Source of the DNA: Alteraurantiacibacter buctensis
Lineage (GTDB): Bacteria > Pseudomonadota > Alphaproteobacteria > Sphingomonadales > Sphingomonadaceae
Direction: 5' to 3'
Length of the DNA stretch: 64,000 nucleotides
Assembly: GCF_009827655.1 (NCBI RefSeq)
Contig: NZ_WTYV01000007.1
Location: 143,823-207,822 of the forward strand
Shown here: positions 1 to 64,000 of the stretch, piece by piece
Position numbering within the stretch: the stretch's first letter is position 1
Layout: each line of letters starts with the position of its first letter
Made by a program: the position numbers and the translations under genes
The notes under the pieces: model-generated
The model's input: the letters and a program-made list of their open reading frames with translations, nothing else
Database searches by the model: none
What the model was told of the DNA's origin: nothing

Positions 1-204
1 CCGGTCACGTCGCCGGTCACGTCGCCCGTCAGGTTGCCGGTCACGTCGCCCGTCACGTTGCCAGCCAGGTTACCGGTCACGTCGCCGGTCACGTCGCCCG
101 TCAGGTTGCCGGTCACATCGCCCGTCACGTTGCCAGCCAGGTTACCGGTCACGTCGCCGGTCACGTCGCCCGTCAGGTTGCCGGTCACATCGCCCGTCAC
201 GTTG
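1..204. repeat. 72-bp tandem repeat, nearly three copies
   Basis: Units begin at 1, 73 and 145 with the same start CCGGTCACGTCGCCGGTCAC. The third copy diverges after about 204. Copies differ by single bases only (for example ACGTCG against ACATCG), so they are young or homogenised. Each unit encodes 24 residues on the minus strand, made of six tetrapeptides. The array reaches base 1, so more copies may lie outside the window. Confidence 0.9.
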
Positions 205-461
205 CCAGTGATGTTCGTGGCATTGACGTTGGTTGCATTCAGGTTAGCAACATTGTTAATGTTGCCGCCGGCTGTATTTAGGTTCCCGCCGCCGGTGTTG
301 ATGTTTCCGCCGGCTGTATTGAGGGTGCCGCCAGTGTTAGCGACGCCAGGCTGGACAGTCACGACATCGCCGCCAATAGTAACCTGCGCCATAGCAGAGC
401 CGCTCAGCGATATTGCCGCAATGGCGGTGCCGGTGAGCCAGGCAATTTTCTTGCTATTCAT
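1..461 (-). CDS. Secreted tetrapeptide-repeat protein (C-terminus beyond window)
   Basis: The ATG at 461 follows a GGAG box six bases away and opens a frame that stays open to the window edge, 153 codons. Residues 1-25 look like a signal peptide: MNSKK, a hydrophobic core, then a cut after AMA before QVTIGGDV. Next comes a Gly/Asn/Thr-rich stretch of the type GGNINTGGGNLNTAGG, then NATNVNATNITGNVTG, then perfect tandem repeats of the four-residue theme TG(D/N)(V/L). Such repeats occur in large adhesins and tail-fibre-like proteins and probably fold as a regular beta structure. Asn-x-Thr sequons (NAT, NIT, NVT, NLT) are abundant. The plus-strand open frame over the same bases is proline-rich, has no ribosome site and is a shadow. 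The function is unknown; a surface or adhesin role is inferred. Confidence 0.75.
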   Translation of the reverse strand, partial: MNSKKIAWLTGTAIAAISLSGSAMAQVTIGGDVVTVQPGVANTGGTLNTAGGNINTGGGNLNTAGGNINNVANLNATNVNATNITGNVTGDVTGNLTGDVTGDVTGNLAGNVTGDVTGNLTGDVTGDVTGNLAGNVTGDVTGNLTGDVTGDVT

Positions 462-1028
462 GTTGGTCTCCATTCAAAACAGTTGGATCTAAAAAATCGT
501 GCGACCTGAAGGGCAACGCAGAAAGGCCGGGAGAACCCAGCCAACCGGTCACCTCAAATTTCTGAAGGACAATACGCCCTGCCAAATCATGCATCCCCCA
601 AGTTTGCACGTGCAAACAGCCCCGAACTGCTAGCTGCGGAATATGAACGCAGCGCGACAGCGCGTTAAGACTCATTACTGGTTGTAGACCACCGGAAGCC
701 CCGCCAAGTCAACACCTCAAATGGGGGGGGTGGTGGAAATGAGCATGATTCCCGATACTTTTGTGGAGGCTAAGTAGAGGAACAGAGGTCGAGCTATGCC
801 TCGATCAGCCCGAGAAGGTAGACGGGCGGGGTTAAGGGGGCACGGAATCGCGAATAAAATATACCCCGGAAATTGCCGACTTTCACGTCAAAGGCAGCAC
901 ATCTCCAGTCCGGGCCTTCTATTAAAGTATATAAATCAAATATATACTTAAAGTTCGCTTCAGGCTTGCCGTGGCGCGATTGCAGATGATCTGCTTGTCA
1001 GCCCGTTCAGCAAAATGGCGCGGTAGCG
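462..1028. other. Non-coding gap with AT-rich inverted repeat
   Basis: No convincing gene is present; short open frames here lack ribosome sites and family-like composition. A G8 run lies near 723-730. At 925-949 there is a perfect 9-bp inverted repeat (AAGTATATA / TATATACTT) around a 7-nt loop, striking in a GC-rich genome. It lies about 80 bp beyond the rfbB stop codon and could be a protein-binding site or a weak transcript-end structure. Confidence 0.5.
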
Positions 1029-2084
1029 TCAGCTGCGCCTTTCGACTTCTTGCCACCAGGCTTCATTATCAAGGAACCAACGCAAGGTGGCGACCAGCCC
1101 GGTGGCGAAATCATGTTGCGGTGCATAGCCCAGGTCTGATCGGGCCTTGCGCTCGTCAATCGCATAGCGCCGATCATGGCCGGCGCGGTCGGTTACAAAG
1201 GTCTTGAGTTCACTGGTGGCGCGCCCTTGTGCTGCCGGGGCCTGCGGGAAGCGGCGGGCGAGATCGGGGTCTTCAGCAAAGGTGCGGTCCACTTCGGCGC
1301 AGATGCGGTCGATCACCGCCATGTTGGGCAGTTCTTCGCCGCCGCCGATGTTGTAGGTTTCGCCCGGTTGGCCGTGCTGCAGGCAGGCATCGATCCCGCG
1401 GCAATGGTCTTCCACGTGCAGCCAGTCGCGCACGTTCATCCCGTCGCCGTAGATCGGCAGGGCACGGCCGTTGAGCGCGTTGAGAAGGAATAGCGGGATC
1501 AGCTTTTCGGGGTACTGGTACGGCCCGTAGTTGTTCGAGCAGTTGGTGGTGGTCACCTCCAGCCCGAAGGTGTGGTGATAGGCGCGCACCAGGTGATCGG
1601 ATGCCGCCTTTGAAGCCGAATAGGGTGAGTTGGGCGCATATGGCGTTACCTCGCTGAAGGCCGAGTCGTGCGGACCGAGCGAGCCGTAGACCTCATCAGT
1701 CGAAATATGGTGGAAGCGGTGCGGCACGCCCGACCCGTCCAGCCACACCGCGCGGGCGGCTTTCAGCAGGCTGTTGGTGCCCAGGATATTAGTGTCGATA
1801 AACGCATCGGGACCGCTGATTGATCGGTCCACATGGCTCTCGGCGGCGAAGTGAACGATGGTGGAAAGGCTCCGCTCGCGAAGCAGGCTTTCCACCAGCG
1901 CGGTGTCGCGGATGTCGCCAACCACCAGCTCGGCCTGGGTAATGCCGGCAATGGTAGCTGGATTTCCAGCGTAAGTCAGGCTGTCGAGCACCACGATCCG
2001 GTCAGCCGGATGGTGCTGCGCCCAGTAGTGGACGAAGTTGCCGCCGATAAATCCGGCGCCGCCCGTAACCAGCAAGTCAGCCAA
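1029..2084 (-). CDS. rfbB: dTDP-glucose 4,6-dehydratase
   Basis: Second step of dTDP-L-rhamnose synthesis: NAD+-dependent conversion of dTDP-glucose to dTDP-4-keto-6-deoxyglucose in the cytoplasm. The extended SDR Rossmann motif TGGAGFIG is near residue 7, the family TDE active-site motif is in HISTDEVYGSLG, and the YSASK catalytic Tyr/Lys pair follows. I chose the TTG at 2084 because it sits directly before the Rossmann strand (LADLLVTGG), has GGAGG nine bases upstream, and gives 351 residues, the usual RmlB length. The open frame continues upstream but there it only mirrors rfbD. It overlaps the rfbD stop by 8 bases, suggesting translational coupling as the last gene of rfbACDB. Confidence 0.93.
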   Translation of the reverse strand: MADLLVTGGAGFIGGNFVHYWAQHHPADRIVVLDSLTYAGNPATIAGITQAELVVGDIRDTALVESLLRERSLSTIVHFAAESHVDRSISGPDAFIDTNILGTNSLLKAARAVWLDGSGVPHRFHHISTDEVYGSLGPHDSAFSEVTPYAPNSPYSASKAASDHLVRAYHHTFGLEVTTTNCSNNYGPYQYPEKLIPLFLLNALNGRALPIYGDGMNVRDWLHVEDHCRGIDACLQHGQPGETYNIGGGEELPNMAVIDRICAEVDRTFAEDPDLARRFPQAPAAQGRATSELKTFVTDRAGHDRRYAIDERKARSDLGYAPQHDFATGLVATLRWFLDNEAWWQEVERRS

Positions 2085-2934
2085 GCGCCTTTTCCTCCAG
2101 CAGCATACGGCGCAGGTTGGTACGCCAGTGAGTGTACCCATCCCCAAGTAGGCCACGCGTGGCGCTGCAATCGAGCAGCGAAAAAGCCGGGCGCTGGGCA
2201 GGTGTGGGATAGTCCGCAGTCTTGATCGGAATAACGGGCACGGCCTTGTCCAGCAAGCCGCAGGCCAGCGCTTCTTCCTGAATCGCCACGGCAAAATCGT
2301 ACCACGAGGCGACACCCGCATCACTGTGATGCCACAAACCCGTGCCTCCCCGCGCGACCAGCTTCCAGATCGTGGCCGCAAGCCCTGGCGCCCAGGTGGG
2401 GGCGCCAATCTGGTCGGAGACAACCGACAGCCGGTCCCGCTCGGCCATCAGCCGCAGCATGTTGCGCACGAAATTCTCTCCGCCGGCGGAGTGAACCCAA
2501 GCCGAACGCACGATCAGTGCGTCAGGACCTGCGGCATCCTCGCCCGCCGCCTTGGTCCGGCCATAGACCGACAGCGGATTGCGCGAGTCGTGAGGCCGGT
2601 AGGCGCGAGCGGCTCGGCCATCAAACACGAAGTCCGTGGAGATGTGGACCATGCGGCCGGCGGTTCCAGCCAGACCTGCCGCCATAGCGGTCACGGCTCC
2701 GGCGTTGATCGCCTGCGCCAGCGCTTCCTCGCTCTCCGCTTTGTCGACGGCTGTGTAAGCGGCGGCATTGATCAGCAGGTCCGGGCTTTCGGCACGCACC
2801 CTGGCTTCCACGGCGGCGGCATCAGCGAGGTCGAGGTCTGCCCTGCCGATCGCCAGCACCCGGGCATTGGCTGGCGCGCTGGCTTGCAGGGCGCGGCCCA
2901 ACTGGCCCTCTGCTCCAGTGATAAGTACCTTCAC
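2077..2934 (-). CDS. rfbD: dTDP-4-dehydrorhamnose reductase
   Basis: Final step of dTDP-L-rhamnose synthesis: NAD(P)H reduction of dTDP-4-keto-L-rhamnose. 285 residues, normal for RmlD. The N-terminal nucleotide-binding motif ITGAEGQLGRAL is at residues 5-16, and the SDR Tyr-x3-Lys is in YGRTKAAGE. HISTDFVFDG is the typical RmlD block. The stop overlaps the rfbB start, and the start overlaps the rfbC stop by 4 bases, so the genes are packed as one transcript. The dTDP-rhamnose made here feeds surface polysaccharide or glycoprotein synthesis; no rhamnosyltransferase lies in this window. Confidence 0.93.
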   Translation of the reverse strand: MKVLITGAEGQLGRALQASAPANARVLAIGRADLDLADAAAVEARVRAESPDLLINAAAYTAVDKAESEEALAQAINAGAVTAMAAGLAGTAGRMVHISTDFVFDGRAARAYRPHDSRNPLSVYGRTKAAGEDAAGPDALIVRSAWVHSAGGENFVRNMLRLMAERDRLSVVSDQIGAPTWAPGLAATIWKLVARGGTGLWHHSDAGVASWYDFAVAIQEEALACGLLDKAVPVIPIKTADYPTPAQRPAFSLLDCSATRGLLGDGYTHWRTNLRRMLLEEKALG

Positions 2935-3476
2935 GCGAAGGCTTCCACTTGGGCCAACGTCAAGCCTGCCTTGTCCTTGGCGGACAAGGCAGGCACGATC
3001 CCGTCAAGTGGCCACTCAATACCCACTTCGGGATCGTCCCAGGCCAGCGTATGCTCGTTAGCCGGAGAATAAGGATAAGTACATTTGTAGAGGAAATCGG
3101 TATCGTTCTCCAGCGTGACGAAGCCGTGGGCGAACCCTTCGGGCACCCAGAACATCCGGTGGTTGGTCGCGCTCAGCTCAACCCCGTACCACTGGCCGAA
3201 GGTGGGCGATGAGCGTCGCAGGTCAACGGCCACGTCCCACACCACGCCGCGCACTACCCGCACCAATTTGCCCTGCGGTCCCGGATTCTGGAAATGCAGC
3301 CCGCGCAGCACCCCCTTTTGCGAACGGCTGTGGTTGTCCTGCACGAAATCGAGATGAAGCCCGGCGGCGGCAAAGGTGGCCCTGTTCCAGCTCTCGGTAA
3401 AGAAGCCGCGCTCATCACCGAACACGCGCGGTTCGATGATGAGCAGGCCGGGGATTGGGCATTCAATGATATGCAC
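2931..3476 (-). CDS. rfbC: dTDP-4-dehydrorhamnose 3,5-epimerase
   Basis: Epimerises C3 and C5 of dTDP-4-keto-6-deoxyglucose. 181 residues, the RmlC cupin length. Family blocks seen: FTESWNRATF near residue 27, QDNHSRSQKGVLRGLHFQ with the catalytic His region, and the C-terminal PEGFAHGFVTL segment. The codon preceding the stop region overlaps the rfbD start by 4 bases. The gap to rfbA is 11 bases. No oddities. Confidence 0.94.
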   Translation of the reverse strand: MHIIECPIPGLLIIEPRVFGDERGFFTESWNRATFAAAGLHLDFVQDNHSRSQKGVLRGLHFQNPGPQGKLVRVVRGVVWDVAVDLRRSSPTFGQWYGVELSATNHRMFWVPEGFAHGFVTLENDTDFLYKCTYPYSPANEHTLAWDDPEVGIEWPLDGIVPALSAKDKAGLTLAQVEAFA

Positions 3477-3487
3477 GGTTCCTGCCC

Positions 3488-4405
3488 CTATTGGTGGAGC
3501 AGTTGCAGCAAGTATTCGCCGTAACCCGACTTGCGCAGTGGCTCGGCCACGGCGAGCAAGCCCTCGTCGTCTATAAAGCCTTGGCGCCAGGCTATTTCTT
3601 CCGGGCAGCAGATCTTCTGGCCCTGCCGCTCCTCGGTAATGCGGACAAATTGTGCGGCATCGATCAGCGATCCGTGGGTGCCGGTATCCAGCCAGGCAAA
3701 TCCCCGGCCCATGATTTCAACGTGCAGGTGACCTTCGTCGAGATACAACCTGTTCAAATCAGTAATTTCGAGCTCTCCGCGTGCGGAGGGCTCCAGGTCC
3801 CGCGCCCTGTCCACAACCGTGCTGTCGTAGAAATACAATCCCGTTAAAGCGTAATGCGTCTTGGGCTGGGCGGGCTTCTCCTCGATCGAGCATGCGCGGC
3901 CCTCACCATCGAATTCGACGACGCCGTAATCCTGGGGGTTCCCCACGCGATAGGCGAACACGCTGGCCCCATCGACGCGCTCATCGGCGTTGCGCAGCAA
4001 TTGCGGCAGGCCGTGGCCGTAGAAGATGTTGTCACCCAGCACCAGGGCACTGGGCTGGCCGGCAATGTAGTCCGCGCCGATGTGGAATGCCTGGGCCAGC
4101 CCCTCAGGCTTGGGCTGCACGGCATAATCGATCGCCAAGCCCCATTCCCGCCCATCACCCAGGACGCGACGGAACTGCTCGCTGTCTTCGGGCGTAGTGA
4201 TGATCAGGATCTCGCGGATCCCGGCCAGCATCAGCGTGCTGATAGGGTAGTAAATCATTGGCTTGTCGAACACCGGCATGAGCTGCTTGGAGACACCGCG
4301 CGTCAGCGGAAAGAGCCGTGTGCCCGAGCCTCCCGCCAGCACCACCCCTTTGCGCCCCTTAGCCCGATCAGCAGCCTTCAAGCCGATTGCGCAATAATCC
4401 TGCAT
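3488..4405 (-). CDS. rfbA: Glucose-1-phosphate thymidylyltransferase
   Basis: First and committed step: dTTP plus glucose-1-phosphate gives dTDP-glucose. The nucleotidyltransferase signature [11 protein letters not shown] starts near residue 25, and [10 protein letters not shown] and the acidic metal site follow. At 305 residues it is slightly longer than usual because about 18 residues ([10 protein letters not shown]...) precede the core. The start is supported by GGAAGG five bases upstream of the ATG at 4405. It heads the minus-strand operon rfbACDB; a promoter should lie in 4406-4608, which holds no gene, but I cannot pin one. Confidence 0.93.
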
Positions 4406-4608
4406 TCATACCTTCCAAAAAACTCAGACACAACACACTAGTGCGTCGGAAAACACGCTTCGCTGGCTGAGCGGTCTAACGCAAGAAGTGTGGATTACAA
4501 CTCATACAAAGGGAAACTGGGCACCCAAACAAGCTATGTTCCAAGTCGGTGGTCACCGCCGTACACATGTCTTCCGTCGCGCCGTAGCATCTGATACGGG
4601 CTCTTCGC

Positions 4609-5208
4609 ATGAAAACGTTTCTTCATGTAGGCTGCGGGCCGGCGCGCAAAGATCTAACGACAAGGGGATTCGCAAGACCCGAATGGAGCGAGGTCCGGCT
4701 GGACATCGACCCCGCTGTTGAACCCGACGTTTTGGGTACAATGACTGACATGTCGTGCGTTGCTGACGCCAGCATGGATGCAGTCTTTTCAAGCCACAAT
4801 ATCGAGCACCTCTATCCGCATGAGACCCCTCTCGCACTCGGTGAGTTCATTCGTGTGCTCAAAAGTGACGGCTTTGCTGTCATAACTTGCCCAGATCTCC
4901 AATCAGTTTGTGCCTTGGTCGCAGCAGACAAATTGATGGAGCCCGCATATTTGTCTCCTGCGGGACCAATTTCACCGATCGACATTCTGTACGGGCACCG
5001 CCCTGCAATGGCACGCGGAAACCTGTTTATGGCGCATAGAAGTGGTTACACGAAGAGAGATCTGGCAGCAGCATTGCTGCGTGCAGGCTTTGCTACCGTT
5101 ACAGCTCGAGCCCGGCCTGAAAGCTTCGATCTCTGGGCCCTTGCGACAAAATCACCCAGAAGTGAAAATGAGATGAGAGATTTGGCAAGTGCCCATTTCC
5201 CTTTGTGA
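4609..5208 (+). CDS. Class I SAM-dependent methyltransferase
   Basis: 199 residues. The N-terminal HVGCGPARKD block is a shortened SAM-binding motif I. The acidic RLDIDPAVEPD follows (motif II), and FSSHNIEHLYPHE resembles motif IV of type-11 methyltransferases. FIRVLKSDGFAVITCPD is the usual post-I helix and strand. The substrate is unknown. Its base composition is clearly lower in GC than the flanks, and it lies 45 bp or so before the GT41 gene with similar composition, suggesting one acquired unit. Modification of a sugar or glycan is inferred only from context. Confidence 0.75.
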   Translation: MKTFLHVGCGPARKDLTTRGFARPEWSEVRLDIDPAVEPDVLGTMTDMSCVADASMDAVFSSHNIEHLYPHETPLALGEFIRVLKSDGFAVITCPDLQSVCALVAADKLMEPAYLSPAGPISPIDILYGHRPAMARGNLFMAHRSGYTKRDLAAALLRAGFATVTARARPESFDLWALATKSPRSENEMRDLASAHFPL

Positions 5209-5265
5209 CTCAATTGCAGAAATTTTGCTGGCTTTGCATGTTCATTCAAGGGGTTGCCAATCTCG

Positions 5266-7191
5266 ATGAGCACAGATGACGAGAATCATGATCTGGACAT
5301 CAACAGTCTTTATAAAAAGGCCTGCCATCTGAAAGAAAGTGGTTCTTGCGATGACGCAAAGGTTCTTTTCGAGACGGTTTTGCTACGCAAGCCAGATTGC
5401 TGGGAAGCATATTTTCACATCGGATGTATCCTTTTTGGCGAGAATGATTTCCAGGAAGCGGCACGAAGCTTCAAGAAATCGATTGCGATAAATCGTTTTT
5501 TCTATTTCTCTTACGCCAACTTAGGCTTATGCTTTGCGCGACTTAATCGGCACACCGATGCTATCGCGATGTACTGCGCCGCCATTGCAATTCAGCCCGA
5601 GAGTTATTCTGCATATTTTAATCTGGCGCTCACGTATTCGGAGATGGGCAAGACAGAAGAGGCCATTTCGACCCTAAAACGTGCGATCATGATTGATTCG
5701 GGGGCGGCCGAAGCAATGTTCAACCTTGCGAATGTCCTTGTGTCAGCTGGACGCCTGGAAGAAGCTATCGTAAATTATCGTCAGGCATTAACTCTGAAGC
5801 CAGATCTTCCTGGTGGTTATGGTCAACTGATCCATGCTAAGATGCTTATTTGCGATTGGTCAGATTTTCAAGAAATCAAACATTCGATTTTTGAGGGCCT
5901 TGAAAACGGCAATTCGACCTGTGCTCCTTTTGTAGCACTGTCTCTAACTGATTCAATTCATTTGCAACGGGCGGCTTCAAGTGCGTGGGCGCACCGGAAT
6001 TATCCAGTGACGGCCCCCGCCCAACCCAAAAGAGAGCCTAGCAAGGATGGCCGCATCCGCGTTGGCTACTATTCGATGGATTACCGGGACCACCCGGTCT
6101 CGACCCTTGTGTCAGGCCTAATCGAGGCACATGATAGGGCAAAGTTTGAGATCTTTGCCTTTTCTTACGGCAGTCAGACAGGCGGTCCAATGCGCCAGCG
6201 GATGGAAAACGCTTTTGACCATTTCCTGGACGTAAAGGACATGTCAGACTGGGAAATTCAGGCGAAGTCTCGTGAGTTGGGAATCGATATTGCGGTTGAT
6301 CTGGCCGGCTACACTACGAGATCGAGACCTGGCATCATGGCCCTGAGGCCTGCACCAATACAGGTAAGCTTCTTGGGCTTTGTTGGGCCTCAAGGCGTCG
6401 ACTACATTGACTATCTGATTTCGGATCCTGTAATCGTACCAGAAGAATTTAGAGAACTATATTCGGAGAAAATTGTTTACCTGCCCTGTTTTCAACCGAA
6501 TGATGGTAGCAGGGTTATTTCAGACCGCACCTTCGACAGGATCGAATTCGGTCTATCTGACAAGGATTTTGTATTTTGTTGCTTTAATCACAGCTATAAA
6601 TTCTCTCCAGATGTATTCTCCGCATGGATGGAAATTCTGCACTCATGCCCACAAGGAAAGTTGCTGCTTCTGGCAAGCAATTCCGCCACAGAAGCAAACT
6701 TACGGCGCGAAGCGGCCGCACGTGGGGTACACCCAGATCGCCTGGTGTTTGCTGGGCGTGTCCCACCAGCCGATTACCTGGCGCGCTTTCGCATGGCCGA
6801 TCTGTTTCTAGATACCCTACCTTACAATTCAGGCACCACCGCCAGCGATGCGCTCTGGGCGGGATTACCTGTGCTGACATGCGCCGGTGAGGCCTATGCA
6901 AGTCGTATGGCGGCAAGCCTGCTGACTGCAATTGGCGCATCTGAACTTATTACGGAGAATCTAGAAGACTACACAAAGAAAGCCATAATGCTTTCACAAA
7001 ATATGTCCGAAATTGCGCGTTTAAGATCTAAAATCGAGAATTCGCGAAAATTAAGAGGGGTTTATGACATCAAATTCTTCACGACGGGGCTAGAAGAGGC
7101 ATACCAAAAAATGTGGAGCCTTAAGGCCAATTCGCGCAATCCTGAGCACATTTCCATTATTCGAAATCGCAAGGGGCCGAAGAAGCGCTGA
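5266..7191 (+). CDS. TPR-containing GT41 O-GlcNAc-transferase-like protein
   Basis: 641 residues. Residues about 10-190 are tandem TPR units (for example AYFHIGCILFGENDFQEAARSF, AYFNLALTYSEMGKTEEAI). From about residue 265 the OGT/SPINDLY catalytic region begins with RVGYYSMDYRDHPV. It continues with IDIAVDLAGYT, QVSFLGFVGPQGVDYIDYLISDP, FCCFNHSYKFSPDVFSAWMEIL and FLDTLPYNSGTTASDALWAGLPVLT, the UDP-sugar-binding end. It probably moves a sugar from a nucleotide donor to Ser/Thr or Asn of a protein in the cytoplasm. I chose the ATG at 5266; a TTG at 5254 abuts the AAGGGG box and leaves no spacing. Its AT-rich composition differs from the flanks. The target is unknown. Confidence 0.85.
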   Translation: MSTDDENHDLDINSLYKKACHLKESGSCDDAKVLFETVLLRKPDCWEAYFHIGCILFGENDFQEAARSFKKSIAINRFFYFSYANLGLCFARLNRHTDAIAMYCAAIAIQPESYSAYFNLALTYSEMGKTEEAISTLKRAIMIDSGAAEAMFNLANVLVSAGRLEEAIVNYRQALTLKPDLPGGYGQLIHAKMLICDWSDFQEIKHSIFEGLENGNSTCAPFVALSLTDSIHLQRAASSAWAHRNYPVTAPAQPKREPSKDGRIRVGYYSMDYRDHPVSTLVSGLIEAHDRAKFEIFAFSYGSQTGGPMRQRMENAFDHFLDVKDMSDWEIQAKSRELGIDIAVDLAGYTTRSRPGIMALRPAPIQVSFLGFVGPQGVDYIDYLISDPVIVPEEFRELYSEKIVYLPCFQPNDGSRVISDRTFDRIEFGLSDKDFVFCCFNHSYKFSPDVFSAWMEILHSCPQGKLLLLASNSATEANLRREAAARGVHPDRLVFAGRVPPADYLARFRMADLFLDTLPYNSGTTASDALWAGLPVLTCAGEAYASRMAASLLTAIGASELITENLEDYTKKAIMLSQNMSEIARLRSKIENSRKLRGVYDIKFFTTGLEEAYQKMWSLKANSRNPEHISIIRNRKGPKKR

Positions 7192-7271
7192 TTACCATTA
7201 ACACCTTCCTGATGCTGAGCGAGCACTTTGGAATGGTCCATGAGGACAGCAATTTGGATTGGTGAAAGTCG

Positions 7272-7691
7272 ATGATTAGCAAGCTTTGCTTCACGCGCAG
7301 TAAGCGCTCAATATCCTGTCTGTTGTCGGTGATGCTTTCCTTGGGGGCGCCGATACACGTTCATGCCGAAGGCTTCGTCAACAGCCGCGCCGGGTGGGCA
7401 TCGCTGACGCCGGAGGCGCGCGCCGCCTATGTCCAGGGCCTCAATGACAGCCTGAACTATTTCTTTGCCGACGATACGCTGATCGAGGCGCTGGCCAAAC
7501 GCGGGCGCACCCGCTGCCTGATCGAGCAGGGGGCCACCGCCGCCGGTCTCGCCGCCCAGATCACCGCCGCCTATGACGAGCCGCAGTATTTCAACTCGGC
7601 CCCCGTGGCGGTCTATATCCTCAAGATCGGCGAGCTGTGCCGCCCATACATCAACCGCGAGCGGCAGGAATACGGGCTGGCCCCGCAGTGA
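7272..7691 (+). CDS. Exported hypothetical protein
   Basis: 139 residues with a positively charged N-terminus, a hydrophobic core and a likely cut after HVHA near residue 32. The mature part is helical and contains two cysteines (RCLIEQG and GELCRPY) that could form a disulfide in the periplasm. I do not recognise the family. The stop codon overlaps a GTG start of the next gene (GTGA), so translation is probably coupled. GC content returns here to the high level of the genome after the low-GC pair upstream. Confidence 0.65.
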   Translation: MISKLCFTRSKRSISCLLSVMLSLGAPIHVHAEGFVNSRAGWASLTPEARAAYVQGLNDSLNYFFADDTLIEALAKRGRTRCLIEQGATAAGLAAQITAAYDEPQYFNSAPVAVYILKIGELCRPYINRERQEYGLAPQ

Positions 7692-8149
7692 TTGCTGCCG
7701 GATCGGGATCGGGTGCAAAGGGGCTGATCGCCGCGCTGGGGCTGGAACCGCACCGCGAAGGCGGCTGGTACCGCGAGTTGTGGCGCGGCGCGCCGGGCGC
7801 GGACGGGCGGGCCGTGGCCACCTCGATCCATTTCCTGCTGCAGGCGGATGAACGCTCGCACTGGCACCGCGTCGATGCGGCGGAGATCTGGCTGTGGCAC
7901 GCGGGCGATCCGCTGGTGTTGCGCGAGGCAGCGGACGAGGCCGGACCGGCCGGCCAGGTGGTGCTTGGCCCGGACCATGCGGCAGGCCAGGCCTTGCAGC
8001 ACACCATCGCCCCGCACCACTGGCAGGCGGCGGAACCCGCAGCCGGCGGCACGCACGGCTATACGCTGGTGTCCTGCGTGGTTGCCCCGGGGTTCGACTT
8101 TGCCGGCTTCACCCTGGCGGCAGAGGGCTGGGAGCCGGGCCAGCCTTGA
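7688..8149 (+). CDS. Cupin family protein (Cupin_5/DUF985)
   Basis: 153 residues from a GTG that overlaps the previous stop. LIAALGLEPHREGGWYRELWRG is the opening signature of the DUF985 cupin family. HFLLQADERSHWHRVDAAEIWLWHAGDPL supplies the histidine-rich cupin core, and HGYTLVSCVVAPGFDFAGFTLA closes the barrel. The biochemical role of this family is not established. Family members usually start like this, so the short overlapped GTG start fits better than the longer upstream extension. Its own stop overlaps the TTG start of the next gene. Confidence 0.8.
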   Translation: MIAAGSGSGAKGLIAALGLEPHREGGWYRELWRGAPGADGRAVATSIHFLLQADERSHWHRVDAAEIWLWHAGDPLVLREAADEAGPAGQVVLGPDHAAGQALQHTIAPHHWQAAEPAAGGTHGYTLVSCVVAPGFDFAGFTLAAEGWEPGQP

Positions 8150-8577
8150 TCCGTGCGGGCCTGCGGTGGCTACTGGGCCTGTTTTACCTGGCGGCGGGCT
8201 GGTTCCACCTGACCACGCCTGCCCCGTTCCTGGCCATCATGCCCGGCTGGGTGCCGTGGCCGCTGGAGGTGGTTTACTGGACCGGCCTTGCCGAGGTGGC
8301 CGGCGCACTGGCCCTGCTGCAACCCTTCGGTCCGCTATTGAGGAAGGCCGGCGGCGCGGGCCTGGCGGCCTATGCCCTGGCCGTGTGGCCGGCCAACTTC
8401 AACCACCTGCTGATCGATCTGGCCCGGCCCGATGGCGGCTGGGGGCTGGCCTATCACCTGCCCCGCCTGGCCGCCCAGCCGCTGCTGGTATGGGCCGCCT
8501 TGTGGACGGGCGGAGTGACCGGCTGGCCATTCCGCCCGCCCCCGGCTCATTCGGCTGGTTCTGCCTCCACCGAGTAA
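8146..8577 (+). CDS. DoxX-like small membrane protein
   Basis: 143 residues from a TTG overlapping the previous stop. Four hydrophobic segments are visible: LLGLFYLAAGWFHL, VVYWTGLAEVAGALALL, AGLAAYALAVWPANF and LAAQPLLVWAALW. The pattern FYLAAGWFHLTTPAPFLAIMPGWVPWP matches DoxX-like/YphA-type membrane proteins of unknown function. The 3' end runs 31 bp into the 3' end of the convergent dioxygenase gene. Third of a coupled trio. Confidence 0.72.
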   Translation: MIRAGLRWLLGLFYLAAGWFHLTTPAPFLAIMPGWVPWPLEVVYWTGLAEVAGALALLQPFGPLLRKAGGAGLAAYALAVWPANFNHLLIDLARPDGGWGLAYHLPRLAAQPLLVWAALWTGGVTGWPFRPPPAHSAGSASTE

Positions 8578-9815
8578 TTGATCGCGGCGTTGCGCGTCTT
8601 CTGGAAGTCCGGCACGGACATGCCCTTCATCGCCGCATAGACATCGATGTTGCCCAGCCCCACCACCGGGGCCAGCTTCTCCAGGTTGAAGAAGATCACG
8701 CCGTAATGGATCATCCCGATCCAGTTCAGGTCGCGGATCAGGGTCTTTTCTTCCTCGGTTAGCGCGTATTCGTCGGCCAGCGCCTCGAAATCGGTCTTGA
8801 AGCGGGCGCGGAAGTCCGGCTTCACGATCGAGTGCAGGAAATTGTTGATCCGCCACGCCTTTGCGCTGCGGGTAATGGTGAAGGGATAGGTTCCCTCCAG
8901 CCCCAGCGCGGGGGCCACGTCGGCATAGATCCGTTCGCCATAGGCGGCAGGCGTTTCGGGTGAGGGGTCTTCCTCGGCATCCTCGAACACCATGCTGGCG
9001 ATGGAGGTCATGCTGGGCAGGAAGAAGCTGCGGTGCAGTTCCTTCACCCTGGGGGCCAGGGCACCGCGCATCAGCATCCACATGACGATTTCGGCCCCTT
9101 CCATGCCGCCCAGCCTGACCAGTTCGCCCACCGGGATATCGATCAGGCTTTCCGGGTCGTTCGCCAGCCGGTCCATGAACTCGTGATCCCAGGCCACGTT
9201 GTTGAACCCGCAGCGCTCGCCATGCACCTGGTGGCTGAGGCCGCCGGTGCCGGCGATGGCCACCTTGATATCGGCCGGATAGTTCTGGATCGCCCGGCGC
9301 AAGGACCGGCCGAAGTTCCAGAACCGCCGCGCGCGCGGGATCGGCAGTTCCAGCACGCCGCATTGCAGCGGCACGATGCGGCACGGCCAGCCGGCTTCCT
9401 CGCTGTGCGGCAGCAGGACGCTGAGCGGGCTGAACGCCCCGTGGTCCAGCCCCATGCCCTGCCAGTAGCTGAGGTCGAAATCATCCGCCACCATGCCGAA
9501 GGCGATGTGCTGGGCCAAATCGGGATCGCCCTTGATCGGCGGCACCTTGCGCGGGCCGCCGCCTTCGTCGGCCGCGGCATATTCCTCGCCGATGCCGATG
9601 GCGAAGTGGCTGTAGTGCTGCATCCAGAAGCTGGTCATGTGATCGTTGTAGACATAAACGATCACGTCGGGCTTCACCTCGGCCAGCCAGTCCTTCACCG
9701 GCTGGAACCCGTCGAAGATGGGCTTCCACACCGGATCGTCCTGCTTGCCGGCATCCTGCGCGAAGGCGATGGTGGGGGTGTGCGATACGGCGAACCCGCC
9801 GACGATCTGGGCCAT
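8547..9815 (-). CDS. Gallate dioxygenase-like fused LigB-LigA extradiol dioxygenase (copy 1)
   Basis: 422 residues, the size of the one-chain DesB/DesZ-type enzymes of sphingomonads, which open the ring of gallate or 3-O-methylgallate with Fe(II) and O2. The LigB-like part (1 to about 290) shows SHTP with His12 and YNDH with His59 as iron ligands, GTGGLSHQVHG with the acid/base His, and the Glu of GAEIVMW. The C-terminal part contains the LigA-like block NWIGMIHYGVIFFNLEKL. The start has GGGAGAG six bases upstream. No hydratase, aldolase or other ring-fission partners lie nearby. The exact substrate cannot be read from sequence alone; protocatechuate and related catechols are alternatives. 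Confidence 0.85.
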   Translation of the reverse strand: MAQIVGGFAVSHTPTIAFAQDAGKQDDPVWKPIFDGFQPVKDWLAEVKPDVIVYVYNDHMTSFWMQHYSHFAIGIGEEYAAADEGGGPRKVPPIKGDPDLAQHIAFGMVADDFDLSYWQGMGLDHGAFSPLSVLLPHSEEAGWPCRIVPLQCGVLELPIPRARRFWNFGRSLRRAIQNYPADIKVAIAGTGGLSHQVHGERCGFNNVAWDHEFMDRLANDPESLIDIPVGELVRLGGMEGAEIVMWMLMRGALAPRVKELHRSFFLPSMTSIASMVFEDAEEDPSPETPAAYGERIYADVAPALGLEGTYPFTITRSAKAWRINNFLHSIVKPDFRARFKTDFEALADEYALTEEEKTLIRDLNWIGMIHYGVIFFNLEKLAPVVGLGNIDVYAAMKGMSVPDFQKTRNAAINYSVEAEPAE

Positions 9816-9930
9816 GTGAGACTCTCCCTGCTGTGCTGCCCGCGCTAGGGCAGGATGGCAAAACGCTCCTTGCGGCAGGTCAAACTCCGGTGGCTGGCAT
9901 TTCGCGGGCGGCGCTGGTAGGGGCGCGCCC

Positions 9931-11793
9931 ATGCTTACGATCAGGGATCTCACCGTCCGCCTTGGCGGCCGCACCATTCTGGACGGTGCCAGCGCTTCGC
10001 TGCCGCCGGGCAGCCGCGTGGGCCTGATCGGGCGCAACGGCGCGGGCAAGTCCACCCTGATGAAGGCGCTGATCGGCGAGATCGAGCCCGATGGCGGCGA
10101 TATCAGCAAGCCGCAGCGCGCACGCCTGGGCTACATCGCGCAGGAAGCACCCGATGGCGCGATCACCCCGCTGGAAGCCGTGCTGGCGGCGGACGTGGAG
10201 CGGCTGGACCTGCTGGCCCGCGCCGAGGACTGCGCCGATCCCGAACAACTGGGCGACATCTACGACCGGCTGCTGGCGATCGATGCCTACACCGCCCCCA
10301 CCCGCGCCGCCGTGATCCTGACCGGCCTTGGCTTCGACGAAGAGATGCAGGCCCGCCCCTTGAGCAGCTTCTCCGGCGGCTGGAAGATGCGCGTGGCGCT
10401 GGGATCGCTGCTGTTCAGCCAGCCCGAGATCCTGCTGCTGGACGAGCCGAGCAACCACCTGGATCTGGAAGCCACGCTGTGGCTGGAGAACTTCCTCAAG
10501 TCCTACCCCGCCACCCTGCTGGTGATCAGCCACGAGCGTGACCTGCTGAACAACGTGGTCGACCATATCCTGCATCTGCAGGGCGGCAAGCTGACGCTGT
10601 ACGCCGGCGGCTACGACAGCTTCGAGCGGCAGCGGGCCGAGCGCGCCACCCAGCTTGCCGCCGCCAAGGCCGCGCAGGATGCCCAGCGCGCCCGGTTGCA
10701 GGACTATGTGGCGCGCAATTCCGCCCGCGCCTCCACCGCCAAGCAGGCGCAGAGCCGCGCCAAGATGCTGGACAAGATGCAGCCGATCACCGCGCTGATC
10801 GAGGATCCCAGCCTCAGCTTCGATTTCCCCGATCCGGCCGAACTGCGCCCGCCGCTGATCACGCTGGACATGGCCAGCGTAGGCTATGCCGACAAGCCGA
10901 TCCTGAAGCGGCTGATGCTGCGGATCGACCCGGATGACCGGATCGCCCTGCTGGGCCGCAACGGCAACGGCAAGACCACGCTCGCCCGCCTGCTGGCCGC
11001 GCAACTGGCGTCGATGGACGGTTCGATGGCCGCCAGCGGGCAGATGAAGGTGGGCTATTTCACCCAGTACCAGGTGGAAGAGCTGGCCGGCGGCGATACC
11101 CCGCTGGAACACATGACGCGGGTGATGAAGGATCGCACCCCCGGCGCGGTGCGCGCCCAGCTTGGCCGCTTCGGCTTCTCCGGCCCGCGCGCCACGCAGG
11201 CGGTGGAAAAGCTGTCCGGCGGCGAGCGGGCCCGGCTGGCCCTGGCGCTGATCACCTATGAAGCGCCGCACCTGCTGATCCTGGACGAGCCGACCAACCA
11301 CCTGGATGTCGATACCCGCGAGGCGCTGGTTCAGGCATTGAACGCCTATACCGGCGCGGTCATCCTGATCAGCCACGACCGGCACATGGTGGAACTGACC
11401 GCCGACCGGCTGGTGCTGGTCGATAACGGCACGGCGCGCGATTACGACGGCAGCATGGAGGACTACATCGACTTCGTGCTGGGCCGTAACCAGCCGAAGG
11501 ATGCCAGCGGCAGCAAGGGCGCGAGGAAGGGCGGCAAGGCCGCTGTTGCGGAGCGTGACGAGGCGCGCCAGTTGCGCAGCAACGTCACCGCAGCGGAAAG
11601 CGCGATGGCGAAACTCCAGCAAGATTGCGCCGCGCTGGATGCCGCCCTGGCCGATCCCGCCAGCGCCACGGGCTGGATGGCCCGCATGAGCGCGGCCGAA
11701 CTCGCCAAGCGTCGCGCCAGGGTGGCCGCGCAACTGGAAAGCGCCGAGGCCGAGTGGCTGGCCGCCAGCGAGGAACTGGAAGCTCTGGGCTAG
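9931..11793 (+). CDS. ABC-F family ATPase
   Basis: 620 residues with two ABC cassettes and no membrane segments, so an ABC-F type ribosome-associated ATPase rather than a transporter. Cassette 1 has Walker A GRNGAGKST near residue 34, signature SSFSGGW, and Walker B LLLDEPSNHLDL. Cassette 2 has GRNGNGKTT, LSGGERARL and LILDEPTNHLDV. The interdomain linker is rich in Arg, Ala and Gln, and the C-terminus is a charged coiled coil. Family roles include translation rescue and antibiotic protection; which one applies is unknown. The gene is divergent from dioxygenase copy 1 and its 3' end overlaps the sulfotransferase by 4 bases. Confidence 0.9.
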   Translation: MLTIRDLTVRLGGRTILDGASASLPPGSRVGLIGRNGAGKSTLMKALIGEIEPDGGDISKPQRARLGYIAQEAPDGAITPLEAVLAADVERLDLLARAEDCADPEQLGDIYDRLLAIDAYTAPTRAAVILTGLGFDEEMQARPLSSFSGGWKMRVALGSLLFSQPEILLLDEPSNHLDLEATLWLENFLKSYPATLLVISHERDLLNNVVDHILHLQGGKLTLYAGGYDSFERQRAERATQLAAAKAAQDAQRARLQDYVARNSARASTAKQAQSRAKMLDKMQPITALIEDPSLSFDFPDPAELRPPLITLDMASVGYADKPILKRLMLRIDPDDRIALLGRNGNGKTTLARLLAAQLASMDGSMAASGQMKVGYFTQYQVEELAGGDTPLEHMTRVMKDRTPGAVRAQLGRFGFSGPRATQAVEKLSGGERARLALALITYEAPHLLILDEPTNHLDVDTREALVQALNAYTGAVILISHDRHMVELTADRLVLVDNGTARDYDGSMEDYIDFVLGRNQPKDASGSKGARKGGKAAVAERDEARQLRSNVTAAESAMAKLQQDCAALDAALADPASATGWMARMSAAELAKRRARVAAQLESAEAEWLAASEELEALG

Positions 11794-13262
11794 CCCAAAG
11801 CGCGCACCAGCGGCTGCAGAAACTGCCGGTACGGGCCGGCCGAGCCAACCCCCGCGCGGTTGATCGGCTGGCGCACCTGAGCCGCGCTGGCCGTGGTGAC
11901 GGCCCGCTGCGCCTGGTGCGGGGTGAAGACCTGCGGCTCCACCGCCAGCCCGCAATGGGTCAGCAGGCGGGGTATCCAGGCTTGCGGGTCGGTCACCAGT
12001 TCCTCGTAGGGGAGCACCAGCAGCCGTTCGCCCAGCAGGTCCTGCCAGCGGGCCAGCAGCTCCATCTCGTGGCGGAACTGCCAGCCGATATCGGCAAGCT
12101 CGTAGGTCCACGGCAGGCTCTGCGGAAAGAAGGTGCGGAACGCCGACCAGCCGCAATCGAGCGGGTTGCGCAGCACCCACACCACCGGCGCGTGCGGCGC
12201 CACCGTTGCGGCCAGGCCAAGGAAGCGGCTGGTGTTGAGCGACTTGTCGACCACCAGCCCGGCCCCGGGGAAGCGCTGGGCCAGCAGGTGGTCCCACAGG
12301 TCGGCCAGCGCCGGCATATCGGCCCGGGCCAGCGCAGCGGCATCGGGGCCGCGCACCTCCTGCGCGACCAGGGGCAGCAGGCTCAGCTCCGCGCCGCCGG
12401 CCACCTGGCTATGGCTGGTCAGGATCTGCTCGACCAGCGTGGTGCCCGATCGCGGCAGCCCGGTGACGAACAGCGTGCGGTTGGCCCTTTCGCCCGCCCG
12501 CCGGCCCGCTGCCGCCAGGCTTGCACGGCTGTGGCCTGCCAGCGCCAGCGCTCCGTGGCGCCGGTCCGCCGCGCGGTCGAACGGCTCCACCCGCCGCATG
12601 ATCGCAGCCCCTTCGCTGAAGGCGGCAAAGGCGCGCGCATGATCGTGGCGAGCGTGGAACAGGTTGCCCACGGCATAGAGCCAGGCCGCGCGCAGCACGG
12701 GGGCCGCCCGTTGCGCATGCGCTTCGGCGGCCAGCATCTGCCGGGCCAGCGCATCATCCCGGGCCAGGTCGCTGACCATGCCCAGCGACAGCCAGGCAAA
12801 GCCGTTGCCCGGCTCCAGCCGCACCGCCTTGGCCAGGTCTGTGCGGGCACTATCGGCCAGGCCGAGGTGCAGGGCGCTGGTGCCCAGGCCAAAGGCATGG
12901 GCCGCGGGCGTGGGCACGGTGCGCGGGACGCCGGCCATCACCGCCCGCGCCTCCGCCAGGCGACCGGACTGCTCCAGCACCGCCGCCTTGAGGCACAGCG
13001 CCAGCGGCGCGCCGTTCTCGTGGGCGATGTGCAGGTCGGCAATCGCGACCGCCAGGTCCAGCTCGCCCGTGGCCACGGCCACCTGCGCCAGGTGCTGCCA
13101 CTGCGGGCCCAGAGGAGCCCCGATCCGCACCAGTTCGCGCATGATCGCCACCTGGCGCGCGCGATCGGCCCGCGCGATGGCGGGCGACAGCTGCTGCAGC
13201 AGGGCAAGGGCATTGGCGAGGCCGCGCTGCCCGGTGGCAGGCGGCCCGGGAGAGGGAGGCAC
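11790..13262 (-). CDS. TPR-repeat sulfotransferase
   Basis: About 490 residues. The N-terminal half has TPR-like helical repeats (GQWQHLAQVAVATGELDLA type, NGFAWLSLGMVSDLARDD). The C-terminal half is a PAPS-dependent sulfotransferase: GLPRSGTTLVEQIL is the 5'-phosphosulfate loop, and RNPLDCGWSAFRTFF carries the 3'-phosphate-binding Arg and Ser. This domain pair is common in sphingomonads; the acceptor is unknown. The frame opens further up at a GTG (13364) without a ribosome site. I prefer the GTG at 13262, which has GAGAG five bases upstream and leaves room for the promoter-like element at 13372-13409. Confidence 0.82.
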   Translation of the reverse strand: MPPSPGPPATGQRGLANALALLQQLSPAIARADRARQVAIMRELVRIGAPLGPQWQHLAQVAVATGELDLAVAIADLHIAHENGAPLALCLKAAVLEQSGRLAEARAVMAGVPRTVPTPAAHAFGLGTSALHLGLADSARTDLAKAVRLEPGNGFAWLSLGMVSDLARDDALARQMLAAEAHAQRAAPVLRAAWLYAVGNLFHARHDHARAFAAFSEGAAIMRRVEPFDRAADRRHGALALAGHSRASLAAAGRRAGERANRTLFVTGLPRSGTTLVEQILTSHSQVAGGAELSLLPLVAQEVRGPDAAALARADMPALADLWDHLLAQRFPGAGLVVDKSLNTSRFLGLAATVAPHAPVVWVLRNPLDCGWSAFRTFFPQSLPWTYELADIGWQFRHEMELLARWQDLLGERLLVLPYEELVTDPQAWIPRLLTHCGLAVEPQVFTPHQAQRAVTTASAAQVRQPINRAGVGSAGPYRQFLQPLVRALG

Positions 13263-13371
13263 CAGGTCTCTCGTTTCGGTTTGATCGCCGGAAAACCTTG
13301 GCAGCGGGCGGTAAGGTTGCAACCCCCTGAAGTGTCGCGATTTGTAATCCGCCGCCCCGGACACAAATCTG

Positions 13372-13409
13372 TGACAGTTGTCGCAAATTGTATTGAACGG
13401 ACACTGTCA
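13372..13409 (-). promoter_or_regulatory. Imperfect inverted repeat with TTGACA, putative sulfotransferase promoter region
   Basis: TGACAGTTGTC (13372-13382) and GACACTGTCA (13400-13409) form an imperfect inverted repeat, each half also being a small GACA/TGTC palindrome. Reading on the minus strand, TTGACA at 13410-13405 could be a -35 box. It lies just upstream of the sulfotransferase gene. No -10 box is clear, so promoter function is inference. Confidence 0.35.
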
Positions 13410-13614
13410 ACAAGTCATAGTCGGAAGCGGGAGATCGGGACCTGCCTCGCATGTGACGGCGCGGGCCCGGCCAAGTGGGGAGGCTTGGGGTCGTCAAATG
13501 CCGGCAGGGTCGCGGCGCAGTGCGCCATTGCAACTTCGTTCTCAGGGATTGGCCGCCGTGCCGGCCCACCGTGCAGGCAGCGGACTGTCCGCCTTTGCGG
13601 CCTTTCCGACAGAC

Positions 13615-13779
13615 ATGGCAGCGAAAATTCGCAAGCCCGGCCACTGGCGCGAGCGGGACCTGCGCCGCGCTCTGCTGGTGGCGCGGCAGGCTGGCCTGGG
13701 CAACTACCGGGTGGACATCGCCCCCGACGGCACGATCAGCATCATGGTGATCGAGGGCAAGGCGGGCGCGCGCCGCTAG
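13615..13779 (+). CDS. Small conserved basic hypothetical protein
   Basis: 54 residues from MAAKIRKPGHW. The block ERDLRRALLVARQAGLGNYRVDIAPDGTISIMV resembles small proteins widespread in alphaproteobacteria, in which a helix is followed by a 'V-x-I-x-PDG-x-I' strand pair; their function is unknown. An in-frame ATG at 13498 would add 39 residues, but that part is low-complexity and neither start has a good ribosome site. It lies between the convergent ends of two minus-strand genes and stops 30 bp from dioxygenase copy 2. Confidence 0.55.
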   Translation: MAAKIRKPGHWRERDLRRALLVARQAGLGNYRVDIAPDGTISIMVIEGKAGARR

Positions 13780-13809
13780 GCTCCCTCGGCGCGCGCGCCG
13801 CCGCCTGTC

Positions 13810-15072
13810 CTACTTTTCCTTGCCGGCCACGCCGTAGTTGATCGCCGCGTTGCGGGTCTTCTGGAACTCGGGCACGGTCATGCCCTTCATGCTGGCGTAG
13901 ATGTCGATGTTGCCGATGCCGGTGACGGCGCCCAGCTTTTCCAGCATGAAGAAGATCACCCCGTGGTGGATCATGCCGATCCAGTCGCGGCGGCGCACAA
14001 GGTCGGCCTCTTCCTCGGTCAGGCCGGCCTGCATGTAGGCGGCTTCCTCGTCCTCGCGGAACAGCTTGCGGACCGCGGGATCGGTCAGCGAGTGGAGGAA
14101 GTGGTTGAGGCGGAAGCCCTTGACGCTGCGTTCGATGGTGAAGGGATAGGTGCCTTCCATCTCCTCGGCTCCGACATACTGGTGATCGGCGCGGGCGCGG
14201 GTCACTTGCGGATCTTCCACCGGCGCATCGGGGGTGCGCTCCTCCAGGATCATCGTGGCGATCGGGCACATGGAGGGCAGGAAATAGGTCTTGTGGGTGC
14301 ATTCCACGTCAGCCGACAGCGCGCCGCGCATCATCAGCCACATGACCACCTCGGCCCCTTCCCAGCCGCCCAGCTTGGCCAGCTCGGCCACGGTCATGTC
14401 GAGCAGGCTTTCCGGGTCCTTCTCCAGCCGCTCCATGAACTCGGCATCCCAGGCCGGGTTGTTGAACCCGCAGCCTTCGCCGTGGACCTGGTGGCTGAGG
14501 CCGCCGGTGCCGGCAATCGCCACCTTGATGTCTTCCGGGTAGCTCAGGATCGCCTGCCGCAGGCTCTTACCGAATTTGTAGAACCGGCGCGCGGAGGGCA
14601 GCGGCACGGTCAGCACGCCGCAGACCACCGGCAGCAGCTTGCAGGCCCAGCCGTCCGCTTCGTTGTAATCGACCATCACCGACAGCGGAGAAAAGGCCCC
14701 GTGGTCCAGCCCCTTGCCCTGGAAGTAGGACAGGTCGAATTCATTGGCGACCATCACGCGGGCCACGTGTTCGGCAAACTTCGGATCGCCCTTGATCGCC
14801 GGAATATCGCGCGGGCCGCCGCCTTCGTCCGCCGCCTTGAACTCTTCCCCCACGCCCAGTGCAAAGTGGCTGTAGTGGTCGAAGAACGAGGTCATGTGAT
14901 CGTTGTAGATATAGACCAGGACGTCCGGCTTTTTCTCGCGGAACCACGCCTGCACCGGCTCATAGCCTTCGAAGATCGGCTGCCACACGGGATCGTTCTG
15001 CTTGCCGCCATCCTTGGCGAACGCGATGGTGGGGGTGTGCGACGTGGCGACGCCGCCAACGATGGTAGCCAT
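13810..15072 (-). CDS. Gallate dioxygenase-like fused LigB-LigA extradiol dioxygenase (copy 2)
   Basis: 420 residues, a clear paralog of the gene at 8547-9815, in the same orientation. It keeps His12 in SHTPTIAFA, His59 in YNDHMTSF, GTGGLSHQVHG, and Glu in GAEVVMWLMMRGAL. The C-terminal LigA-like block DWIGMIHHGVIFFMLEKL is also present. Differences cluster in the region about residues 280-330, where copy 2 has a longer acidic/Arg stretch, and in the C-terminal helices. That suggests different substrate preference, for example gallate against 3-O-methylgallate, as known for DesB and DesZ. Substrate is not determined. Confidence 0.85.
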   Translation of the reverse strand: MATIVGGVATSHTPTIAFAKDGGKQNDPVWQPIFEGYEPVQAWFREKKPDVLVYIYNDHMTSFFDHYSHFALGVGEEFKAADEGGGPRDIPAIKGDPKFAEHVARVMVANEFDLSYFQGKGLDHGAFSPLSVMVDYNEADGWACKLLPVVCGVLTVPLPSARRFYKFGKSLRQAILSYPEDIKVAIAGTGGLSHQVHGEGCGFNNPAWDAEFMERLEKDPESLLDMTVAELAKLGGWEGAEVVMWLMMRGALSADVECTHKTYFLPSMCPIATMILEERTPDAPVEDPQVTRARADHQYVGAEEMEGTYPFTIERSVKGFRLNHFLHSLTDPAVRKLFREDEEAAYMQAGLTEEEADLVRRRDWIGMIHHGVIFFMLEKLGAVTGIGNIDIYASMKGMTVPEFQKTRNAAINYGVAGKEK

Positions 15073-15268
15073 GTGATCCCTTGTCCTCTCGTGCGGCGGG
15101 CGGCGCGCCCGCGCGCTCCTGCCGATATGGTGGCGCGGGTTTTGCCAGCCAAGGCGGGGCTGGGCAAGGCGCAATTCCGCATGGATGAAGTTTTCACATG
15201 GGCGAAACGACGGGCGCGGGAACCTTGGGCCAAGGTCCGGCTTACCGTTGCAGCAACCGGATGTGAAA

Positions 15269-16113
15269 ATGTCCATGATGAAACCCCTGCATGCCCTCCT
15301 CGCCACGGCCGCCGGCCTCGCCGCCGCGCCCGCCTCCACCCCCGCCATGGCCCAGGGCGGCCCGCCGCCAGCGGGCGATACCGTAACCGTGGGCCTTGGG
15401 GTGGGCGTCACCACCGATTATGACGGGGCTGACGAATACAAGCTGATCCCCGGCGGGGTGCTGCAGGGCACCGTGGGCGGGCACGACTTCCGCCTCAACG
15501 GCCTGCAACTGTTCGTCGACGCCATTCCCAACGACCCTGCCCGCACGGTGGAGCTGGAGCTTGGCCCCGTGGCCGGCCTGCGCTTCAACCGCAGCGGCGG
15601 CGTGAAAGACCCGCAGGTGGCCGCGCTGGGCAAGCTGGACGAGGCGGTGGAACTGGGCCTCGCCGGATCGGTGGGTCTGCGCGGCGTGGGCAGCCGCACC
15701 GGCACGCTGTCATTGGGCACCAGCATGGTGTGGGACGTTGCCGGCGCGCATGGCGCATGGCGGCTGAACCCTTCGCTGGGCTATTCCACGGTTGTCGGTC
15801 GCCGCACCTTCGTGCGCGCCGCGCTGAGTGCCACCTTCGCGCCCGATGCCATGCCGACTATTACTTCGGCGTCAGCCCGACAGGCGCGCTGGCCAGCGGC
15901 CTGGCCCCGTTCGACCCCGACGGCGGGCTGGAGAGCCTTGGCGCGAACGTGCTGGCCACCCACTCGCTGTCCGGCGGGCGCAAGGGGTGGTCGGTATTCG
16001 GCATCGCCAGCTTCAGCCGGTTGCAGGGGGACTTTGCGCGCAGCCCCATCGTGCGGGATGCGGGATCGGCGGATCAGGTGTTTGGTTCGGTGGGGGTAGG
16101 GTATACTTTTTGA
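15269..16113 (+). pseudogene. MipA/OmpV family outer-membrane protein, frameshifted
   Basis: The first frame (15269 to about 15853) encodes a signal peptide (LLATAAGLAAAPASTPAMAQ) and beta-strand-rich MipA/OmpV sequence such as VGVTTDYDGADEYKLIPG. The rest of the family sequence, from ADYYFGVSPTGALASG to DQVFGSVGVGYTF, continues in another frame to the stop at 16113. Reading ATGCC at 15851-15855 as ATGGCC would restore one frame of about 281 residues, the normal size. Either a recent one-base deletion or a sequencing error. MipA proteins are scaffolds or porin-like proteins of the outer membrane. No slippery heptamer is seen, so programmed frameshifting is unlikely. Confidence 0.8.
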
Positions 16114-16120
16114 GGGGGGC

Positions 16121-16519
16121 TCAGCCGAAATGCTCTATGTGGCAATCACCCGTGCGCCCGAAATAGAGCACCCGCGCCCCGCTGAATGACGCGATATAGC
16201 CCGCGCATCCTGCCATCTTTACCCGGGTGCTGAAGGCCGGGAAGCTGTAGGCCGGATCGCCCGATTGCGCCCATTCGATAGCACGCCTGATCTCTTCCTG
16301 GTCGAAGGTGGCGACCACTTCGCCCGGATAGGCATCCAGCGGCATGGTCAGCGCCTCTCCCGACGGCAAGTAGAAGGTTTGTGAGGCAGCGCGGTAATCG
16401 ACAAGGTAGCCTTCGAACTCTGCTGCCCTCAGCCTGCCGATGATCTGCGGGAAGGCCATCGAGCCATCGTGGGCGGCAGCGAGGCACGTGGCGGCGGTGT
16501 GTTTCTGGGAGGGTGTCAT
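16121..16519 (-). CDS. DUF1398 family protein
   Basis: 132 residues starting MTPSQKHTAATCLAAA. The pattern MAFPQIIGRLRAAEFEGYLVDYRAASQTFYLPSGE and the C-terminal SFSGARVLYFGRTGDCHIEHF fit DUF1398 (YbcV-like, once called phage envelope protein); the function is unknown. The ATG at 16519 has GGAAG six bases upstream. A TTG at 16555 is in frame and overlaps the upstream gene's stop but has no ribosome site. It is the second gene of an operon with the MarR regulator and may be its target. Confidence 0.75.
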   Translation of the reverse strand: MTPSQKHTAATCLAAAHDGSMAFPQIIGRLRAAEFEGYLVDYRAASQTFYLPSGEALTMPLDAYPGEVVATFDQEEIRRAIEWAQSGDPAYSFPAFSTRVKMAGCAGYIASFSGARVLYFGRTGDCHIEHFG

Positions 16520-16547
16520 TGGAGGCTTCCGGTTGGCGATTGCAGGA

Positions 16548-17012
16548 TCAGTCAACCGCCACGCCGGTAAGCGCGTGGTGGGTAATCAGCGCCTGTGCCA
16601 GCTTACGCAGGGTAGCGTTTTCAACGGGGGAAAGGGCGGCGAAGAACTCGCTGTCGTTGGTGTCGGCAATGGCGGCGAGATTCGGGACCAGTGCCCGGCC
16701 CGGCTCCGTGAGTTCCAGCATCTGCGCTCGTCCATCGTCCGGGTGGGCCCTGCTGGCCAGCAGGCCCTTGCCTGTCAGCCGCAGGGCCAGCTTGCTGATT
16801 GCCCCGCGGGTCATGCCCATCCGCGCCGCGAGCGCAGCCGGAGCGATCCCCGGCACGTCATACAGCACGCGGAGCAGCGCCCATTCGGCCACGGTCACTC
16901 CCTCCGATGTCAGCTTGCGTGCAAAAGCGTGCGAGACGGCATTGGAAACGGTGCGCAGCAGGTAGCCAAGATGGCCATCAAGTGGGGCGGGGTCGGGGGC
17001 CTGGCTCTTCAT
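16548..17012 (-). CDS. MarR family transcriptional regulator
   Basis: 154 residues. Winged-helix region about 45-110: TVAEWALLRVLYDVPGIAPAALAARMGMTRGAISKLALRLTGKGLL is the recognition part, with the wing at RAHPDDGRAQMLELTEPG. Such dimers usually repress their own operon and respond to small phenolic or lipophilic ligands. The ATG at 17012 lies directly against a strong palindrome (17013-17052), so autoregulation is likely. The frame is open further upstream but that part is unrelated and crosses the palindrome. It is followed by DUF1398. Confidence 0.88.
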   Translation of the reverse strand: MKSQAPDPAPLDGHLGYLLRTVSNAVSHAFARKLTSEGVTVAEWALLRVLYDVPGIAPAALAARMGMTRGAISKLALRLTGKGLLASRAHPDDGRAQMLELTEPGRALVPNLAAIADTNDSEFFAALSPVENATLRKLAQALITHHALTGVAVD

Positions 17013-17052
17013 GTTGACTAGGAAGCTAATACAGATTTGTTTCCTTGTCAAC
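17013..17052 (-). promoter_or_regulatory. Palindromic operator and promoter of the marR operon
   Basis: GTTGACTAGGAAGC (17013-17026) and GTTTCCTTGTCAAC (17039-17052) match as an inverted repeat at 12 of 14 positions around a 12-nt spacer. On the minus strand TTGACA at 17051-17046 is a perfect -35 box inside one arm. A weak -10 (TAGCTT, 17028-17023) follows at 17 nt in the other arm. Transcription would begin only a few bases before the ATG at 17012, so the mRNA may be leaderless. A regulator bound here would block RNA polymerase. Confidence 0.7.
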
Positions 17053-17251
17053 ATAATGAGCAGAAAGTGCTGTCCTACAAACCCTTCGTTCTGCCAGCAC
17101 CAAATGCAGCTCTTTGCCCTGTCCAGCCCCTCTTTCCCACACGCCCCGCGCGGTCGCACCGGCGCGGCGGCCGTTCGTGCAACCGCGCGCCTTTGGGTCT
17201 TGTACAAGCCCCCGCCCCGGTATGTATTTCATCAACTAACCCTGCCCGCCC

Positions 17252-17287
17252 AAAAGAAACGGGCGGGAAGCCATCGCCTCCCGCCCG
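17252..17287 (-). terminator. Rho-independent terminator after the SWIB gene
   Basis: CGGGCGGGAAG (17260-17270) pairs with CCTCCCGCCCG (17277-17287), with one mismatch, around a six-base loop. On the minus strand TTTCTTTT follows at 17259-17252. It lies 36 bp past the SWIB stop codon. Confidence 0.8.
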
Positions 17288-17322
17288 CTCGTAAAGTCCT
17301 GCCCCGAAAGGCGAAAGACGAC

Positions 17323-17574
17323 TTAGCTCAGGTGCTTCGACACCGCGGCGGTCATCTTGAACATGCTGATCTGGTCCTTGCCGATCACGGCGCCCAGCTT
17401 GGCGTCCGGGTTGATCTGGCGCTTGTCCTTGGTGTCCTGCAGGCCGTTGGCCTTGATGTATTCCCACACCTTGCTGGTCACTTCGGCGCGGGTCATCGGG
17501 CCCTTGCCGACCACGGCTTCGAGATCGCCCGACACGGTAACCGGCTTGTTCAGCGCGTTGTTCTTGGCAGCCAT
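17323..17574 (-). CDS. SWIB/MDM2 domain protein
   Basis: 83 residues made almost entirely of one SWIB domain: VSGDLEAVVGKGPMTRAEVTSKVWEYIKANGLQDTKDKRQI, then LGAVIGKDQISMFKMTAAVSKHL. In eukaryotes this fold belongs to chromatin remodelling complexes; small free-standing versions occur in many alphaproteobacteria and chlamydiae, probably as DNA-associated proteins of unknown role. The start is the ATG at 17574; a GTG two codons upstream is possible. A strong terminator follows. Confidence 0.88.
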   Translation of the reverse strand: MAAKNNALNKPVTVSGDLEAVVGKGPMTRAEVTSKVWEYIKANGLQDTKDKRQINPDAKLGAVIGKDQISMFKMTAAVSKHLS

Positions 17575-17626
17575 TTCCACTTCCTTCCCTTACAAAAAAT
17601 CGCCGGGCAGCTTACTGACAAAAAGG

Positions 17627-18244
17627 TCAGTCCGCATCCTCGGCTTCCCAGTTTTCCCAATCCTCGTCGGCCTCCTCGCGGGCATAAGTGCCCGTCAGGA
17701 TGGCCACGGCGGATACGTGGCCAGTCATGGCCTTTACCAGATCCTCGCGGGATGCGCCGGGCATCAGGGCCAGCGGCTGGTCCAGCGCGAAGAGCTGGAA
17801 TACGTAATCGTGCGGCTCGTCCCCCTGCGGCGGGGCGGGCAGCAGCCATTCGGAATTGCCATGGGCGTTCTTGCCCACGCGCGGCGGCACCTCGCCCTCC
17901 AGCAGCTTGCCGCGCTGGGCGGCCAGGCCCCAGACCAGCCAGTGGCAGGCCACCTTGCCCGGAGCGTCGGGATCTTCCACCACCAGCACCAGTTCCTGCG
18001 AACCGGCGGGCGGCGCGGTCCATTCCAGCGGCGGTGCAACCGAGTCTTCCTCGTCCGCGGTGAAGCTGGGATCCAGTTCCTCGCCGTGGAGGAAGGCGGC
18101 GCTGGTCAGCTCGAACCCGCCGGCGCCCACCATCTCGGCCGTCACCGCCCCGGCGTTGGCCAGCGTGGCAACCACCAGCCCGGCGTGCCCGGGACCGGGG
18201 TTGAGCAGCACGCCCTGCAGCCACTGGGGCACGGTCTGGGCCAT
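17627..18244 (-). CDS. YbhB/YbcL family (PEBP) Raf-kinase-inhibitor-like protein
   Basis: 205 residues. The family core is visible from about residue 42: FELTSAAFLHGEELDPSFTADEEDSVAPPLEWTAPPAGSQELVLVVEDPDAPGKVACHWLVWGL, with the DPDAP anion-binding motif. HDYVFQLFALDQPLAL and the C-terminal AILTGTYAR follow. There is no signal peptide, so it is cytoplasmic. It carries about 40 extra N-terminal residues and an acidic Trp-rich tail (EDWENWEAEDAD). GGTGGAG lies five bases before the ATG. The family's bacterial function is not well known. Confidence 0.85.
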   Translation of the reverse strand: MAQTVPQWLQGVLLNPGPGHAGLVVATLANAGAVTAEMVGAGGFELTSAAFLHGEELDPSFTADEEDSVAPPLEWTAPPAGSQELVLVVEDPDAPGKVACHWLVWGLAAQRGKLLEGEVPPRVGKNAHGNSEWLLPAPPQGDEPHDYVFQLFALDQPLALMPGASREDLVKAMTGHVSAVAILTGTYAREEADEDWENWEAEDAD

Positions 18245-18552
18245 GTGAACTCCACCATGCAGCCTGCAAAATGGCTGCCATTGACGACTCCCGCCCCCGT
18301 GGGAGCGGCCTTGTGGGGTGCGGCTGTGCCCGTGCCAAAGCGCCTTGGCAAGGGCAGCAGGGCGCAAACAGGGCGTAAATGGGCCCAAACGCACCCGCGC
18401 ATGTGGATATCGGGGGCAATTCGCCCCCGAACACGGCCCCTGTAACCGCTTGAAAGGCCACGGATCGGCGAATACCGTATCATCCGCAACTGTCGCCCGG
18501 CGGGGGTTTCCGCCCGCTCAGCCACGGCAGATTCGGCAGAAAGGCCCGTTTG
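18245..18552. other. Intergenic region with one hairpin
   Basis: No gene seen between the divergent YbhB and S41 genes. A perfect 8-bp stem TCGGGGGC / GCCCCCGA with a 5-nt loop lies at 18410-18430 without a T-tract. Promoters for both genes should be here, but no confident -35/-10 pair can be read. Confidence 0.4.
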
Positions 18553-19995
18553 ATGACCGCCCCCCGCACCCCCGCCCGCCTGGCCCTGACGCTGGGCTGT
18601 GCCGCCATGCTGGCCGCCTGCGGGGGCAGTTCGGGCGGCGGCGGGCTGCTCGGCGGCACGCCCACCCCGTCCCCCACGCCCACGCCATCGCCCAGCGCCA
18701 CCACGGCCAGTTGCTCGCTCTCCGCCCGGCAGGACTGGGCGCTGGAACAGCTCAACGAATGGTACCTGTTCCCCGAACTGATGGTCCCCGGCACCAGCAA
18801 GACGGCCCATGCCGACCTGCAGAACTACATCGATGCCGTGGTCCAGCCCGCCCGGGACCGCTCGTTCGACCGCTACTTCACCTACGTCACCTCGATCAGG
18901 GAGGAGACCGCCTTCTTCCAGAGCGGTTCCAGCGCCGGCTTCGGCTTCCGCCTGGGTTACGACACCTCGGCGCGCCGGGTGTTCGTGATCGAAAGCTTCG
19001 AAGGCGCCCCCGCGCTGGCGCAGAACATCGACCGGGGGGCGGAGATCACCGCCATCGGCACCACCGGCAGCAACCTCCAGACGGTCAATGCGCTGATGGC
19101 CGGTGGCGGCGCGCAGGCGGTGGTGGATGCGCTGGGGCCGTCCGATCCGGGCGTGACCCGGGTGCTGCGGGTGCGCGACCCATCGGGCGCGGAACGCACG
19201 CTGACGTTGGCCAAGACCGACTTCACGCTGGACCCGGTTTCCAGCCGCTATGGCTACAGGATCATCAACGATGGCGGCAGGCAGGTCGGCTATATCAACC
19301 TGCGCACCTTCATCGACACCGCCGGGCCGGACCTGCGGGCCGCCTACCAGGCCTTCCGCGACGCGGGCGTTACCGACCTGGTGATCGATTTCCGCTACAA
19401 CGGCGGCGGCCTGATCGACGTGGCCGAGCTGATGGGTGACCTGATGGGCCGCGACAAGGTGGGCCAGGTATACGATTACATCACCTTCCGGCAGTCCAAG
19501 TCCTCCGAGAGCTCGACCTACCTGTTCCGCTCGCAGCCGCAGGCGATCGCCCCCACCAGCATCGCCTTCATCGGCACCGGCGGCACGGCCAGTGCCAGCG
19601 AGATGGTGATCAATTCGATGCAGCCCTACCTGCCCAACACCCGCCTGGCGCTGGTGGGTGAGAATACATATGGCAAGCCGGTGGGCCAGATCGCGCTCGA
19701 CCGGTCGGCCTGCGATGACCGGCTGCGGGTGATCGCCTTCCGGCTGGAGAACGCCAACCGCCAGGGCGACTACTACACGGGTCTCGCCAGCACCGTGCCC
19801 AACACCTGCCGCGCCACCGACGACATCAGCCGCCAGCTCGGCGACCCGGCGGAGCGGATGCTGGCCGTGGCGCTCGATTTCGTCAGCGGGCGGGGCTGCA
19901 GCCCCTTCTCCGCTACTACGCAGGCTACCGGGCGCGAGATCCTCCAGCCGCGGCGGCCCGATGCCGTGCAGGCCAACCTGCCGGGGAGTTTCTAG
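18553..19995 (+). CDS. S41 family peptidase, lipoprotein
   Basis: 480 residues. The N-terminus carries a lipobox (AAMLAACGG, Cys near residue 22), so it is membrane-anchored on the periplasmic side, followed by a Gly/Ser and TPTPSPTP linker. A PDZ-like region (SAGFGFRLGYDTSARRVFVIESFEGAPA) precedes the tail-specific protease core: VGYINLRTFID, DLVIDFRYNGGGLID, the nucleophile Ser in TASASEMVINSM, and the general-base Lys in ENTYGKPVGQ. It probably degrades or processes periplasmic proteins. The ATG directly after a TTG is taken as start. Confidence 0.86.
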   Translation: MTAPRTPARLALTLGCAAMLAACGGSSGGGGLLGGTPTPSPTPTPSPSATTASCSLSARQDWALEQLNEWYLFPELMVPGTSKTAHADLQNYIDAVVQPARDRSFDRYFTYVTSIREETAFFQSGSSAGFGFRLGYDTSARRVFVIESFEGAPALAQNIDRGAEITAIGTTGSNLQTVNALMAGGGAQAVVDALGPSDPGVTRVLRVRDPSGAERTLTLAKTDFTLDPVSSRYGYRIINDGGRQVGYINLRTFIDTAGPDLRAAYQAFRDAGVTDLVIDFRYNGGGLIDVAELMGDLMGRDKVGQVYDYITFRQSKSSESSTYLFRSQPQAIAPTSIAFIGTGGTASASEMVINSMQPYLPNTRLALVGENTYGKPVGQIALDRSACDDRLRVIAFRLENANRQGDYYTGLASTVPNTCRATDDISRQLGDPAERMLAVALDFVSGRGCSPFSATTQATGREILQPRRPDAVQANLPGSF

Positions 19996-20003
19996 GCGAC
20001 CGG

Positions 20004-20453
20004 CTATTCGCCGCCGGTGTAGCCCTGCCGGTCGGTCCATCCGCACCCGCTCAGCTGCTGCGCACCCACCTGCACCGTGACGGCATAGGGATAGGTCCGG
20101 TCGCTCATCCCGTCAGAACAGGTGGCGGGCGTGACGGCCATGTCGAACTGCTGGCCCTGCAGCGTCCCGGTGAACGAAAGGCCACCGCGCCCGGCAAAGC
20201 GGGAGACGGTGATGGTCTCGCCATCGGGGTTCTCCGGAGTGGACCAGCGCAAGGCCGTGCCATTCACCTCGCCGCCCCAGAACGGTTCGGTGCCCACGAA
20301 GCTGACCACCTCGTCCGCGGCGATGGCATGGAAGGGCACGCTGTCCCCGCCATCGCCGGGCACCTCGGCAGGGGCGCCGTCTGTCGGGCTGTCGGACGAC
20401 GTGCAGGAGGCCAGCAGGGCCAGGCTGGCGCACAGGGGGGCGATTATTCTCAT
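20004..20453 (-). CDS. Lipoprotein, COG3650-like
   Basis: 149 residues with a lipobox LLASCTSS (Cys near 17). The motif VVSFVGTEPFWGGEVNGTALRWSTPEN matches COG3650-type proteins with the 'GTEPFW' signature. The C-terminal half has paired cysteines (ATCSDGMSDRTYPYAVTV, LSGCGWTDRQG) typical of this family's calycin-like end. The function is unknown. Only the ATG at 20453 gives a proper lipoprotein N-terminus. It converges on the S41 gene with an 8-bp gap. Confidence 0.72.
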   Translation of the reverse strand: MRIIAPLCASLALLASCTSSDSPTDGAPAEVPGDGGDSVPFHAIAADEVVSFVGTEPFWGGEVNGTALRWSTPENPDGETITVSRFAGRGGLSFTGTLQGQQFDMAVTPATCSDGMSDRTYPYAVTVQVGAQQLSGCGWTDRQGYTGGE

Positions 20454-20555
20454 GCACCCGCCATAGACCACGATGCCTGCGGACGCTATCCGCGAGCTGG
20501 GCCAAACAGACCGGCCAGCAACGGATAAGGCGCAGATGAACGGGTTGCACACACC

Positions 20556-20981
20556 ATGCTGATCCAGCTGGCCATCGCCACTGCCATGGTTCTGGCAACG
20601 GTCATCATGCACGGGCTGGGCCTGCTCGGGCTAACACGCGTGCTGCGGGCGGAGCGGAATGAGGAACGCCTTGCCAACCTCTCCCCTTTTTCGCTGCGAG
20701 GCCTTGCCGCTACCATCGGCGTGGTGCTGGCGCTGTTTGCCCTGCACGGGACGGAAATCTGGCTTTACGCGCTGGTCTACCTCCAGATCGGGGCGCTGCA
20801 GGGGCTGGAAGAAGCAGTCTACTTCTCGACCATCACCTACGGCACGGTGGGTTATGACGACGACGGCTTCCACCCGGCCTGGCAACTTGTCGCGGCTGTC
20901 GAGGGCATCAACGGCGTACTGCTGCTGGGCTGGTCGACCGCCTTCTTCATTTCACTCGCCGCGCGCCTGCGCTTGCACTAG
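20556..20981 (+). CDS. Two-pore-loop-type ion channel family protein (Ion_trans_2)
   Basis: 141 residues. Three hydrophobic segments (about 2-26, 47-75, 108-137). Between the last two lies a pore-loop-like block, LEEAVYFSTITYGTVGYDD, resembling a potassium selectivity filter where the usual GYG is replaced by GYD. No regulatory domain is attached. It probably forms an oligomeric inner-membrane cation channel; ion specificity is uncertain. The stop is 9 bp from the next start, so the two may be co-transcribed. Confidence 0.75.
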   Translation: MLIQLAIATAMVLATVIMHGLGLLGLTRVLRAERNEERLANLSPFSLRGLAATIGVVLALFALHGTEIWLYALVYLQIGALQGLEEAVYFSTITYGTVGYDDDGFHPAWQLVAAVEGINGVLLLGWSTAFFISLAARLRLH

Positions 20982-20990
20982 GGACCGGAC

Positions 20991-21293
20991 ATGAGCGACG
21001 AAGACTACGTGTACGACGAGGACAGCGGCGAATGGCTGCCTGCATCCGAACTGGCCGCCCGCCGTGCCGAGGCCGACCGGGTGGAGGTGCGCGACGCGGT
21101 GGGCAACCTGCTGGCCGATGGCGATGCCGTTACCCTGATCAAGGATCTGACCGTCAAGGGCGCAGGCCAGACCCTGAAGCAGGGCACGGTGATCCCCTCT
21201 ATCCGCCTGACAGGCGATGCGCAGGAGATCGACTGCAAGTACCCCGGCATCAAGGGCCTGGTGCTGCGGGCCGAGTTTGTCCGCAAGCGCTGA
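20991..21293 (+). CDS. PhnA-domain protein (YjdM-like) lacking the zinc ribbon
   Basis: 100 residues. Residues about 30-100 match the PhnA/YjdM core: VRDAVGNLLADGDAVTLIKDLTVKGAGQTLKQGTVIPSIRLTGDAQEIDCKYPGIKGLVLRAEFVRK. In typical YjdM the first 30 residues hold a four-cysteine zinc ribbon. Here the N-terminus is acidic (MSDEDYVYDEDSGEWLPASELA) with no cysteines, so zinc binding is lost. Despite the old name (alkylphosphonate utilisation), the role of the family is unclear. Confidence 0.82.
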   Translation: MSDEDYVYDEDSGEWLPASELAARRAEADRVEVRDAVGNLLADGDAVTLIKDLTVKGAGQTLKQGTVIPSIRLTGDAQEIDCKYPGIKGLVLRAEFVRKR

Positions 21294-21297
21294 TCGC

Positions 21298-21693
21298 TCA
21301 GCGGGCTGGTTCGATCACCTTGCCCAGCAGCCGCACCGAACACCGCTCCACCCCGCCTCCGGGACGCGGCACCAGCAGCGTTTCGTTGGTGCCGGTGCAA
21401 AGGCTGGTCATGGTACGCGGGTCGAACGCCACCCCTTGCGCGAAGTCGAGATCGTTGCAGCTGTTGCCGAAGGCCTCGAACAGCCATCCGTCATTGGGCC
21501 CGGTATGCACGATAAGCCGTTCCTCACCGTTGGGGCCGTCGGGGGCGTTGGAGAACCCGTTGACCTGACTGGTGAAGAAGCATTGGCGGGTGGTATCGAA
21601 GGCAACCTGGGCTTCGGGTTCGTCGGTCGTGGTGGCCGCACAGCCCCCCAGGGCCAAGGCCGATACGGCAAGGCTGAGATGCAGGCGATTCAT
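21298..21693 (-). CDS. DUF6491-like lipoprotein
   Basis: 131 residues with a lipobox ALALGGCAATT (Cys near 18). The body has cysteine-containing blocks (TTRQCFFTSQVNGF, GNSCNDLDFAQGVAFDPR, SLCTGTNETLLVP, VERCSVRLLGKVI), the arrangement of DUF6491 proteins frequent in sphingomonads. Function is unknown. It converges with the PhnA gene at a 4-bp gap. Confidence 0.65.
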   Translation of the reverse strand: MNRLHLSLAVSALALGGCAATTTDEPEAQVAFDTTRQCFFTSQVNGFSNAPDGPNGEERLIVHTGPNDGWLFEAFGNSCNDLDFAQGVAFDPRTMTSLCTGTNETLLVPRPGGGVERCSVRLLGKVIEPAR

Positions 21694-21786
21694 GTCACGT
21701 ACTCCTCTCTATGCCGATGAAATGGACCAGATGCAGCGGCCTATCCTTGTTGCAGGTCAAACCCGGACAGAGGCCGTCCGCGCCCG

Positions 21787-22389
21787 TCACGCACAGCCTT
21801 CCACATATCCCAGCACCGGCATCATGCCCACGTGCATGGCGCTCACCATCCCGTCGCCGTCCAGCTCGAAGCGCACCGCGGCATCGCCGCTGGCCGCGTT
21901 GGGGGCGGTGAGGTAGAGCCCGCCATCCACATACTTGTGCGGTTCCTCGGCAAAGCCAGGCAGGTCCGCATCGATGTTGGCGCGGGTGGAGCCGACGCCT
22001 AGGCCCTCCACCAGCTTGACCGCCGAGGCTCCGGCCACGGTGATACGCCGCACCGTTCCGCCTTCCACGATGGCATAGACCCCGGGGTAATCGGGCGAGC
22101 TGACCACGCGGCACTGGTCGCTGGTCTGCGCCCCGCGCTCGGCCCAGGTGCCGCGCGCCGGCACCGGCTGGCCCAGCTTCAGGGAGCCGAGCCCTTCCAG
22201 CGTCAGCGTGTTGAGCGCGGCGGGGGTGGCACCGGCAGGAGCAACCGGCAGCGAGGGATCGGCGGAGGGGGCGGCCGAGGCGCTGGCCTGGTCAGCCGGC
22301 ACAGTATCGCCGCCCGACGAGCAGGCGGCAACGGTCGTAGTCAGGGCAAGCACGGCGGCAATAGCGGTGGTGATGCGGGGGTTCTTCAT
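21787..22389 (-). CDS. Lipoprotein of unknown function
   Basis: 200 residues from MKNPRITTAI, with a lipobox TVAACSSGG (Cys near 23) and a low-complexity Ala/Pro/Ser linker. The body (LNTLTLEGLGSLKLGQPVPARGTWAERG, then DYPGVYAIVEGGTVRRITV and VKLVEGLGVGSTRANID) has the look of periplasmic proteins with a repeated 'G-x-L-x-L-G-x-P' element, similar to small solute or inhibitor domains. I do not recognise a named family. A longer frame starts seven codons upstream without merit. Confidence 0.6.
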   Translation of the reverse strand: MKNPRITTAIAAVLALTTTVAACSSGGDTVPADQASASAAPSADPSLPVAPAGATPAALNTLTLEGLGSLKLGQPVPARGTWAERGAQTSDQCRVVSSPDYPGVYAIVEGGTVRRITVAGASAVKLVEGLGVGSTRANIDADLPGFAEEPHKYVDGGLYLTAPNAASGDAAVRFELDGDGMVSAMHVGMMPVLGYVEGCA

Positions 22390-22462
22390 GCCCGTTACAA
22401 CCGCCCACACGGCCTGCCGGTTCCAGCCATCGCGGCAGGGGCACGGTTTGTCGAGGTTGGCC

Positions 22463-22969
22463 TCAGCGCGCCTCGCGCCGGATCGTTTCCCTCAGCCGCG
22501 CCACGGTGATGCCGAAGCGCTTGATGCGCATAACGTTCTGCGCGCTCTGCCCGCCGGGGTTGACGGTGATTTCCTGGTGCACGCCCAGGTGGTTGTCCAT
22601 CGTGTAGGTCAGGGTCAGCGTATCGCCTGACAGCGTGCCTTCCAGATCGTCCGCCGCATCGCTGATCGTGCCCGTAAAGCGCCCGGGCGAGGTTTCGCGC
22701 AGCCGCCACGTGCGGTTACGCACCGGCTGGTCGCCGATCTGCACCTGCTGGTCCAGCACCATGTCGCCGTTTCGCTGGCGGGTGCCGAAGGTGGATACGC
22801 GGGTGGTCTTGGTGCTGGCGAAGATCTGGCTCAGCGTGCCCTCGCTGGTGGTGCGCCCGGTGAAGAAGGCGGCCGGATCGAACGCGCGCGTGGCATTCTG
22901 GGCGTGCAGGCCGGACGAGGCGGCCAGCACCAGCGGCAGGGCCAGCGCCCGGCGCGAAACTGCAATCAT
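22463..22969 (-). CDS. DUF3833-like exported protein
   Basis: 168 residues with a signal peptide (ALALPLVLAASSGLHAQ). FDPAAFFTGRTTSEGTLSQIF, GDMVLDQQVQIGDQPVRNRTWRLRETSPGRFTGTISDAADDLEGTLSGDTLTLTYTMD follows the DUF3833 pattern of an opening 'FF-G' block and a lipocalin-like sheet. A periplasmic or outer-membrane-facing location is likely; function unknown. The stop lies 70 bp before the neighbouring lipoprotein start. Confidence 0.62.
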   Translation of the reverse strand: MIAVSRRALALPLVLAASSGLHAQNATRAFDPAAFFTGRTTSEGTLSQIFASTKTTRVSTFGTRQRNGDMVLDQQVQIGDQPVRNRTWRLRETSPGRFTGTISDAADDLEGTLSGDTLTLTYTMDNHLGVHQEITVNPGGQSAQNVMRIKRFGITVARLRETIRREAR

Positions 22970-22979
22970 GAAAATCGTG

Positions 22980-23285
22980 CTACCCTTCCAGCCGGCGCCG
23001 GTTCGCCCTTACCGTTCTGCCATAGGTCCGGACCGCCGTTGTTGCCGCAGCCTGCGGGCTGGTCAAGCCGCCCGTGAGCAGCAGCGCGGCCAGTTCCGCG
23101 TTGGCAGCGGCCTTTTCCGCCACCATCCGCTGCCCTTCGCGCGCCGCCAGCGGCCCGCCACCGGCCATGCGCGCAGAGCGCAGCCACATCACCGCAGCGG
23201 CATCCCACCACAGCGTCCAGCCGTCGAACCAGAGGTTTGACCATGCAGCATAGTCAGGGGCGAGCGAGGGGGTGGGTCTGGCCAT
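22980..23285 (-). CDS. Small Trp-rich, helical hypothetical protein
   Basis: 101 residues from MARPTPSLAPDYAAW. The first half has WSNLWFDGWTLWWDAAAVMWLR; the second half is Ala-rich helix (RMVAEKAAANAELAALLLTGGLTSPQ) ending in a basic tail. This resembles short granule-associated or phasin-like proteins, but that is a weak impression and I do not assign it. It lies 10 bp upstream of the DUF3833-like gene on the same strand, so the two are probably co-transcribed. Confidence 0.5.
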   Translation of the reverse strand: MARPTPSLAPDYAAWSNLWFDGWTLWWDAAAVMWLRSARMAGGGPLAAREGQRMVAEKAAANAELAALLLTGGLTSPQAAATTAVRTYGRTVRANRRRLEG

Positions 23286-23387
23286 GCAGGGGATACGGTT
23301 GCCGCGCGCGGCTGTTCCGCCCGCCACAGGAAAAAGGCGAGCCTTGCGGCCCGCCTTTCCCCGTTCGTCAAAACGATGCCTGCCGGA

Positions 23388-23954
23388 TCAGGAGGGCATC
23401 AGCACGGTATCGATCACGTGGATCACGCCATTGTCGGCGGCCACGTCGGTCATGGTCACGGTGGAGGTGCCACCGGCGGCATCGGTGAGCTGTACCTTGC
23501 CGTCCACCAGCTTGGCATTCAGCGTGCCGCCGTTGACCGTGGTGATGGTGTAGCCGGCATCGCCCGCGCCCTCGATCGCGGCCAGCAGGTCGGACGAGTT
23601 CACCTGCCCGGCCACCACGTGATAGGTCAGGATGCCGCCCAGGGTATCGGTATCGGTGGTGGTCAGCGTTTCCACCGTGCCCTCGGGCAGCTTGGCGAAG
23701 GCGGCGTTGGCGGGCGCGAAGACCGTGAACGGGCCGGGGCCGCTCAGCGTCTCGGCGAGCCCTGCGGCCTGAACGGCGGCGACCAGGGTGGAGAAGTCCG
23801 GGTTGCCCACGGCCACGTCGACCACGGTGTTGCTGGCCACCGGCTCGGCGGTGGGGGTGGCGGCGGCCTGGTCGGCCTCGGCCGGCTCGCTGGAGCAGGC
23901 GGTCAGCACCAGGGCGGTGCCAGTCATCAGCGGGAGAAGGAAACGCTTGGTCAT
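23388..23954 (-). CDS. Fasciclin (FAS1) domain lipoprotein
   Basis: 188 residues. Lipobox LVLTACSSE (Cys near 20), an Ala/Glu/Pro linker, then one FAS1 domain from about residue 45: TVVDVAVGNPDFSTLVAAVQAAGLAETLSGPGPFTVFAPANAAFAKLP (H1 box), ILTYHVVAGQVNSSDLL, and VIHVIDTVLMP (H2 box). Secreted FAS1 proteins are adhesion or matrix factors. Ordinary length for a single-domain bacterial member. Confidence 0.93.
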   Translation of the reverse strand: MTKRFLLPLMTGTALVLTACSSEPAEADQAAATPTAEPVASNTVVDVAVGNPDFSTLVAAVQAAGLAETLSGPGPFTVFAPANAAFAKLPEGTVETLTTTDTDTLGGILTYHVVAGQVNSSDLLAAIEGAGDAGYTITTVNGGTLNAKLVDGKVQLTDAAGGTSTVTMTDVAADNGVIHVIDTVLMPS

Positions 23955-24176
23955 GGGTCAATCCTTTTGAAATCGTGTCGCGTAAAGGGATTCCCGTCCC
24001 GGACCGGGAACATGGGGATGGGCGCCGGGCGTTGCGACCTGACCGAAAGGGCAGCCTGCCCCAAAGGACAGGGTGCTTGCAGGGTGCCGGTTCAGCCCCC
24101 GGCAAGCGGCCAGCCTTGCGTCCGCCACCCGATGCGGCATGACGGGCGCGGAACGTTGGCGAGGAGGGGCAGAACG

Positions 24177-24614
24177 ATGCACAAGGTCCGGATCATGGCG
24201 CTGGCGGCGCTGGCCACGCTGACCGCCGCCCCATCGGCGCAGGCCCAGCAGGGGGCCAGCTTCACCGTCGCGGTGAGTGAGCTGCGCTCCACCCAGGGGC
24301 AACTGATCGTCTGCCTGTTCGCCACGCGGGATCGCTTCCCCATCTGCCGCCAGGGCGACGGCGTGCCGCGTCATGTGTTCCGCGTGACCGGCCAGACGAT
24401 GCGCGTGACCGTCCCCCTCCCCCGCCCCGGCAGCTACGCGGTGACCGTGATCCACGACGAGGACATGAACGGCCGCCTGAAGCAGAACTTCATCGGCATG
24501 CCGACCGAAGGCGTGGGCGTGACCGGCAACCCGGGCGGAATCCCGCGGTTTGCGGGGAGCGTGGTGGATTTGGCGGCGGGGTCTGTGGTGGGGGTTCGGG
24601 TGCGGTATTTGTGA
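24177..24614 (+). CDS. DUF2141 exported protein
   Basis: 145 residues with a signal peptide (MALAALATLTAAPSAQAQ). FTVAVSELRSTQGQLIVCLFATRDRFP, VPLPRPGSYAVTVIHDEDMNGRLKQNFIGMPTEGVGVTGN is the DUF2141 pattern, including the 'HDxNxNGKLDxNxxGxPxEG' block. The start has GGAGGGG eight bases upstream. Function unknown; periplasmic. Confidence 0.85.
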   Translation: MHKVRIMALAALATLTAAPSAQAQQGASFTVAVSELRSTQGQLIVCLFATRDRFPICRQGDGVPRHVFRVTGQTMRVTVPLPRPGSYAVTVIHDEDMNGRLKQNFIGMPTEGVGVTGNPGGIPRFAGSVVDLAAGSVVGVRVRYL

Positions 24615-24770
24615 GGGCTGTGGAGTGAGTTCGAGCGGAAACTCATCATATGTGCGGCCATGGAGTTCGCGCCCTTTAAGGGTCAATCCGGCATCACCGA
24701 TTTCATACCCCCTCCCGCCCCCAACGCGCCTATACCCGCGCCAGGCATCTCGCCTGCAAGGAGCCCGGCC

Positions 24771-24899
24771 ATGGCCAAGGGTCAGAAGAAATCGAACAAG
24801 GAAATCCGCAAGCCCAAGGCGGAAAAGCCCAAGGCCACGCCCGGCCTGCCGCCCCGTGAAGGCGCGGTGAAGGGGCTGGAGAACATGCGCAACACTTGA
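24771..24899 (+). CDS. Small Lys-rich conserved protein
   Basis: 42 residues, MAKGQKKSNKEIRKPKAEKPKATPG onward, very basic. AAGGAG sits nine bases upstream. Similar short 'MAKGQ-x-x-SN-x-E-x-KKPK' proteins are common in alphaproteobacteria and have no known role. A longer upstream start is low-complexity and unlikely. Confidence 0.7.
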   Translation: MAKGQKKSNKEIRKPKAEKPKATPGLPPREGAVKGLENMRNT

Positions 24900-24940
24900 G
24901 GGGCGGCGGCTTGAGGGGGTTTGCGGCCCGCCCGCCGGTG

Positions 24941-25104
24941 TTACCCGGCGGGTTTGGCCTGCTTTGCCTTGTGGGCCGCTATCGCCTCGTCAATTGCGGC
25001 GATGCGCTGGCGTTCGGGCGTGTTGCGCGCCAGCCCTTTCAGCCGGCAGGTGGCCCACAGCGTCTTGCGTTCGGACTCGAGCTTCTTGAGGTAGAGGTCC
25101 GCCA

Positions 25105-25105
<1 letters not shown>
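24941..25105 (-). CDS. Small conserved protein downstream of thiC
   Basis: 54 residues: MADLYLKKLESERKTLWATC, then helical charged sequence ending KAKQAKPAG. The ATG shares one base with the thiC stop (TGATG), so it is probably translated by re-initiation on the thiC mRNA and thus under the same riboswitch. It looks like a single coiled or helical hairpin with one Cys. Function unknown. A GC-rich inverted repeat (CCCGCCGG / CCGGCGGG) overlaps its stop codon. Confidence 0.65.
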
Positions 25106-27106
<2,001 letters not shown>

Positions 27107-27147
27107 TGGCTGGACAATAGGCGAGGCGGCCAGCACAGTCCAGCCGA

Positions 27148-27762
27148 ATGCCTGCCTTCTACCGCCTTGATGCCCCCGCCGCCGCGATCGCGCGCGCCTT
27201 TGCCGTGCCGGCGGGTGACGATCCATGGCAGGGTGGCGTGGTCGCCCCCGGCCAGTTCGCCCCCGTGATAACGGCAGGGCGCGAGTTCGTGGCCGGAGCG
27301 CGGCTGGAACGTCAGCCCCGCCGCCTGGTGCCGCGCCTGTGGGGCGTGCCGCCGCCGCCCTCCGCGCCCGACCAGCGCCGCGCCGTTCTGATCGTGCGCA
27401 ACGCCGAAAGCCCGTTCTGGATCGGCAACCTCAGGAACAGCGAGTTCCGCTGCCTGGTGCCCGCCACCGGCTTTGCCGAGTGGGGTAGCGGCATCGATAC
27501 CGAAGGGCGGCGGCTGCGCCACCTGTTCCGGGCAGGCAGCGGGGGACTGCTGGCGATGGCCGGCGTGTGGAAGGATGCCGAAGTCCCGGGTTTTGCTCTG
27601 GTCACCTGCCCGGCCAGAGGTGAAGCGCGGGCCATGGGCGTGGAGCGGCTGCCGGTGGTGGTGGCGCCTGCCGATTACGATACCTGGCTGCACGGCGGCT
27701 GGGATCGTGCGGGGGCGCTGCTCGCGCCGGCTCCCGAAGGAACGCTGCGGCTGCTCGATTGA
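27148..27762 (+). CDS. SRAP (HMCES/YedK-like) family protein lacking catalytic residues
   Basis: 204 residues. The fold signature of SOS-response-associated peptidase proteins is present: VAPGQFAPVI, RLVPRLWGVP, VRNAESPFWIGNLRNSEFRCLVPATGFAEW, LLAMAGVWKD and a C-terminal block before PADYDTWL. In active members Cys2 forms a crosslink to abasic DNA and a late His (I-H-P-R-x-P) is needed. Here residue 2 is Pro (MPAFYRL), and the His position reads V in MGVERLP. The Glu of the EW motif is kept. It is therefore probably non-catalytic. The gene is divergent from thiC. Confidence 0.75.
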   Translation: MPAFYRLDAPAAAIARAFAVPAGDDPWQGGVVAPGQFAPVITAGREFVAGARLERQPRRLVPRLWGVPPPPSAPDQRRAVLIVRNAESPFWIGNLRNSEFRCLVPATGFAEWGSGIDTEGRRLRHLFRAGSGGLLAMAGVWKDAEVPGFALVTCPARGEARAMGVERLPVVVAPADYDTWLHGGWDRAGALLAPAPEGTLRLLD

Positions 27763-27825
27763 GGGCGCGGCTCCGGCGTGGTATGCTGCGCGGTAGAGGG
27801 GGTCCCGACCTTGAGGAGAAGGACC

Positions 27826-28209
27826 ATGCATTTACGCCTGATCGTGGCCGCCGCCACGCTGGTTGCCGTTCCGCTGACCGCCGCCGCCCACCACGGCTGG
27901 GGCTGGACGCAGGACCGCGAGAGCCGCCTTGCCGGCACGATCCAGTCAATCAGCTTCGGCAATCCGCACATGCATCTGCAACTGCGTGACGGCGATGGTG
28001 CGATCTGGGAGGTGGACCTGTCGCCCCCCATCGTCGGCCGCGCATCGGGCTTTGCGGCCGAGCATGCGCGCGCAGGTGACCGCGCAATCGTGACCGGTCA
28101 CCGCGCCCGTGACATGGCCGTGCGCGGCTTCAAGGGCGAGACGATCACCGTGCGCGGGCGGACGTTTGACGTCTACCCGCAGCGTGAAAAGACGCTCTCG
28201 GCAGACTGA
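27826..28209 (+). CDS. DUF6152 exported protein
   Basis: 127 residues with a signal peptide (LIVAAATLVAVPLTAAAHHGWGW). HHGWGW, the 'SI-x-F-x-NPHMHLQLRDGDGAIWEVDLSP' block and GDRAIVTGHRA match DUF6152, small periplasmic OB-like proteins with an N-terminal His pair. Metal binding is possible but not shown. GGAGAAGG lies just upstream of the ATG. Confidence 0.78.
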   Translation: MHLRLIVAAATLVAVPLTAAAHHGWGWTQDRESRLAGTIQSISFGNPHMHLQLRDGDGAIWEVDLSPPIVGRASGFAAEHARAGDRAIVTGHRARDMAVRGFKGETITVRGRTFDVYPQREKTLSAD

Positions 28210-28210
28210 T

Positions 28211-28804
28211 CTATCCGGCCTGCCAGGTTGCCACGGCTTCGAGGGGATAAAGCAGCATCAGCACGTTCAGCGTCAGGTTGTCGCGGATTACCGCCAGGGC
28301 AAGCAGTTCCAGGAACAGGCCCAGCGCCACGCTGGCCCACCAGGGCAGGCGCAGGGCCAATAGGAAGCCGGCCACCATCCAGCCGATGTCAGCGGCGGAA
28401 TTGACGATGGAATCGCCCGAATAGCCCCAGCTTATCGTCACCTCGCGATAGCGGTTGATGATCAGCGGCGAATTCTCGGCAATCTCCCACGCGGCTTCCA
28501 CGAAGACCGCGATCGGCAAGGCCCACCGCGCGGGCCGGCCACCGAACAGGTGCCACTTGCGCCACAGCAGAAAGGCCGCGCCTGCCATCAGCAGGCCATG
28601 GGTGAAATGGCTGGGGGCATACCAGTCGGTGATATGCTGGCTGTTCTCGGCAGACTGGACCACGCCGTGCCACAGCTTGATGGTGCCGCAGGCGCACATC
28701 GGCGGACGATCCATGAGGAACAGGGTCGCCACGGCGAGGACGAACAGCGCCAGCGTAGCCAGCCAGGCGCGGCTGCCGGGCCATAAGGTTGCTGCGCTTT
28801 TCAT
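28211..28804 (-). CDS. DUF2585 family membrane protein
   Basis: 197 residues. The opening helix LATLALFVLAVATLFLMDRPPMCACGTIKLWHG and VQSAENSQHITDWYAPSHFTHGLLMAGAAFLLW are the family hallmarks, including CxCGxIKLWHG. Five to six hydrophobic segments suggest an inner-membrane protein. Function unknown. GGGAG is five bases upstream of the ATG. The gene converges on DUF6152 at a 1-bp gap and is divergent from crtY. Confidence 0.85.
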   Translation of the reverse strand: MKSAATLWPGSRAWLATLALFVLAVATLFLMDRPPMCACGTIKLWHGVVQSAENSQHITDWYAPSHFTHGLLMAGAAFLLWRKWHLFGGRPARWALPIAVFVEAAWEIAENSPLIINRYREVTISWGYSGDSIVNSAADIGWMVAGFLLALRLPWWASVALGLFLELLALAVIRDNLTLNVLMLLYPLEAVATWQAG

Positions 28805-28917
28805 TCGATCTCCCCCGGTCCTGCCTGCAGCTTGTTCCGCCTCGCCCGCCGGATGGCAAGCCACTACCGCCCTAGTCCCGTCATTGCGCTGCCCATCCAA
28901 TCGGCTAAGGCCTGCGC

Positions 28918-30114
28918 ATGACCGGGCGCGACTGTGATATTGCCATTGCGGGCGGCGGGCTGGCCGGCGGGCTGATCGCGCTGGCGCTGGCACGGCACCG
29001 GCCGGACATGACGTTCCGCCTGGTGGAAGCCGGGCTGGAGCTGGGCGGCAACCACCGCTGGTCGTGGTTTGCCAGCGATCTTAAGGCCCCCGCGCAGGAC
29101 CTTTTGCAACCGGTTCACACCAACCGTTGGCCGGCGGGCAACCAGGTGATCTTCCCGGGCCATCGCCGCCAGCTCGGCACGCCCTATTGCTCGATCGGAT
29201 CGGCCGACTTTGCCGCCGCGCTGCACCGCGATCTGCCGCAGGGCACCATCATGACCGGGCGCACCGTGGCCGCGATCGACGCGCGCGGGCTGACCCTGGC
29301 CGATGGCGAGCGGATTGGCGCGCGCACGGTGATCGATGCCCGCGGCTTCGTGCCATCGCCCCACGTCCACGGGGGCTGGCAGGTGTTCATGGGCCGCCAC
29401 CTGCGCGTGGGCCAGCCGCACGGGCTGGAGCGGCCAATCATCATGGACGCCAGCGTGGAGCAGCTTGGCGGCTACCGCTTCGTCTATGTCCTGCCGCTGG
29501 GCGTGGACGAGCTCTTCGTCGAAGACACCTATTACCAGGACACGCCCGCGCTGGATCGCGGGGCGCTGGCCGCGCGGATCGATGCCTATTGCGCCGCGCA
29601 GGGCTGGACGGGGGAGACGCTGGGCGAGGAAACCGGCGTGCTGCCGGTGATCACTGGCGGCAATCACCAGCGCTATTTCGACCAGGTGGCCACTCCAGGC
29701 GTGGCGCTGGCGGGCGCGCGCGGGCTGTTTACCCATCCGCTGACCAGCTACACCCTGCCCTTCGCCACCCAGGTGGCCCTGGCCGTGGCTGAAAAGGCTG
29801 ACCTGCCGGGTGAGCAGATGGCGGCTCACCTGGCCGACCTGTCGCGCCGCCACTGGGCTGCAACCGGCTTCTACCGCCTGCTGGGCACCATGCTGTTCGG
29901 CGCTGCGGAACCCCACCGGCGCGTGGCCATTTTCGAACGGTTCTACCGCCTGCCCGAACCGTTGGTGGAGCGCTTTTACACCGGCCGATCCACCCTGGCG
30001 GACAAGGCCTGCGTGCTGGTGGGCAAGCCGCCCGTCCCCGTCACCCGCGCGATCCGCGCGCTGGCCTCGACCCGTCCTCCCCTGCTCCCGCAAACCGAAA
30101 GCCTCAACCCATGA
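28918..30114 (+). CDS. crtY: Lycopene beta-cyclase
   Basis: 398 residues. CrtY closes the beta-ionone rings of lycopene to give beta-carotene. The N-terminal FAD-binding motif AGGGLAGGLIALALAR is at residues 10-25. NHRWSWF and DARGF are typical CrtY blocks, and LPLGVDELFVEDTYYQ is the cyclase motif. The stop overlaps the crtI start by 4 bases (ATGA), so the pair is translationally coupled. First gene of crtY-crtI-LOG-crtB. Confidence 0.95.
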   Translation: MTGRDCDIAIAGGGLAGGLIALALARHRPDMTFRLVEAGLELGGNHRWSWFASDLKAPAQDLLQPVHTNRWPAGNQVIFPGHRRQLGTPYCSIGSADFAAALHRDLPQGTIMTGRTVAAIDARGLTLADGERIGARTVIDARGFVPSPHVHGGWQVFMGRHLRVGQPHGLERPIIMDASVEQLGGYRFVYVLPLGVDELFVEDTYYQDTPALDRGALAARIDAYCAAQGWTGETLGEETGVLPVITGGNHQRYFDQVATPGVALAGARGLFTHPLTSYTLPFATQVALAVAEKADLPGEQMAAHLADLSRRHWAATGFYRLLGTMLFGAAEPHRRVAIFERFYRLPEPLVERFYTGRSTLADKACVLVGKPPVPVTRAIRALASTRPPLLPQTESLNP

Positions 30115-31607
30115 CCGCCATCAAGCCTGCCACTGCCTGCGTGATCGGAGCCGGCTTCGGCGGCATGGCGCTGGCCATCCGCCTGCAGAGCGCCGGGATC
30201 GCCACCACGGTGATCGAGGCGCGCGACAAGCCGGGCGGGCGCGGGTATTTCTGGCAGAAGGACGGCTTCACCTTCGATGCCGGCCCCACCGTGGTGACCG
30301 ATCCCGACTGCCTGAAGGAGCTGTGGGCGCTGAGCGGCCATGACATGGCCGAGGACGTGGAACTGATGCCGGTGATGCCGTTCTACCGGCTGAACTGGCC
30401 CGACGGGACCAACTTCGACTATTCGAACGACGAGGCGAACCTGCGGCGCGAGATCGAGAAGCTCGATCCGGCGGACGTGGCCGGTTACGATGCCTTCCTG
30501 CGCTATTCTGCGGGCGTGTACGAGGAAGGCTACGTCAAGCTGGGCCACGTACCCTTCCTTGACTTCAAGTCCATGCTGAAGGCGGCCCCGGCGCTGGCGA
30601 AGTACCAGGCCTGGCGCAGCGTCTATTCGATCGTCAGCAAGTTCATCCGCAACGAGAAGCTGCGCGAGGCCTTGAGCTTCCACACCCTGCTGGTGGGCGG
30701 CAATCCGATGAACACCAGCTCCATCTATGCCCTGATCCACAAGCTGGAGAAGGACGGTGGCGTATGGTGGACGCGCGGGGGCACCAACCGCCTGATTGCC
30801 GGCATGGTCCGCCTTTTCGAGAGGCTGGGCGGCCAGATGCGGCTGGGTGACGGGGTGGCCCGGATCGAGACCAGCGGCAACCGGGTAACCGGCGTTACTA
30901 CCAAGTCCGGTTGGTCCGCCCAGTTCGATGCCGTGGCCAGCAACGGCGATATCATGCACACCTATCGCGACCTGCTGGGCGATAATGCGCGCGGGGCCAG
31001 CCAGGCCCGCAGCCTGAAGCGCAAGCGCTTCTCGCCCAGCCTGTTCGTGGTCCACTTCGGCATCGAGGGCACCTGGCCCGGCATCCCGCACCACATGATC
31101 CTGTTCGGCCCGCGCTACAAAGGCCTGCTGGACGACATCTACAGCAACGGCGTGCTGCCGGCCGATTTCTCGATCTACCTGCACCACCCCACGGTGACCG
31201 ATCCGGCCATGGCGCCGGAGGGGAAGAGCACGTTTTATGCCCTCGTCCCCGTGGCCCACATGGGCAAGCTGGCGGTGGATTGGGACGTGGTCGGCCCGCA
31301 ACTGGAAAAGCGCATTTTGGACGAGGTCGGCCGCCGCCTGATCCCCGACATCCACGACCGCATCGTGACCAGCTTCCACTATACCCCCAAGGACTTCAGC
31401 CACGACCTGTCGGCCCACCTGGGAAGCGCCTTCAGCCTTGAGCCGGTGCTGTGGCAGAGCGCCTGGTTCCGCGGCCACAACCGCGATGACGTGCTGAAGA
31501 ACCTCTACCTGGTGGGCGCGGGCACGCACCCAGGTGCGGGGATCCCGGGCGTAGTGGGTTCGGCAAAGGCCACGGCGGGGCTTATGGTGAAGGACCTGAT
31601 CGGCTAA
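30111..31607 (+). CDS. crtI: Phytoene desaturase
   Basis: 498 residues. CrtI introduces conjugated double bases of the polyene, turning phytoene into lycopene with FAD. The dinucleotide motif VIGAGFGGMALAIRLQ is at residues 11-26. RDKPGGRGYFWQKDGFTFDAGPTVVTDP follows, and the C-terminal carotenoid oxidoreductase signature LYLVGAGTHPGAGIPGVVGSAKATAGL is intact. Length is normal. It gives coloured carotenoids, agreeing with a pigmented sphingomonad. Confidence 0.96.
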   Translation: MTAIKPATACVIGAGFGGMALAIRLQSAGIATTVIEARDKPGGRGYFWQKDGFTFDAGPTVVTDPDCLKELWALSGHDMAEDVELMPVMPFYRLNWPDGTNFDYSNDEANLRREIEKLDPADVAGYDAFLRYSAGVYEEGYVKLGHVPFLDFKSMLKAAPALAKYQAWRSVYSIVSKFIRNEKLREALSFHTLLVGGNPMNTSSIYALIHKLEKDGGVWWTRGGTNRLIAGMVRLFERLGGQMRLGDGVARIETSGNRVTGVTTKSGWSAQFDAVASNGDIMHTYRDLLGDNARGASQARSLKRKRFSPSLFVVHFGIEGTWPGIPHHMILFGPRYKGLLDDIYSNGVLPADFSIYLHHPTVTDPAMAPEGKSTFYALVPVAHMGKLAVDWDVVGPQLEKRILDEVGRRLIPDIHDRIVTSFHYTPKDFSHDLSAHLGSAFSLEPVLWQSAWFRGHNRDDVLKNLYLVGAGTHPGAGIPGVVGSAKATAGLMVKDLIG

Positions 31608-31616
31608 CGACCGGCC

Positions 31617-32210
31617 ATGACCGACACGATCAAGCGCCTCGCCGTCTATTGCGGGTCCGCCACCCCGGCCGATCCGCGCTACATCGACTTTGCCCGCGAA
31701 GTGGGCCGGACTTTGGCCGAGCGGGGCATCGGCGTGGTCTATGGTGGCGGCAAGCTGGGCCTGATGGGGGCGGTGGCCTATGGAGCGCTGGATGCCGGCG
31801 GCGAGGTGATTGGGGTGATCCCCGAGGCGCTGGAAGGCATGGAAGTGGCCAACCATGATTGCACCCGGTTGCACGTGGTCCCCGGGATGCATGAAAGGAA
31901 GCGCGCCTTCACCGACCTGTCCGATGGCTTCATCACGCTGCCTGGCGGGGTGGGCACGATGGACGAGCTGTGGGAGGCCGTAAGTTGGTCGCAGCTTGGC
32001 TATCACACCAAGCCGGTGGGTCTGCTCAACGCCTTCGGGTTTTATGACGGGCTGCTGACCTTCAACCGCCACATGGCCGAAGTGGGCTTTGTCCGCCCGC
32101 AGCATCGCGGGATCATCATCGACGATGCCACGCTGGACGGGCTGCTGGACAAGATGGCCGCCTTCCGCCCCGTGACCAGCATCGTGCAGATAAAGGCATC
32201 GGATCTGTGA
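31617..32210 (+). CDS. LOG family protein (TIGR00730)
   Basis: 197 residues. The lysine-decarboxylase-like Rossmann signature PGGVGTMDELWE is near residue 104, with VYGGGKLGLMGAVA upstream and a conserved ERK segment (MHERKRAFTD). LOG proteins hydrolyse cytokinin or nucleotide 5'-monophosphates to free base and ribose-5-phosphate; in bacteria many act on nucleotides. It sits inside the carotenoid cluster with short gaps (9 and 10 bp) on both sides, although no direct link to carotenoids is known. Confidence 0.88.
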   Translation: MTDTIKRLAVYCGSATPADPRYIDFAREVGRTLAERGIGVVYGGGKLGLMGAVAYGALDAGGEVIGVIPEALEGMEVANHDCTRLHVVPGMHERKRAFTDLSDGFITLPGGVGTMDELWEAVSWSQLGYHTKPVGLLNAFGFYDGLLTFNRHMAEVGFVRPQHRGIIIDDATLDGLLDKMAAFRPVTSIVQIKASDL

Positions 32211-32220
32211 GGGGCGATCT

Positions 32221-33246
32221 TTGAGGCGCACCCGCACCTACACCCCCTCCGCCGTACTGCGCGAAACGCCGCGCGTGGCGGGTGGCGGGCATCCGCGCCA
32301 GCAACTGGTAGCAGCGGCAGCGGAAAGCATCGCCAAGGGCAGCAAAAGCTTCGCCCGCGCCAGCCAGTTGTTCGACCGGCAGACGCGCGAGCGCGCGCAA
32401 CTCCTATATGCCTGGTGCCGCCGGTGCGATGACATTGCCGACGGGCAGGACCACGGCGGGGAACTGCACCACGATGGCAGCGACGCGAAGGACCGGGTGG
32501 AGGCGATGCGGGTGCTCACCCACCGCGCCATCGACGGCCAGCCCACGGCGGACCTGGCGTTCGACGCGCTGGGCCAGGTCGCGTCCGAATGTGGGCTGAC
32601 CCACGAAATGGCCGATGACGTGATCGACGGCTTTGCCCTGGATGCCGACGAATGGCGCCCGCGCACCGAGGGCGACCTGATGCGCTACTGCTTCCACGTG
32701 GCCGGGGCCGTGGGGGTGATGATGGCCCGCGTGATGGGCGTGCCTGCCGATGACGAGGAAACGCTGGACCGCGCCTGCGACCTGGGCCTGGCCTTCCAGC
32801 TCGGCAACATTGCCCGCGACGTGAGCGAGGATGACGCGGGCGGGCGCTGTTACCTGCCGGTAGAATGGCTGGTGGAAATGGACATTCCCCCCGGCCAGCA
32901 CATGAAGCCTGCCTATCGCCAGGAACTGGTGGTGCTGGTGCGCCGCCTGGTGGACCTGGCGCAGGAGCACGAGGCCGCCGCCCGGCTGGGTGCAGCGCGC
33001 CTGCCATTCCGCAGCCGCTGGGCGGTGCTGGCTGCCGCCAACATCTATGGCGCGATCGGGCGCGAGGTGCGCGCCAAAGGCGGCGCTGCCTGGGATCACA
33101 GGGTCTATACCAGCAAAGCGGCCAAGCTGCGCTTCGTGGCGCAGGCTTTCTGGCAAGCGCTGGCCAACCAGCCAGCCCCGGCCAAAATGCCGAAATGGAC
33201 GCGCGCTGGGCTGGAGGCGATGGCCGACGCCGCGCCACCTGACTGA
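32221..33246 (+). CDS. crtB: Phytoene synthase
   Basis: 341 residues. CrtB joins two geranylgeranyl-PP to phytoene. The two Asp-rich metal sites are seen: YAWCRRCDDIADG near residue 60 and GNIARDVSEDD near residue 197. KGSKSFARASQLFD is the opening block. The start is a TTG; no better in-frame ATG precedes the core. It ends 3 bp from the convergent glpD stop. Last gene of the carotenoid cluster. Confidence 0.93.
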   Translation: MRRTRTYTPSAVLRETPRVAGGGHPRQQLVAAAAESIAKGSKSFARASQLFDRQTRERAQLLYAWCRRCDDIADGQDHGGELHHDGSDAKDRVEAMRVLTHRAIDGQPTADLAFDALGQVASECGLTHEMADDVIDGFALDADEWRPRTEGDLMRYCFHVAGAVGVMMARVMGVPADDEETLDRACDLGLAFQLGNIARDVSEDDAGGRCYLPVEWLVEMDIPPGQHMKPAYRQELVVLVRRLVDLAQEHEAAARLGAARLPFRSRWAVLAAANIYGAIGREVRAKGGAAWDHRVYTSKAAKLRFVAQAFWQALANQPAPAKMPKWTRAGLEAMADAAPPD

Positions 33247-33248
33247 GG

Positions 33249-34721
33249 TCACCCGCCCATGAAGTCCTTCAGCGCGGCCTGCTCTCCGGCATCCATATGC
33301 AGGCCCAGCTTGGTCCGCCGCCACAGCACGTCCTCGGCACTTACCGCCCATTCCTGCTGCTGCAGGTAACGCACCTCCGCCTCGCTCAGCCCGCAGCCGA
33401 AATCGCGCCCCAGGTCAGCCCAGCCTTTCGCCTCGCCCAGCCAGGTGATCGCATCCAGGCCATAGGAGCGCGCCAGCCGTGTGGCATCGTGGCTGGCGAG
33501 GAACGGATACTCGCGCAACAGTTCGGCCACCAGCAGGCCCAGCGCGTCACGCGGGAAATCTCCGCCGGGCAGGTGTTCGCACGCCGTCCAGTGCGCCCCC
33601 TTCAGCACCGGCAGGCGCGCGGCCAGCAGGTCCACCGCTTCCTCCGCCATGTGGCGATAGCTGGTGATCTTGCCGCCATAGATGCCCAGCATCGGCGCGC
33701 CTTCCTCGGGCGCGCTCAGCACCAGGCGATAGCCGCGCGTGGCGGCCTCCGGCCTGTCCTTCCCGAAATCGACCAGCGGGCGCACCCCGGCGAAGGACCA
33801 GACGATATCCTTCTGGGTGATGTTCTTCACGAAATAGCGGTTCACCGCATCGCACAGGTAGCGCAGTTCCTCCGCATCGGGCTCTACCTGGTCCAGCGGG
33901 CCCTTGTGGTCGGCGTCGGTGGTGCCGATCAGGGTGAAGCGGTCCTCGTAAGGAATGGCGAAGCAGATCCGCGTATCGGGCTGCTGGAAGATGTAGGCAT
34001 AATCGTGGTCGAACAGCTTCGGCACCACGATGTGCGATCCGCGGACGCGGCGCACGGCATACTTGGGCGCGGTGCCCGCCAGGCGCGCCACATCGTCCAC
34101 CGCCGGCCCTGCCGCGTTCACCAGCGCGCGGGCGGTGAACGCCTCCCCGCCGGCGGTAACGCGCCACAATTCGCCAGCGCGGGCGATCGCGCTCACCGGG
34201 CAGCGGGTGCGCACCACGGCCCCGCGCCGCGCGGCATCGAGCGCGTTCAGCACCACCAGCCGGGCATCGTCCACCCAGGCATCGGAATAGACGAAGCCGC
34301 CGGTGATCTCGGCATAGAGCCCCGCGCCCGCCGGATGCCTGTCCAGCGAGATCGCCTCGCTGCCGGGCAGGGTGCCCTTGCCGCCGATATGGTCATAGAG
34401 GAACAGCCCGGCGCGCAGCTTCCAGTGGGCGCGCATGGCCTTGTTGACCGGCAGCACGAAGCGCATCGGGCGCACGATGTGCGGGGCGATTTCCCACAGC
34501 ACCTCGCGCTCGGTCAACGCCTCGCGCACCAAGCCGAACTCGCCGTATTCCAGATAGCGCAGGCCGCCGTGGACCAGCTTGGTGCTCTTGCTGCTGGTGC
34601 CGCTGGCCAGGTCGCCCGCTTCCAGCAGCAGCACGCTGGCGCCGCGACCGGCGGCATCGCGCGCCACGCCCGCACCGTTGACCCCGCCGCCGATGACGAT
34701 GAGGTCAAAAGTGTCGCTCAT
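33249..34721 (-). CDS. glpD: Glycerol-3-phosphate dehydrogenase (FAD)
   Basis: 490 residues from MSDTFDLIVIGGGVNG, the FAD-binding motif. LLLEAGDLASGTSSKSTKLVHGGLRYLE is the family signature. It oxidises glycerol-3-phosphate to DHAP at the inner membrane and passes electrons to quinone. The start ATG overlaps the upstream MFS stop (ATGA), so the two are coupled. The open frame extends upstream but that part only mirrors the MFS gene. DHAP made here could also feed the aldolase module at 54047. Confidence 0.94.
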   Translation of the reverse strand: MSDTFDLIVIGGGVNGAGVARDAAGRGASVLLLEAGDLASGTSSKSTKLVHGGLRYLEYGEFGLVREALTEREVLWEIAPHIVRPMRFVLPVNKAMRAHWKLRAGLFLYDHIGGKGTLPGSEAISLDRHPAGAGLYAEITGGFVYSDAWVDDARLVVLNALDAARRGAVVRTRCPVSAIARAGELWRVTAGGEAFTARALVNAAGPAVDDVARLAGTAPKYAVRRVRGSHIVVPKLFDHDYAYIFQQPDTRICFAIPYEDRFTLIGTTDADHKGPLDQVEPDAEELRYLCDAVNRYFVKNITQKDIVWSFAGVRPLVDFGKDRPEAATRGYRLVLSAPEEGAPMLGIYGGKITSYRHMAEEAVDLLAARLPVLKGAHWTACEHLPGGDFPRDALGLLVAELLREYPFLASHDATRLARSYGLDAITWLGEAKGWADLGRDFGCGLSEAEVRYLQQQEWAVSAEDVLWRRTKLGLHMDAGEQAALKDFMGG

Positions 34722-35974
34722 GGAATAATGCGCTCCGTCGGCGGTTTCACATTCAGGCGGCGGAACAGCCGCCCCTTCTCGCTGTAAAGCACGAAACACA
34801 GCGCCAAGGTAGAACTGATCAGCAGCGCCCAGGCAAAGGGCCGTGCGGTCCCGTCATAGGACTGGCCGATCACCAGCCCCACCATGGCCGCGCCGAACAT
34901 GCGGAAGAAGGCCTGCACGCTACTCGCCGCGCCGGCGATGTGGGCAAAGGGCTGCATGGCGATGGAACCGAAGTTGGCCCCCAGGAAGCCCAGCAGCCCC
35001 AGGTTGCAGGCCATCAGCGGCACGAACCAGCGGATATCGCCCGGGTGATAGTAGCTGGCCCACACCTGCAGGGCGGACACGGTGATGAACACCATCACGC
35101 CGGTGTGGCTGACGCGGCGCGCGCCGAACTTCATCACGATGCGCGAATTGGTGATGTTGGCCACCGCCATCATCGCCGCCGTGGCGCCGAACAGCATGGG
35201 GAACAGGTGGTCATCCACCCCGAAATGTTCGGTATAGAGCTGCTGGGCGATGTTCACGTAACCGAACACCCCGGCCATCACCAGCAGGGTGCCCAGAACG
35301 TAGCCGATCGACTGGCGATTGACCAAAGCGGCATGCATGTTGCGGGCGATCACCGGCAAGTTGATCTCCTGCCGGTTGGCCTCGGTCAGCGTCTCTGGCA
35401 GGCGATAGTAGACCCACACGGCCGCCAGCGCGCCGATGGCGGCCTGGGTCACAAAGATCCACCGCCAGCCGGCCACCAGCAGCACCGCCTGCCCCAGGCT
35501 GGGGGCGATTACCGGCACGGTGATGAACACGGCGGCGATCACGCTCATCAGCCGGGCCATGCGGTCGCCTTCGTAAAGGTCGCGCACGATGGCCATCGGG
35601 GCCACCATCAGGCCCGCCGCCAGCACCCCGCCGACGCCGCGCGCCAGCAGCACCATGTCGAAATCGTGCAGCAGCGAGACCACCAGCGCGAAGCCGACAT
35701 AGCACCCCAGCGCCAGCAGCAGGATCGGCCGCCGGCCATAGCGGTCGGCATAGGCGCCGGGCACCAGGCAGCCGATGCCCATGGCAATGGAATAGACCGC
35801 GATCACCAGTTGCCGGCGGTTGCCGTCCAGCACGCCAAGCTCGCGCGCCATCTCGTCCATGCCGGGCAGCACGGCATCGATGGCAAGGCCGTTCAGGCTC
35901 ATCAACAGGGCCAGCAGCACGATCAACTCGCGCATGCCCATGCCGATCGGCTTGGCGGTTCGTGAAGAATCCAT
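34718..35974 (-). CDS. Bcr/CflA-type MFS multidrug efflux transporter
   Basis: About 418 residues, 12 hydrophobic segments. LMSLNGLAIDAVLPGMDEMARELGV and PGAYADRYGRRPILLLAL (motif A loop) are typical of the Bcr/CflA drug:H+ antiporter group. Motif C-like VIAPSLGQAVLLVAGWRWIF is in helix 5. I prefer the second Met (35974), which has GGGG five bases upstream, to the one at 35992. The substrate is unknown. Its placement in front of glpD suggests co-transcription without an obvious functional tie. Confidence 0.85.
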   Translation of the reverse strand: MDSSRTAKPIGMGMRELIVLLALLMSLNGLAIDAVLPGMDEMARELGVLDGNRRQLVIAVYSIAMGIGCLVPGAYADRYGRRPILLLALGCYVGFALVVSLLHDFDMVLLARGVGGVLAAGLMVAPMAIVRDLYEGDRMARLMSVIAAVFITVPVIAPSLGQAVLLVAGWRWIFVTQAAIGALAAVWVYYRLPETLTEANRQEINLPVIARNMHAALVNRQSIGYVLGTLLVMAGVFGYVNIAQQLYTEHFGVDDHLFPMLFGATAAMMAVANITNSRIVMKFGARRVSHTGVMVFITVSALQVWASYYHPGDIRWFVPLMACNLGLLGFLGANFGSIAMQPFAHIAGAASSVQAFFRMFGAAMVGLVIGQSYDGTARPFAWALLISSTLALCFVLYSEKGRLFRRLNVKPPTERIIP

Positions 35975-36027
35975 TGCGGCCCCATAGATCATGGTGCGCT
36001 GCGGTGAAAGTGGCCTAAGATAAGGAG

Positions 36028-37173
36028 ATGGCAGGTTCCGCTGGCGAGACGGATGACGAGGACGAGGCCCCCACCGGCCTGCGGAAAATCATCCATGTCG
36101 ATATGGATGCCTTCTTCGCCAGCGTGGAACAGCGCGACTATCCGGATCTGCGCGGCAAGCCGGTGGCCGTAGGCGGTGCGGGCGGGCGCGGGGTGGTGGC
36201 CGCCGCCAGTTACGAGGCGAGGACATTCGGCGTGCGGAGCGCCATGCCATCGGTCACCGCCGCGCGGCTGTGCCCGAACCTCGTTTTCGTGAAACCCCGG
36301 TTCGATGCCTACAGGGAAGTCTCGCAGCAGATCCGCGCGATCTTTCACCGCCACACCCCGCACGTCGAGCCGCTAAGCCTGGACGAAGCCTATCTGGACG
36401 TGACGCATGACCTGCAAGGCATCGGCAGCGCCACCCGCATCGCGCAAGGCATCCGCGCGGCGATCCAGGCCGAGACCGGCCTCACCGCCAGCGCCGGCGT
36501 GTCCTACAACAAGTTCCTGGCCAAGCTGGCGAGCGACCAGAACAAGCCCGACGGGCTGTGCGTGATCCGCCCTGGCGAAGGGGCGCAGTTCGTGGCCGGC
36601 CTGCCGGTCCGCCGGTTCCATGGCGTGGGTCCGCGCGGGGCGGAGAAGATGGCGCGCCTCGGCATCGAGACGGGTGCGGACCTGGCGGCAAAGGACATCG
36701 CCTTCCTGCGCCAGCACTTCGGCAGCTTCGCGGAATACCTCTACCGCGCGGCGCGGGGGATCGACCTGCGGCCGGTAAAAGCCAACCGCGTGGCCAAGTC
36801 CATCGGCGGGGAACGCACCTTCAACGCCGACCAGTCCGATGCCGAGGAACTGCGCGATACGCTGGAGCGCATCATTGCCATCGTCTGGGACCGGGTACTG
36901 GCCGCGCAGGCCAAGGGCCTGACCGGCGGGCGCACCGTGGTGCTGAAGCTGAAGTATACCGATTTCCAGATCGCCACCCGCTCGCGCAGCCAGACGCAGC
37001 CGGTGACCGACCGGCAGACCTTCGCCCGGCTGGCGCGCGAGCTGCTGGAAGCCGAGCTGCCACTGGCCCAGCCGATCCGCCTGATGGGGCTGACGCTGGC
37101 CAACCTGGCCAACGCAGCCGGCAAGGGCCCGCCGGAGCCGCCCCGCGACGAGGCGCAGCTAAGCCTGCTCTAG
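36028..37173 (+). CDS. dinB: DNA polymerase IV
   Basis: 381 residues of a Y-family translesion polymerase. IIHVDMDAFFASVEQRDYPDLRGKPVAVGG holds the first catalytic Asp pair, and LSLDEAYLDVTHDL holds the second (DE). ASAGVSYNKFLAKLASDQNKPDG and the little-finger domain follow. An acidic 20-residue N-terminal extension precedes the core. A C-terminal beta-clamp-binding motif is probable (EAQLSLL, the last residues). Normally SOS-regulated in many bacteria, though no LexA box is evident here. It overlaps the convergent Nudix gene by 15 bp. Confidence 0.94.
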   Translation: MAGSAGETDDEDEAPTGLRKIIHVDMDAFFASVEQRDYPDLRGKPVAVGGAGGRGVVAAASYEARTFGVRSAMPSVTAARLCPNLVFVKPRFDAYREVSQQIRAIFHRHTPHVEPLSLDEAYLDVTHDLQGIGSATRIAQGIRAAIQAETGLTASAGVSYNKFLAKLASDQNKPDGLCVIRPGEGAQFVAGLPVRRFHGVGPRGAEKMARLGIETGADLAAKDIAFLRQHFGSFAEYLYRAARGIDLRPVKANRVAKSIGGERTFNADQSDAEELRDTLERIIAIVWDRVLAAQAKGLTGGRTVVLKLKYTDFQIATRSRSQTQPVTDRQTFARLARELLEAELPLAQPIRLMGLTLANLANAAGKGPPEPPRDEAQLSLL

Positions 37174-37638
37174 GAACCGGGCGAGCAGTTCCAGCCGGGG
37201 GGCAACGGTTTGCGAGCAGCGGTCCGGCAGGGCATCCACCGCGAAGAAGCGTGCCTCCACGATCTCGCGCATGTCCGGGCGTGGGTTCCCGTCGATCAGG
37301 CCGGTGAACACATAGGCCACGTTGTTGCCGCCGTGATAGTCTTCACCCAGCTTGCCCAGGTGAACCGGGTCGCGCACCGTGCAGCGCAGCTCTTCGGCAA
37401 ATTCGCGGATAGCGCCGGCAAGCGGGTCTTCCGTCCGGCCCAGCCCGCCGCCGGGAAAGGCCCACAGGCCACTGCCATAGGAATGGCGCACCAGCAGCAC
37501 TCGCCCTTCCCCGTCGCGCGCCACCATCGAGCAGCCGCGGATCGTCGCGCCCGACCAGCGCAGCCACGCCGAGCGCAGCCGGTGCGCCACGCGGTAGGCC
37601 TGCCGGTGCAGCGGTGCCGGCAGGATCAGGTGAAGCAT
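37159..37638 (-). CDS. Nudix hydrolase
   Basis: 159 residues. The Nudix box is complete: GGGLGRTEDPLAGAIREFAEEL fits G-x5-E-x7-RE-x2-EE. An N-terminal stretch (LHRQAYRVAHRLRSAWLRWSG) precedes the fold and resembles membrane-associated or NTP-type members. The substrate is a nucleoside diphosphate linked to X, unspecified. The start overlaps the pgl stop by 13 bases. Confidence 0.85.
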   Translation of the reverse strand: MLHLILPAPLHRQAYRVAHRLRSAWLRWSGATIRGCSMVARDGEGRVLLVRHSYGSGLWAFPGGGLGRTEDPLAGAIREFAEELRCTVRDPVHLGKLGEDYHGGNNVAYVFTGLIDGNPRPDMREIVEARFFAVDALPDRCSQTVAPRLELLARFLEQA

Positions 37639-38249
37639 GTCACCGGGCAGGTGGCGGCGCGCAACAGGCGGGCCACCGGCAGGTCATGCCCGCCCGCCAC
37701 GGCAGCGGCGAACAGCGCTGCCTTCTCTTCCCCGCGCGCCACGAACAGGATCTCGTCGGTATCGACCAGCGCGGGAATCGTCAGGCTCAACCGGTCAAAT
37801 GGGGCTTCGGGCGGCAGGGGGTCCGGCGTCAGCCGCAGCACGGCGCGCGGGGCATCGGCCTGCGGATCTGTGTTGGGAAACAGGCTGGCGATGTGGCCAT
37901 CCGTGCCCATGCCCAGCCAGCTTAGGGCAAAGCGCGGAGGCACGGCCCCTTCCGCCAATGCCACCACCCGCGCACCCAGCGGCTCCAGCGCGGCGCGGAT
38001 GCGGCCGACGTTGCTGGCGGGGTGCTCTTCGGGCACCACCCGGTCATCACCCGGCCAGATATCGATCCGCGACCAGTCAAGCGCCTTGCCAGCCATCGCG
38101 GCGAGAATGGGGAACGGGGTGGAGCCGCCCGGCAGGGTCACGGCCAGCCGGCCGGGCGCGGCAGCCAGGGCCGCCTGCAGGCGCGCGGCCAGCCACTCGG
38201 CAATGGCGGCATTGTCGGCATGGTCGATGATAGTCGGTGCGCTTGTCAT
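37626..38249 (-). CDS. pgl: 6-phosphogluconolactonase
   Basis: 207 residues. Hydrolyses 6-phosphogluconolactone in the pentose-phosphate/Entner-Doudoroff branch. LAVTLPGGSTPFPILAAMAG and the block WPGDDRVVPEEHPASNVGRIR are the SOL/DevB family signatures. GMGTDGHIASLFPNT supplies the catalytic His region. No zwf or edd is adjacent. It is upstream of and overlaps the Nudix gene on the same strand. Confidence 0.9.
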   Translation of the reverse strand: MTSAPTIIDHADNAAIAEWLAARLQAALAAAPGRLAVTLPGGSTPFPILAAMAGKALDWSRIDIWPGDDRVVPEEHPASNVGRIRAALEPLGARVVALAEGAVPPRFALSWLGMGTDGHIASLFPNTDPQADAPRAVLRLTPDPLPPEAPFDRLSLTIPALVDTDEILFVARGEEKAALFAAAVAGGHDLPVARLLRAATCPVTCFT

Positions 38250-38322
38250 GCCCCACGCCCTAGAGCAAAGGCCGCACCGATGCGAGCATCGGCGCCGGCC
38301 TCCACCACGTTATCGAAGCAAA

Positions 38323-38784
38323 TCAGGCGAGCAGGTTGCTGAGGAACCACACGCGCTGCTCGGCCATGTCGGTCCAGTCGTCGATCAGCCCGTCGGTGGC
38401 GTTGTCCCCCGCCTTGTCGGCCACGTCTTTCAGGGCCTTCAGCGATTCCACCAGCGCGGCATTCTCGTCGCGCAGTTCGGTGATCATCTGCTTGGGGGAC
38501 AGGTCGCCCCTGTCCTGGTCCTTGATGCTGGCAGCGGCCGCGATGGTACCCAGCGAGGTGAGCGTGGCAGCCCCGTTCTTGCGCACGCGCTCGGCAATCA
38601 CGTCCACCTGGCCAAAGATGGCGGTCGCCTGTTCGTCGAACAGCAGGTGCAGGTCGCGAAAGTCCGGGCCGGTCACGTGCCAGTGGAAGTTCTTGGTCTT
38701 GAAATACAGCGCCACGTGGTCGGCCAGCAGGCCGTTGAGCCCCGTGACCAGTTCCGCTTTCGAGTTGTCGCCCTTGGCAGCCAT
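38323..38784 (-). CDS. dps: Dps-like DNA starvation/ferritin protein
   Basis: 153 residues. The Dps ferroxidase residues are visible: NFHWHVTGPDFRDLHLLFDEQ has the two His and the Asp/Glu at the dimer interface. The C-terminus ends in a Trp-rich helix, DDWTDMAEQRVWFLSNLL. Dps dodecamers bind DNA and store iron under stress. The start MAAKGDNSK carries a short Lys-containing tail, enough for weak DNA contact. A hairpin CCGATG/CATCGG lies at 38277-38292 downstream, without a T-tract. Confidence 0.92.
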   Translation of the reverse strand: MAAKGDNSKAELVTGLNGLLADHVALYFKTKNFHWHVTGPDFRDLHLLFDEQATAIFGQVDVIAERVRKNGAATLTSLGTIAAAASIKDQDRGDLSPKQMITELRDENAALVESLKALKDVADKAGDNATDGLIDDWTDMAEQRVWFLSNLLA

Positions 38785-38885
38785 GAGTGAAAGTCCCTTT
38801 TCGGTTGAGTGGTGATCCCATCATAACACCGAGGGCGCTTATCGGTTTCCCGCATAAACAGGTGAAGTATGATCGATTCTGACGA

Positions 38886-39449
38886 TCAGCCGAGAAGTCC
38901 GCGGGCATCCAGGCCAAGCACCACGGCAAATCCCAGCAGAAGCGCGGCAATAACCAGGCGCACCAGCCGTAGCCGTTGCCACGCAGGCCAGGCCGCGCCT
39001 GCCAGTGCCGCCAGGGTGAGCGCTGCGCCACTCGCCAGCGCACCTCCGGCAGCCGCTGCCAGCGGAACCTTGGTGGCCAGCGCCAGCGCCAGCACGATCA
39101 GCCGCGCTCCGTCGGTGATCTGCGCCGCCAGCAGCACCACCAGCATGGCCCCGGCAGACCGCGTCGGCTCGGCCGGGGCACGCGGCGCGCGGCGCAGGGC
39201 CAGCTCCAGCGCTGCAAGGGCCAGGGCGAAGGCCACCAGCATCTGCCGCGCCGCGCCGGGCAGCAACGGCGCCATCAGGCCGGCGGCAACCACGGCCAGC
39301 GCGCTGGCTGCCAGCGCACTGATCCAGATCGCCGCCAGCAATCCCGCCCCTGCCCCCAGCTTCGCCGACAAATGCGCCACGCGCACACTGTCGCGCCCGG
39401 GCAGTTCCACGGCCAGGCAGGCCAGCAGGGTCAGGAAGAAACCGGTCAT
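38886..39449 (-). CDS. Six-helix membrane protein, GDT1/UPF0016-like with degenerate motifs
   Basis: 187 residues, hydrophobic, about six membrane segments. Two internally similar halves (ELPGRDSVRVAHLSAKLG and AAQITDGARLIVLALATK) occupy the positions of the paired E-x-G-D-K/R-T motifs of TMEM165/GDT1 cation exchangers, but the residues are only partly kept. It may be a divergent family member or an unrelated small membrane protein. Transport activity cannot be inferred. It lies next to tRNA-Gly. Confidence 0.45.
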   Translation of the reverse strand: MTGFFLTLLACLAVELPGRDSVRVAHLSAKLGAGAGLLAAIWISALAASALAVVAAGLMAPLLPGAARQMLVAFALALAALELALRRAPRAPAEPTRSAGAMLVVLLAAQITDGARLIVLALALATKVPLAAAAGGALASGAALTLAALAGAAWPAWQRLRLVRLVIAALLLGFAVVLGLDARGLLG

Positions 39450-39472
39450 CGGGAGGGGCTTAGCGGAAGGGC

Positions 39473-39546
39473 TGGAGCGGGTGAAGGGAATCGAACCCTC
39501 GTATTCAGCTTGGGAAGCTGCTGCTCTACCATTGAGCTACACCCGC
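39473..39546 (-). tRNA. tRNA-Gly (anticodon CCC)
   Basis: The minus strand folds as a full cloverleaf. The 5' end GCGGGTG pairs with CACCCGC near the 3' end, GTAGCTCAATGGTAGAGC is the D arm, and the anticodon stem CAGC/GCTG carries the loop TTCCCAA with anticodon CCC. The T arm has GGTTCGATTCC. Discriminator T plus CCA is encoded in the DNA at 39473-39476. It is close to the E. coli glyU type. Confidence 0.93.
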
Positions 39547-39782
39547 ATCTCATTGAGAGATGTGCGAAAACCAACTGGTCCCGGTGTGCGGTTTACAGTT
39601 CGGCTAACACCGCATCCGACAGTGCGCTGGCCCATTGCCACGATTGCGCGTGACTGGTCAACACCGGTTCGGCGGATGCCCGACAGCTTTCCGACCGGAG
39701 GGGCCATCGGCTTGCGTGCCACGCTGCCCCACGCGGCCGGAAAGTTCCCGCCCTGGTCGCTCCCCGCTTGAGCAATCCATTG

Positions 39783-39792
39783 TGCAGTGCAA
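39783..39792 (+). promoter_or_regulatory. TGCAnTGCAA element before nasT
   Basis: TGCAGTGCAA ends 11 bp before the nasT ATG. The same ten-base pattern with another middle base occurs at 41609 (TGCACTGCAA) and 47404 (TGCAATGCAA) ahead of the two nitrate operons. Three hits at three transcription starts of one pathway suggest a common regulator site or core-promoter element. Which protein binds is unknown. Confidence 0.45.
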
Positions 39793-39803
39793 TACGAACG
39801 TAC

Positions 39804-40379
39804 ATGAAGATCGCCATCATCGATGAAAACCGCGCCCGCGCCTCGATCATCGAGGAAGGGCTGGCGGGCTTTGATGGCGAGATCCACGTGATTGCCGGGC
39901 GCGAAGGCCTGCTGGCCAGGATCGAGCAGATCGCGCCCGACATCGTGCTGATGGACCTGGGCAACCCCTCGCGTGACGTGCTGGAGGAATATTTCATGGT
40001 CAGCCGCGTGCTGGCCCGGCCCATCGCCATGTTCGTGGACGAGAGCGATGACGATGCCATCGCCGCGTCTATCGATGCGGGCGTATCGGCCTATGTGGTG
40101 GACGGGCTGGCTGCGGGCCGCATCCGCCCGCTGCTGGATCTTGCGGTCAAGCGGTTCAACGCCTTCGCCCGCCTGCAGGCCGACCTGGCCGAAGCCAAGG
40201 GCAAGCTGGCCGAGCGCGAGACGATCGACCGGGCCAAGCGCATCCTGATGGACAGCAAGCGCATTTCCGAGCCCGAAGCCTATGCCGAACTGCGCAAGAA
40301 GGCGATGAGCTCCAGCCGCCGGATCATCGACATCGCCGAAGCGGTCGTCACCGCGCACGACCTGATGGGAGGAAACTGA
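39804..40379 (+). CDS. nasT: ANTAR-domain antiterminator NasT
   Basis: 191 residues. An N-terminal receiver-like domain (MKIAIIDENRARASIIEEGLAGF, IVLMDLGNPSRDVLEEYF) precedes a C-terminal ANTAR domain (about 130-185): LAERETIDRAKRILMDSKRISEPEAYAELRKKAMSSSRRIIDIAEAVV. In Azotobacter and Paracoccus NasT binds hairpin pairs in leader RNAs and prevents early termination of nitrate genes; NasS holds it back when nitrate is absent. The pseudo-receiver keeps some acidic residues but phosphorylation is probably not used. The stop is 3 bp from the nasS GTG. Both predicted RNA targets are described at 41676 and 47472. Confidence 0.92.
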   Translation: MKIAIIDENRARASIIEEGLAGFDGEIHVIAGREGLLARIEQIAPDIVLMDLGNPSRDVLEEYFMVSRVLARPIAMFVDESDDDAIAASIDAGVSAYVVDGLAAGRIRPLLDLAVKRFNAFARLQADLAEAKGKLAERETIDRAKRILMDSKRISEPEAYAELRKKAMSSSRRIIDIAEAVVTAHDLMGGN

Positions 40380-40382
40380 ACC

Positions 40383-41594
40383 GTGGCCACGCGAGACCTC
40401 ACCATCGGCTTCCTGCCCCTGGTCGATGCCTGCCTGCCGATCCTGGCGCACGAGCATGGCTTTGCCGAGGAAGAAGGGCTGCACCTGTCGTTCCTGCGCG
40501 ATGTCAGCTGGGCGACCGTGCTGGACCGGCTGCTCTACGGCCATTCGGACGCGGCGCACATGCTGGCCCCGCTGGCCATTGCCACCACGCTGGGCGTGGG
40601 CCGACCGGCCCGGTCGCTGGTGGCGCCCTTCGTGCTGGGCCTGAACGGCAACGGCATCACCCTGCGCAAGGACCTTGCGGCGCGGGTCTGCCAGCCGGGC
40701 GCGTTTGGCGAACCGCAGGCTGTGGGCGCGGCCTTGCGGGTCGAGGTGGAGGCGGCGCTGGCGGCGGGCAAACGCCTGCGGCTGGGGGTGGTGCACCGCT
40801 ATTCCAGCCACAACTACAAACTGCGCTACTGGCTGGCAGCCTGCGGTATCCGGCCCGACGAGCAGGTGGAGATCGTGACCGTGGCCCCGCCGTTCGTGGC
40901 CGATGCCATGGCCGGTGGCGAGATCGATGGTGCCTGCGTGGGCGAGCCGTGGAACAGCCTGTGCGTGGAGCGGGACGTGGGCACCATCGTGATGGCCACG
41001 GCGCAGATCTGGCGGCGCGGGGTGGAGAAGGTGCTGGCCATGCGCGAGGACCGGCTCGACGAGCGGCGTGAGGACGTGGAGGCGCTGATCCGCGCCATGC
41101 GCCGTGCCGGGCGGCACTTCGTCGACCCCGCCAACTGGGAAGCCAATGCCGCGATTCTCGCGCGCCCCGAATATGTCGGCGGGCCGGAAAGCCTGATCCT
41201 GCGCGCCATTTCCGACCGGCCGGTGCTGGTGCATGGCGGCGAGCCGGTGCCATTCCCCGATTTCATGTTCCAGTACAGCGAGGCGGCGAACTTCCCGTGG
41301 AACAGCCAGGCGGCCTGGCTTTATTCGCAGATGGTGCGCTGGGACCAGCTCCCCTATTCGGACGAAGCGGCGCACCGGGCAGCAGCGGTGTTCCGGCCCG
41401 ATGTATACCGCAGTGCACTAAAATCGACCGGGGACGACCTTCCGGCAGCCAATTCAAAAGTTGAAGGCAGCGTTACCCAGCTTACCCAGGTAGGCGCGCA
41501 GCAGGGTTCTATCACACTGTCGGAAAACCGATTTTTTGACGGTCGCACGTTCGACCCCGACGATATCCGGGGCTATCTGGCCCAGCACGGCTGA
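40383..41594 (+). CDS. nasS: NasS nitrate-sensing, NrtA-like protein
   Basis: 403 residues of the CmpA/NrtA substrate-binding fold, without a signal peptide (starts [27 protein letters not shown]), so it is cytoplasmic. That fits NasS, which binds nitrate or nitrite and releases NasT. Blocks shared with Nrt[49 protein letters not shown]. The start is a GTG with GGAGG upstream. It is coupled to nasT. The TGCAnTGCAA element and leader of the transport operon follow after the stop. Confidence 0.9.
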
Positions 41595-41608
41595 CCAGCA
41601 ATTTACGC

Positions 41609-41618
41609 TGCACTGCAA
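41609..41618 (+). promoter_or_regulatory. TGCAnTGCAA element upstream of the nrt leader
   Basis: TGCACTGCAA. It ends 57 nt before the first leader hairpin; the counterpart at 47404-47413 ends 58 nt before its hairpin. The constant distance suggests that transcription starts shortly downstream of this element in both operons. Confidence 0.5.
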
Positions 41619-41675
41619 AAAGACCCTTGCGCTGCCGCCGCCGAATCGCTTATCCCATCGGTGAACGGAGCATGG

Positions 41676-41781
41676 CTGCCCAGGGTTGGTCAGACGCAGA
41701 AGGCTCCGATCATTCGAAACATTGCGTGGCAACGTCGCCGCCCGATCTGATCCTTCCGGGGTCAAGTCGTGGCGGCTTTTT
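41676..41781 (+). promoter_or_regulatory. ANTAR-type antitermination leader upstream of nrtA
   Basis: Hairpin P1 is at 41676-41693: CTGCCC / GGTCAG (one mismatch) with hexaloop AGGGTT. Hairpin P2 is at 41726-41741: GTGGC / GCCGC with hexaloop AACGTC. Both loops have A at position 1 and G at position 4, the known ANTAR recognition code. Exactly 32 nt separate them. A terminator uses GCCGCC (41737-41742) paired with GGCGGC (41771-41776) plus TTTTT. It shares its left arm with the right arm of P2, so P2 and the terminator exclude each other. NasT binding should favour read-through into nrtA. Confidence 0.85.
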
Positions 41782-41812
41782 GTTGTTGTCCGCGGGGCTG
41801 GAGACGAAACGC

Positions 41813-43246
41813 ATGACGGACTTGTTCAAGGGGCAGCTCAACCGCCGCACGGCCATGGGCACGCTGGCCGGCTTTGCCGCCGCGATCATGTTGGCGGGGT
41901 GCAGCAGCGGCGATGACGGGGCTGCCGCCCCGGTCGCCGCCGCCAATGCCGATGGCCCGCCGGAAAAGCCCAACCTGAAGCTGGGCTTCATCAAGTTGAC
42001 CGACATGGCCCCGCTGGCCATCGCGCTGGAGAAGGGCTTCTTCGTGGAGGAAGGCCTGAATGTCACGCTGGAGCCGCAGGCCAACTGGAAGGTGCTGCTG
42101 GACGGGGTGATCGGCGGGCAGCTTGATGCCGCGCACATGCTGGCGGGCCAGCCGCTGGCGGCAACGCTTGGCTACGGCACGCAGGCCAACCTGATCGCGC
42201 CCATGAGCCTGGACCTGAACGGCAACGCCATCACCCTGTCCAATCGTGTTTGGGAGATGATCAAGCCCAACCTGCCGATGGAAGGTGGCAAGGTGCGCCA
42301 CCCCATCTCGGCCGAGGTGCTGAAGCCCGTGGTAGAACGCTTCAAGGCGCAAGGCCAGCCGTTCAACATGGGCATGGTCTTCCCCGTCTCCACCCACAAT
42401 TACGAACTGCGCTACTGGCTGGCGGCGGGCGGGCTGAACCCCGGATTCTATACGCCCGGTGACGTCGGCGGCACCGTGGCGGCGGACGTCAACCTGTCGG
42501 TCACCCCGCCGCCGCAGATGCCGGCCACGCTGGAGGCCGGTACGATCGACGGCTATTGCGTTGGCGAGCCGTGGAACCAGCAGGCCGTGGTGCGCGGGAT
42601 CGGCGTTCCCGTGATTACCGACGACCAGATCTGGCACAACAACCCGGAAAAGGTGCTGGGCCTGCGCGAGGACTTTGCCGCCAGCAACCCCGCCACCGTG
42701 GCCGCCATGGTGCGCGCGATCATCAAGGCGCAAGCCTGGCTGGATGCCGATAACGGCGGCAACCGGGCCGAGGCGGTGGAGATCCTCAGCCGCCCCAACT
42801 ATGTCGGGGCCGATGCCGCCGTGCTGGCCGCCAGCATGACCGGGCAGTTCACCTTCGAAGCCGGCGACACCCGCCCGGCGGAAGGGTTCAACGTGTTCTT
42901 CAACGACTTTGCCGGCTACCCCTATTACTCGGATGCCGTGTGGACCCTGACGCAGATGCGCCGCTGGGGGCAGATCGCCGAGGATCACCCGGACATCTGG
43001 TATGTCGATACGGCCAAGCGGGTCTATCGACCCGACCTCTACCTTGCAGCCGCTAACAAGCTGGTGGCAGCGCAGGTGATCCCCGCCGAGGCCGTGCCCG
43101 AGACGGACGGGTTCCGCGCGCCAACGGCCGAGTTCATCGACGGCATGAGCTATGACGGGCGCAAGCCGAACGCCTACATCGCCGGTTTCGCCATCGGCCT
43201 CAAGGAAGGCCAGCGGGTGACCGCATCGGGCGTCAGCGGGGCCTGA
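41813..43246 (+). CDS. nrtA: Nitrate ABC transporter substrate-binding protein
   Basis: 477 residues. Signal: [33 protein letters not shown]. It has a lipobox Cys and an RR-like RRTAM start that may use the Tat pathway, so the mature lipoprotein is periplasmic. The core [47 protein letters not shown] and [19 protein letters not shown] match Nrt[14 protein letters not shown] is shared with nasS. It delivers nitrate to NrtB. The ATG at 41813 has GGAG nine bases upstream and lies 32 nt past the leader terminator. Confidence 0.93.
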
Positions 43247-43289
43247 TCCGCCGCACCCGCCACCAGCAGAACACCAAGGAAACCCCACA

Positions 43290-44336
43290 ATGGCCACCGC
43301 ATTCGCCAGCATCGTCGAAGACCAGCCGGACCCCACCGTGGCCCGGACCACCAGCCAGGCCGCGCCGCCGCCCCCCTTCGCCAAGGAGCCTGCGAAGGCA
43401 AGTCCGCTGGCCGGTAAGCTGGCCGGATGGAGCCGCGACCTGCTGGCCCCGCTGGCCGGCATTACCATCTTCCTGGCGCTGTGGGCGCTGCTGGCCCCAA
43501 CGGTGCAGACATCGCTGGGCGCGTTGCCCGGCCCGCTGGACGTAGCCGGGCAGGGGGTGGCGCTGTTCGAGGAATGGCAGGCCGCCAGCGCGCAGGAAGC
43601 CCAGTTCTATGCCGACCAGGACACGCGCAACGCCGCCGCCATGGCGGCGGGCAACGCTGCCGGGGTGACCGATTTCGAATATTCCGGCCCGCCCACCTTC
43701 CTTGACCAGATCCTCACCAGCCTGAAGACCGTGGCGCTGGGCTTCGTGCTGGCAAGCGTGGTTGCCGTGCCGATCGGCCTTGTCTGCGGCCTGTCGCAGC
43801 GGGTCAACGCGGCGATCAACCCGCTGGTGCAGATCATGAAGCCGGTCAGCCCGCTGGCCTGGCTGCCGATCGTGACCATGGTGATCAGCGCCATGGTGGA
43901 CAGCAACGATCCCCTGCTGGCCAAGAGCTTTCTGGTGTCCGCCCTTGTGGTGATGCTCTGCTCGCTTTGGCCCACCCTGATCAACACCGCCGTGGGCACC
44001 GCCAGCATCGACAAGGACCTGCTGAACGTTGGCCGCGTGCTGAAGCTGGGCTGGTTCGCCAAGCTGACCAAGCTCGTGCTCCCTTCCAGCCTGCCCTATA
44101 TCTTCACCGGCATGCGCCTGTCGCTGGGCGTGGGCTGGATGGTGCTGATCGCGGCGGAAATGCTCAGCCAGAACCCGGGCCTGGGCAAGTTCGTGTGGGA
44201 TGAATTCCAGAACGGCTCCAGCCAGTCGCTTGCCCGCATCATGTTCGCGGTGGTGGTGATCGGCTTCATCGGCTTCGGGCTCGACCGGCTGATGATGGCC
44301 CTGCAGAGCGCCGTGTCGCGCAACCGGGTGGCCTGA
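43290..44336 (+). CDS. nrtB: Nitrate ABC transporter permease
   Basis: 348 residues. A first membrane helix (LLAPLAGITIFLALWALLAP) is followed by a long periplasmic stretch, then the SsuC/TauC-type permease domain: ILTSLKTVALGFVLASVVAVPIGLVCG. The EAA loop is around KPVSPLAWLPIVTMVISAM with WPTLINTAVGTASIDKDLLN. Typical NrtB. Its stop is 2 bp before the nrtCD start. Confidence 0.92.
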   Translation: MATAFASIVEDQPDPTVARTTSQAAPPPPFAKEPAKASPLAGKLAGWSRDLLAPLAGITIFLALWALLAPTVQTSLGALPGPLDVAGQGVALFEEWQAASAQEAQFYADQDTRNAAAMAAGNAAGVTDFEYSGPPTFLDQILTSLKTVALGFVLASVVAVPIGLVCGLSQRVNAAINPLVQIMKPVSPLAWLPIVTMVISAMVDSNDPLLAKSFLVSALVVMLCSLWPTLINTAVGTASIDKDLLNVGRVLKLGWFAKLTKLVLPSSLPYIFTGMRLSLGVGWMVLIAAEMLSQNPGLGKFVWDEFQNGSSQSLARIMFAVVVIGFIGFGLDRLMMALQSAVSRNRVA

Positions 44337-44338
44337 TC

Positions 44339-46021
44339 ATGAGCGACCCCATCCTGACGCTCAAGGGCGTAACCAAGAGTTACACCGGCAAGACCGGCGG
44401 CGTAACACAGGTGCTGGGCGGCGTGGACCTGCACGTGACTGAGGGCGAGTTCATCGCCATCCTGGGATTTTCCGGCGCGGGCAAGACCACGCTGATCAAC
44501 ACCATCGCCGGCCTGATCGAGGCTGACAGCGGGGACATCCTGCTGCGCGGCCAGCCGATCAGTGGCACCAGCAAGGATCGCGGCGTGGTGTTCCAGTCGT
44601 ACAGCCTGTTCCCGTGGCTGACGGTAGAGCAGAACGTGGCCCTGGCGGTGGATGCCGTGCACCAGGGCCGCTCTGCCGCCGACCGGGCCGCGCTGGTGCG
44701 GCAGAAGGTGGAACTGGTGGGCCTGGGCCACGCGATGGACCGCAAGCCCGCGCAGTTATCGGGCGGCATGCGACAGCGCGTGGCCGTGGCCCGCGCCCTG
44801 GCGATGGAGCCGGAAATCCTGCTGCTGGACGAGCCGCTGTCCGCACTCGACGCCCTCACCCGCGCCAAGCTGCAGGACGAGATCGAGCGCATCCGCAAGG
44901 AGGAGGGTCGCACCATTGTCCTGGTCACCAATGACGTGGACGAAGCGCTCCTCCTGGCCGATCGGGTCGCCGTGCTGACCCCCGCACCGGCGACCCGCAT
45001 CGGCCGCATCTGGCCGGTGGCCGTGCCGCGTCCGCGCGACCGCGAGGCGGTGAACGATGATGCCGCCTTCCAGTCGCTGCGGCGCGAGATCGTGTCGTAC
45101 CTGGGCCAGTTGAATGCCGAAAGCGGCACGGTTGGCGAGAGCGCGGTCACGCTGCCCAACGTCACCCCACTTGACCTGGCGCCGCCCCCGCAGGCCTATC
45201 GCGATGCGGCACAGAGCGCAGTGGAGAAGCGCTATCTGGAGTTCTACAAGCTCGACAAGGTCTACCCCACGCCCAAGGGGCCGCTAAAGGTGGTCGACAA
45301 CTTCGACCTGATCATGAACCGGGGTGAGTTCGTGTCCCTGATCGGCCATTCGGGTTGCGGCAAGAGCACGGTGCTGACCATGGCCGCCGGCCTGAATGAA
45401 ATTTCCGGCGGCGGCATCGTGCTGGAGAACCGCGAGATCAGCGTGGCCGGGCCGGACAAGGCGGTGGTGTTCCAGTCGCCTAGCCTGATGCCATGGCTGA
45501 CCGCGCGGCAGAACGTGGCCTTGGGGGTGGAGCGGGTCTACCCCCACGCCAGCCGAGCCGAGCGGCGCGATATCGTCGACTATTACTTGGACCGCGTGGG
45601 CTTGCGGGATGCCAAGGACAAGATGGCCGCCGAGATGTCAAACGGCATGCGCCAGCGGGTTGGCATCGCCCGCGCCTTTGCCCTGTCTCCCCGGCTGCTG
45701 CTGCTGGATGAGCCCTTCGGCATGCTCGACAGCCTGACCCGTTGGGACCTGCAGGACGTGCTGGTCGATACCTGGAACCGCACCAAGGTTACCGCGATCA
45801 TGGTGACGCATGACATGGACGAGGCGATCCTGCTGGCCGACCGGGTGGTGATGATGACCAACGGCCCCAACGCCACCATCGGCAAGGTGCTGGAAGTGGA
45901 CCTGCCGCGCCCACGGAACCGCAAGGAACTGCTCGATCATCCGAAGTTCTACCAGTACCGGCAGGAGGTGCTGCACTTCCTGGCCGAATACGATCACGGA
46001 CCGGGCGCCAAAGCCGCCTGA
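44339..46021 (+). CDS. Fused nitrate transporter ATPases (NrtC-NrtD type)
   Basis: 560 residues with two complete ABC cassettes. The first (about 1-240) has Walker A GFSGAGKTT, signature LSGGMRQRV and Walker B ILLLDEPLSAL. A linker joins it to the second (about 295-550), with Walker A GHSGCGKST, signature MSNGMRQRV (SNG in place of SGG) and LLLLDEPFGML. Both belong to the NrtD/SsuB/TauB group. In most nitrate transporters the two ATPases are separate, and the cyanobacterial NrtC carries an NrtA-like tail; here there is no such tail. Confidence 0.9.
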   Translation: MSDPILTLKGVTKSYTGKTGGVTQVLGGVDLHVTEGEFIAILGFSGAGKTTLINTIAGLIEADSGDILLRGQPISGTSKDRGVVFQSYSLFPWLTVEQNVALAVDAVHQGRSAADRAALVRQKVELVGLGHAMDRKPAQLSGGMRQRVAVARALAMEPEILLLDEPLSALDALTRAKLQDEIERIRKEEGRTIVLVTNDVDEALLLADRVAVLTPAPATRIGRIWPVAVPRPRDREAVNDDAAFQSLRREIVSYLGQLNAESGTVGESAVTLPNVTPLDLAPPPQAYRDAAQSAVEKRYLEFYKLDKVYPTPKGPLKVVDNFDLIMNRGEFVSLIGHSGCGKSTVLTMAAGLNEISGGGIVLENREISVAGPDKAVVFQSPSLMPWLTARQNVALGVERVYPHASRAERRDIVDYYLDRVGLRDAKDKMAAEMSNGMRQRVGIARAFALSPRLLLLDEPFGMLDSLTRWDLQDVLVDTWNRTKVTAIMVTHDMDEAILLADRVVMMTNGPNATIGKVLEVDLPRPRNRKELLDHPKFYQYRQEVLHFLAEYDHGPGAKAA

Positions 46022-46158
46022 CGGTTCGCAGCGGGGGGAAAGCGGATGGCGGCAAGGGGGCCGCCTTCCGGGCTGAAAGCACCAGCTTGCCGGCACTGTC
46101 CGGCGTACCGGCGGGCAACGGGGTTCGCCAGATCCTGAATTCTCGGGAGGAGAACCCC

Positions 46159-47373
46159 ATGCGTAATTTTGCTATTCTGCTTGCTGCCACTGCCCTGTCC
46201 GCGATCGCCACTCCTGCCCTCGCCGCGCCGGGCGATCCGATCGTGCTGGGCGAGGATGTGAAGCTAGACGTGCAGGCGGCCACCCGCCTGCGCTATGAAG
46301 CGGTCGACCAGGCCAACTTCCCCAGTGATGCTGAAGCGCTGACCTTCCGCATGCGGATGGGGGCAGAGCTGGACATCGACGGCTTCAAGGCGCTGGTCGA
46401 GGCCGAAGGCACCGCCGGCCTTTCAAATCGCTACAACGATACCCTGGGGTTCAACGGCGTCGAACCGTACCCTACGGTGGCCGACCCGGAGAACGTCGAG
46501 CTAAACCGCGCGCAACTGTCTTACGTCAGGAACGGCACCGGGATCACCCTGGGCCGGCAGCGGATCAACCTGGGCAACCAGCGCTTCGTGGGCAGCGTGG
46601 GCTGGCGGCAGAACGAGCAAACGTTCGATGCCGTGCGCGGCCAGTTGAAGAGCGGCATTTTCCTGGCCGATGCCACCTATGCCACGTCCCAGCGGACCAT
46701 CTTTGGCGTGGACAGTACCAGTGAGCACTTCGATGGCAACCTGGTGCTGCTGAACGCCGGGATCGATACCGCAAACCTCGATGCCACGGCATTCGCCTAT
46801 GTGCTGGATTATGATAGCCGCGCCGCCTTCGCCAGCCAGACCTATGGCGTGACGGCAACCTATTCTCGCACGCTTGGCCCCGGTGCGACTGTGGCCATCA
46901 CCCTTACCCTTGCCAGCCAGTCGGACACCGGCATCAACCCCTCCGATTACCGCGCCGATTACCTGTCTGGCGAGGCCAGCGGCACACTGGCGGGCTTCAC
47001 CCTGTCCGCCGGCTACGAGGAGCTGGGCAGCGATGGCGGGCGTGCCGCCTTCCAGACCCCGCTGGCCACCCTCCACGCCTTCCAGGGCTGGGCCGACCTG
47101 TTCCTGACCACGCCCGCCAATGGCGTGCGCGACTACCAGGTTTCGCTGAAGAAGGGCTTCACCCTGCCGGGGCTGGGGCCGGTGACGGCGCAGGTGGCAT
47201 TTCACGAGTTTGACAGCGATTTCGGCCGGATCGGCTACGGCAGCGAGTGGGATGCCTCGCTGGCCTTCCGCCTGGGGCCGGTCAACCTGATGGCCAAGTT
47301 TGCCGACTACAACGCCGACCGGTTCGGGGTGGATACGCAGAAAGTGTGGCTGCAGGCAGAGTGGGGTTTCTGA
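46159..47373 (+). CDS. Alginate-export/nitrate-locus outer-membrane porin
   Basis: 404 residues with a signal peptide (LLAATALSAIATPALAAPG). The body is rich in alternating strands ending in aromatic Phe (VWLQAEWGF), as in an outer-membrane barrel. LRYEAVDQAN, ALTFRMRMGAELDIDGFKALVEAEG, YVRNGTGITLGRQRINLGNQRFVGSVGWRQNEQTFDAVRG match alginate_exp-type porins. GGAGGAG lies five bases upstream of the ATG. Its place between nrtCD and nirB implies passage of nitrate or nitrite through the outer membrane. Confidence 0.8.
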   Translation: MRNFAILLAATALSAIATPALAAPGDPIVLGEDVKLDVQAATRLRYEAVDQANFPSDAEALTFRMRMGAELDIDGFKALVEAEGTAGLSNRYNDTLGFNGVEPYPTVADPENVELNRAQLSYVRNGTGITLGRQRINLGNQRFVGSVGWRQNEQTFDAVRGQLKSGIFLADATYATSQRTIFGVDSTSEHFDGNLVLLNAGIDTANLDATAFAYVLDYDSRAAFASQTYGVTATYSRTLGPGATVAITLTLASQSDTGINPSDYRADYLSGEASGTLAGFTLSAGYEELGSDGGRAAFQTPLATLHAFQGWADLFLTTPANGVRDYQVSLKKGFTLPGLGPVTAQVAFHEFDSDFGRIGYGSEWDASLAFRLGPVNLMAKFADYNADRFGVDTQKVWLQAEWGF

Positions 47374-47403
47374 CGCGAATTCGCAGTGCCGGGCCAGCGA
47401 TGT

Positions 47404-47413
47404 TGCAATGCAA
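47404..47413 (+). promoter_or_regulatory. TGCAnTGCAA element upstream of the nirB leader
   Basis: TGCAATGCAA, third copy of the element seen at 39783 and 41609. It is 58 nt upstream of leader hairpin P1. AT-rich sequence (TATTTGC) follows it and may be part of the core promoter. Confidence 0.5.
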
Positions 47414-47471
47414 TATTTGCTTGCCCGGCCAGGGCAAATCGGGTTAGGTCAAAGGCAAGACGGGAGTCGCC

Positions 47472-47576
47472 CGGTCCACAGCCGGACCGCAACAGGGCAC
47501 CCCGCCGGTTTTTTCATCAGCGTGGCAACGAAGCCGCCGATTGTTCCCTTCACCGGGCACGATCAGGCGGCTTTTT
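47472..47576 (+). promoter_or_regulatory. ANTAR-type antitermination leader upstream of nirB
   Basis: P1 at 47472-47489 is a perfect 6-bp stem CGGTCC / GGACCG with hexaloop ACAGCC. After exactly 32 nt comes P2 at 47522-47537: GTGGC / GCCGC with hexaloop AACGAA. Both loops carry A1 and G4. The terminator is GCCGCC (47533-47538) pairing with GGCGGC (47566-47571), extended by GAT/ATC with a bulge, followed by TTTTT. Again P2 and terminator share an arm. A T6 run at 47511-47516 lies in the linker. Same architecture as the leader at 41676. Confidence 0.87.
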
Positions 47577-47639
47577 CGCGTGCGCGTTTTCGGAGTGAGC
47601 AGGGTGAATGCAGCAACAGGCTTCCACGGGGCGACCCAG

Positions 47640-50090
47640 ATGAAAGAGCGGCTGGTGGTAATCGGCAACGGCATGGCCGGATGCCGCGCGGTGGAGGAAG
47701 TGCTGGCCCGCGATCCGGACCGCTTTGCGGTGACGATCTTCGGCGCGGAGCCGCGGGTGAACTACAACCGCATCATGCTCAGCCCCGTGCTGGCGGGCGA
47801 GAAGACGTTCGACGAGATCGTGATCAACGGGCCCGACTGGTATGCAGGCAACGGCGTCACGCTGGTCAGCGGCGATCCGGTGGTCGCCATCGATACCCTC
47901 ACCCGCACGGTCACCGCGCGCAGCGGGCACGTGGAGCCGTACGACAAGCTGCTGATCGCCACCGGCAGCGATCCCTTCATCATCCCTGTTCCGGGCAACA
48001 GCCTGCCCGGCGTAGTCACCTTCCGCGACCTGGATGACGTGGACAAGATGTTAAGCGCTGCCGAACAGGGCGGGGATGCCGTGGTCATCGGCGGCGGGCT
48101 GCTGGGACTGGAGGCGGCGCACGGCCTGTCCCTGCGCGGCATGAAGGTCACCGTGGTCCACCTGATGCCCACGCTGATGGAGCGACAGCTTGACGAGGCC
48201 GCCGGCTGGCTGCTGCGGCAGGAACTGGAGCGGCGCGGGCAAACCATCCTGACCGGGGCGAATACGAAGGCGATCCTCGAAGCCGATGGCCGCGTGGCCG
48301 GGGTTGAACTGGAGGACGGCACCCGCTTGCACGCCGATATCGTGGTCATGGCCGTGGGCATTCGCCCCGCCACCGCGCTGGCCAAGGCGGCCGGGCTGGC
48401 CGTGGAGCGCGGCATCTTGGTGGACGATCACATGGTCACCAGCGATCCCAACGTGCTGGCCGTGGGCGAATGCGTGCAGCATCGCGGCGCCTGCTATGGC
48501 CTGGTCGCACCGTTGTGGGACATGTGCCGCTCGCTCGCCGGCTACCTCACCGATGCGCCGCAGGGCTACGAAGGATCGGCCACCAGCACCAAGCTGAAGG
48601 TTTCGGGCATCGACCTGTTCTCCGCCGGAGACTTCTCGGGCGGCGACGGGGCCCAGGACATCGTGATGCGCGATGCCGCGCGCGGCGTCTACAAGCGGGT
48701 GGTGCTGCGCGACAACAAGGTGGTGGGTGCGGTGCTTTACGGCGATACCGCCGATGGCAACTGGTACTTCGACCTCCTCAAGAAGGGCGAGGACGTCTCC
48801 CCCATCCGCGAGGCGCTTATCTTCGGCCAGGCCTTCGCCAGCGGGGGCGCCCTCTCGGACCCTAATGCCGCCGTTGCCGCCCTTCCGGACGACGCAGAGA
48901 TCTGCGGCTGCAACGGCGTATCCAAGGGCCAGGTCGTCGGCTGCATCAACGCGGGGGCGCACAGCCTGGATGCCGTGCGCTCGCAGTGCAAGGCCAGCGC
49001 CAGTTGCGGTTCCTGCACCGGCCTGGTCGAAAAGCTGCTGGCGATCACGCTGGGCGGTGAGGTGGAGAGCGGCCCCAAGCCGATGTGCAAGTGTACCAGC
49101 TTCACCCATGACGACGTGCGCCGCAACGTGGTGGACAAGGGCCTGAAGGCCATCCCGCAGGTGATGCAGGAACTGCACTGGACCACGCCCGATGGCTGTT
49201 CCAGCTGCCGCCCCGCGCTCAACTATTACCTGCTGTGCGCCTGGCCGGGCGAGTACGTGGACGACCAGCAGAGCCGTTTCGTCAACGAACGCCTGCACGC
49301 CAACATCCAGAAGGACGGCACCTATTCGGTGGTCCCGCGGATGTGGGGTGGCCTGACCAACCCGCGAGAGCTGCGCGCGATTGCCGACGTGGTCGAGAAG
49401 TACAACGCCCCGATGGTCAAGGTCACCGGCGGCCAGCGGCTGGATATTTTCGGCATCAGGAAGGAAGACCTGCCCGCCGTGTGGGCCGACCTCAACGCCG
49501 CCGGGATGGTTTCGGGCCATGCCTATGGCAAGAGCCTGCGCACGGTGAAGACCTGCGTGGGCAGCGAATGGTGCCGCTTCGGCACGCAGGATTCCACCGG
49601 CCTTGGCGTGAAGATCGAGCGTATGACCTGGGGCTCCTGGATGCCGCACAAGTTCAAGATCGCCGTCAGCGGCTGCCCCCGCAACTGCGCCGAGGCGACC
49701 ATAAAGGACTTTGGCGTGGTCTGCGTGGACTCGGGCTATGAACTGCACATCGGCGGCAACGGGGGCATCCATGTGCGCGCCACCGACCTGCTGACCAAGG
49801 TGGCCACCGAGGAAGAGGCGATGACCATGTGCGCCGCCTTCATCCAGCTTTACCGCGAGGATGCCCACTACCTGGAACGCACCGCCCCCTGGGTGGAACG
49901 CAAGGGCGTGGACTGGGTGCGCGCGCAACTGCTGGACGATCCGGATGCCGTCGGCCGGCTGGCCCGCCGCTTCCACTATTCGCAGCGCTTCTCGCAGGAC
50001 GATCCCTGGGCCGCGCGCGCGGCGGGAGAACGGCGCGACCTGCACGCCCACCTGGCCGAAGTGCGGCCCCTGCAACTGGAGAACGCATGA
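47640..50090 (+). CDS. nirB: Assimilatory nitrite reductase, large subunit
   Basis: 816 residues. Reduces nitrite to ammonium with NAD(P)H. FAD/NAD domain about 1-310 (VVIGNGMAGCRAV, then VVIGGGLLGLEAAHGL). A BFD-type [2Fe-2S] domain has CGCNGVSKGQVVGC and CKASASCGSC near 420-460. The nitrite/sulfite-reductase half domains follow, with siroheme/[4Fe-4S] cysteines in KTCVGSEWCRFG (about 637) and SGCPRNC (about 678). A GTG at 47604 would add 12 residues and has GGAG nine bases upstream; I keep the ATG that begins the canonical MKERLVVIGNGM. It overlaps nirD. Confidence 0.94.
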   Translation: MKERLVVIGNGMAGCRAVEEVLARDPDRFAVTIFGAEPRVNYNRIMLSPVLAGEKTFDEIVINGPDWYAGNGVTLVSGDPVVAIDTLTRTVTARSGHVEPYDKLLIATGSDPFIIPVPGNSLPGVVTFRDLDDVDKMLSAAEQGGDAVVIGGGLLGLEAAHGLSLRGMKVTVVHLMPTLMERQLDEAAGWLLRQELERRGQTILTGANTKAILEADGRVAGVELEDGTRLHADIVVMAVGIRPATALAKAAGLAVERGILVDDHMVTSDPNVLAVGECVQHRGACYGLVAPLWDMCRSLAGYLTDAPQGYEGSATSTKLKVSGIDLFSAGDFSGGDGAQDIVMRDAARGVYKRVVLRDNKVVGAVLYGDTADGNWYFDLLKKGEDVSPIREALIFGQAFASGGALSDPNAAVAALPDDAEICGCNGVSKGQVVGCINAGAHSLDAVRSQCKASASCGSCTGLVEKLLAITLGGEVESGPKPMCKCTSFTHDDVRRNVVDKGLKAIPQVMQELHWTTPDGCSSCRPALNYYLLCAWPGEYVDDQQSRFVNERLHANIQKDGTYSVVPRMWGGLTNPRELRAIADVVEKYNAPMVKVTGGQRLDIFGIRKEDLPAVWADLNAAGMVSGHAYGKSLRTVKTCVGSEWCRFGTQDSTGLGVKIERMTWGSWMPHKFKIAVSGCPRNCAEATIKDFGVVCVDSGYELHIGGNGGIHVRATDLLTKVATEEEAMTMCAAFIQLYREDAHYLERTAPWVERKGVDWVRAQLLDDPDAVGRLARRFHYSQRFSQDDPWAARAAGERRDLHAHLAEVRPLQLENA

Positions 50091-50434
50091 TGCTGACCGG
50101 CAAGTGGCTCGATATCGGCCCCACCACCCAGATCGAACCCGGCACAGCGCGCACGCTGCCTGTCGCTGGCGGCGAGGAGATCGCCGTGTTCCACACCATG
50201 CGCGGCGAATTCTATGCGCTGGTCAACAAGTGTCCGCACAAGGCCGGTCCGCTGAGCCAGGGGATCGTCCACGGCGACACCGTGTCCTGCCCGCTGCACA
50301 ACTGGCGCATCAGCCTTCGCACCGGCGAGGCGCAGGGGGACGACAAGGGCTGCACCCCCACCATCCCGCTGAAGGTCGATGGCGGGCGGCTGTTCCTGCT
50401 GCGCGATGCGGTGATGGCAGGGGTGGTTGCTTGA
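50087..50434 (+). CDS. nirD: Nitrite reductase small subunit
   Basis: 115 residues of Rieske type. KCPHKAGPLSQGIVHGDTVSCPLHNW shows the C-x-H and C-x2-H pairs for a [2Fe-2S] cluster, unlike the E. coli NirD, which lacks them. It helps electron flow to NirB. The start ATGATG overlaps the nirB stop, with GGAG five bases upstream. Its stop overlaps the nasA TTG. Confidence 0.9.
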   Translation: MMLTGKWLDIGPTTQIEPGTARTLPVAGGEEIAVFHTMRGEFYALVNKCPHKAGPLSQGIVHGDTVSCPLHNWRISLRTGEAQGDDKGCTPTIPLKVDGGRLFLLRDAVMAGVVA

Positions 50435-52992
50435 GCGCCGTCCGCACCACCTGCCCATACTGCGGGGTCGGCTGCGGGATTGTGGCCAGCCCCACTGCCC
50501 AGCGCGATGTGGCGATCAAGGGCGACACGGCGCACCCCGCCAATCGGGGCAAGCTGTGCTCCAAGGGCACGCACCTGGGCGAGACGGTGGGGCTGGAAGG
50601 CCGCCTCCTCCATCCGATGATCGGCGAAACCCGCGTCACCTGGGACATGGCGCTGGACGATGTTGCCGCTCGCCTGGCCGACACGGTGGCCGATTACGGG
50701 CCTGATAGCGTAGCCTTCTACGTCTCCGGCCAGCTCCTCACGGAGGACTATTACGTCGCCAACAAGCTGATGAAGGGCTTCATCGGCAGCGGCAACATCG
50801 ATACCAACAGCCGCCTGTGCATGGCCAGCGCAGTCGCCGCGCACAACCGCGCCTTCGGGGAAGACCTGGTGCCGTGCACCTATGCCGATCTCGACGCGGC
50901 CGAGCTGATCGTGCTGGTGGGCAGCAACACCGCCTGGTGCCACCCGGTGATCTGGCAGCGGATCGAGGCTGCGCGCGAGCGGACCGGCGCGAAGCTGGTG
51001 GTGATCGACCCGCGCCGCACCGAGACGGCGGAACGGGCCGACCTCCACGTGGCCATAGCGCCCGATGGGGATGTAGCGCTGTTCAACGCCCTGCTGGCCG
51101 AACTGGCGGCACGCGGGCAACTGGATACCGGCTATCTCGCTGCACATTGCGAGGTGCCGGTGGGCTACATCGCCGGGCTGGATGCCGCCGCCCACGGCAT
51201 CGACCCCGCCACCTTTGCCGCGCTGGCCGATCTCGTTGCCGCCCACCCGCGCATGGTCACCATGTTCAGCATGGGCGTGAACCAGTCGGTCTGCGGAACG
51301 GACAAGGCCAACGCGATCATCAACCTGCACCTGGCCACGGGTCGCATCGGCCTGCCCGGCGCGGGGCCGTTCAGCATGACCGGCCAGCCCAATGCCATGG
51401 GCGGGCGCGAAGTGGGTGGCCTTGCCAACATGCTCGCCTGTCACCTGGGCTTTGCGGAGGACGAGCGCGCCGCCGTGCGGCGGTTCTGGAAGGCCCCCAA
51501 CCTGTGCGGCGGACCCGGCCTGAAGGCTGTCGACATGTTCCGCGCGGTGCATGACGGGCGGATCAGGTTCCTGTGGGTCATGGCCACCAATCCCGCCGTC
51601 TCCATGCCCGATGCCGCTTTCGTGCGCGAGGCGCTGGCCCGCTGCCCCAACGTGGTGGTGTCCGATGTGATCGCCGATACCGATACCTCCCGTTTCGCCC
51701 ATGTGCGCCTGCCAGCTCTGGCCTGGGGGGAGAAAGATGGCACGGTGACTAATTCAGAGCGGGTCATCAGCCGCCAGCGCCCGTTCTTTGCCCCTCCCGG
51801 AGAGGCGCGGGCCGACTGGCGCACCCTGTGCGATGTTGCCGCGCGGCTGGGGCACGGGTCTGCCTTTGCCTTCGCCAGTCCCGCCGCCGTGTTCCGCGAA
51901 TATGCGGCTATGACGGCGCTCGCCGCCGGGCGCGGCAAGGTGCTGGACCTGGTGGCGCAGGCGAGCCTGACCGATGCCGGTTATGACGCGTTGGAGCCCT
52001 CCCGCTGGGGCGGCGAGCATCCGTTACGCCGCCGCTATCCCACGCCATCGGGCAGGGCGCGGGTGGTGCCGGTAGAGCCGCCACCAGCCAGCACCGGCCT
52101 GCGCCTTAACACCGGCCGCTACCGCGACCAGTGGCACACGATGACGCGCACCGGGCTGTCGCCCCGCCTTGCAGCCCATCGGCGCGAGCCGCTGCTGGAA
52201 GTCTCACCGGGCGATGCAGCGACGATGGGGCTGGTCGATGGCGGGCTGGGTCAGGTCACCACCCCCGCGGGCGCCGCTGTGTTCCGCGTTGCGGTCCACG
52301 ACGGGCAGGCGCCCGGCGCGGCGTTCGCGCCCATGCACTGGACCGATGCCATGGCCTCTTCCGGGCGCACCGGCGCGCTGGTGGTGGCCGCAACCGATCC
52401 GCACTCGGGCCAGCCGGGCTTCAAGAACGTGGGGGCCACGCTTGCTCCGGTGGTGAGTGACTGGCACGCCTTCGTGCTCTCCCGCGAACCCGTTACGCCC
52501 GTCGCGCCTTACTGGGTGCGCTCGCGCATTGCGGGCGGCTGGCTGACAGAGGTGGAAGGGAAAGGTGAAGCCGATCTGCCTGCCATGCTGCCGGCAGGCA
52601 CCTCCAGCGAAGTGCGGGACGCGGCACACGGCATGGTGCGCACGGCCGTGACTGGTCCCGATGGAGCCCTGCTGGCGCTGGCCTATGTCACCCGCACCGG
52701 CACCCTGCCCCAGCGGGACTGGCTGGTGCGCCAGTTTGCCGGCAGCACAGCGGCCCTGCCTGAACTGCTCGCCGGCAGGCCCGCGCAGCCCCAGCCAGAC
52801 AGCGGGCCGCTGGTCTGTGTCTGCCATGACGTTGGCGAAAATGCCGTGCGGGCAGCCATCTGTGCCGGTGCCGGTACGGTGGCAGCGGTGGGCGCGGCAA
52901 CGTGCGCCGGAACCAATTGCGGATCGTGTCGCCCGCTGATCTCCAGACTGATCGCACAGGAACAGACCGCTTTGCAGGAGGCAGCCGAATGA
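50431..52992 (+). CDS. nasA: Assimilatory nitrate reductase catalytic subunit
   Basis: 853 residues from a TTG overlapping the nirD stop (TTGA). It reduces nitrate to nitrite in the cytoplasm. The N-terminal cysteines C8, C11, C15 and C43 (TTCPYCGVGCG, KLCSKG) bind [4Fe-4S]. The Mo-bis-MGD region has NTNSRLCMAS, with the Cys near 130 as probable Mo ligand. The C-terminus carries a BFD-type domain (about 795-845) with VCVCHDV and CAGTNCGSC. This extra cluster is typical of Klebsiella-like NasA and suggests a separate or missing NADH subunit. Confidence 0.94.
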   Translation: MSAVRTTCPYCGVGCGIVASPTAQRDVAIKGDTAHPANRGKLCSKGTHLGETVGLEGRLLHPMIGETRVTWDMALDDVAARLADTVADYGPDSVAFYVSGQLLTEDYYVANKLMKGFIGSGNIDTNSRLCMASAVAAHNRAFGEDLVPCTYADLDAAELIVLVGSNTAWCHPVIWQRIEAARERTGAKLVVIDPRRTETAERADLHVAIAPDGDVALFNALLAELAARGQLDTGYLAAHCEVPVGYIAGLDAAAHGIDPATFAALADLVAAHPRMVTMFSMGVNQSVCGTDKANAIINLHLATGRIGLPGAGPFSMTGQPNAMGGREVGGLANMLACHLGFAEDERAAVRRFWKAPNLCGGPGLKAVDMFRAVHDGRIRFLWVMATNPAVSMPDAAFVREALARCPNVVVSDVIADTDTSRFAHVRLPALAWGEKDGTVTNSERVISRQRPFFAPPGEARADWRTLCDVAARLGHGSAFAFASPAAVFREYAAMTALAAGRGKVLDLVAQASLTDAGYDALEPSRWGGEHPLRRRYPTPSGRARVVPVEPPPASTGLRLNTGRYRDQWHTMTRTGLSPRLAAHRREPLLEVSPGDAATMGLVDGGLGQVTTPAGAAVFRVAVHDGQAPGAAFAPMHWTDAMASSGRTGALVVAATDPHSGQPGFKNVGATLAPVVSDWHAFVLSREPVTPVAPYWVRSRIAGGWLTEVEGKGEADLPAMLPAGTSSEVRDAAHGMVRTAVTGPDGALLALAYVTRTGTLPQRDWLVRQFAGSTAALPELLAGRPAQPQPDSGPLVCVCHDVGENAVRAAICAGAGTVAAVGAATCAGTNCGSCRPLISRLIAQEQTALQEAAE

Positions 52993-53768
52993 TCGGGCCC
53001 GGAGAGGTCTGGCTGGTGGGCGCCGGCCCCGGTGATCCCGACCTGCTGACCCGCAAGGCCGAAAAGCTGATCCGCGCCGCCAGCGTGGTGTTTTACGATG
53101 CGCTGGTTGGCCCGGGCGTGCTGGCGCTGGTGCCACCCGGCGCGCGGATGGTCAGCGTGGGCAAGCGCTCCGGACGGCACAGCAAGGACCAGCGCACGAT
53201 CGATGCCCTGCTGGTGGAAGCTGCGCTGGCGGGCGAGCGGGTGGTGCGCCTGAAGGGTGGCGATCCCTCGATCTTCGGCCGGTCGATGGAGGAGCTGGTC
53301 GCATGCCGCAGTGCCGGCATCGCGGTCCATATCTGCCCCGGCATTACTGCCGCCAGCGCGGCCGCCGCCAGCCTCGGCACGTCGCTGACCCTTCGCGGCC
53401 TTGCCCGCCGGGTGACCTTCGTGACTGCGCATACCCGCTCGGGGCAGGCGCTGGATCTCGACTGGCAGGCGCTCGCCGATCCGCAGGCGAGCCTGGCGAT
53501 CTACATGGGCAAACAGGCAGCGGGAGACATTGCCGGCGGGTTGCTGGCTGCCGGACTCGCGGGCTCCACCCCCGTGGCCATGGTGGAAGATGCCAGTCTG
53601 CCCACGGAACGTCTGTTCCGCACCCGGCTGGACCTGCTGGCCATCGCTGCCCGCACGGCGCTGGGCGATGGTCCCGCCCTGCTGCTCGTTGGCGAGGTGG
53701 CAGGCTCCGGGCATCCACAAGGCCGGTCGCCCGGATCGGCAGTGGTCAGACATAGAACCGCTGCCTGA
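52989..53768 (+). CDS. cobA: Uroporphyrinogen-III C-methyltransferase
   Basis: 259 residues. Makes precorrin-2, the precursor of siroheme needed by NirB. The signature VWLVGAGPGDPDLLTRKAEKLI is at residues 7-28; VVRLKGGDPSIFGR and VHICPGITAASAAAASLG follow. It is the single-domain SUMT, without the CysG oxidase/chelatase part, so another enzyme elsewhere must finish siroheme. It overlaps the nasA stop (ATGA). Confidence 0.93.
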   Translation: MIGPGEVWLVGAGPGDPDLLTRKAEKLIRAASVVFYDALVGPGVLALVPPGARMVSVGKRSGRHSKDQRTIDALLVEAALAGERVVRLKGGDPSIFGRSMEELVACRSAGIAVHICPGITAASAAAASLGTSLTLRGLARRVTFVTAHTRSGQALDLDWQALADPQASLAIYMGKQAAGDIAGGLLAAGLAGSTPVAMVEDASLPTERLFRTRLDLLAIAARTALGDGPALLLVGEVAGSGHPQGRSPGSAVVRHRTAA

Positions 53769-53960
53769 AGACCCGGTCTTGCCCGGCGGGCGCGAGCGGG
53801 GCGCGAGTGGCAGATCATCTGGCAATATCGTGTCTTTTCCGGTTTTCCTGCCCCGGACCGGGCCCGGACAAGGTCACCGGCCAAGCTTGCGCGGGCCTCA
53901 CGGACAAAATCAACGAACAATTCCCCGCAAAGCCCCGCATTGACGGGTAGCAGGCCCGCC

Positions 53961-54021
53961 CGACTCTGGTTATGGAGCCGAGTCGAAGGGCCTTGTAGCT
54001 GGGGAGCTAGGGCTGGCCCTT
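53961..54021 (+). promoter_or_regulatory. Two stacked hairpins in the leader of the aldolase operon
   Basis: Hairpin 1: CGACTC (53961-53966) and GAGTCG (53980-53985), extended by GG/CC past a bulged T. Hairpin 2 is nested: AAGGGCC (53986-53992) and GGCCCTT (54015-54021) enclose TAGCT-GGGG-AGCTA (53996-54009). The two touch each other with no gap. The ribosome site AAAAGGAG follows within 15 nt. The rest of 53769-54046 holds no gene. No T-tract follows, so a terminator is unlikely. A cis-acting RNA element is possible. Confidence 0.5.
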
Positions 54022-54046
54022 TCGGATCCAAAAGGAGCTTAGAGAC

Positions 54047-54934
54047 ATGCCGCTGGTCAACATGAAACCGCTGCTTCGCCACGCGATGGACAACCACTAT
54101 GCCGTCGCCGCCTTCAACCTGGTGGACTACAACACCACCAAGGCCATGGTGAAGGCCGCCGAGGGCCTCAACGCCCCGGTGATCTGCCAGACCAGCAGCA
54201 AGACCATCAAGTACTACAGCCACAAGGAAATCGTTTCCTGGGTGCGCACCGTGGCCGAGGATTCGCCGGTGCCGGTGGTGCTGCACCTGGACCACTGCCA
54301 CGACATCGCGATGATCGAGGAATGCGCCAAGGCGGGCTGGACTTCCATCATGATCGACGCGAGCGAACTGCCGTTCGAGGAGAACCTGGCGCAGAGCCTG
54401 AAGGTGCGCGCCATCGCCGAGAAGTACGGCGTGGGCATGGAAGCCGAACTGGGCCAGATCATGGGCGTGGAAGACGACATGGTGGTGGACGAGGCCGACA
54501 GCGTGCTGACCGATCCCGCCGATGCCGGCCGCTTCTGCGATGCGCTGGACCTGTCCGCCTTCGCCTGCGCCGTGGGCACCGCGCACGGTTACTACAAGGG
54601 TGAGCCGGTGGTCGATTTCGACCGCATCCAGGCGATCAACACCCGCACCCGCACCCCGATGGCGCTGCATGGCGGCACCGGCCTGTCCGACGAAACCTTC
54701 GCCAAGGCGATCGAGCGCGGCGCGGCCAAGATCAACATCTCGACCAACCTGAAGCACGTGTGGGTCAAGAGCTTCGTGGACTACCACCTGGCCAACCCCA
54801 AGGACTTCGAGCCGCTGCGCGTGGGCGATGCCCAGTACCAGGCGTGCAAGGCCATGTTCGCCGGCTTCATCGAGAAGTTCGGCGGCAGCGGCCAGGGTTC
54901 GGCCTTCCTGGCCGCCCAGTCGGTCCCGGCGTAA
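54047..54934 (+). CDS. Class II ketose-bisphosphate aldolase
   Basis: 295 residues of the class II, zinc-dependent FBA/GatY/KbaY family. Zinc ligands appear as HLDHCHD (near 84-90), HGYYKGEP (about 181) and LHGGTGLSDE (about 209). It cleaves or forms a ketose-(bis)phosphate from DHAP and an aldehyde. The usual FBA name may be too narrow: the partners here are a CbbY-like phosphatase and a DHA-type kinase. GGAG is well placed upstream of the ATG. Confidence 0.85.
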   Translation: MPLVNMKPLLRHAMDNHYAVAAFNLVDYNTTKAMVKAAEGLNAPVICQTSSKTIKYYSHKEIVSWVRTVAEDSPVPVVLHLDHCHDIAMIEECAKAGWTSIMIDASELPFEENLAQSLKVRAIAEKYGVGMEAELGQIMGVEDDMVVDEADSVLTDPADAGRFCDALDLSAFACAVGTAHGYYKGEPVVDFDRIQAINTRTRTPMALHGGTGLSDETFAKAIERGAAKINISTNLKHVWVKSFVDYHLANPKDFEPLRVGDAQYQACKAMFAGFIEKFGGSGQGSAFLAAQSVPA

Positions 54935-54950
54935 GGGAGCGCCGGGGCAG

Positions 54951-55676
54951 ATGTTCAAGGCACTGATTTTCGACTGCGACGGCGTGCTCGTCGATACCGA
55001 GCGCGATGCGCACCGGGTGGGCTTCAACAAGGCGTTCCGTGAATTCGGCATCGACGCGGAGTGGAGCGTGGAGCTCTACGCCCGCCTGTTGCTGACCGCC
55101 GGCGGCAAGGAACGCATGACGGTCTATTTCGACGAGTTCGGCTGGCCGGCCGAGCAGGTGGACAAGTTCGGCGGGCAGCAGGAACTTATCGCCGCGCTGC
55201 ACAAGGAAAAGACCCGCCTTACCAGCGAGATCGTGGCCGAGCTGCCGGTGCGCCCCGGCATCCTGCGGATCATCGACGAGGCGATGGCCCGCGGCGTGCG
55301 GCTGGGCGTGTGCACCACGTCCAACCCCAAGTTCATCGATGCCGTGCTCGACCTGTTCGGCCCGGAGCGGAAGGCGGCTTTCGAGTTCGTCCACGCGGGT
55401 GACGTGGTGGCCAAGAAGAAGCCCGCGCCGGACATCTACCTGATGGCGCTGGAAACGCTGGGCCTGCCCGCAGCCGATTGCCGCGTGGTGGAAGACAGCC
55501 GCAACGGCCTGCTCGCCGCCACCGGTGCCGGCATCCCCACGCTGATCACCACCAGCACCTACACCGTGGAGGAAGACTTCGCGGAGGCCGCGCGGGTGGT
55601 GCCCGAGCTGGGCGATGACCCGGTGCTGATCACCATCGACGATCTTGACGCTTTGCATAAGGCGACAGCCGCCTGA
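54951..55676 (+). CDS. HAD phosphatase, CbbY-like
   Basis: 241 residues. HAD motifs: FDCDGVLVDTE (Asp8, Asp10), TTSNP (motif II), KKKPAPDIY (motif III Lys) and VEDSRNG (motif IV). The cap region GGKERMTVYF and the late TYTVEEDF resemble CbbY, which dephosphorylates xylulose-1,5-bisphosphate. Here it sits between an aldolase and DhaL/DhaK, so the substrate could be another ketose phosphate. The start ATG is 16 bp after the aldolase stop. Confidence 0.82.
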   Translation: MFKALIFDCDGVLVDTERDAHRVGFNKAFREFGIDAEWSVELYARLLLTAGGKERMTVYFDEFGWPAEQVDKFGGQQELIAALHKEKTRLTSEIVAELPVRPGILRIIDEAMARGVRLGVCTTSNPKFIDAVLDLFGPERKAAFEFVHAGDVVAKKKPAPDIYLMALETLGLPAADCRVVEDSRNGLLAATGAGIPTLITTSTYTVEEDFAEAARVVPELGDDPVLITIDDLDALHKATAA

Positions 55677-55703
55677 CCGGAACAGGACATCAAGGGAGAG
55701 TTT

Positions 55704-56366
55704 ATGTCCACGCTTACCATTGCCGACGTCGAACAGGCGATCGACATCACCTGCGACACCGTGATCCGTAACGAGAAGTACTTCTCGGACCTCGATGGCC
55801 TGGCCGGTGACGGTGACTTCGGCACCAGCCTGGCCACCGGCTTCAAGGTGATCAAGGCCGACCTGCCCACGATCGACAAGAGCGCGGTGGGCGCCATGCT
55901 GCTGAAGATCTCCATGATCTGCTCGAAGCATGTCGGCGGCTCTTCCGGCCCCATCTGGGGCACCGGCTTCATGCGCGCCGGCATGGCCAGCAAGGGCATG
56001 ACCGAGATCGACTATGCCACGCTGGTGGCGATGGTCGGCTCGGCGCTGGAAGGCATCATGGCCCGCGGCGGTGCCAAGCGGGGCGACAAGACCCTGCTCG
56101 ACGCGCTGATCCCGATCCACGAGACGATGCAGGCGATGGACGGCAGCGACCTGAAGGCCGTGCTGGCCGCCGTGGCCGGCGTGGCCGACAAGGCGATCGA
56201 CGAAACGCGCAACCTGGTGGCCCATCGCGGCCGCGCCAGCCAGGTGGGGGAACGCAGCGCCAACACCCCCGATCCGGGCATCGTGGGCATTGCCACCATC
56301 CTCAACGACTGGTGCAAGCACTACGGTGTTGACTTTGTCCCGAACGCCCCCGAACTGAACCGGTAA
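55704..56366 (+). CDS. dhaL: Dihydroxyacetone kinase subunit DhaL-like
   Basis: 220 residues. LDGLAGDGDFGTSLATGF has the Asp triad that binds ADP-Mg in DhaL. HVGGSSGPIWGTGF and ARGGAKRGDKTLLDALIP are further family blocks. In ATP-dependent enzymes the L domain phosphorylates the sugar held by DhaK. No DhaM phosphotransfer protein is present, so ATP use is likely. Substrate may be dihydroxyacetone or a small ketose such as erythrulose. Confidence 0.87.
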   Translation: MSTLTIADVEQAIDITCDTVIRNEKYFSDLDGLAGDGDFGTSLATGFKVIKADLPTIDKSAVGAMLLKISMICSKHVGGSSGPIWGTGFMRAGMASKGMTEIDYATLVAMVGSALEGIMARGGAKRGDKTLLDALIPIHETMQAMDGSDLKAVLAAVAGVADKAIDETRNLVAHRGRASQVGERSANTPDPGIVGIATILNDWCKHYGVDFVPNAPELNR

Positions 56367-56401
56367 AGCAACCAACCATCCCAGGGAGGGAGATTCGTCC
56401 C

Positions 56402-57394
56402 ATGAAGAAGTTCGTCAACGATCCGGCCAATTTCGTGCCGGAATTCATGGCCGGCGTGCTGGCCGCCAACGCCGACCTGCTGGAAGGCAACCTCGAATTC
56501 CAGATGATCAAGCGCAAGACCATCGATGCCTCGAAGGTCGCCATCGTGCAGGGTTCAGGCTCGGGCCACGAGCCGGCGCACGTGATGGCCGTCGGCCCGG
56601 GCATGCTGACCGCCGCCTGCCAGGGCCCGGTGTTCGCCGCCCCGCCGGTCGATGCCTGCTACGAGACGATCAAGGCCGCCGCCACCGACGCGGGCGTGCT
56701 GGTACTGGTCAACAACTACCAGGGTGACCGCATGGCCTGGGACATGGCCTGCGAAATGGCCGAGGCCGAGGGCATCAAGCTAAAGCAGTTCATCATCAAC
56801 GATGACGTGGCCGTGCAGGACAGCCTGTACACGGTGGGCCGCCGCGGCGTGGCCGGCAACTTCTTCGTGATGAAGGCCGCCGGTGCCGCTGCCGAAGCCG
56901 GTGCCGATCTCGACGCGGTCTATGCCGTGGCCGAGAAGGTCAACGCCAATGTTCGCACCATGGGCGTGGCGCTGACCAGCTGCATCCCGCCGCAGAAGGG
57001 TGACGTGATCTTCGACATCGGCGATGACGAGATGGAAGTGGGCGTGGGCATCCACGGCGAACCGGGCCGCGAGCGGACCAAGATCAAGCCGGCCGATGAC
57101 ATCACCAAGCTGCTGTATGACGCCGTGCAGAGCGACCTGCCGTTCTCCAGCGGTGACCGCGTGGCCCTGATGGTCAACGGCCTGGGCGGCACCCCGCCGG
57201 CCGAGCTCTATGTGGTCTACAACAAGGCTGCCAAGCTGGCTGCCGAGACCGGCCTGACCATCGCTCGCAACTATGTGGGCGAATACTGCACCGCCATCGA
57301 GATGGCCGGCGTGTCGCTGACCATGCTGAAGCTGGATGCCGAGCTGGAAGAACTGCTGGCCGCCCCGGCGGAAACCGCCTGCCGCATCTTCTGA
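56402..57394 (+). CDS. dhaK: Dihydroxyacetone kinase subunit DhaK-like
   Basis: 330 residues. GSGSGHEPAHVM near 58 and GIHGEPGRER with the substrate-binding His near 220 match DhaK, where the ketone carbonyl is bound as a hemiaminal. VLVLVNNYQGDRMAWDMA is another family block. It forms the catalytic pair with the DhaL gene just upstream (35 bp gap). A strong terminator follows. Confidence 0.9.
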   Translation: MKKFVNDPANFVPEFMAGVLAANADLLEGNLEFQMIKRKTIDASKVAIVQGSGSGHEPAHVMAVGPGMLTAACQGPVFAAPPVDACYETIKAAATDAGVLVLVNNYQGDRMAWDMACEMAEAEGIKLKQFIINDDVAVQDSLYTVGRRGVAGNFFVMKAAGAAAEAGADLDAVYAVAEKVNANVRTMGVALTSCIPPQKGDVIFDIGDDEMEVGVGIHGEPGRERTKIKPADDITKLLYDAVQSDLPFSSGDRVALMVNGLGGTPPAELYVVYNKAAKLAAETGLTIARNYVGEYCTAIEMAGVSLTMLKLDAELEELLAAPAETACRIF

Positions 57395-57414
57395 TCGGCC
57401 GAACCGGACACGAC

Positions 57415-57449
57415 AAGGGCCCGGCTCCACCACGGAGCCGGGCCCTTTT
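57415..57449 (+). terminator. Strong rho-independent terminator after dhaK
   Basis: AAGGGCCCGGCTCC (57415-57428) and GGAGCCGGGCCCTT (57434-57447) form a perfect 14-bp stem with a 5-nt loop, then TT plus TTCCTTT. As the next gene converges, it may serve both strands. Confidence 0.93.
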
Positions 57450-57469
57450 CCTTTGCCGGCGCGGCGGCC

Positions 57470-60400
57470 TCAGTTCATCATCTGGCCCAGGCGGTCCTCG
57501 ATCCGCGGGTCGATCTGGCGCGCCTGGCCGAACAGCTCATTGGCCCGGGCATTGAGGTTGAGCGAACGGGCGATGCTGCCAGCGAAGACCAGCCCTTCGG
57601 CGTTGCCAGCCACGGCCGCGACCATAGTGTCGAGCGTGGCAATGGCATCGCGGCGGCGGTTCTGTTCCATCAACACGCGCACGCGCAGGGCATAGCCGCC
57701 CCAGTAGCGGGGCTCGACGACGATGGCCCGGTCGGCATCGGCCAGGGCCCTGGTGTACTCGTACTCCGCCCACAGCGTCTCGCCGCGCATCAGCAGCGCG
57801 GGCACGAAATCCGGCTGCAGTTCGAGCGCGCGGTTGAGGTCCTGCAGCTTCTCGCGTGTTTCGCCGATCGACCGCCGCGAGGCGCTGGTCATCAGCGCGG
57901 CAATGGTAGGATCGCCACCCAGTGACTGGTCCAGCAGGGCATCCGCTTCGCCCCGCATGTCGGCCATCTCGTACAGTTCGCTGGCGGCCACTTGGGCCAG
58001 CGAACTGTCGGGGAAGGCGGCCAGCATGGTCTGCACCAGGGTTGTTACATCCTGGTTGCGTCCGGCCTGGGCCAGGACGGCCCCTTCGACCATGTAGGAG
58101 CGCAGGTTCTCCGGATCGATCTGGCGCAGGGTCCGGGCATCGGCCAGGGCGGCCTCGAAATCGCCCAGTTCCGCCAGCGCACCGGCGCGTTGTTCCAGCG
58201 CGAAGGCGTTGTTGCTTTCCAGGTCGATCGCCTCACCGAAGGCGTCGCGCGCCGCGGCGTGGTCGCCCAGTTGCGCGGCCCGCAGGCCCCGACCGTGCCA
58301 CGCCACGTGGTTGCGCGGGTTCAGTTCCAGCGCGCGCGCCGCAGAGGCTTCCGCCCCGTCGAGATTGCCCAGCCGGGCCTGCACCACCGAAAGGTTGCCC
58401 CAGGCCCAGGAGTTGCGCGGGGCGATCTCGCTGGCCTTGGTCAGCGGGGCCAGCGCCACCTGCCACTGGCCCGCGTCCATCAGGCCGATCCCCTGGTTGA
58501 TCAGTTCATCGGGATCCTCGCTGTCCGCCCGCCCCAGCGCCGTCACCTCGGCAGCCGAGGGGCGATACCCTGGCGGGATGCGCAGCATGACGCGGTTGTC
58601 CCACATCCGCTGCAGGCGCGGTGAATCCGCCGTGGCGACGGCCACCGCCAGTTCGGGCTGCAATGACCGGAGCGACCGTTCGGCCACGAAGACGTTGTTC
58701 TCCAGTGAGACATTGCGCACATATTCGAAGCCGGCAGCCACTTCATTGACTGGGTCGCCGATGATCGCCTCGGCCGTAAACCCGGGCGGCAGGGTAATCT
58801 CCTGGCGGGTCCGGCTGAACATCGGATGCGACAGCACGAAGGGCGCATCGCTGCCCGCCCCCGCGGGTCGGCGGAAATCTGGCTCCATGCCCACGCGCAT
58901 CTGGTAGGGTTCGAAGGTGCCGTAATCCCAGTCCAGTTCGGACATGCCGGTAGCGGTCAGGCGCAGTTCGCCGGTGGCGGCATCATAGCGCATGTCGACC
59001 GTTTCGGGGGTCAGGAAGTCGAACTCGCCGCGCCAGTATTCTTCCAGCTGCTGGCGGCGGGCCTGCCCCACAAGGGCACTCAACGCGGCGTTGACCTGGA
59101 CCGCCGCCTGGTCACGGAACACGGTTTCCGCCTGCGTCGGCGCAGGCACGCGCAGCCCCGCGCTGGCATCCACCAGCAGGATCGTCTCGGCGCTGGGACG
59201 GGTCAGCGGCGGTGCGACCATCGTCACCAGCCCGGCCGTCCCCTCGACCACCGGCAGGCCCCAGGCAAAGCCCGGCGTGGCAATATCTGCCAGCCCGCGA
59301 TCGCCGGTGCGCGTGCCGTCGAGATAGAAGTCCTGCCCGTTGACGTGGGCCCGCACCAGTACGTGATCGAATCCGCTCACGCCCGGCAGCCGCTGCGGCA
59401 GGGCATCACCCAGCGTGGTGGAAACCAGCACCGGCTCGGCCGCAATGCCCAGTTCGCCCAGCAGAGCGATCAGCAGCGCGGTCTTGGCCTTGCAATCGCC
59501 ATAGCGGCGCGCCCAGGTGGTAGCCGCATCGGCCGGCACCAGGCCGCCCTCGCCCATGGCCAGGGCCACATAGCGCACGCGGTCCTGCACCAGGTCCAGC
59601 GCCAGTTCCGCCTGCCGCGCGGGATCGGCGCTGGCCGCGCGGATCCGTTCCAGCTCGGCGCGCAAGGGGCCATCCGGCGGGATCACCGCCGCCGCGCGGT
59701 AGAGCGGCACGAACAGGTCGGCGACCTGCGACCAGTCGGCAAAGGTGCTGGCCTCCAGCGTGCGGACCATCGCATAGCGGACGGGCGCGTTGTCCGGCGG
59801 CACCAGCGGCTCGCGCATGCCCATGGTGATCGCCGCAAAAGACGCGCCATTGCGGTTGCCCCGCACCGGTGCGGGCAGGCCGGGGCCGGTGGTGATGGTC
59901 ACCGGCAGGTCGCTGGGCCAGCTCAGCCGCACGTGCGTCTGCTCCACTACGCCGTTCAGCGGCCCCAGCATGATTTCGGGCTTGCCGCGCAGGACCGGAT
60001 TGGCCTGCTGCAGGGTATAGGCCACGCGCAGCACGTCACCCACTTCCAGCCCGGCGGGGAACATGTTGGCGGTGAGGATGCCGTTGAGGGTGGCCGCCTC
60101 CAGACTCTGCTCGCGCCGCAGGACGGTGAAAGTCTGCCCCTCGCCCAGCACGTCGATGACCGTATCCCCGCGCAGGATCTGCACGCGGTGCACGGTAAGG
60201 TCGTCCAACTCGGGCTGCCAGGACAGCGACAGGTTGCCGCCGGCAAGGCCCTGCGCCGAGCGGATTTCCAGGTCCATGGCAATGTAATGGCTGACCCGGT
60301 CCGCCTCCAGCCGCGTCTGGAAATCGGACACCCTGGCGATCATCGGCAGTTCGGCCGCTGCCGGAACCGTTTCGCCATCACGGGCGGGCTGGAAGCCGAC

Positions 60401-60511
60401 CACCCATTCGGGCGGCGGGCCGAACAGCAGCTCCTGCCCGGCCATGGCGGGCTGCGCCAGCACCAGGGCTGCGCCGGCAGCCAGCGTCAGGCGAATGGCC
60501 TGCAGAAACAT
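57470..60511 (-). CDS. DUF3857/transglutaminase-like/TPR exported protein
   Basis: 1013 residues with a signal peptide (LTLAAGAALVLAQPAMAG). An N-terminal DUF3857 domain (about 50-250) is followed by a transglutaminase-like core: YGDCKAKTALLIALLGELGI (Cys), GFDHVLVRAH (His) and YLDGTRTG (Asp). Then comes a connecting domain, and from about residue 640 a series of TPRs (for example NSWAWGNLSVVQARLGNLDGAEASA). The catalytic triad is intact, so it may be an active periplasmic peptidase or crosslinking enzyme. Substrate unknown. Confidence 0.88.
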   Translation of the reverse strand: MFLQAIRLTLAAGAALVLAQPAMAGQELLFGPPPEWVVGFQPARDGETVPAAAELPMIARVSDFQTRLEADRVSHYIAMDLEIRSAQGLAGGNLSLSWQPELDDLTVHRVQILRGDTVIDVLGEGQTFTVLRREQSLEAATLNGILTANMFPAGLEVGDVLRVAYTLQQANPVLRGKPEIMLGPLNGVVEQTHVRLSWPSDLPVTITTGPGLPAPVRGNRNGASFAAITMGMREPLVPPDNAPVRYAMVRTLEASTFADWSQVADLFVPLYRAAAVIPPDGPLRAELERIRAASADPARQAELALDLVQDRVRYVALAMGEGGLVPADAATTWARRYGDCKAKTALLIALLGELGIAAEPVLVSTTLGDALPQRLPGVSGFDHVLVRAHVNGQDFYLDGTRTGDRGLADIATPGFAWGLPVVEGTAGLVTMVAPPLTRPSAETILLVDASAGLRVPAPTQAETVFRDQAAVQVNAALSALVGQARRQQLEEYWRGEFDFLTPETVDMRYDAATGELRLTATGMSELDWDYGTFEPYQMRVGMEPDFRRPAGAGSDAPFVLSHPMFSRTRQEITLPPGFTAEAIIGDPVNEVAAGFEYVRNVSLENNVFVAERSLRSLQPELAVAVATADSPRLQRMWDNRVMLRIPPGYRPSAAEVTALGRADSEDPDELINQGIGLMDAGQWQVALAPLTKASEIAPRNSWAWGNLSVVQARLGNLDGAEASAARALELNPRNHVAWHGRGLRAAQLGDHAAARDAFGEAIDLESNNAFALEQRAGALAELGDFEAALADARTLRQIDPENLRSYMVEGAVLAQAGRNQDVTTLVQTMLAAFPDSSLAQVAASELYEMADMRGEADALLDQSLGGDPTIAALMTSASRRSIGETREKLQDLNRALELQPDFVPALLMRGETLWAEYEYTRALADADRAIVVEPRYWGGYALRVRVLMEQNRRRDAIATLDTMVAAVAGNAEGLVFAGSIARSLNLNARANELFGQARQIDPRIEDRLGQMMN

Positions 60512-60622
60512 GCGGAAGGTCCCCCGATCAATTGCCCCGTCCGGAGGATGGCAAGATTTTCGCTTGCTGGCAAAGCGTTCCGTGTCCTGGCAGCGCGACT
60601 GCGCCAGGCGGGACAGTTGTTT

Positions 60623-60991
60623 TTATGGTTGTCCGGGCGCCCGCTCCACCCGCCCGCTGCACTTCTCGATCCGCACCAGCGGCCTGAGTGAGCCATCGCC
60701 GGGCGGGTATCCCACCAGCCACCAGCCGGTTGCCAAGCGATCGTGGACGGCCACCAGCGCGGCCGGATCCGTGGCCAGTTCCCGGGCTGCGATGGCCACG
60801 GCGGCGGCCGGGGAAGCGACCGCCGGCGCAAGGTCGCGCTGCGGATCGGCCTCGTCGGTGCAGCGGGGCGCGATCACCAGCGTCAGGCCCAACCGGGCCT
60901 GTGCCGAAGCGGCGGACACCGGCCCCGGCGCAAGGCTGGCAGACAGCAGAAGTGCCGTCGCAAACGTCTGCCCTGTCATCGATCTGCCCAT
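60623..60991 (-). CDS. Exported hypothetical protein
   Basis: 122 residues with a signal peptide (ATALLLSASLAPGPVSAASA). The rest has two cysteines (IAPRCTDEADP, IEKCSGRVERAPG) which might pair in the periplasm. I do not recognise a family. GAGG is eight bases upstream of the ATG at 60991. It lies about 110 bp before the DUF3857 gene on the same strand and could share its promoter. Confidence 0.5.
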   Translation of the reverse strand: MGRSMTGQTFATALLLSASLAPGPVSAASAQARLGLTLVIAPRCTDEADPQRDLAPAVASPAAAVAIAARELATDPAALVAVHDRLATGWWLVGYPPGDGSLRPLVRIEKCSGRVERAPGQP

Positions 60992-61103
60992 CGCAACCGC
61001 CTCACCACCACGCCTGCTATGCGTGGTGATGGCACGGGTTCCGTCGGCTCGTCGCTAACCGATCCCTAGGTGTCTCCCCCCAGTACAGGTGGGCGCAGGC
61101 GGC

Positions 61104-62054
61104 TTAACGCCCGCCCACCCGCGCGTCGGCAATGTCGACGACCTTGGGGGCCTGGGCGAACAGCGCGCTGTAGGGATCGTCACCCGTCTCCATCTGGAAC
61201 GGCTCGGTCCCCTCGCGCACCGTGGTGCGGCGCATGTCGCGCTTGTAGCGATCCATGTCGTAAAGGCCGCCGCGGTGCATGGTGCAAAGGTTGTCCCACA
61301 TCACCAGGTCGCCCGGCTGCCAATTCACGTAGAAGGTGTACTTGTCCTGCGTGACATGGTCGATCAGCCGCCGGATCAGCGCGCGGCCTTCGGCCTTGTC
61401 CATCCCTTCGATGTCCATCGTATGCGCGGCGATGAACAGCGACTTGCGGCCCGAGGCGGCGTGGGTGTGGACGATGGGATGCCGGGCCACGGGCCGCGCC
61501 TCGATTTCCTCGTCGGGGATGTCGGCCCCGGCCTGCTTGCGGCTCCACCACAGCGAGTTGATGCCGATCTTGCCCTCGATCAGGGCCTTGGTTTCCGCGT
61601 CCAGCTCCTCATAGGCGGTGCGGGCATCGGCAAAGCCGGTGTCCCCGCCTTCGGGCGGCACGATGTGGGCCAGCAGCGCGGAATAGGAGGTGCGCTTTTC
61701 CATGAAGGCGCTGTCGGTGTGCCACAGCATGTCGCCCTTGCGATACCGGATGGCCGCCGGGTCCTGCGTGATCTCGCCGTCGATGTTGAGGTTGCTGGCA
61801 TCGAACAGCTCGCGGAACGGCAGGCGCATGCGCAGGCCTTCGCGCTTGGGCACCCGTTCAAGATAGCCGAAGTTGCGGCTGAACTCGACATGCTGCGCGT
61901 CGGTCATGCCGGTGTTGCGGAACACGCAGACGCCCCACCGGGTCATCGCGTCGATCACTTCGCCCACCTGCTCCTGGCTGAGGGGGCGGGTCAGGTCGAT
62001 TCCGCTGATTTCGGCACCGAAGCGCGGAGTGATGGGGGTGGCGGTCAGGGACAT
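61104..62054 (-). CDS. TauD/TfdA family Fe(II)/2-oxoglutarate dioxygenase
   Basis: 316 residues. The facial triad is HTD in LWHTDSAF (His and Asp) and the distal His in CTMHRGGLYD; the 2-oxoglutarate Arg is in RRTTVREG. FGAEISGIDLTRPLS is the family opening. It oxidises a small acid such as taurine, 2,4-D-like or alpha-ketoacid substrates; sequence does not say which. The ATG at 62054 starts at the domain; a longer frame upstream is unlike the family. Confidence 0.87.
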   Translation of the reverse strand: MSLTATPITPRFGAEISGIDLTRPLSQEQVGEVIDAMTRWGVCVFRNTGMTDAQHVEFSRNFGYLERVPKREGLRMRLPFRELFDASNLNIDGEITQDPAAIRYRKGDMLWHTDSAFMEKRTSYSALLAHIVPPEGGDTGFADARTAYEELDAETKALIEGKIGINSLWWSRKQAGADIPDEEIEARPVARHPIVHTHAASGRKSLFIAAHTMDIEGMDKAEGRALIRRLIDHVTQDKYTFYVNWQPGDLVMWDNLCTMHRGGLYDMDRYKRDMRRTTVREGTEPFQMETGDDPYSALFAQAPKVVDIADARVGGR

Positions 62055-62160
62055 GGAATTCGTTACCTTGCTATCTATTCCCCCCTCATACCAATCGCGG
62101 AACGACATGGCGAGCCTTGATGTTTATAGGGGTAGAGACATGCCACGAAAGGGTCCTGCC

Positions 62161-62454
62161 ATGCGATCAATCGCCGTTCTTCCCGCCCTTGCCCTGCTGC
62201 TGGGCGCTTGCACCACCACTGGCGAGGAGCCGCCCCAGCGCGAGCTGGCGGGCGAATGTGATGCCAGCGGCGTGCAGGAGCACATCGGCCACCGCGCCAC
62301 CGCCGAAAGCGGGGCCACGCTGCTGCGGCTGACCGGCGCGCGCACATTGCGCTGGGTACCGCCGCGCACTGCGGTGACGATGGACTTCCGGGCCGATCGC
62401 CTTACTGTCTCGTATGACGACGACATGGTGATCGAGAGGATATCCTGTGGCTGA
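62161..62454 (+). CDS. I78-family peptidase inhibitor, lipoprotein
   Basis: 97 residues with a lipobox LLLGACTTT (Cys near 17). CDASGVQEHIGHRATAESGATLLRLTGARTLRWVPPRTAVTMDFRADRLTVSYDDDMVIERISCG is the I78 fold, with the 'R-x-x-x-P-x-x-x-x-T-x-D-x-R-x-x-R-L' signature and cysteines at both ends of the domain. It probably blocks serine proteases in the periplasm. Its stop overlaps the RidA GTG start. Confidence 0.85.
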   Translation: MRSIAVLPALALLLGACTTTGEEPPQRELAGECDASGVQEHIGHRATAESGATLLRLTGARTLRWVPPRTAVTMDFRADRLTVSYDDDMVIERISCG

Positions 62455-62866
62455 ACCAAGCGATCCCGGCCCGCATGACGGCCGCCAGCGCATTCCCCCG
62501 CTGGGTGCTTTCGAGGAACAGGCAAAGTTCACCCGCGCCATCCGCGTGGGTGACCGCATCATCGTGGCCGGCAACGTGGGCGTGGAGCAGGACGGGTCGA
62601 TCAGCCCCGATGCCGGGCGCCAGGCGGAACGCTGCTTCGAGCAGATCATCGACTATATCCGCCAACTTGGCGGCCATTCGGGCGACATCGTGCGGGTGCG
62701 CATGTTCGTGACCGACATTGCCGATGCGATGGTGGTGACGAACGCCTTCACTGCCGCCTGCGGCCATGCCCGTCCGGCGGGCACCCTGGTGGCCGTCAGC
62801 GCGCTGGCGGGGCCGCATTTCAAGGTGGAGATCGAAGCCGAAGCCATCGTGGGGGCGGGGCAATGA
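62447..62866 (+). CDS. RidA family protein
   Basis: 139 residues from a GTG. The YjgF/YER057c/UK114 fold is clear: RVGDRIIVAGNVGVEQDGSISPDAGRQAERCFEQIIDYIRQLGGHSGDIVRVRMFVTDI and RPAGTLVAVSALAGPHFKVEIEAEAIV. The usual catalytic Arg of true RidA (near residue 105) is represented by the R of HARPAGT. It hydrolyses reactive enamine/imine intermediates in the standard enzymes. It overlaps the I78 gene by 8 bp and the next gene by 4 bp. Confidence 0.88.
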   Translation: MAEPSDPGPHDGRQRIPPLGAFEEQAKFTRAIRVGDRIIVAGNVGVEQDGSISPDAGRQAERCFEQIIDYIRQLGGHSGDIVRVRMFVTDIADAMVVTNAFTAACGHARPAGTLVAVSALAGPHFKVEIEAEAIVGAGQ

Positions 62867-63324
62867 AACGCCTGACTGCCATGGCCGCGCTGGCCCTGCT
62901 AGCCGCCTGTTCCAGCGAGGAGCCGGTGCCCGAAGCCCCGGCCAGCGAGCCGGCCGCCACCGCATCCGCCAGCCCTGCCGCCAGCGCCGCGCCCGCTGCC
63001 GAGTTGAACGAAATCCCCGCCGCCTTCCGCGGCTACTGGGATGCCGAAACCGGCAGTTGCGCCAACTGGTCCGACGCGCAACTGACGATCGAGGCGCGCC
63101 GCGTGCAGTTCTACGAATCCCTGGGCGAGGTGACCTCGCTCAGCCAGCCCGCGCCCGACACCCTGGTGATCGATTTCACCATGAGCGGCGAGGGCGATAC
63201 CTGGACCGAGCAGGCCACCTATCGCCTGCTTGATGGCGGACAGGTGCTGGAAAGCAGCTTCGGCGATGGCGAGGCGTTCCGCCGCAAGCGCTGCGAGGCG
63301 CTGGTCGACATGCCGATGGAATAG
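62863..63324 (+). CDS. Lipoprotein of unknown function
   Basis: 153 residues. Lipobox LALLAACSSEE (Cys near 16), a Pro/Ala/Ser/Glu linker, then a short globular part: IPAAFRGYWDAETGSCANWSDAQLTIEARRVQFYES and a terminal RRKRCEAL, giving two cysteines that may pair. The block 'AFRGYWD-x6-C' recurs in small sphingomonad lipoproteins. The start overlaps the RidA stop. Confidence 0.68.
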   Translation: MKRLTAMAALALLAACSSEEPVPEAPASEPAATASASPAASAAPAAELNEIPAAFRGYWDAETGSCANWSDAQLTIEARRVQFYESLGEVTSLSQPAPDTLVIDFTMSGEGDTWTEQATYRLLDGGQVLESSFGDGEAFRRKRCEALVDMPME

Positions 63325-63340
63325 GGCCAGCAGACCAGCC

Positions 63341-64000
63341 ATGCCCACTCCCATCCTGGCCAGCCGCACCGGCAGTGTTGGCAGGCTCACCCTCAACCGC
63401 CCTCGCGCGCTGCATTCGCTGAACCAGGCGATGTGCGACCTCCTGGCCGACGCGCTGCTGGAATGGCGCGACGATCCGGCCATCGAGGCCGTAATCCTCG
63501 ACCATGCTGCGGCCACGCGCGGGTTCTGCGCCGGCGGTGACGTGGTGGCCGTGCGCCAGTCGGTGCTGGACGATGGCGGGGCAGCGGCCCGCGCTTTCTT
63601 CCTGGCCGAATACCGCCTCAACCACCTGCTCTACACTTATCCCAAGCCCGTAATCGCCTGCATGGACGGGGTAACGATGGGCGGCGGCGTGGGCCTGGCC
63701 CTGCCGTGCACCATCCGCGTGGCGACCGAGAACACCCTGCTGGCCATGCCGGAAGGCGCCATCGGCCTGTTTCCCGATGTCGGCGCGGGCCTCTATCTGT
63801 CCCGTCTGCCGGGCCAGCTCGGCAAGTTCCTCGCCTTGACCGGGGCACGGCTGGACGGGGCGGAATGCCTGTGGGCGGGTCTTACCACCCACTATCTCGC
63901 CAGCGACGACCTGGAGGAAGCCAAGGCCGCCATCGCCCGCGAGCCCGCTGCCGCGGACGAGATCCTGCGCGATCTTTCCACCCCACCCCCGCCCGCCCGG
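63341..64000 (+). CDS. Enoyl-CoA hydratase/isomerase family protein, 3-hydroxyisobutyryl-CoA hydrolase-like (3' end beyond window)
   Basis: 220 codons are visible and the frame is open at the window edge. RTGSVGRLTLNRPRALHSLNQAMCDLL is the crotonase N-terminus; GFCAGGDVVAVRQ and the oxyanion block ITMDGVTMGGGVGLAL-type sequence follow (CMDGVTMGGGVGLALPCTIRVATENTLLAMPEGAIGLFPDVGAGLYLSRL). The 'GLFPDVG' motif and the long family length point to 3-hydroxyisobutyryl-CoA hydrolase of valine breakdown; other crotonases are possible. Confidence 0.82.
   Translation, partial: MPTPILASRTGSVGRLTLNRPRALHSLNQAMCDLLADALLEWRDDPAIEAVILDHAAATRGFCAGGDVVAVRQSVLDDGGAAARAFFLAEYRLNHLLYTYPKPVIACMDGVTMGGGVGLALPCTIRVATENTLLAMPEGAIGLFPDVGAGLYLSRLPGQLGKFLALTGARLDGAECLWAGLTTHYLASDDLEEAKAAIAREPAAADEILRDLSTPPPPAR

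Follow-up and report, generated by a model that had tools for sequence, protein, structure and literature searches.

How might a single antiterminator protein act on two leader RNAs whose paired hairpins stand 32 nt apart? This question is raised by a 64,000-nt stretch of the Alteraurantiacibacter buctensis genome (henceforth the window), in which one nasT–nasS gene pair lies beside two operons, each preceded by such a leader. A gap of this size exceeds both the 5–12 nt of natural eut linkers, for which 3 or 14 nt drastically lowers induction by EutV, a protein described as needing both hairpins (PMC3369931), and the 2–25 nt range used as a check elsewhere (PMC8164766); part of it is paired in an outer helix, P0, taken up below. 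In the original definition of the ANTAR motif, as given in PMC3369931, the linker is called "variable", with no limit set. Work described in PMC8934654 reports that 20 added nucleotides abolish EutV antitermination, proposes loading on the first hairpin (P1) and hand-over to the second (P2), and argues from the EutV structure that a single dimer is unable to reach the two hexaloops of the same RNA simultaneously.

The gene order in the window is nasT, nasS, leader 1, nrtA, permease, fused ABC ATPase, porin, leader 2 and nirB, with the following genes framing the leaders:

39804..40379, + strand: nasT, with an ANTAR domain (PF03861, E 3.3e-16)
40383..41594, + strand: nasS, coding for an NMT1_2-family protein (PF13379, E 3.6e-61), the presumed nitrate sensor
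41813..43246, + strand: gene for an nrtA-like nitrate-binding protein, the first gene downstream of leader 1
47604..50090, + strand: nirB, assimilatory nitrite reductase large subunit, with a probable GTG start placed from relatives

An ANTAR response-regulator-like gene thus adjoins a gene for an NMT1-like nitrate-binding protein, and the NasT product was the sole ANTAR match in the genome in the domain search; its receiver-domain match (E 0.00047) falls below the Pfam cut-off. The genome is Erythrobacter-like. The window NasT shares 93% identity with the Aurantiacibacter suaedae protein and 96% with its counterpart in Erythrobacter UBA1916, and relatives in the NasT tree carry the label Erythrobacteraceae or Sphingomonadaceae; the family of the window we take to be Sphingomonadaceae in the broad GTDB sense. 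Elsewhere in the window, a TPP riboswitch was detected at 27004–27112 on the minus strand, its 56.3 bits barely exceeding the gathering score of 54.3.

The elements of the two leaders are laid out as follows:

41666..41708, + strand: leader 1 P0, CGGAGC (41666–41671) pairing with GCTCCG (41703–41708) and enclosing P1
41676..41693, + strand: leader 1 P1, CTGCCC (41676–41681), loop AGGGTT (41682–41687), GGTCAG (41688–41693)
41726..41741, + strand: leader 1 P2, GTGGC-AACGTC-GCCGC, from the sequence and the P2 pattern match
41736..41781, + strand: leader 1 terminator, T-run 41777–41781
47461..47472, + strand: leader 2 P0 5' strand, segments CGGG, GT and GCCC, from the minimum-energy fold and family-wide pairing tests
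47472..47489, + strand: leader 2 P1 hairpin, CGGTCC (47472–47477), loop ACAGCC (47478–47483; A1, G4), GGACCG (47484–47489)
47495..47504, + strand: leader 2 P0 3' strand, GGGC, AC and CCCG, lying within what had been annotated as the linker
47505..47521, + strand: leader 2 tail, U-rich CCGGTTTTTTCATCAGC, 17 nt from P0 to P2, from the sequence and the composition of 94 leaders
47522..47537, + strand: leader 2 P2 antiterminator hairpin, GTGGC (47522–47526), loop AACGAA (47527–47532), GCCGC (47533–47537)
47531..47576, + strand: leader 2 intrinsic terminator, having an arm in common with the 3' side of P2, T-run 47572–47576

Each leader carries two hairpins with stems of at least 3 bp and hexaloops with A at position 1 and G at position 4 (ACAGCC and AACGAA in leader 2, AGGGTT and AACGTC in leader 1). 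A closing C–G pair under each loop is known from NasR SELEX, as described in PMC7496416; the top pair of P1 is C–G in 91 of 92 alignment rows (leader 2 being present twice), and the top C–G pair of P2 is fixed by our search pattern. The terminator arms of leader 2 (GCCGCC, 47533–47538, and GGCGGC, 47566–47571) fold with an energy of −28.1 kcal/mol over 47530–47576. P2 and the terminator are mutually exclusive: in both leaders the full-length fold contains the terminator but no longer P2. Base 47472 could belong to either P1 or P0. The first-pass annotation had this anatomy right, to the base in leader 2 and with the same layout in leader 1, as it did the 32-nt gap, read directly from the sequence in both (41694–41725 and 47490–47521). 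The distance from loop A1 to loop A1 is likewise 49 nt and the tail 17 nt in both. A P1 nearer to P2, within the gap, was sought and rejected, the hairpin scan giving only the one at 49 nt in each window leader. P1 of leader 1 contains a C–U mismatch, and in folding its top three pairs have a mean probability of 0.46 versus 0.999 in leader 2; its relatives L010 and L012 show neither feature, and the hairpin is possibly decaying or tuned.

We searched for such leaders with a P2-plus-terminator pattern that makes no use of P1 or the gap and demands four T; weaker leaders, such as one at L033 9113, fall outside the set. The pattern had two matches in the 3.77-Mb genome and none in the control. 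An RNA model (R1), whose alignment included both window leaders, recovered the same two (E 2.3e-10 and 1.7e-9), with the next match at E 3.2 among the 150 of 2017 first-look candidates that were scored; further leaders of this type in the genome were rejected, as the remaining matches among those scored had E > 3. A loose P2 pattern with two mismatches was discarded as noise (204 matches versus 188 in a reversed control). Rfam 15 gave no match at either leader up to E 1. Across the family the pattern matched 35 of 298 genomes; it also matched 25 of 396 genomes of the order, all in the window's family, and none of the control.

Pattern matches together with NasT loci made up 95 distinct leaders. 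When searched for without restriction, the best upstream [AG]NNGNN hairpin lay 46–55 nt from the P2 loop in 91 of the 95, lay elsewhere in three and was absent from one; in a dinucleotide-shuffled control it fell at 46–51 nt in 3.5% of cases, and 62.5% had none. The tests below on 94 leaders omit L061, which has a 7-nt loop, and use a P1 chosen among candidates 44–56 nt upstream; the alignment A1 and the model R1 comprise 92 rows, 91 of them distinct, leader 2 being present twice. Position 1 of the first loop is A in 77 of 94 leaders and G in 17, the search having allowed A or G there and required G at position 4. P1 shows covariation, alignment pair 24–37 occurring as G–C, A–U, U–A, G–U, C–G and U–G.

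The leaders go together with one type of NasT. NasT was found in 95 of the 298 family genomes (E up to 1e-25), and by our hand tally the leader pattern occurs in 35 of the 40 genomes having a NasT of 69% or greater identity to the window's, and is absent from all 55 in which NasT is more distant and from all 203 that have no NasT. For four of the five genomes lacking the pattern the locus was retrieved, and each proved to have a leader with P2 loop AATGNN rather than AACGNN. In a NasT tree of 71 rows, whose bootstrap is not fully settled, 34 of the 35 rows of a supported clade (100/99) have a leader in the retrieved locus and none of the 36 others do. Separately, we observed a NasT frame with one internal TAG (G070:C19:21664-22182) in a genome that also has no leader pattern.

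The genes behind the 94 family leaders are nrtA in 43, nirB in 30, a porin in seven and others in 14. The earlier reading of two operons under separate control of ANTAR-type antiterminators, with NasTS beside them, is thus borne out by these counts, as by the A1/G4 hairpins and the adjacent nasT–nasS pair. Among the remaining genes, named by eye, L042 precedes a probable formate/nitrite-type transporter and L053 a probable NarK-type transporter; leaders in front of these and of the porin suggest a wider NasT regulon. Some genomes contain three such leaders (L042, L070 and L071 in one, L069, L084 and L085 in another).

Upstream, by eye, the leaders have in common a sequence block made of a dyad box (TGCTGCANTGCAAAA), then CTTTACG or CTTGCC, and often GAATCG(G/C)TTA. 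In the window this block yields the following candidate elements:

41606..41620, + strand: dyad box CGCTGCACTGCAAAA before leader 1, one mismatch to the pattern
41626..41655, + strand: probable leader 1 promoter, CTTGCG (41626–41631) and TTATCC (41650–41655)
47401..47415, + strand: dyad box TGTTGCAATGCAATA (family consensus TGCTGCANTGCAAAA), an exact pattern match and a probable DNA site of a regulator
47420..47449, + strand: probable leader 2 promoter, CTTGCC (47420–47425, −35-like) and TTAGGT (47444–47449, −10-like), spacer 18

With TTATCC and TTAGGT as −10 elements, transcription would start near 41661 in leader 1 and 47455 in leader 2, so that P0 would begin at the 5' end of the RNA or near it. 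The dyad box matches at least 10 of 15 bases in 92 of the 94 leaders (nine in the other two), 70–81 nt before loop 1, against a shuffled best of mostly 7–9 of 15, and the genome contains 50 matches with up to two mismatches versus 14 in the control, palindromic sites being counted per strand. Its positions 7 and 9 appear symmetric (A/G and T/C). The box presumably resembles the TGC-rich sites of PhaR-type regulators. One copy (39780–39794) lies close before nasT, and another precedes a gene (L238, among loci L227–L238) that was judged by eye to be phasin-like. A conserved box before nearly all leaders and also elsewhere in the genome could mean that the region is an ordinary attenuator or is regulated at the promoter, with NasT playing no part. 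This we regard as highly improbable, given the A1/G4 hexaloops, the closing C–G pairs, the P2 hairpin sharing an arm with the terminator and the co-occurrence of the leader with one NasT clade; the box indicates that another regulator probably acts as well.

We then considered the spacing between the two hairpins, which the first-pass annotation had called constant and had taken to suggest that the geometry of the ANTAR dimer is under selection. The spacing is tight, not constant: in 94 leaders it ranges over 46–55 nt (mean 49.28, sd 1.65), being exactly 49 in 40 and 48–50 in 74. Among ten loci, namely the window and the nine in which both leaders matched the pattern, only three (L029, L032 and the window) have equally spaced leaders; in each of the remaining seven the two distances are 1–3 nt apart. 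By the refuting condition proposed with that annotation, variable linker lengths in close relatives, strict constancy therefore fails, although the lengths keep within a narrow range. Nor does the spacing serve as a general measure of ANTAR-dimer geometry: among 14 leaders of other Alphaproteobacteria, ten have their nearest candidate P1 at 17–29 nt (the others at 33, 39, 41 and 81 nt), even though NasT itself has hardly any indels, 71 stretches of it aligning in 191 columns. By best-scoring candidate instead, P1 stands at 17–29 nt in seven of these 14; the two rules, which were applied after P1 had first been chosen by eye, disagree for L167 and both L161 leaders. This set is small, as the class-wide pattern matched only nine of 385 genomes; 20 candidate rows were also inspected, from which ten were picked by eye, five entering the set of 14, three being duplicate pattern matches and two (L149 and L163) being dropped. 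Several of the long-gap leaders in this set hold, by eye, an additional hairpin in the gap. The loops of the extra hairpins in L171, L173 and L161 fit [AG]NNGNN (GATGCA, GCTGGC and GACGCT), and these are perhaps triple arrays.

A different account of the gap emerges from the sequences on either side of P1. By eye, complementary blocks flank P1 in both window leaders: leader 1 has CGGAGC opposite GCTCCG, and in leader 2 CGGG...GCCC faces GGGC...CCCG. When the flanks were swapped among the 94 leaders, with direct continuation of P1 excluded, a leader's own flanks formed a duplex of −13.4 kcal/mol versus −8.8 for swapped ones (z −16.8, 0 of 10,000 permutations), and 91 of 94 leaders beat their row median. 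The same was seen with one representative per 50%-identity cluster (20 of 20 beating the row median, z −7.4, 0 of 10,000) and within the nrtA (43), nirB (30) and other (14) leaders taken separately (each 0 of 10,000); the seven porin leaders alone gave a weak signal (115 of 10,000). Two control pairings of the 5' flank gave no signal, one with the tail end (z −0.2, 4036 of 10,000) and one with the stretch that follows P2 (z +1.4, 9187 of 10,000).

A dot-plot of 91 leaders anchored on loop 1 alone placed nine of the ten strongest 5-bp diagonals on the line pairing i with 10−i, which begins at −7/+17 and runs outward (best combined z 7.5). This line is offset by 5 from the continuation of P1, which implies an asymmetric internal loop, of 1–2 nt versus 6–7 nt in the commonest register. 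In partition-function folding, 92 of 94 leaders reached at least four expected P0 pairs (the mean being 10.2), whereas swapped chimeras averaged 5.8 pairs and reached four in 64% of cases; the two weak leaders are L056 (2.5 expected pairs) and L069 (0.2). The register of P0 varies: 29 of 94 leaders form at least six of eight pairs at the main register, 17 do so at +1 and 13 at +2; within −4 to +4 this level is attained by 72 and by none of the other 22. RNAalifold on a MAFFT alignment recovered P1 and P2 and missed P0, which is why the tests used here are free of alignment. The strands of P0 are only 31–32% identical between leaders, against 66–67% for P1.

The gap is thus made up of a short bulge, the P0 3' strand and a tail. 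A model in which it is an unstructured 32-nt linker and the NasT dimer reads its length, as first proposed, draws on the length common to both window leaders and on the narrow range in the 94 relatives (sd 1.65 nt), and nevertheless appears improbable: a portion of the gap pairs with sequence 5' of P1, paired leaders differ in length at seven of the ten loci, and other Alphaproteobacteria space their hairpins at 17–29 nt (ten of 14 by the nearest candidate, seven of 14 by best score). A constant 32-nt free linker was rejected on the spacing variation and on the dot-plot and flank-swap pairing tests, which leaves the model in its first form largely refuted. The spacing might instead be merely inherited, since all 94 leaders belong to one family, with a common promoter block and P2, and other distances, such as from the box to loop 1 (70–81 nt) and from P2 to the T-run (42–58 nt, sd 2.62), are also fairly narrow. 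We judge inheritance without selection to be somewhat unlikely, as P0 and the bulge differ almost at random in sequence from leader to leader (28–32% identity) while the pairing persists, and as indels do occur (46–55 nt).

The arrangement extends in part beyond the family. In a related clade, whose P2 has the form CAGC-ARAGCC-GCTG, the pattern matched 26 of 55 genomes, and 15 of the 26 leaders have at least two further upstream [AG]NNGNN hairpins, against a null mean of 0.22 per leader. The nearer of these also has an outer helix, which still holds when the hairpin's own stem is excluded from the flanks (n = 25, z −5.6, 0 of 10,000), so that the enclosing helix may be older than the NasT clade of the window. 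At loci L194–L220 of this clade, leaders carry up to three ANTAR-type hexaloop hairpins at intervals of about 30 nt, and an outer helix encloses the middle one. The same test on ten short-gap leaders from other Alphaproteobacteria was null (z −0.1, 2202 of 5000).

What P0 does is a separate matter. It could mainly be a pause hairpin ahead of the U-rich tail, or protect the 5' end of the mRNA, with the presentation of P1 incidental. Such a role would suit the position of P0 at or beside the probable transcript start, the tail composition (47–53% T at −10 to −12 from P2 in the 94 leaders) and, in leader 2 of the window, the CCGG and six T that follow the arm. We nonetheless hold it to be unlikely, as P0 is positioned more precisely relative to P1 than to P2 (best z 7.5 versus 5.6), which fits presentation of P1.

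Put together, the sequences place P0, P1, P2 and the terminator in these leaders and tie them to one NasT clade, which makes it probable that the leaders are NasT-controlled antiterminators of the known ANTAR kind with a nested architecture in which P0 encloses P1. We infer NasT binding, the nitrate response, the transcription start and the role of P0 along the following lines. The 120-nt nirB leader and its nrtA twin would be transcription attenuators relieved by NasT. When nitrate is lacking, NasS would hold NasT and the terminator would form; when nitrate is present, freed NasT would stabilize P2, and since the 3' arm of P2 is the 5' arm of the terminator, RNA polymerase could read through into nirB. 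P0, beginning at about the probable transcript start, would carry P1 at its tip above the asymmetric internal loop and leave a single-stranded A/U-rich tail between itself and P2. As EutV works poorly with a 14-nt linker and is inactive with 20 nt added, a 32-nt gap calls for a reason, and we propose that P0 absorbs much of this otherwise too-long gap, thereby keeping NasT loaded on P1 near the emerging P2. It is conceivable, if short of probable, that what ANTAR proteins require is proximity of the two hairpins once folded, whatever the number of nucleotides between them, and that P0 is a required part of the switch. Equally tentatively, that closeness might be met in various ways: by a short linker, by an inserted hairpin or by a 5' outer helix enclosing the recruitment hairpin.

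These points bear on a dispute over how an ANTAR dimer uses two hairpins, in which the structure is set against the dependence on spacing. A natural family whose hairpins stand much farther apart, and which has an outer helix, allows a clean test of this use and, if P0 is required, a natural test of the proposed hand-over from P1 to P2. Searches limited to linkers of up to 25 nt would miss such leaders, and ANTAR regulons may therefore be undercounted. In literature searched by title and start of abstract, we found no account of sphingomonad NasT leaders or of an enclosed P1, and the main text of PMC3369931 makes no use of the words Erythrobacter, Novosphingobium, Sphingo or nested. The ANTAR kind of antiterminator is already known; the new part is the nested arrangement, with P1 enclosed by P0.

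Among the known systems, Enterococcus eut with EutV resembles the window in its two A1/G4 hexaloop hairpins, the second sharing an arm with the terminator, and in a nearby ANTAR gene; it differs in its linker of 5–12 nt, as described in PMC3369931, versus the 32-nt gap and enclosed P1 seen here. The family leaders also depart from eut in that loop 1 starts with G in 17 of 94, only A or G having been allowed in the search. Klebsiella NasR with nasF has a like two-hairpin motif with A1/G4 loops and closing C–G pairs and likewise concerns nitrate, but NasR carries its nitrate sensor within a single protein, whereas NasTS is two; the passages on the nasF leader in PMC7496416 and PMC3369936 mention no outer helix. 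In Bradyrhizobium diazoefficiens, as in the window, one NasT serves several genes, some of them with leader hairpins, whereas the conditions are those of denitrification and most NasT-dependent genes are without a clear NasT hairpin in the account of PMC6759348. Another related system is Paracoccus denitrificans nasA, which has NasT–NasS, nitrate assimilation genes and leader hairpins, the first of them needed for expression (PMC3795266, PMC5424462). There, NasT is described as binding the nasA leader RNA, with NasS–NasT dissociating on nitrate or nitrite (PMC3795266), and a leader hairpin as needed for growth on nitrate, mutation of the first hairpin severely lowering expression (PMC5424462). 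Compared by description alone, it differs in that two hairpins are described, the replaced hairpin I being 37 bp, and an outer helix is not named in those descriptions. Unlike Paracoccus nasA, the window has two leaders, for two operons.
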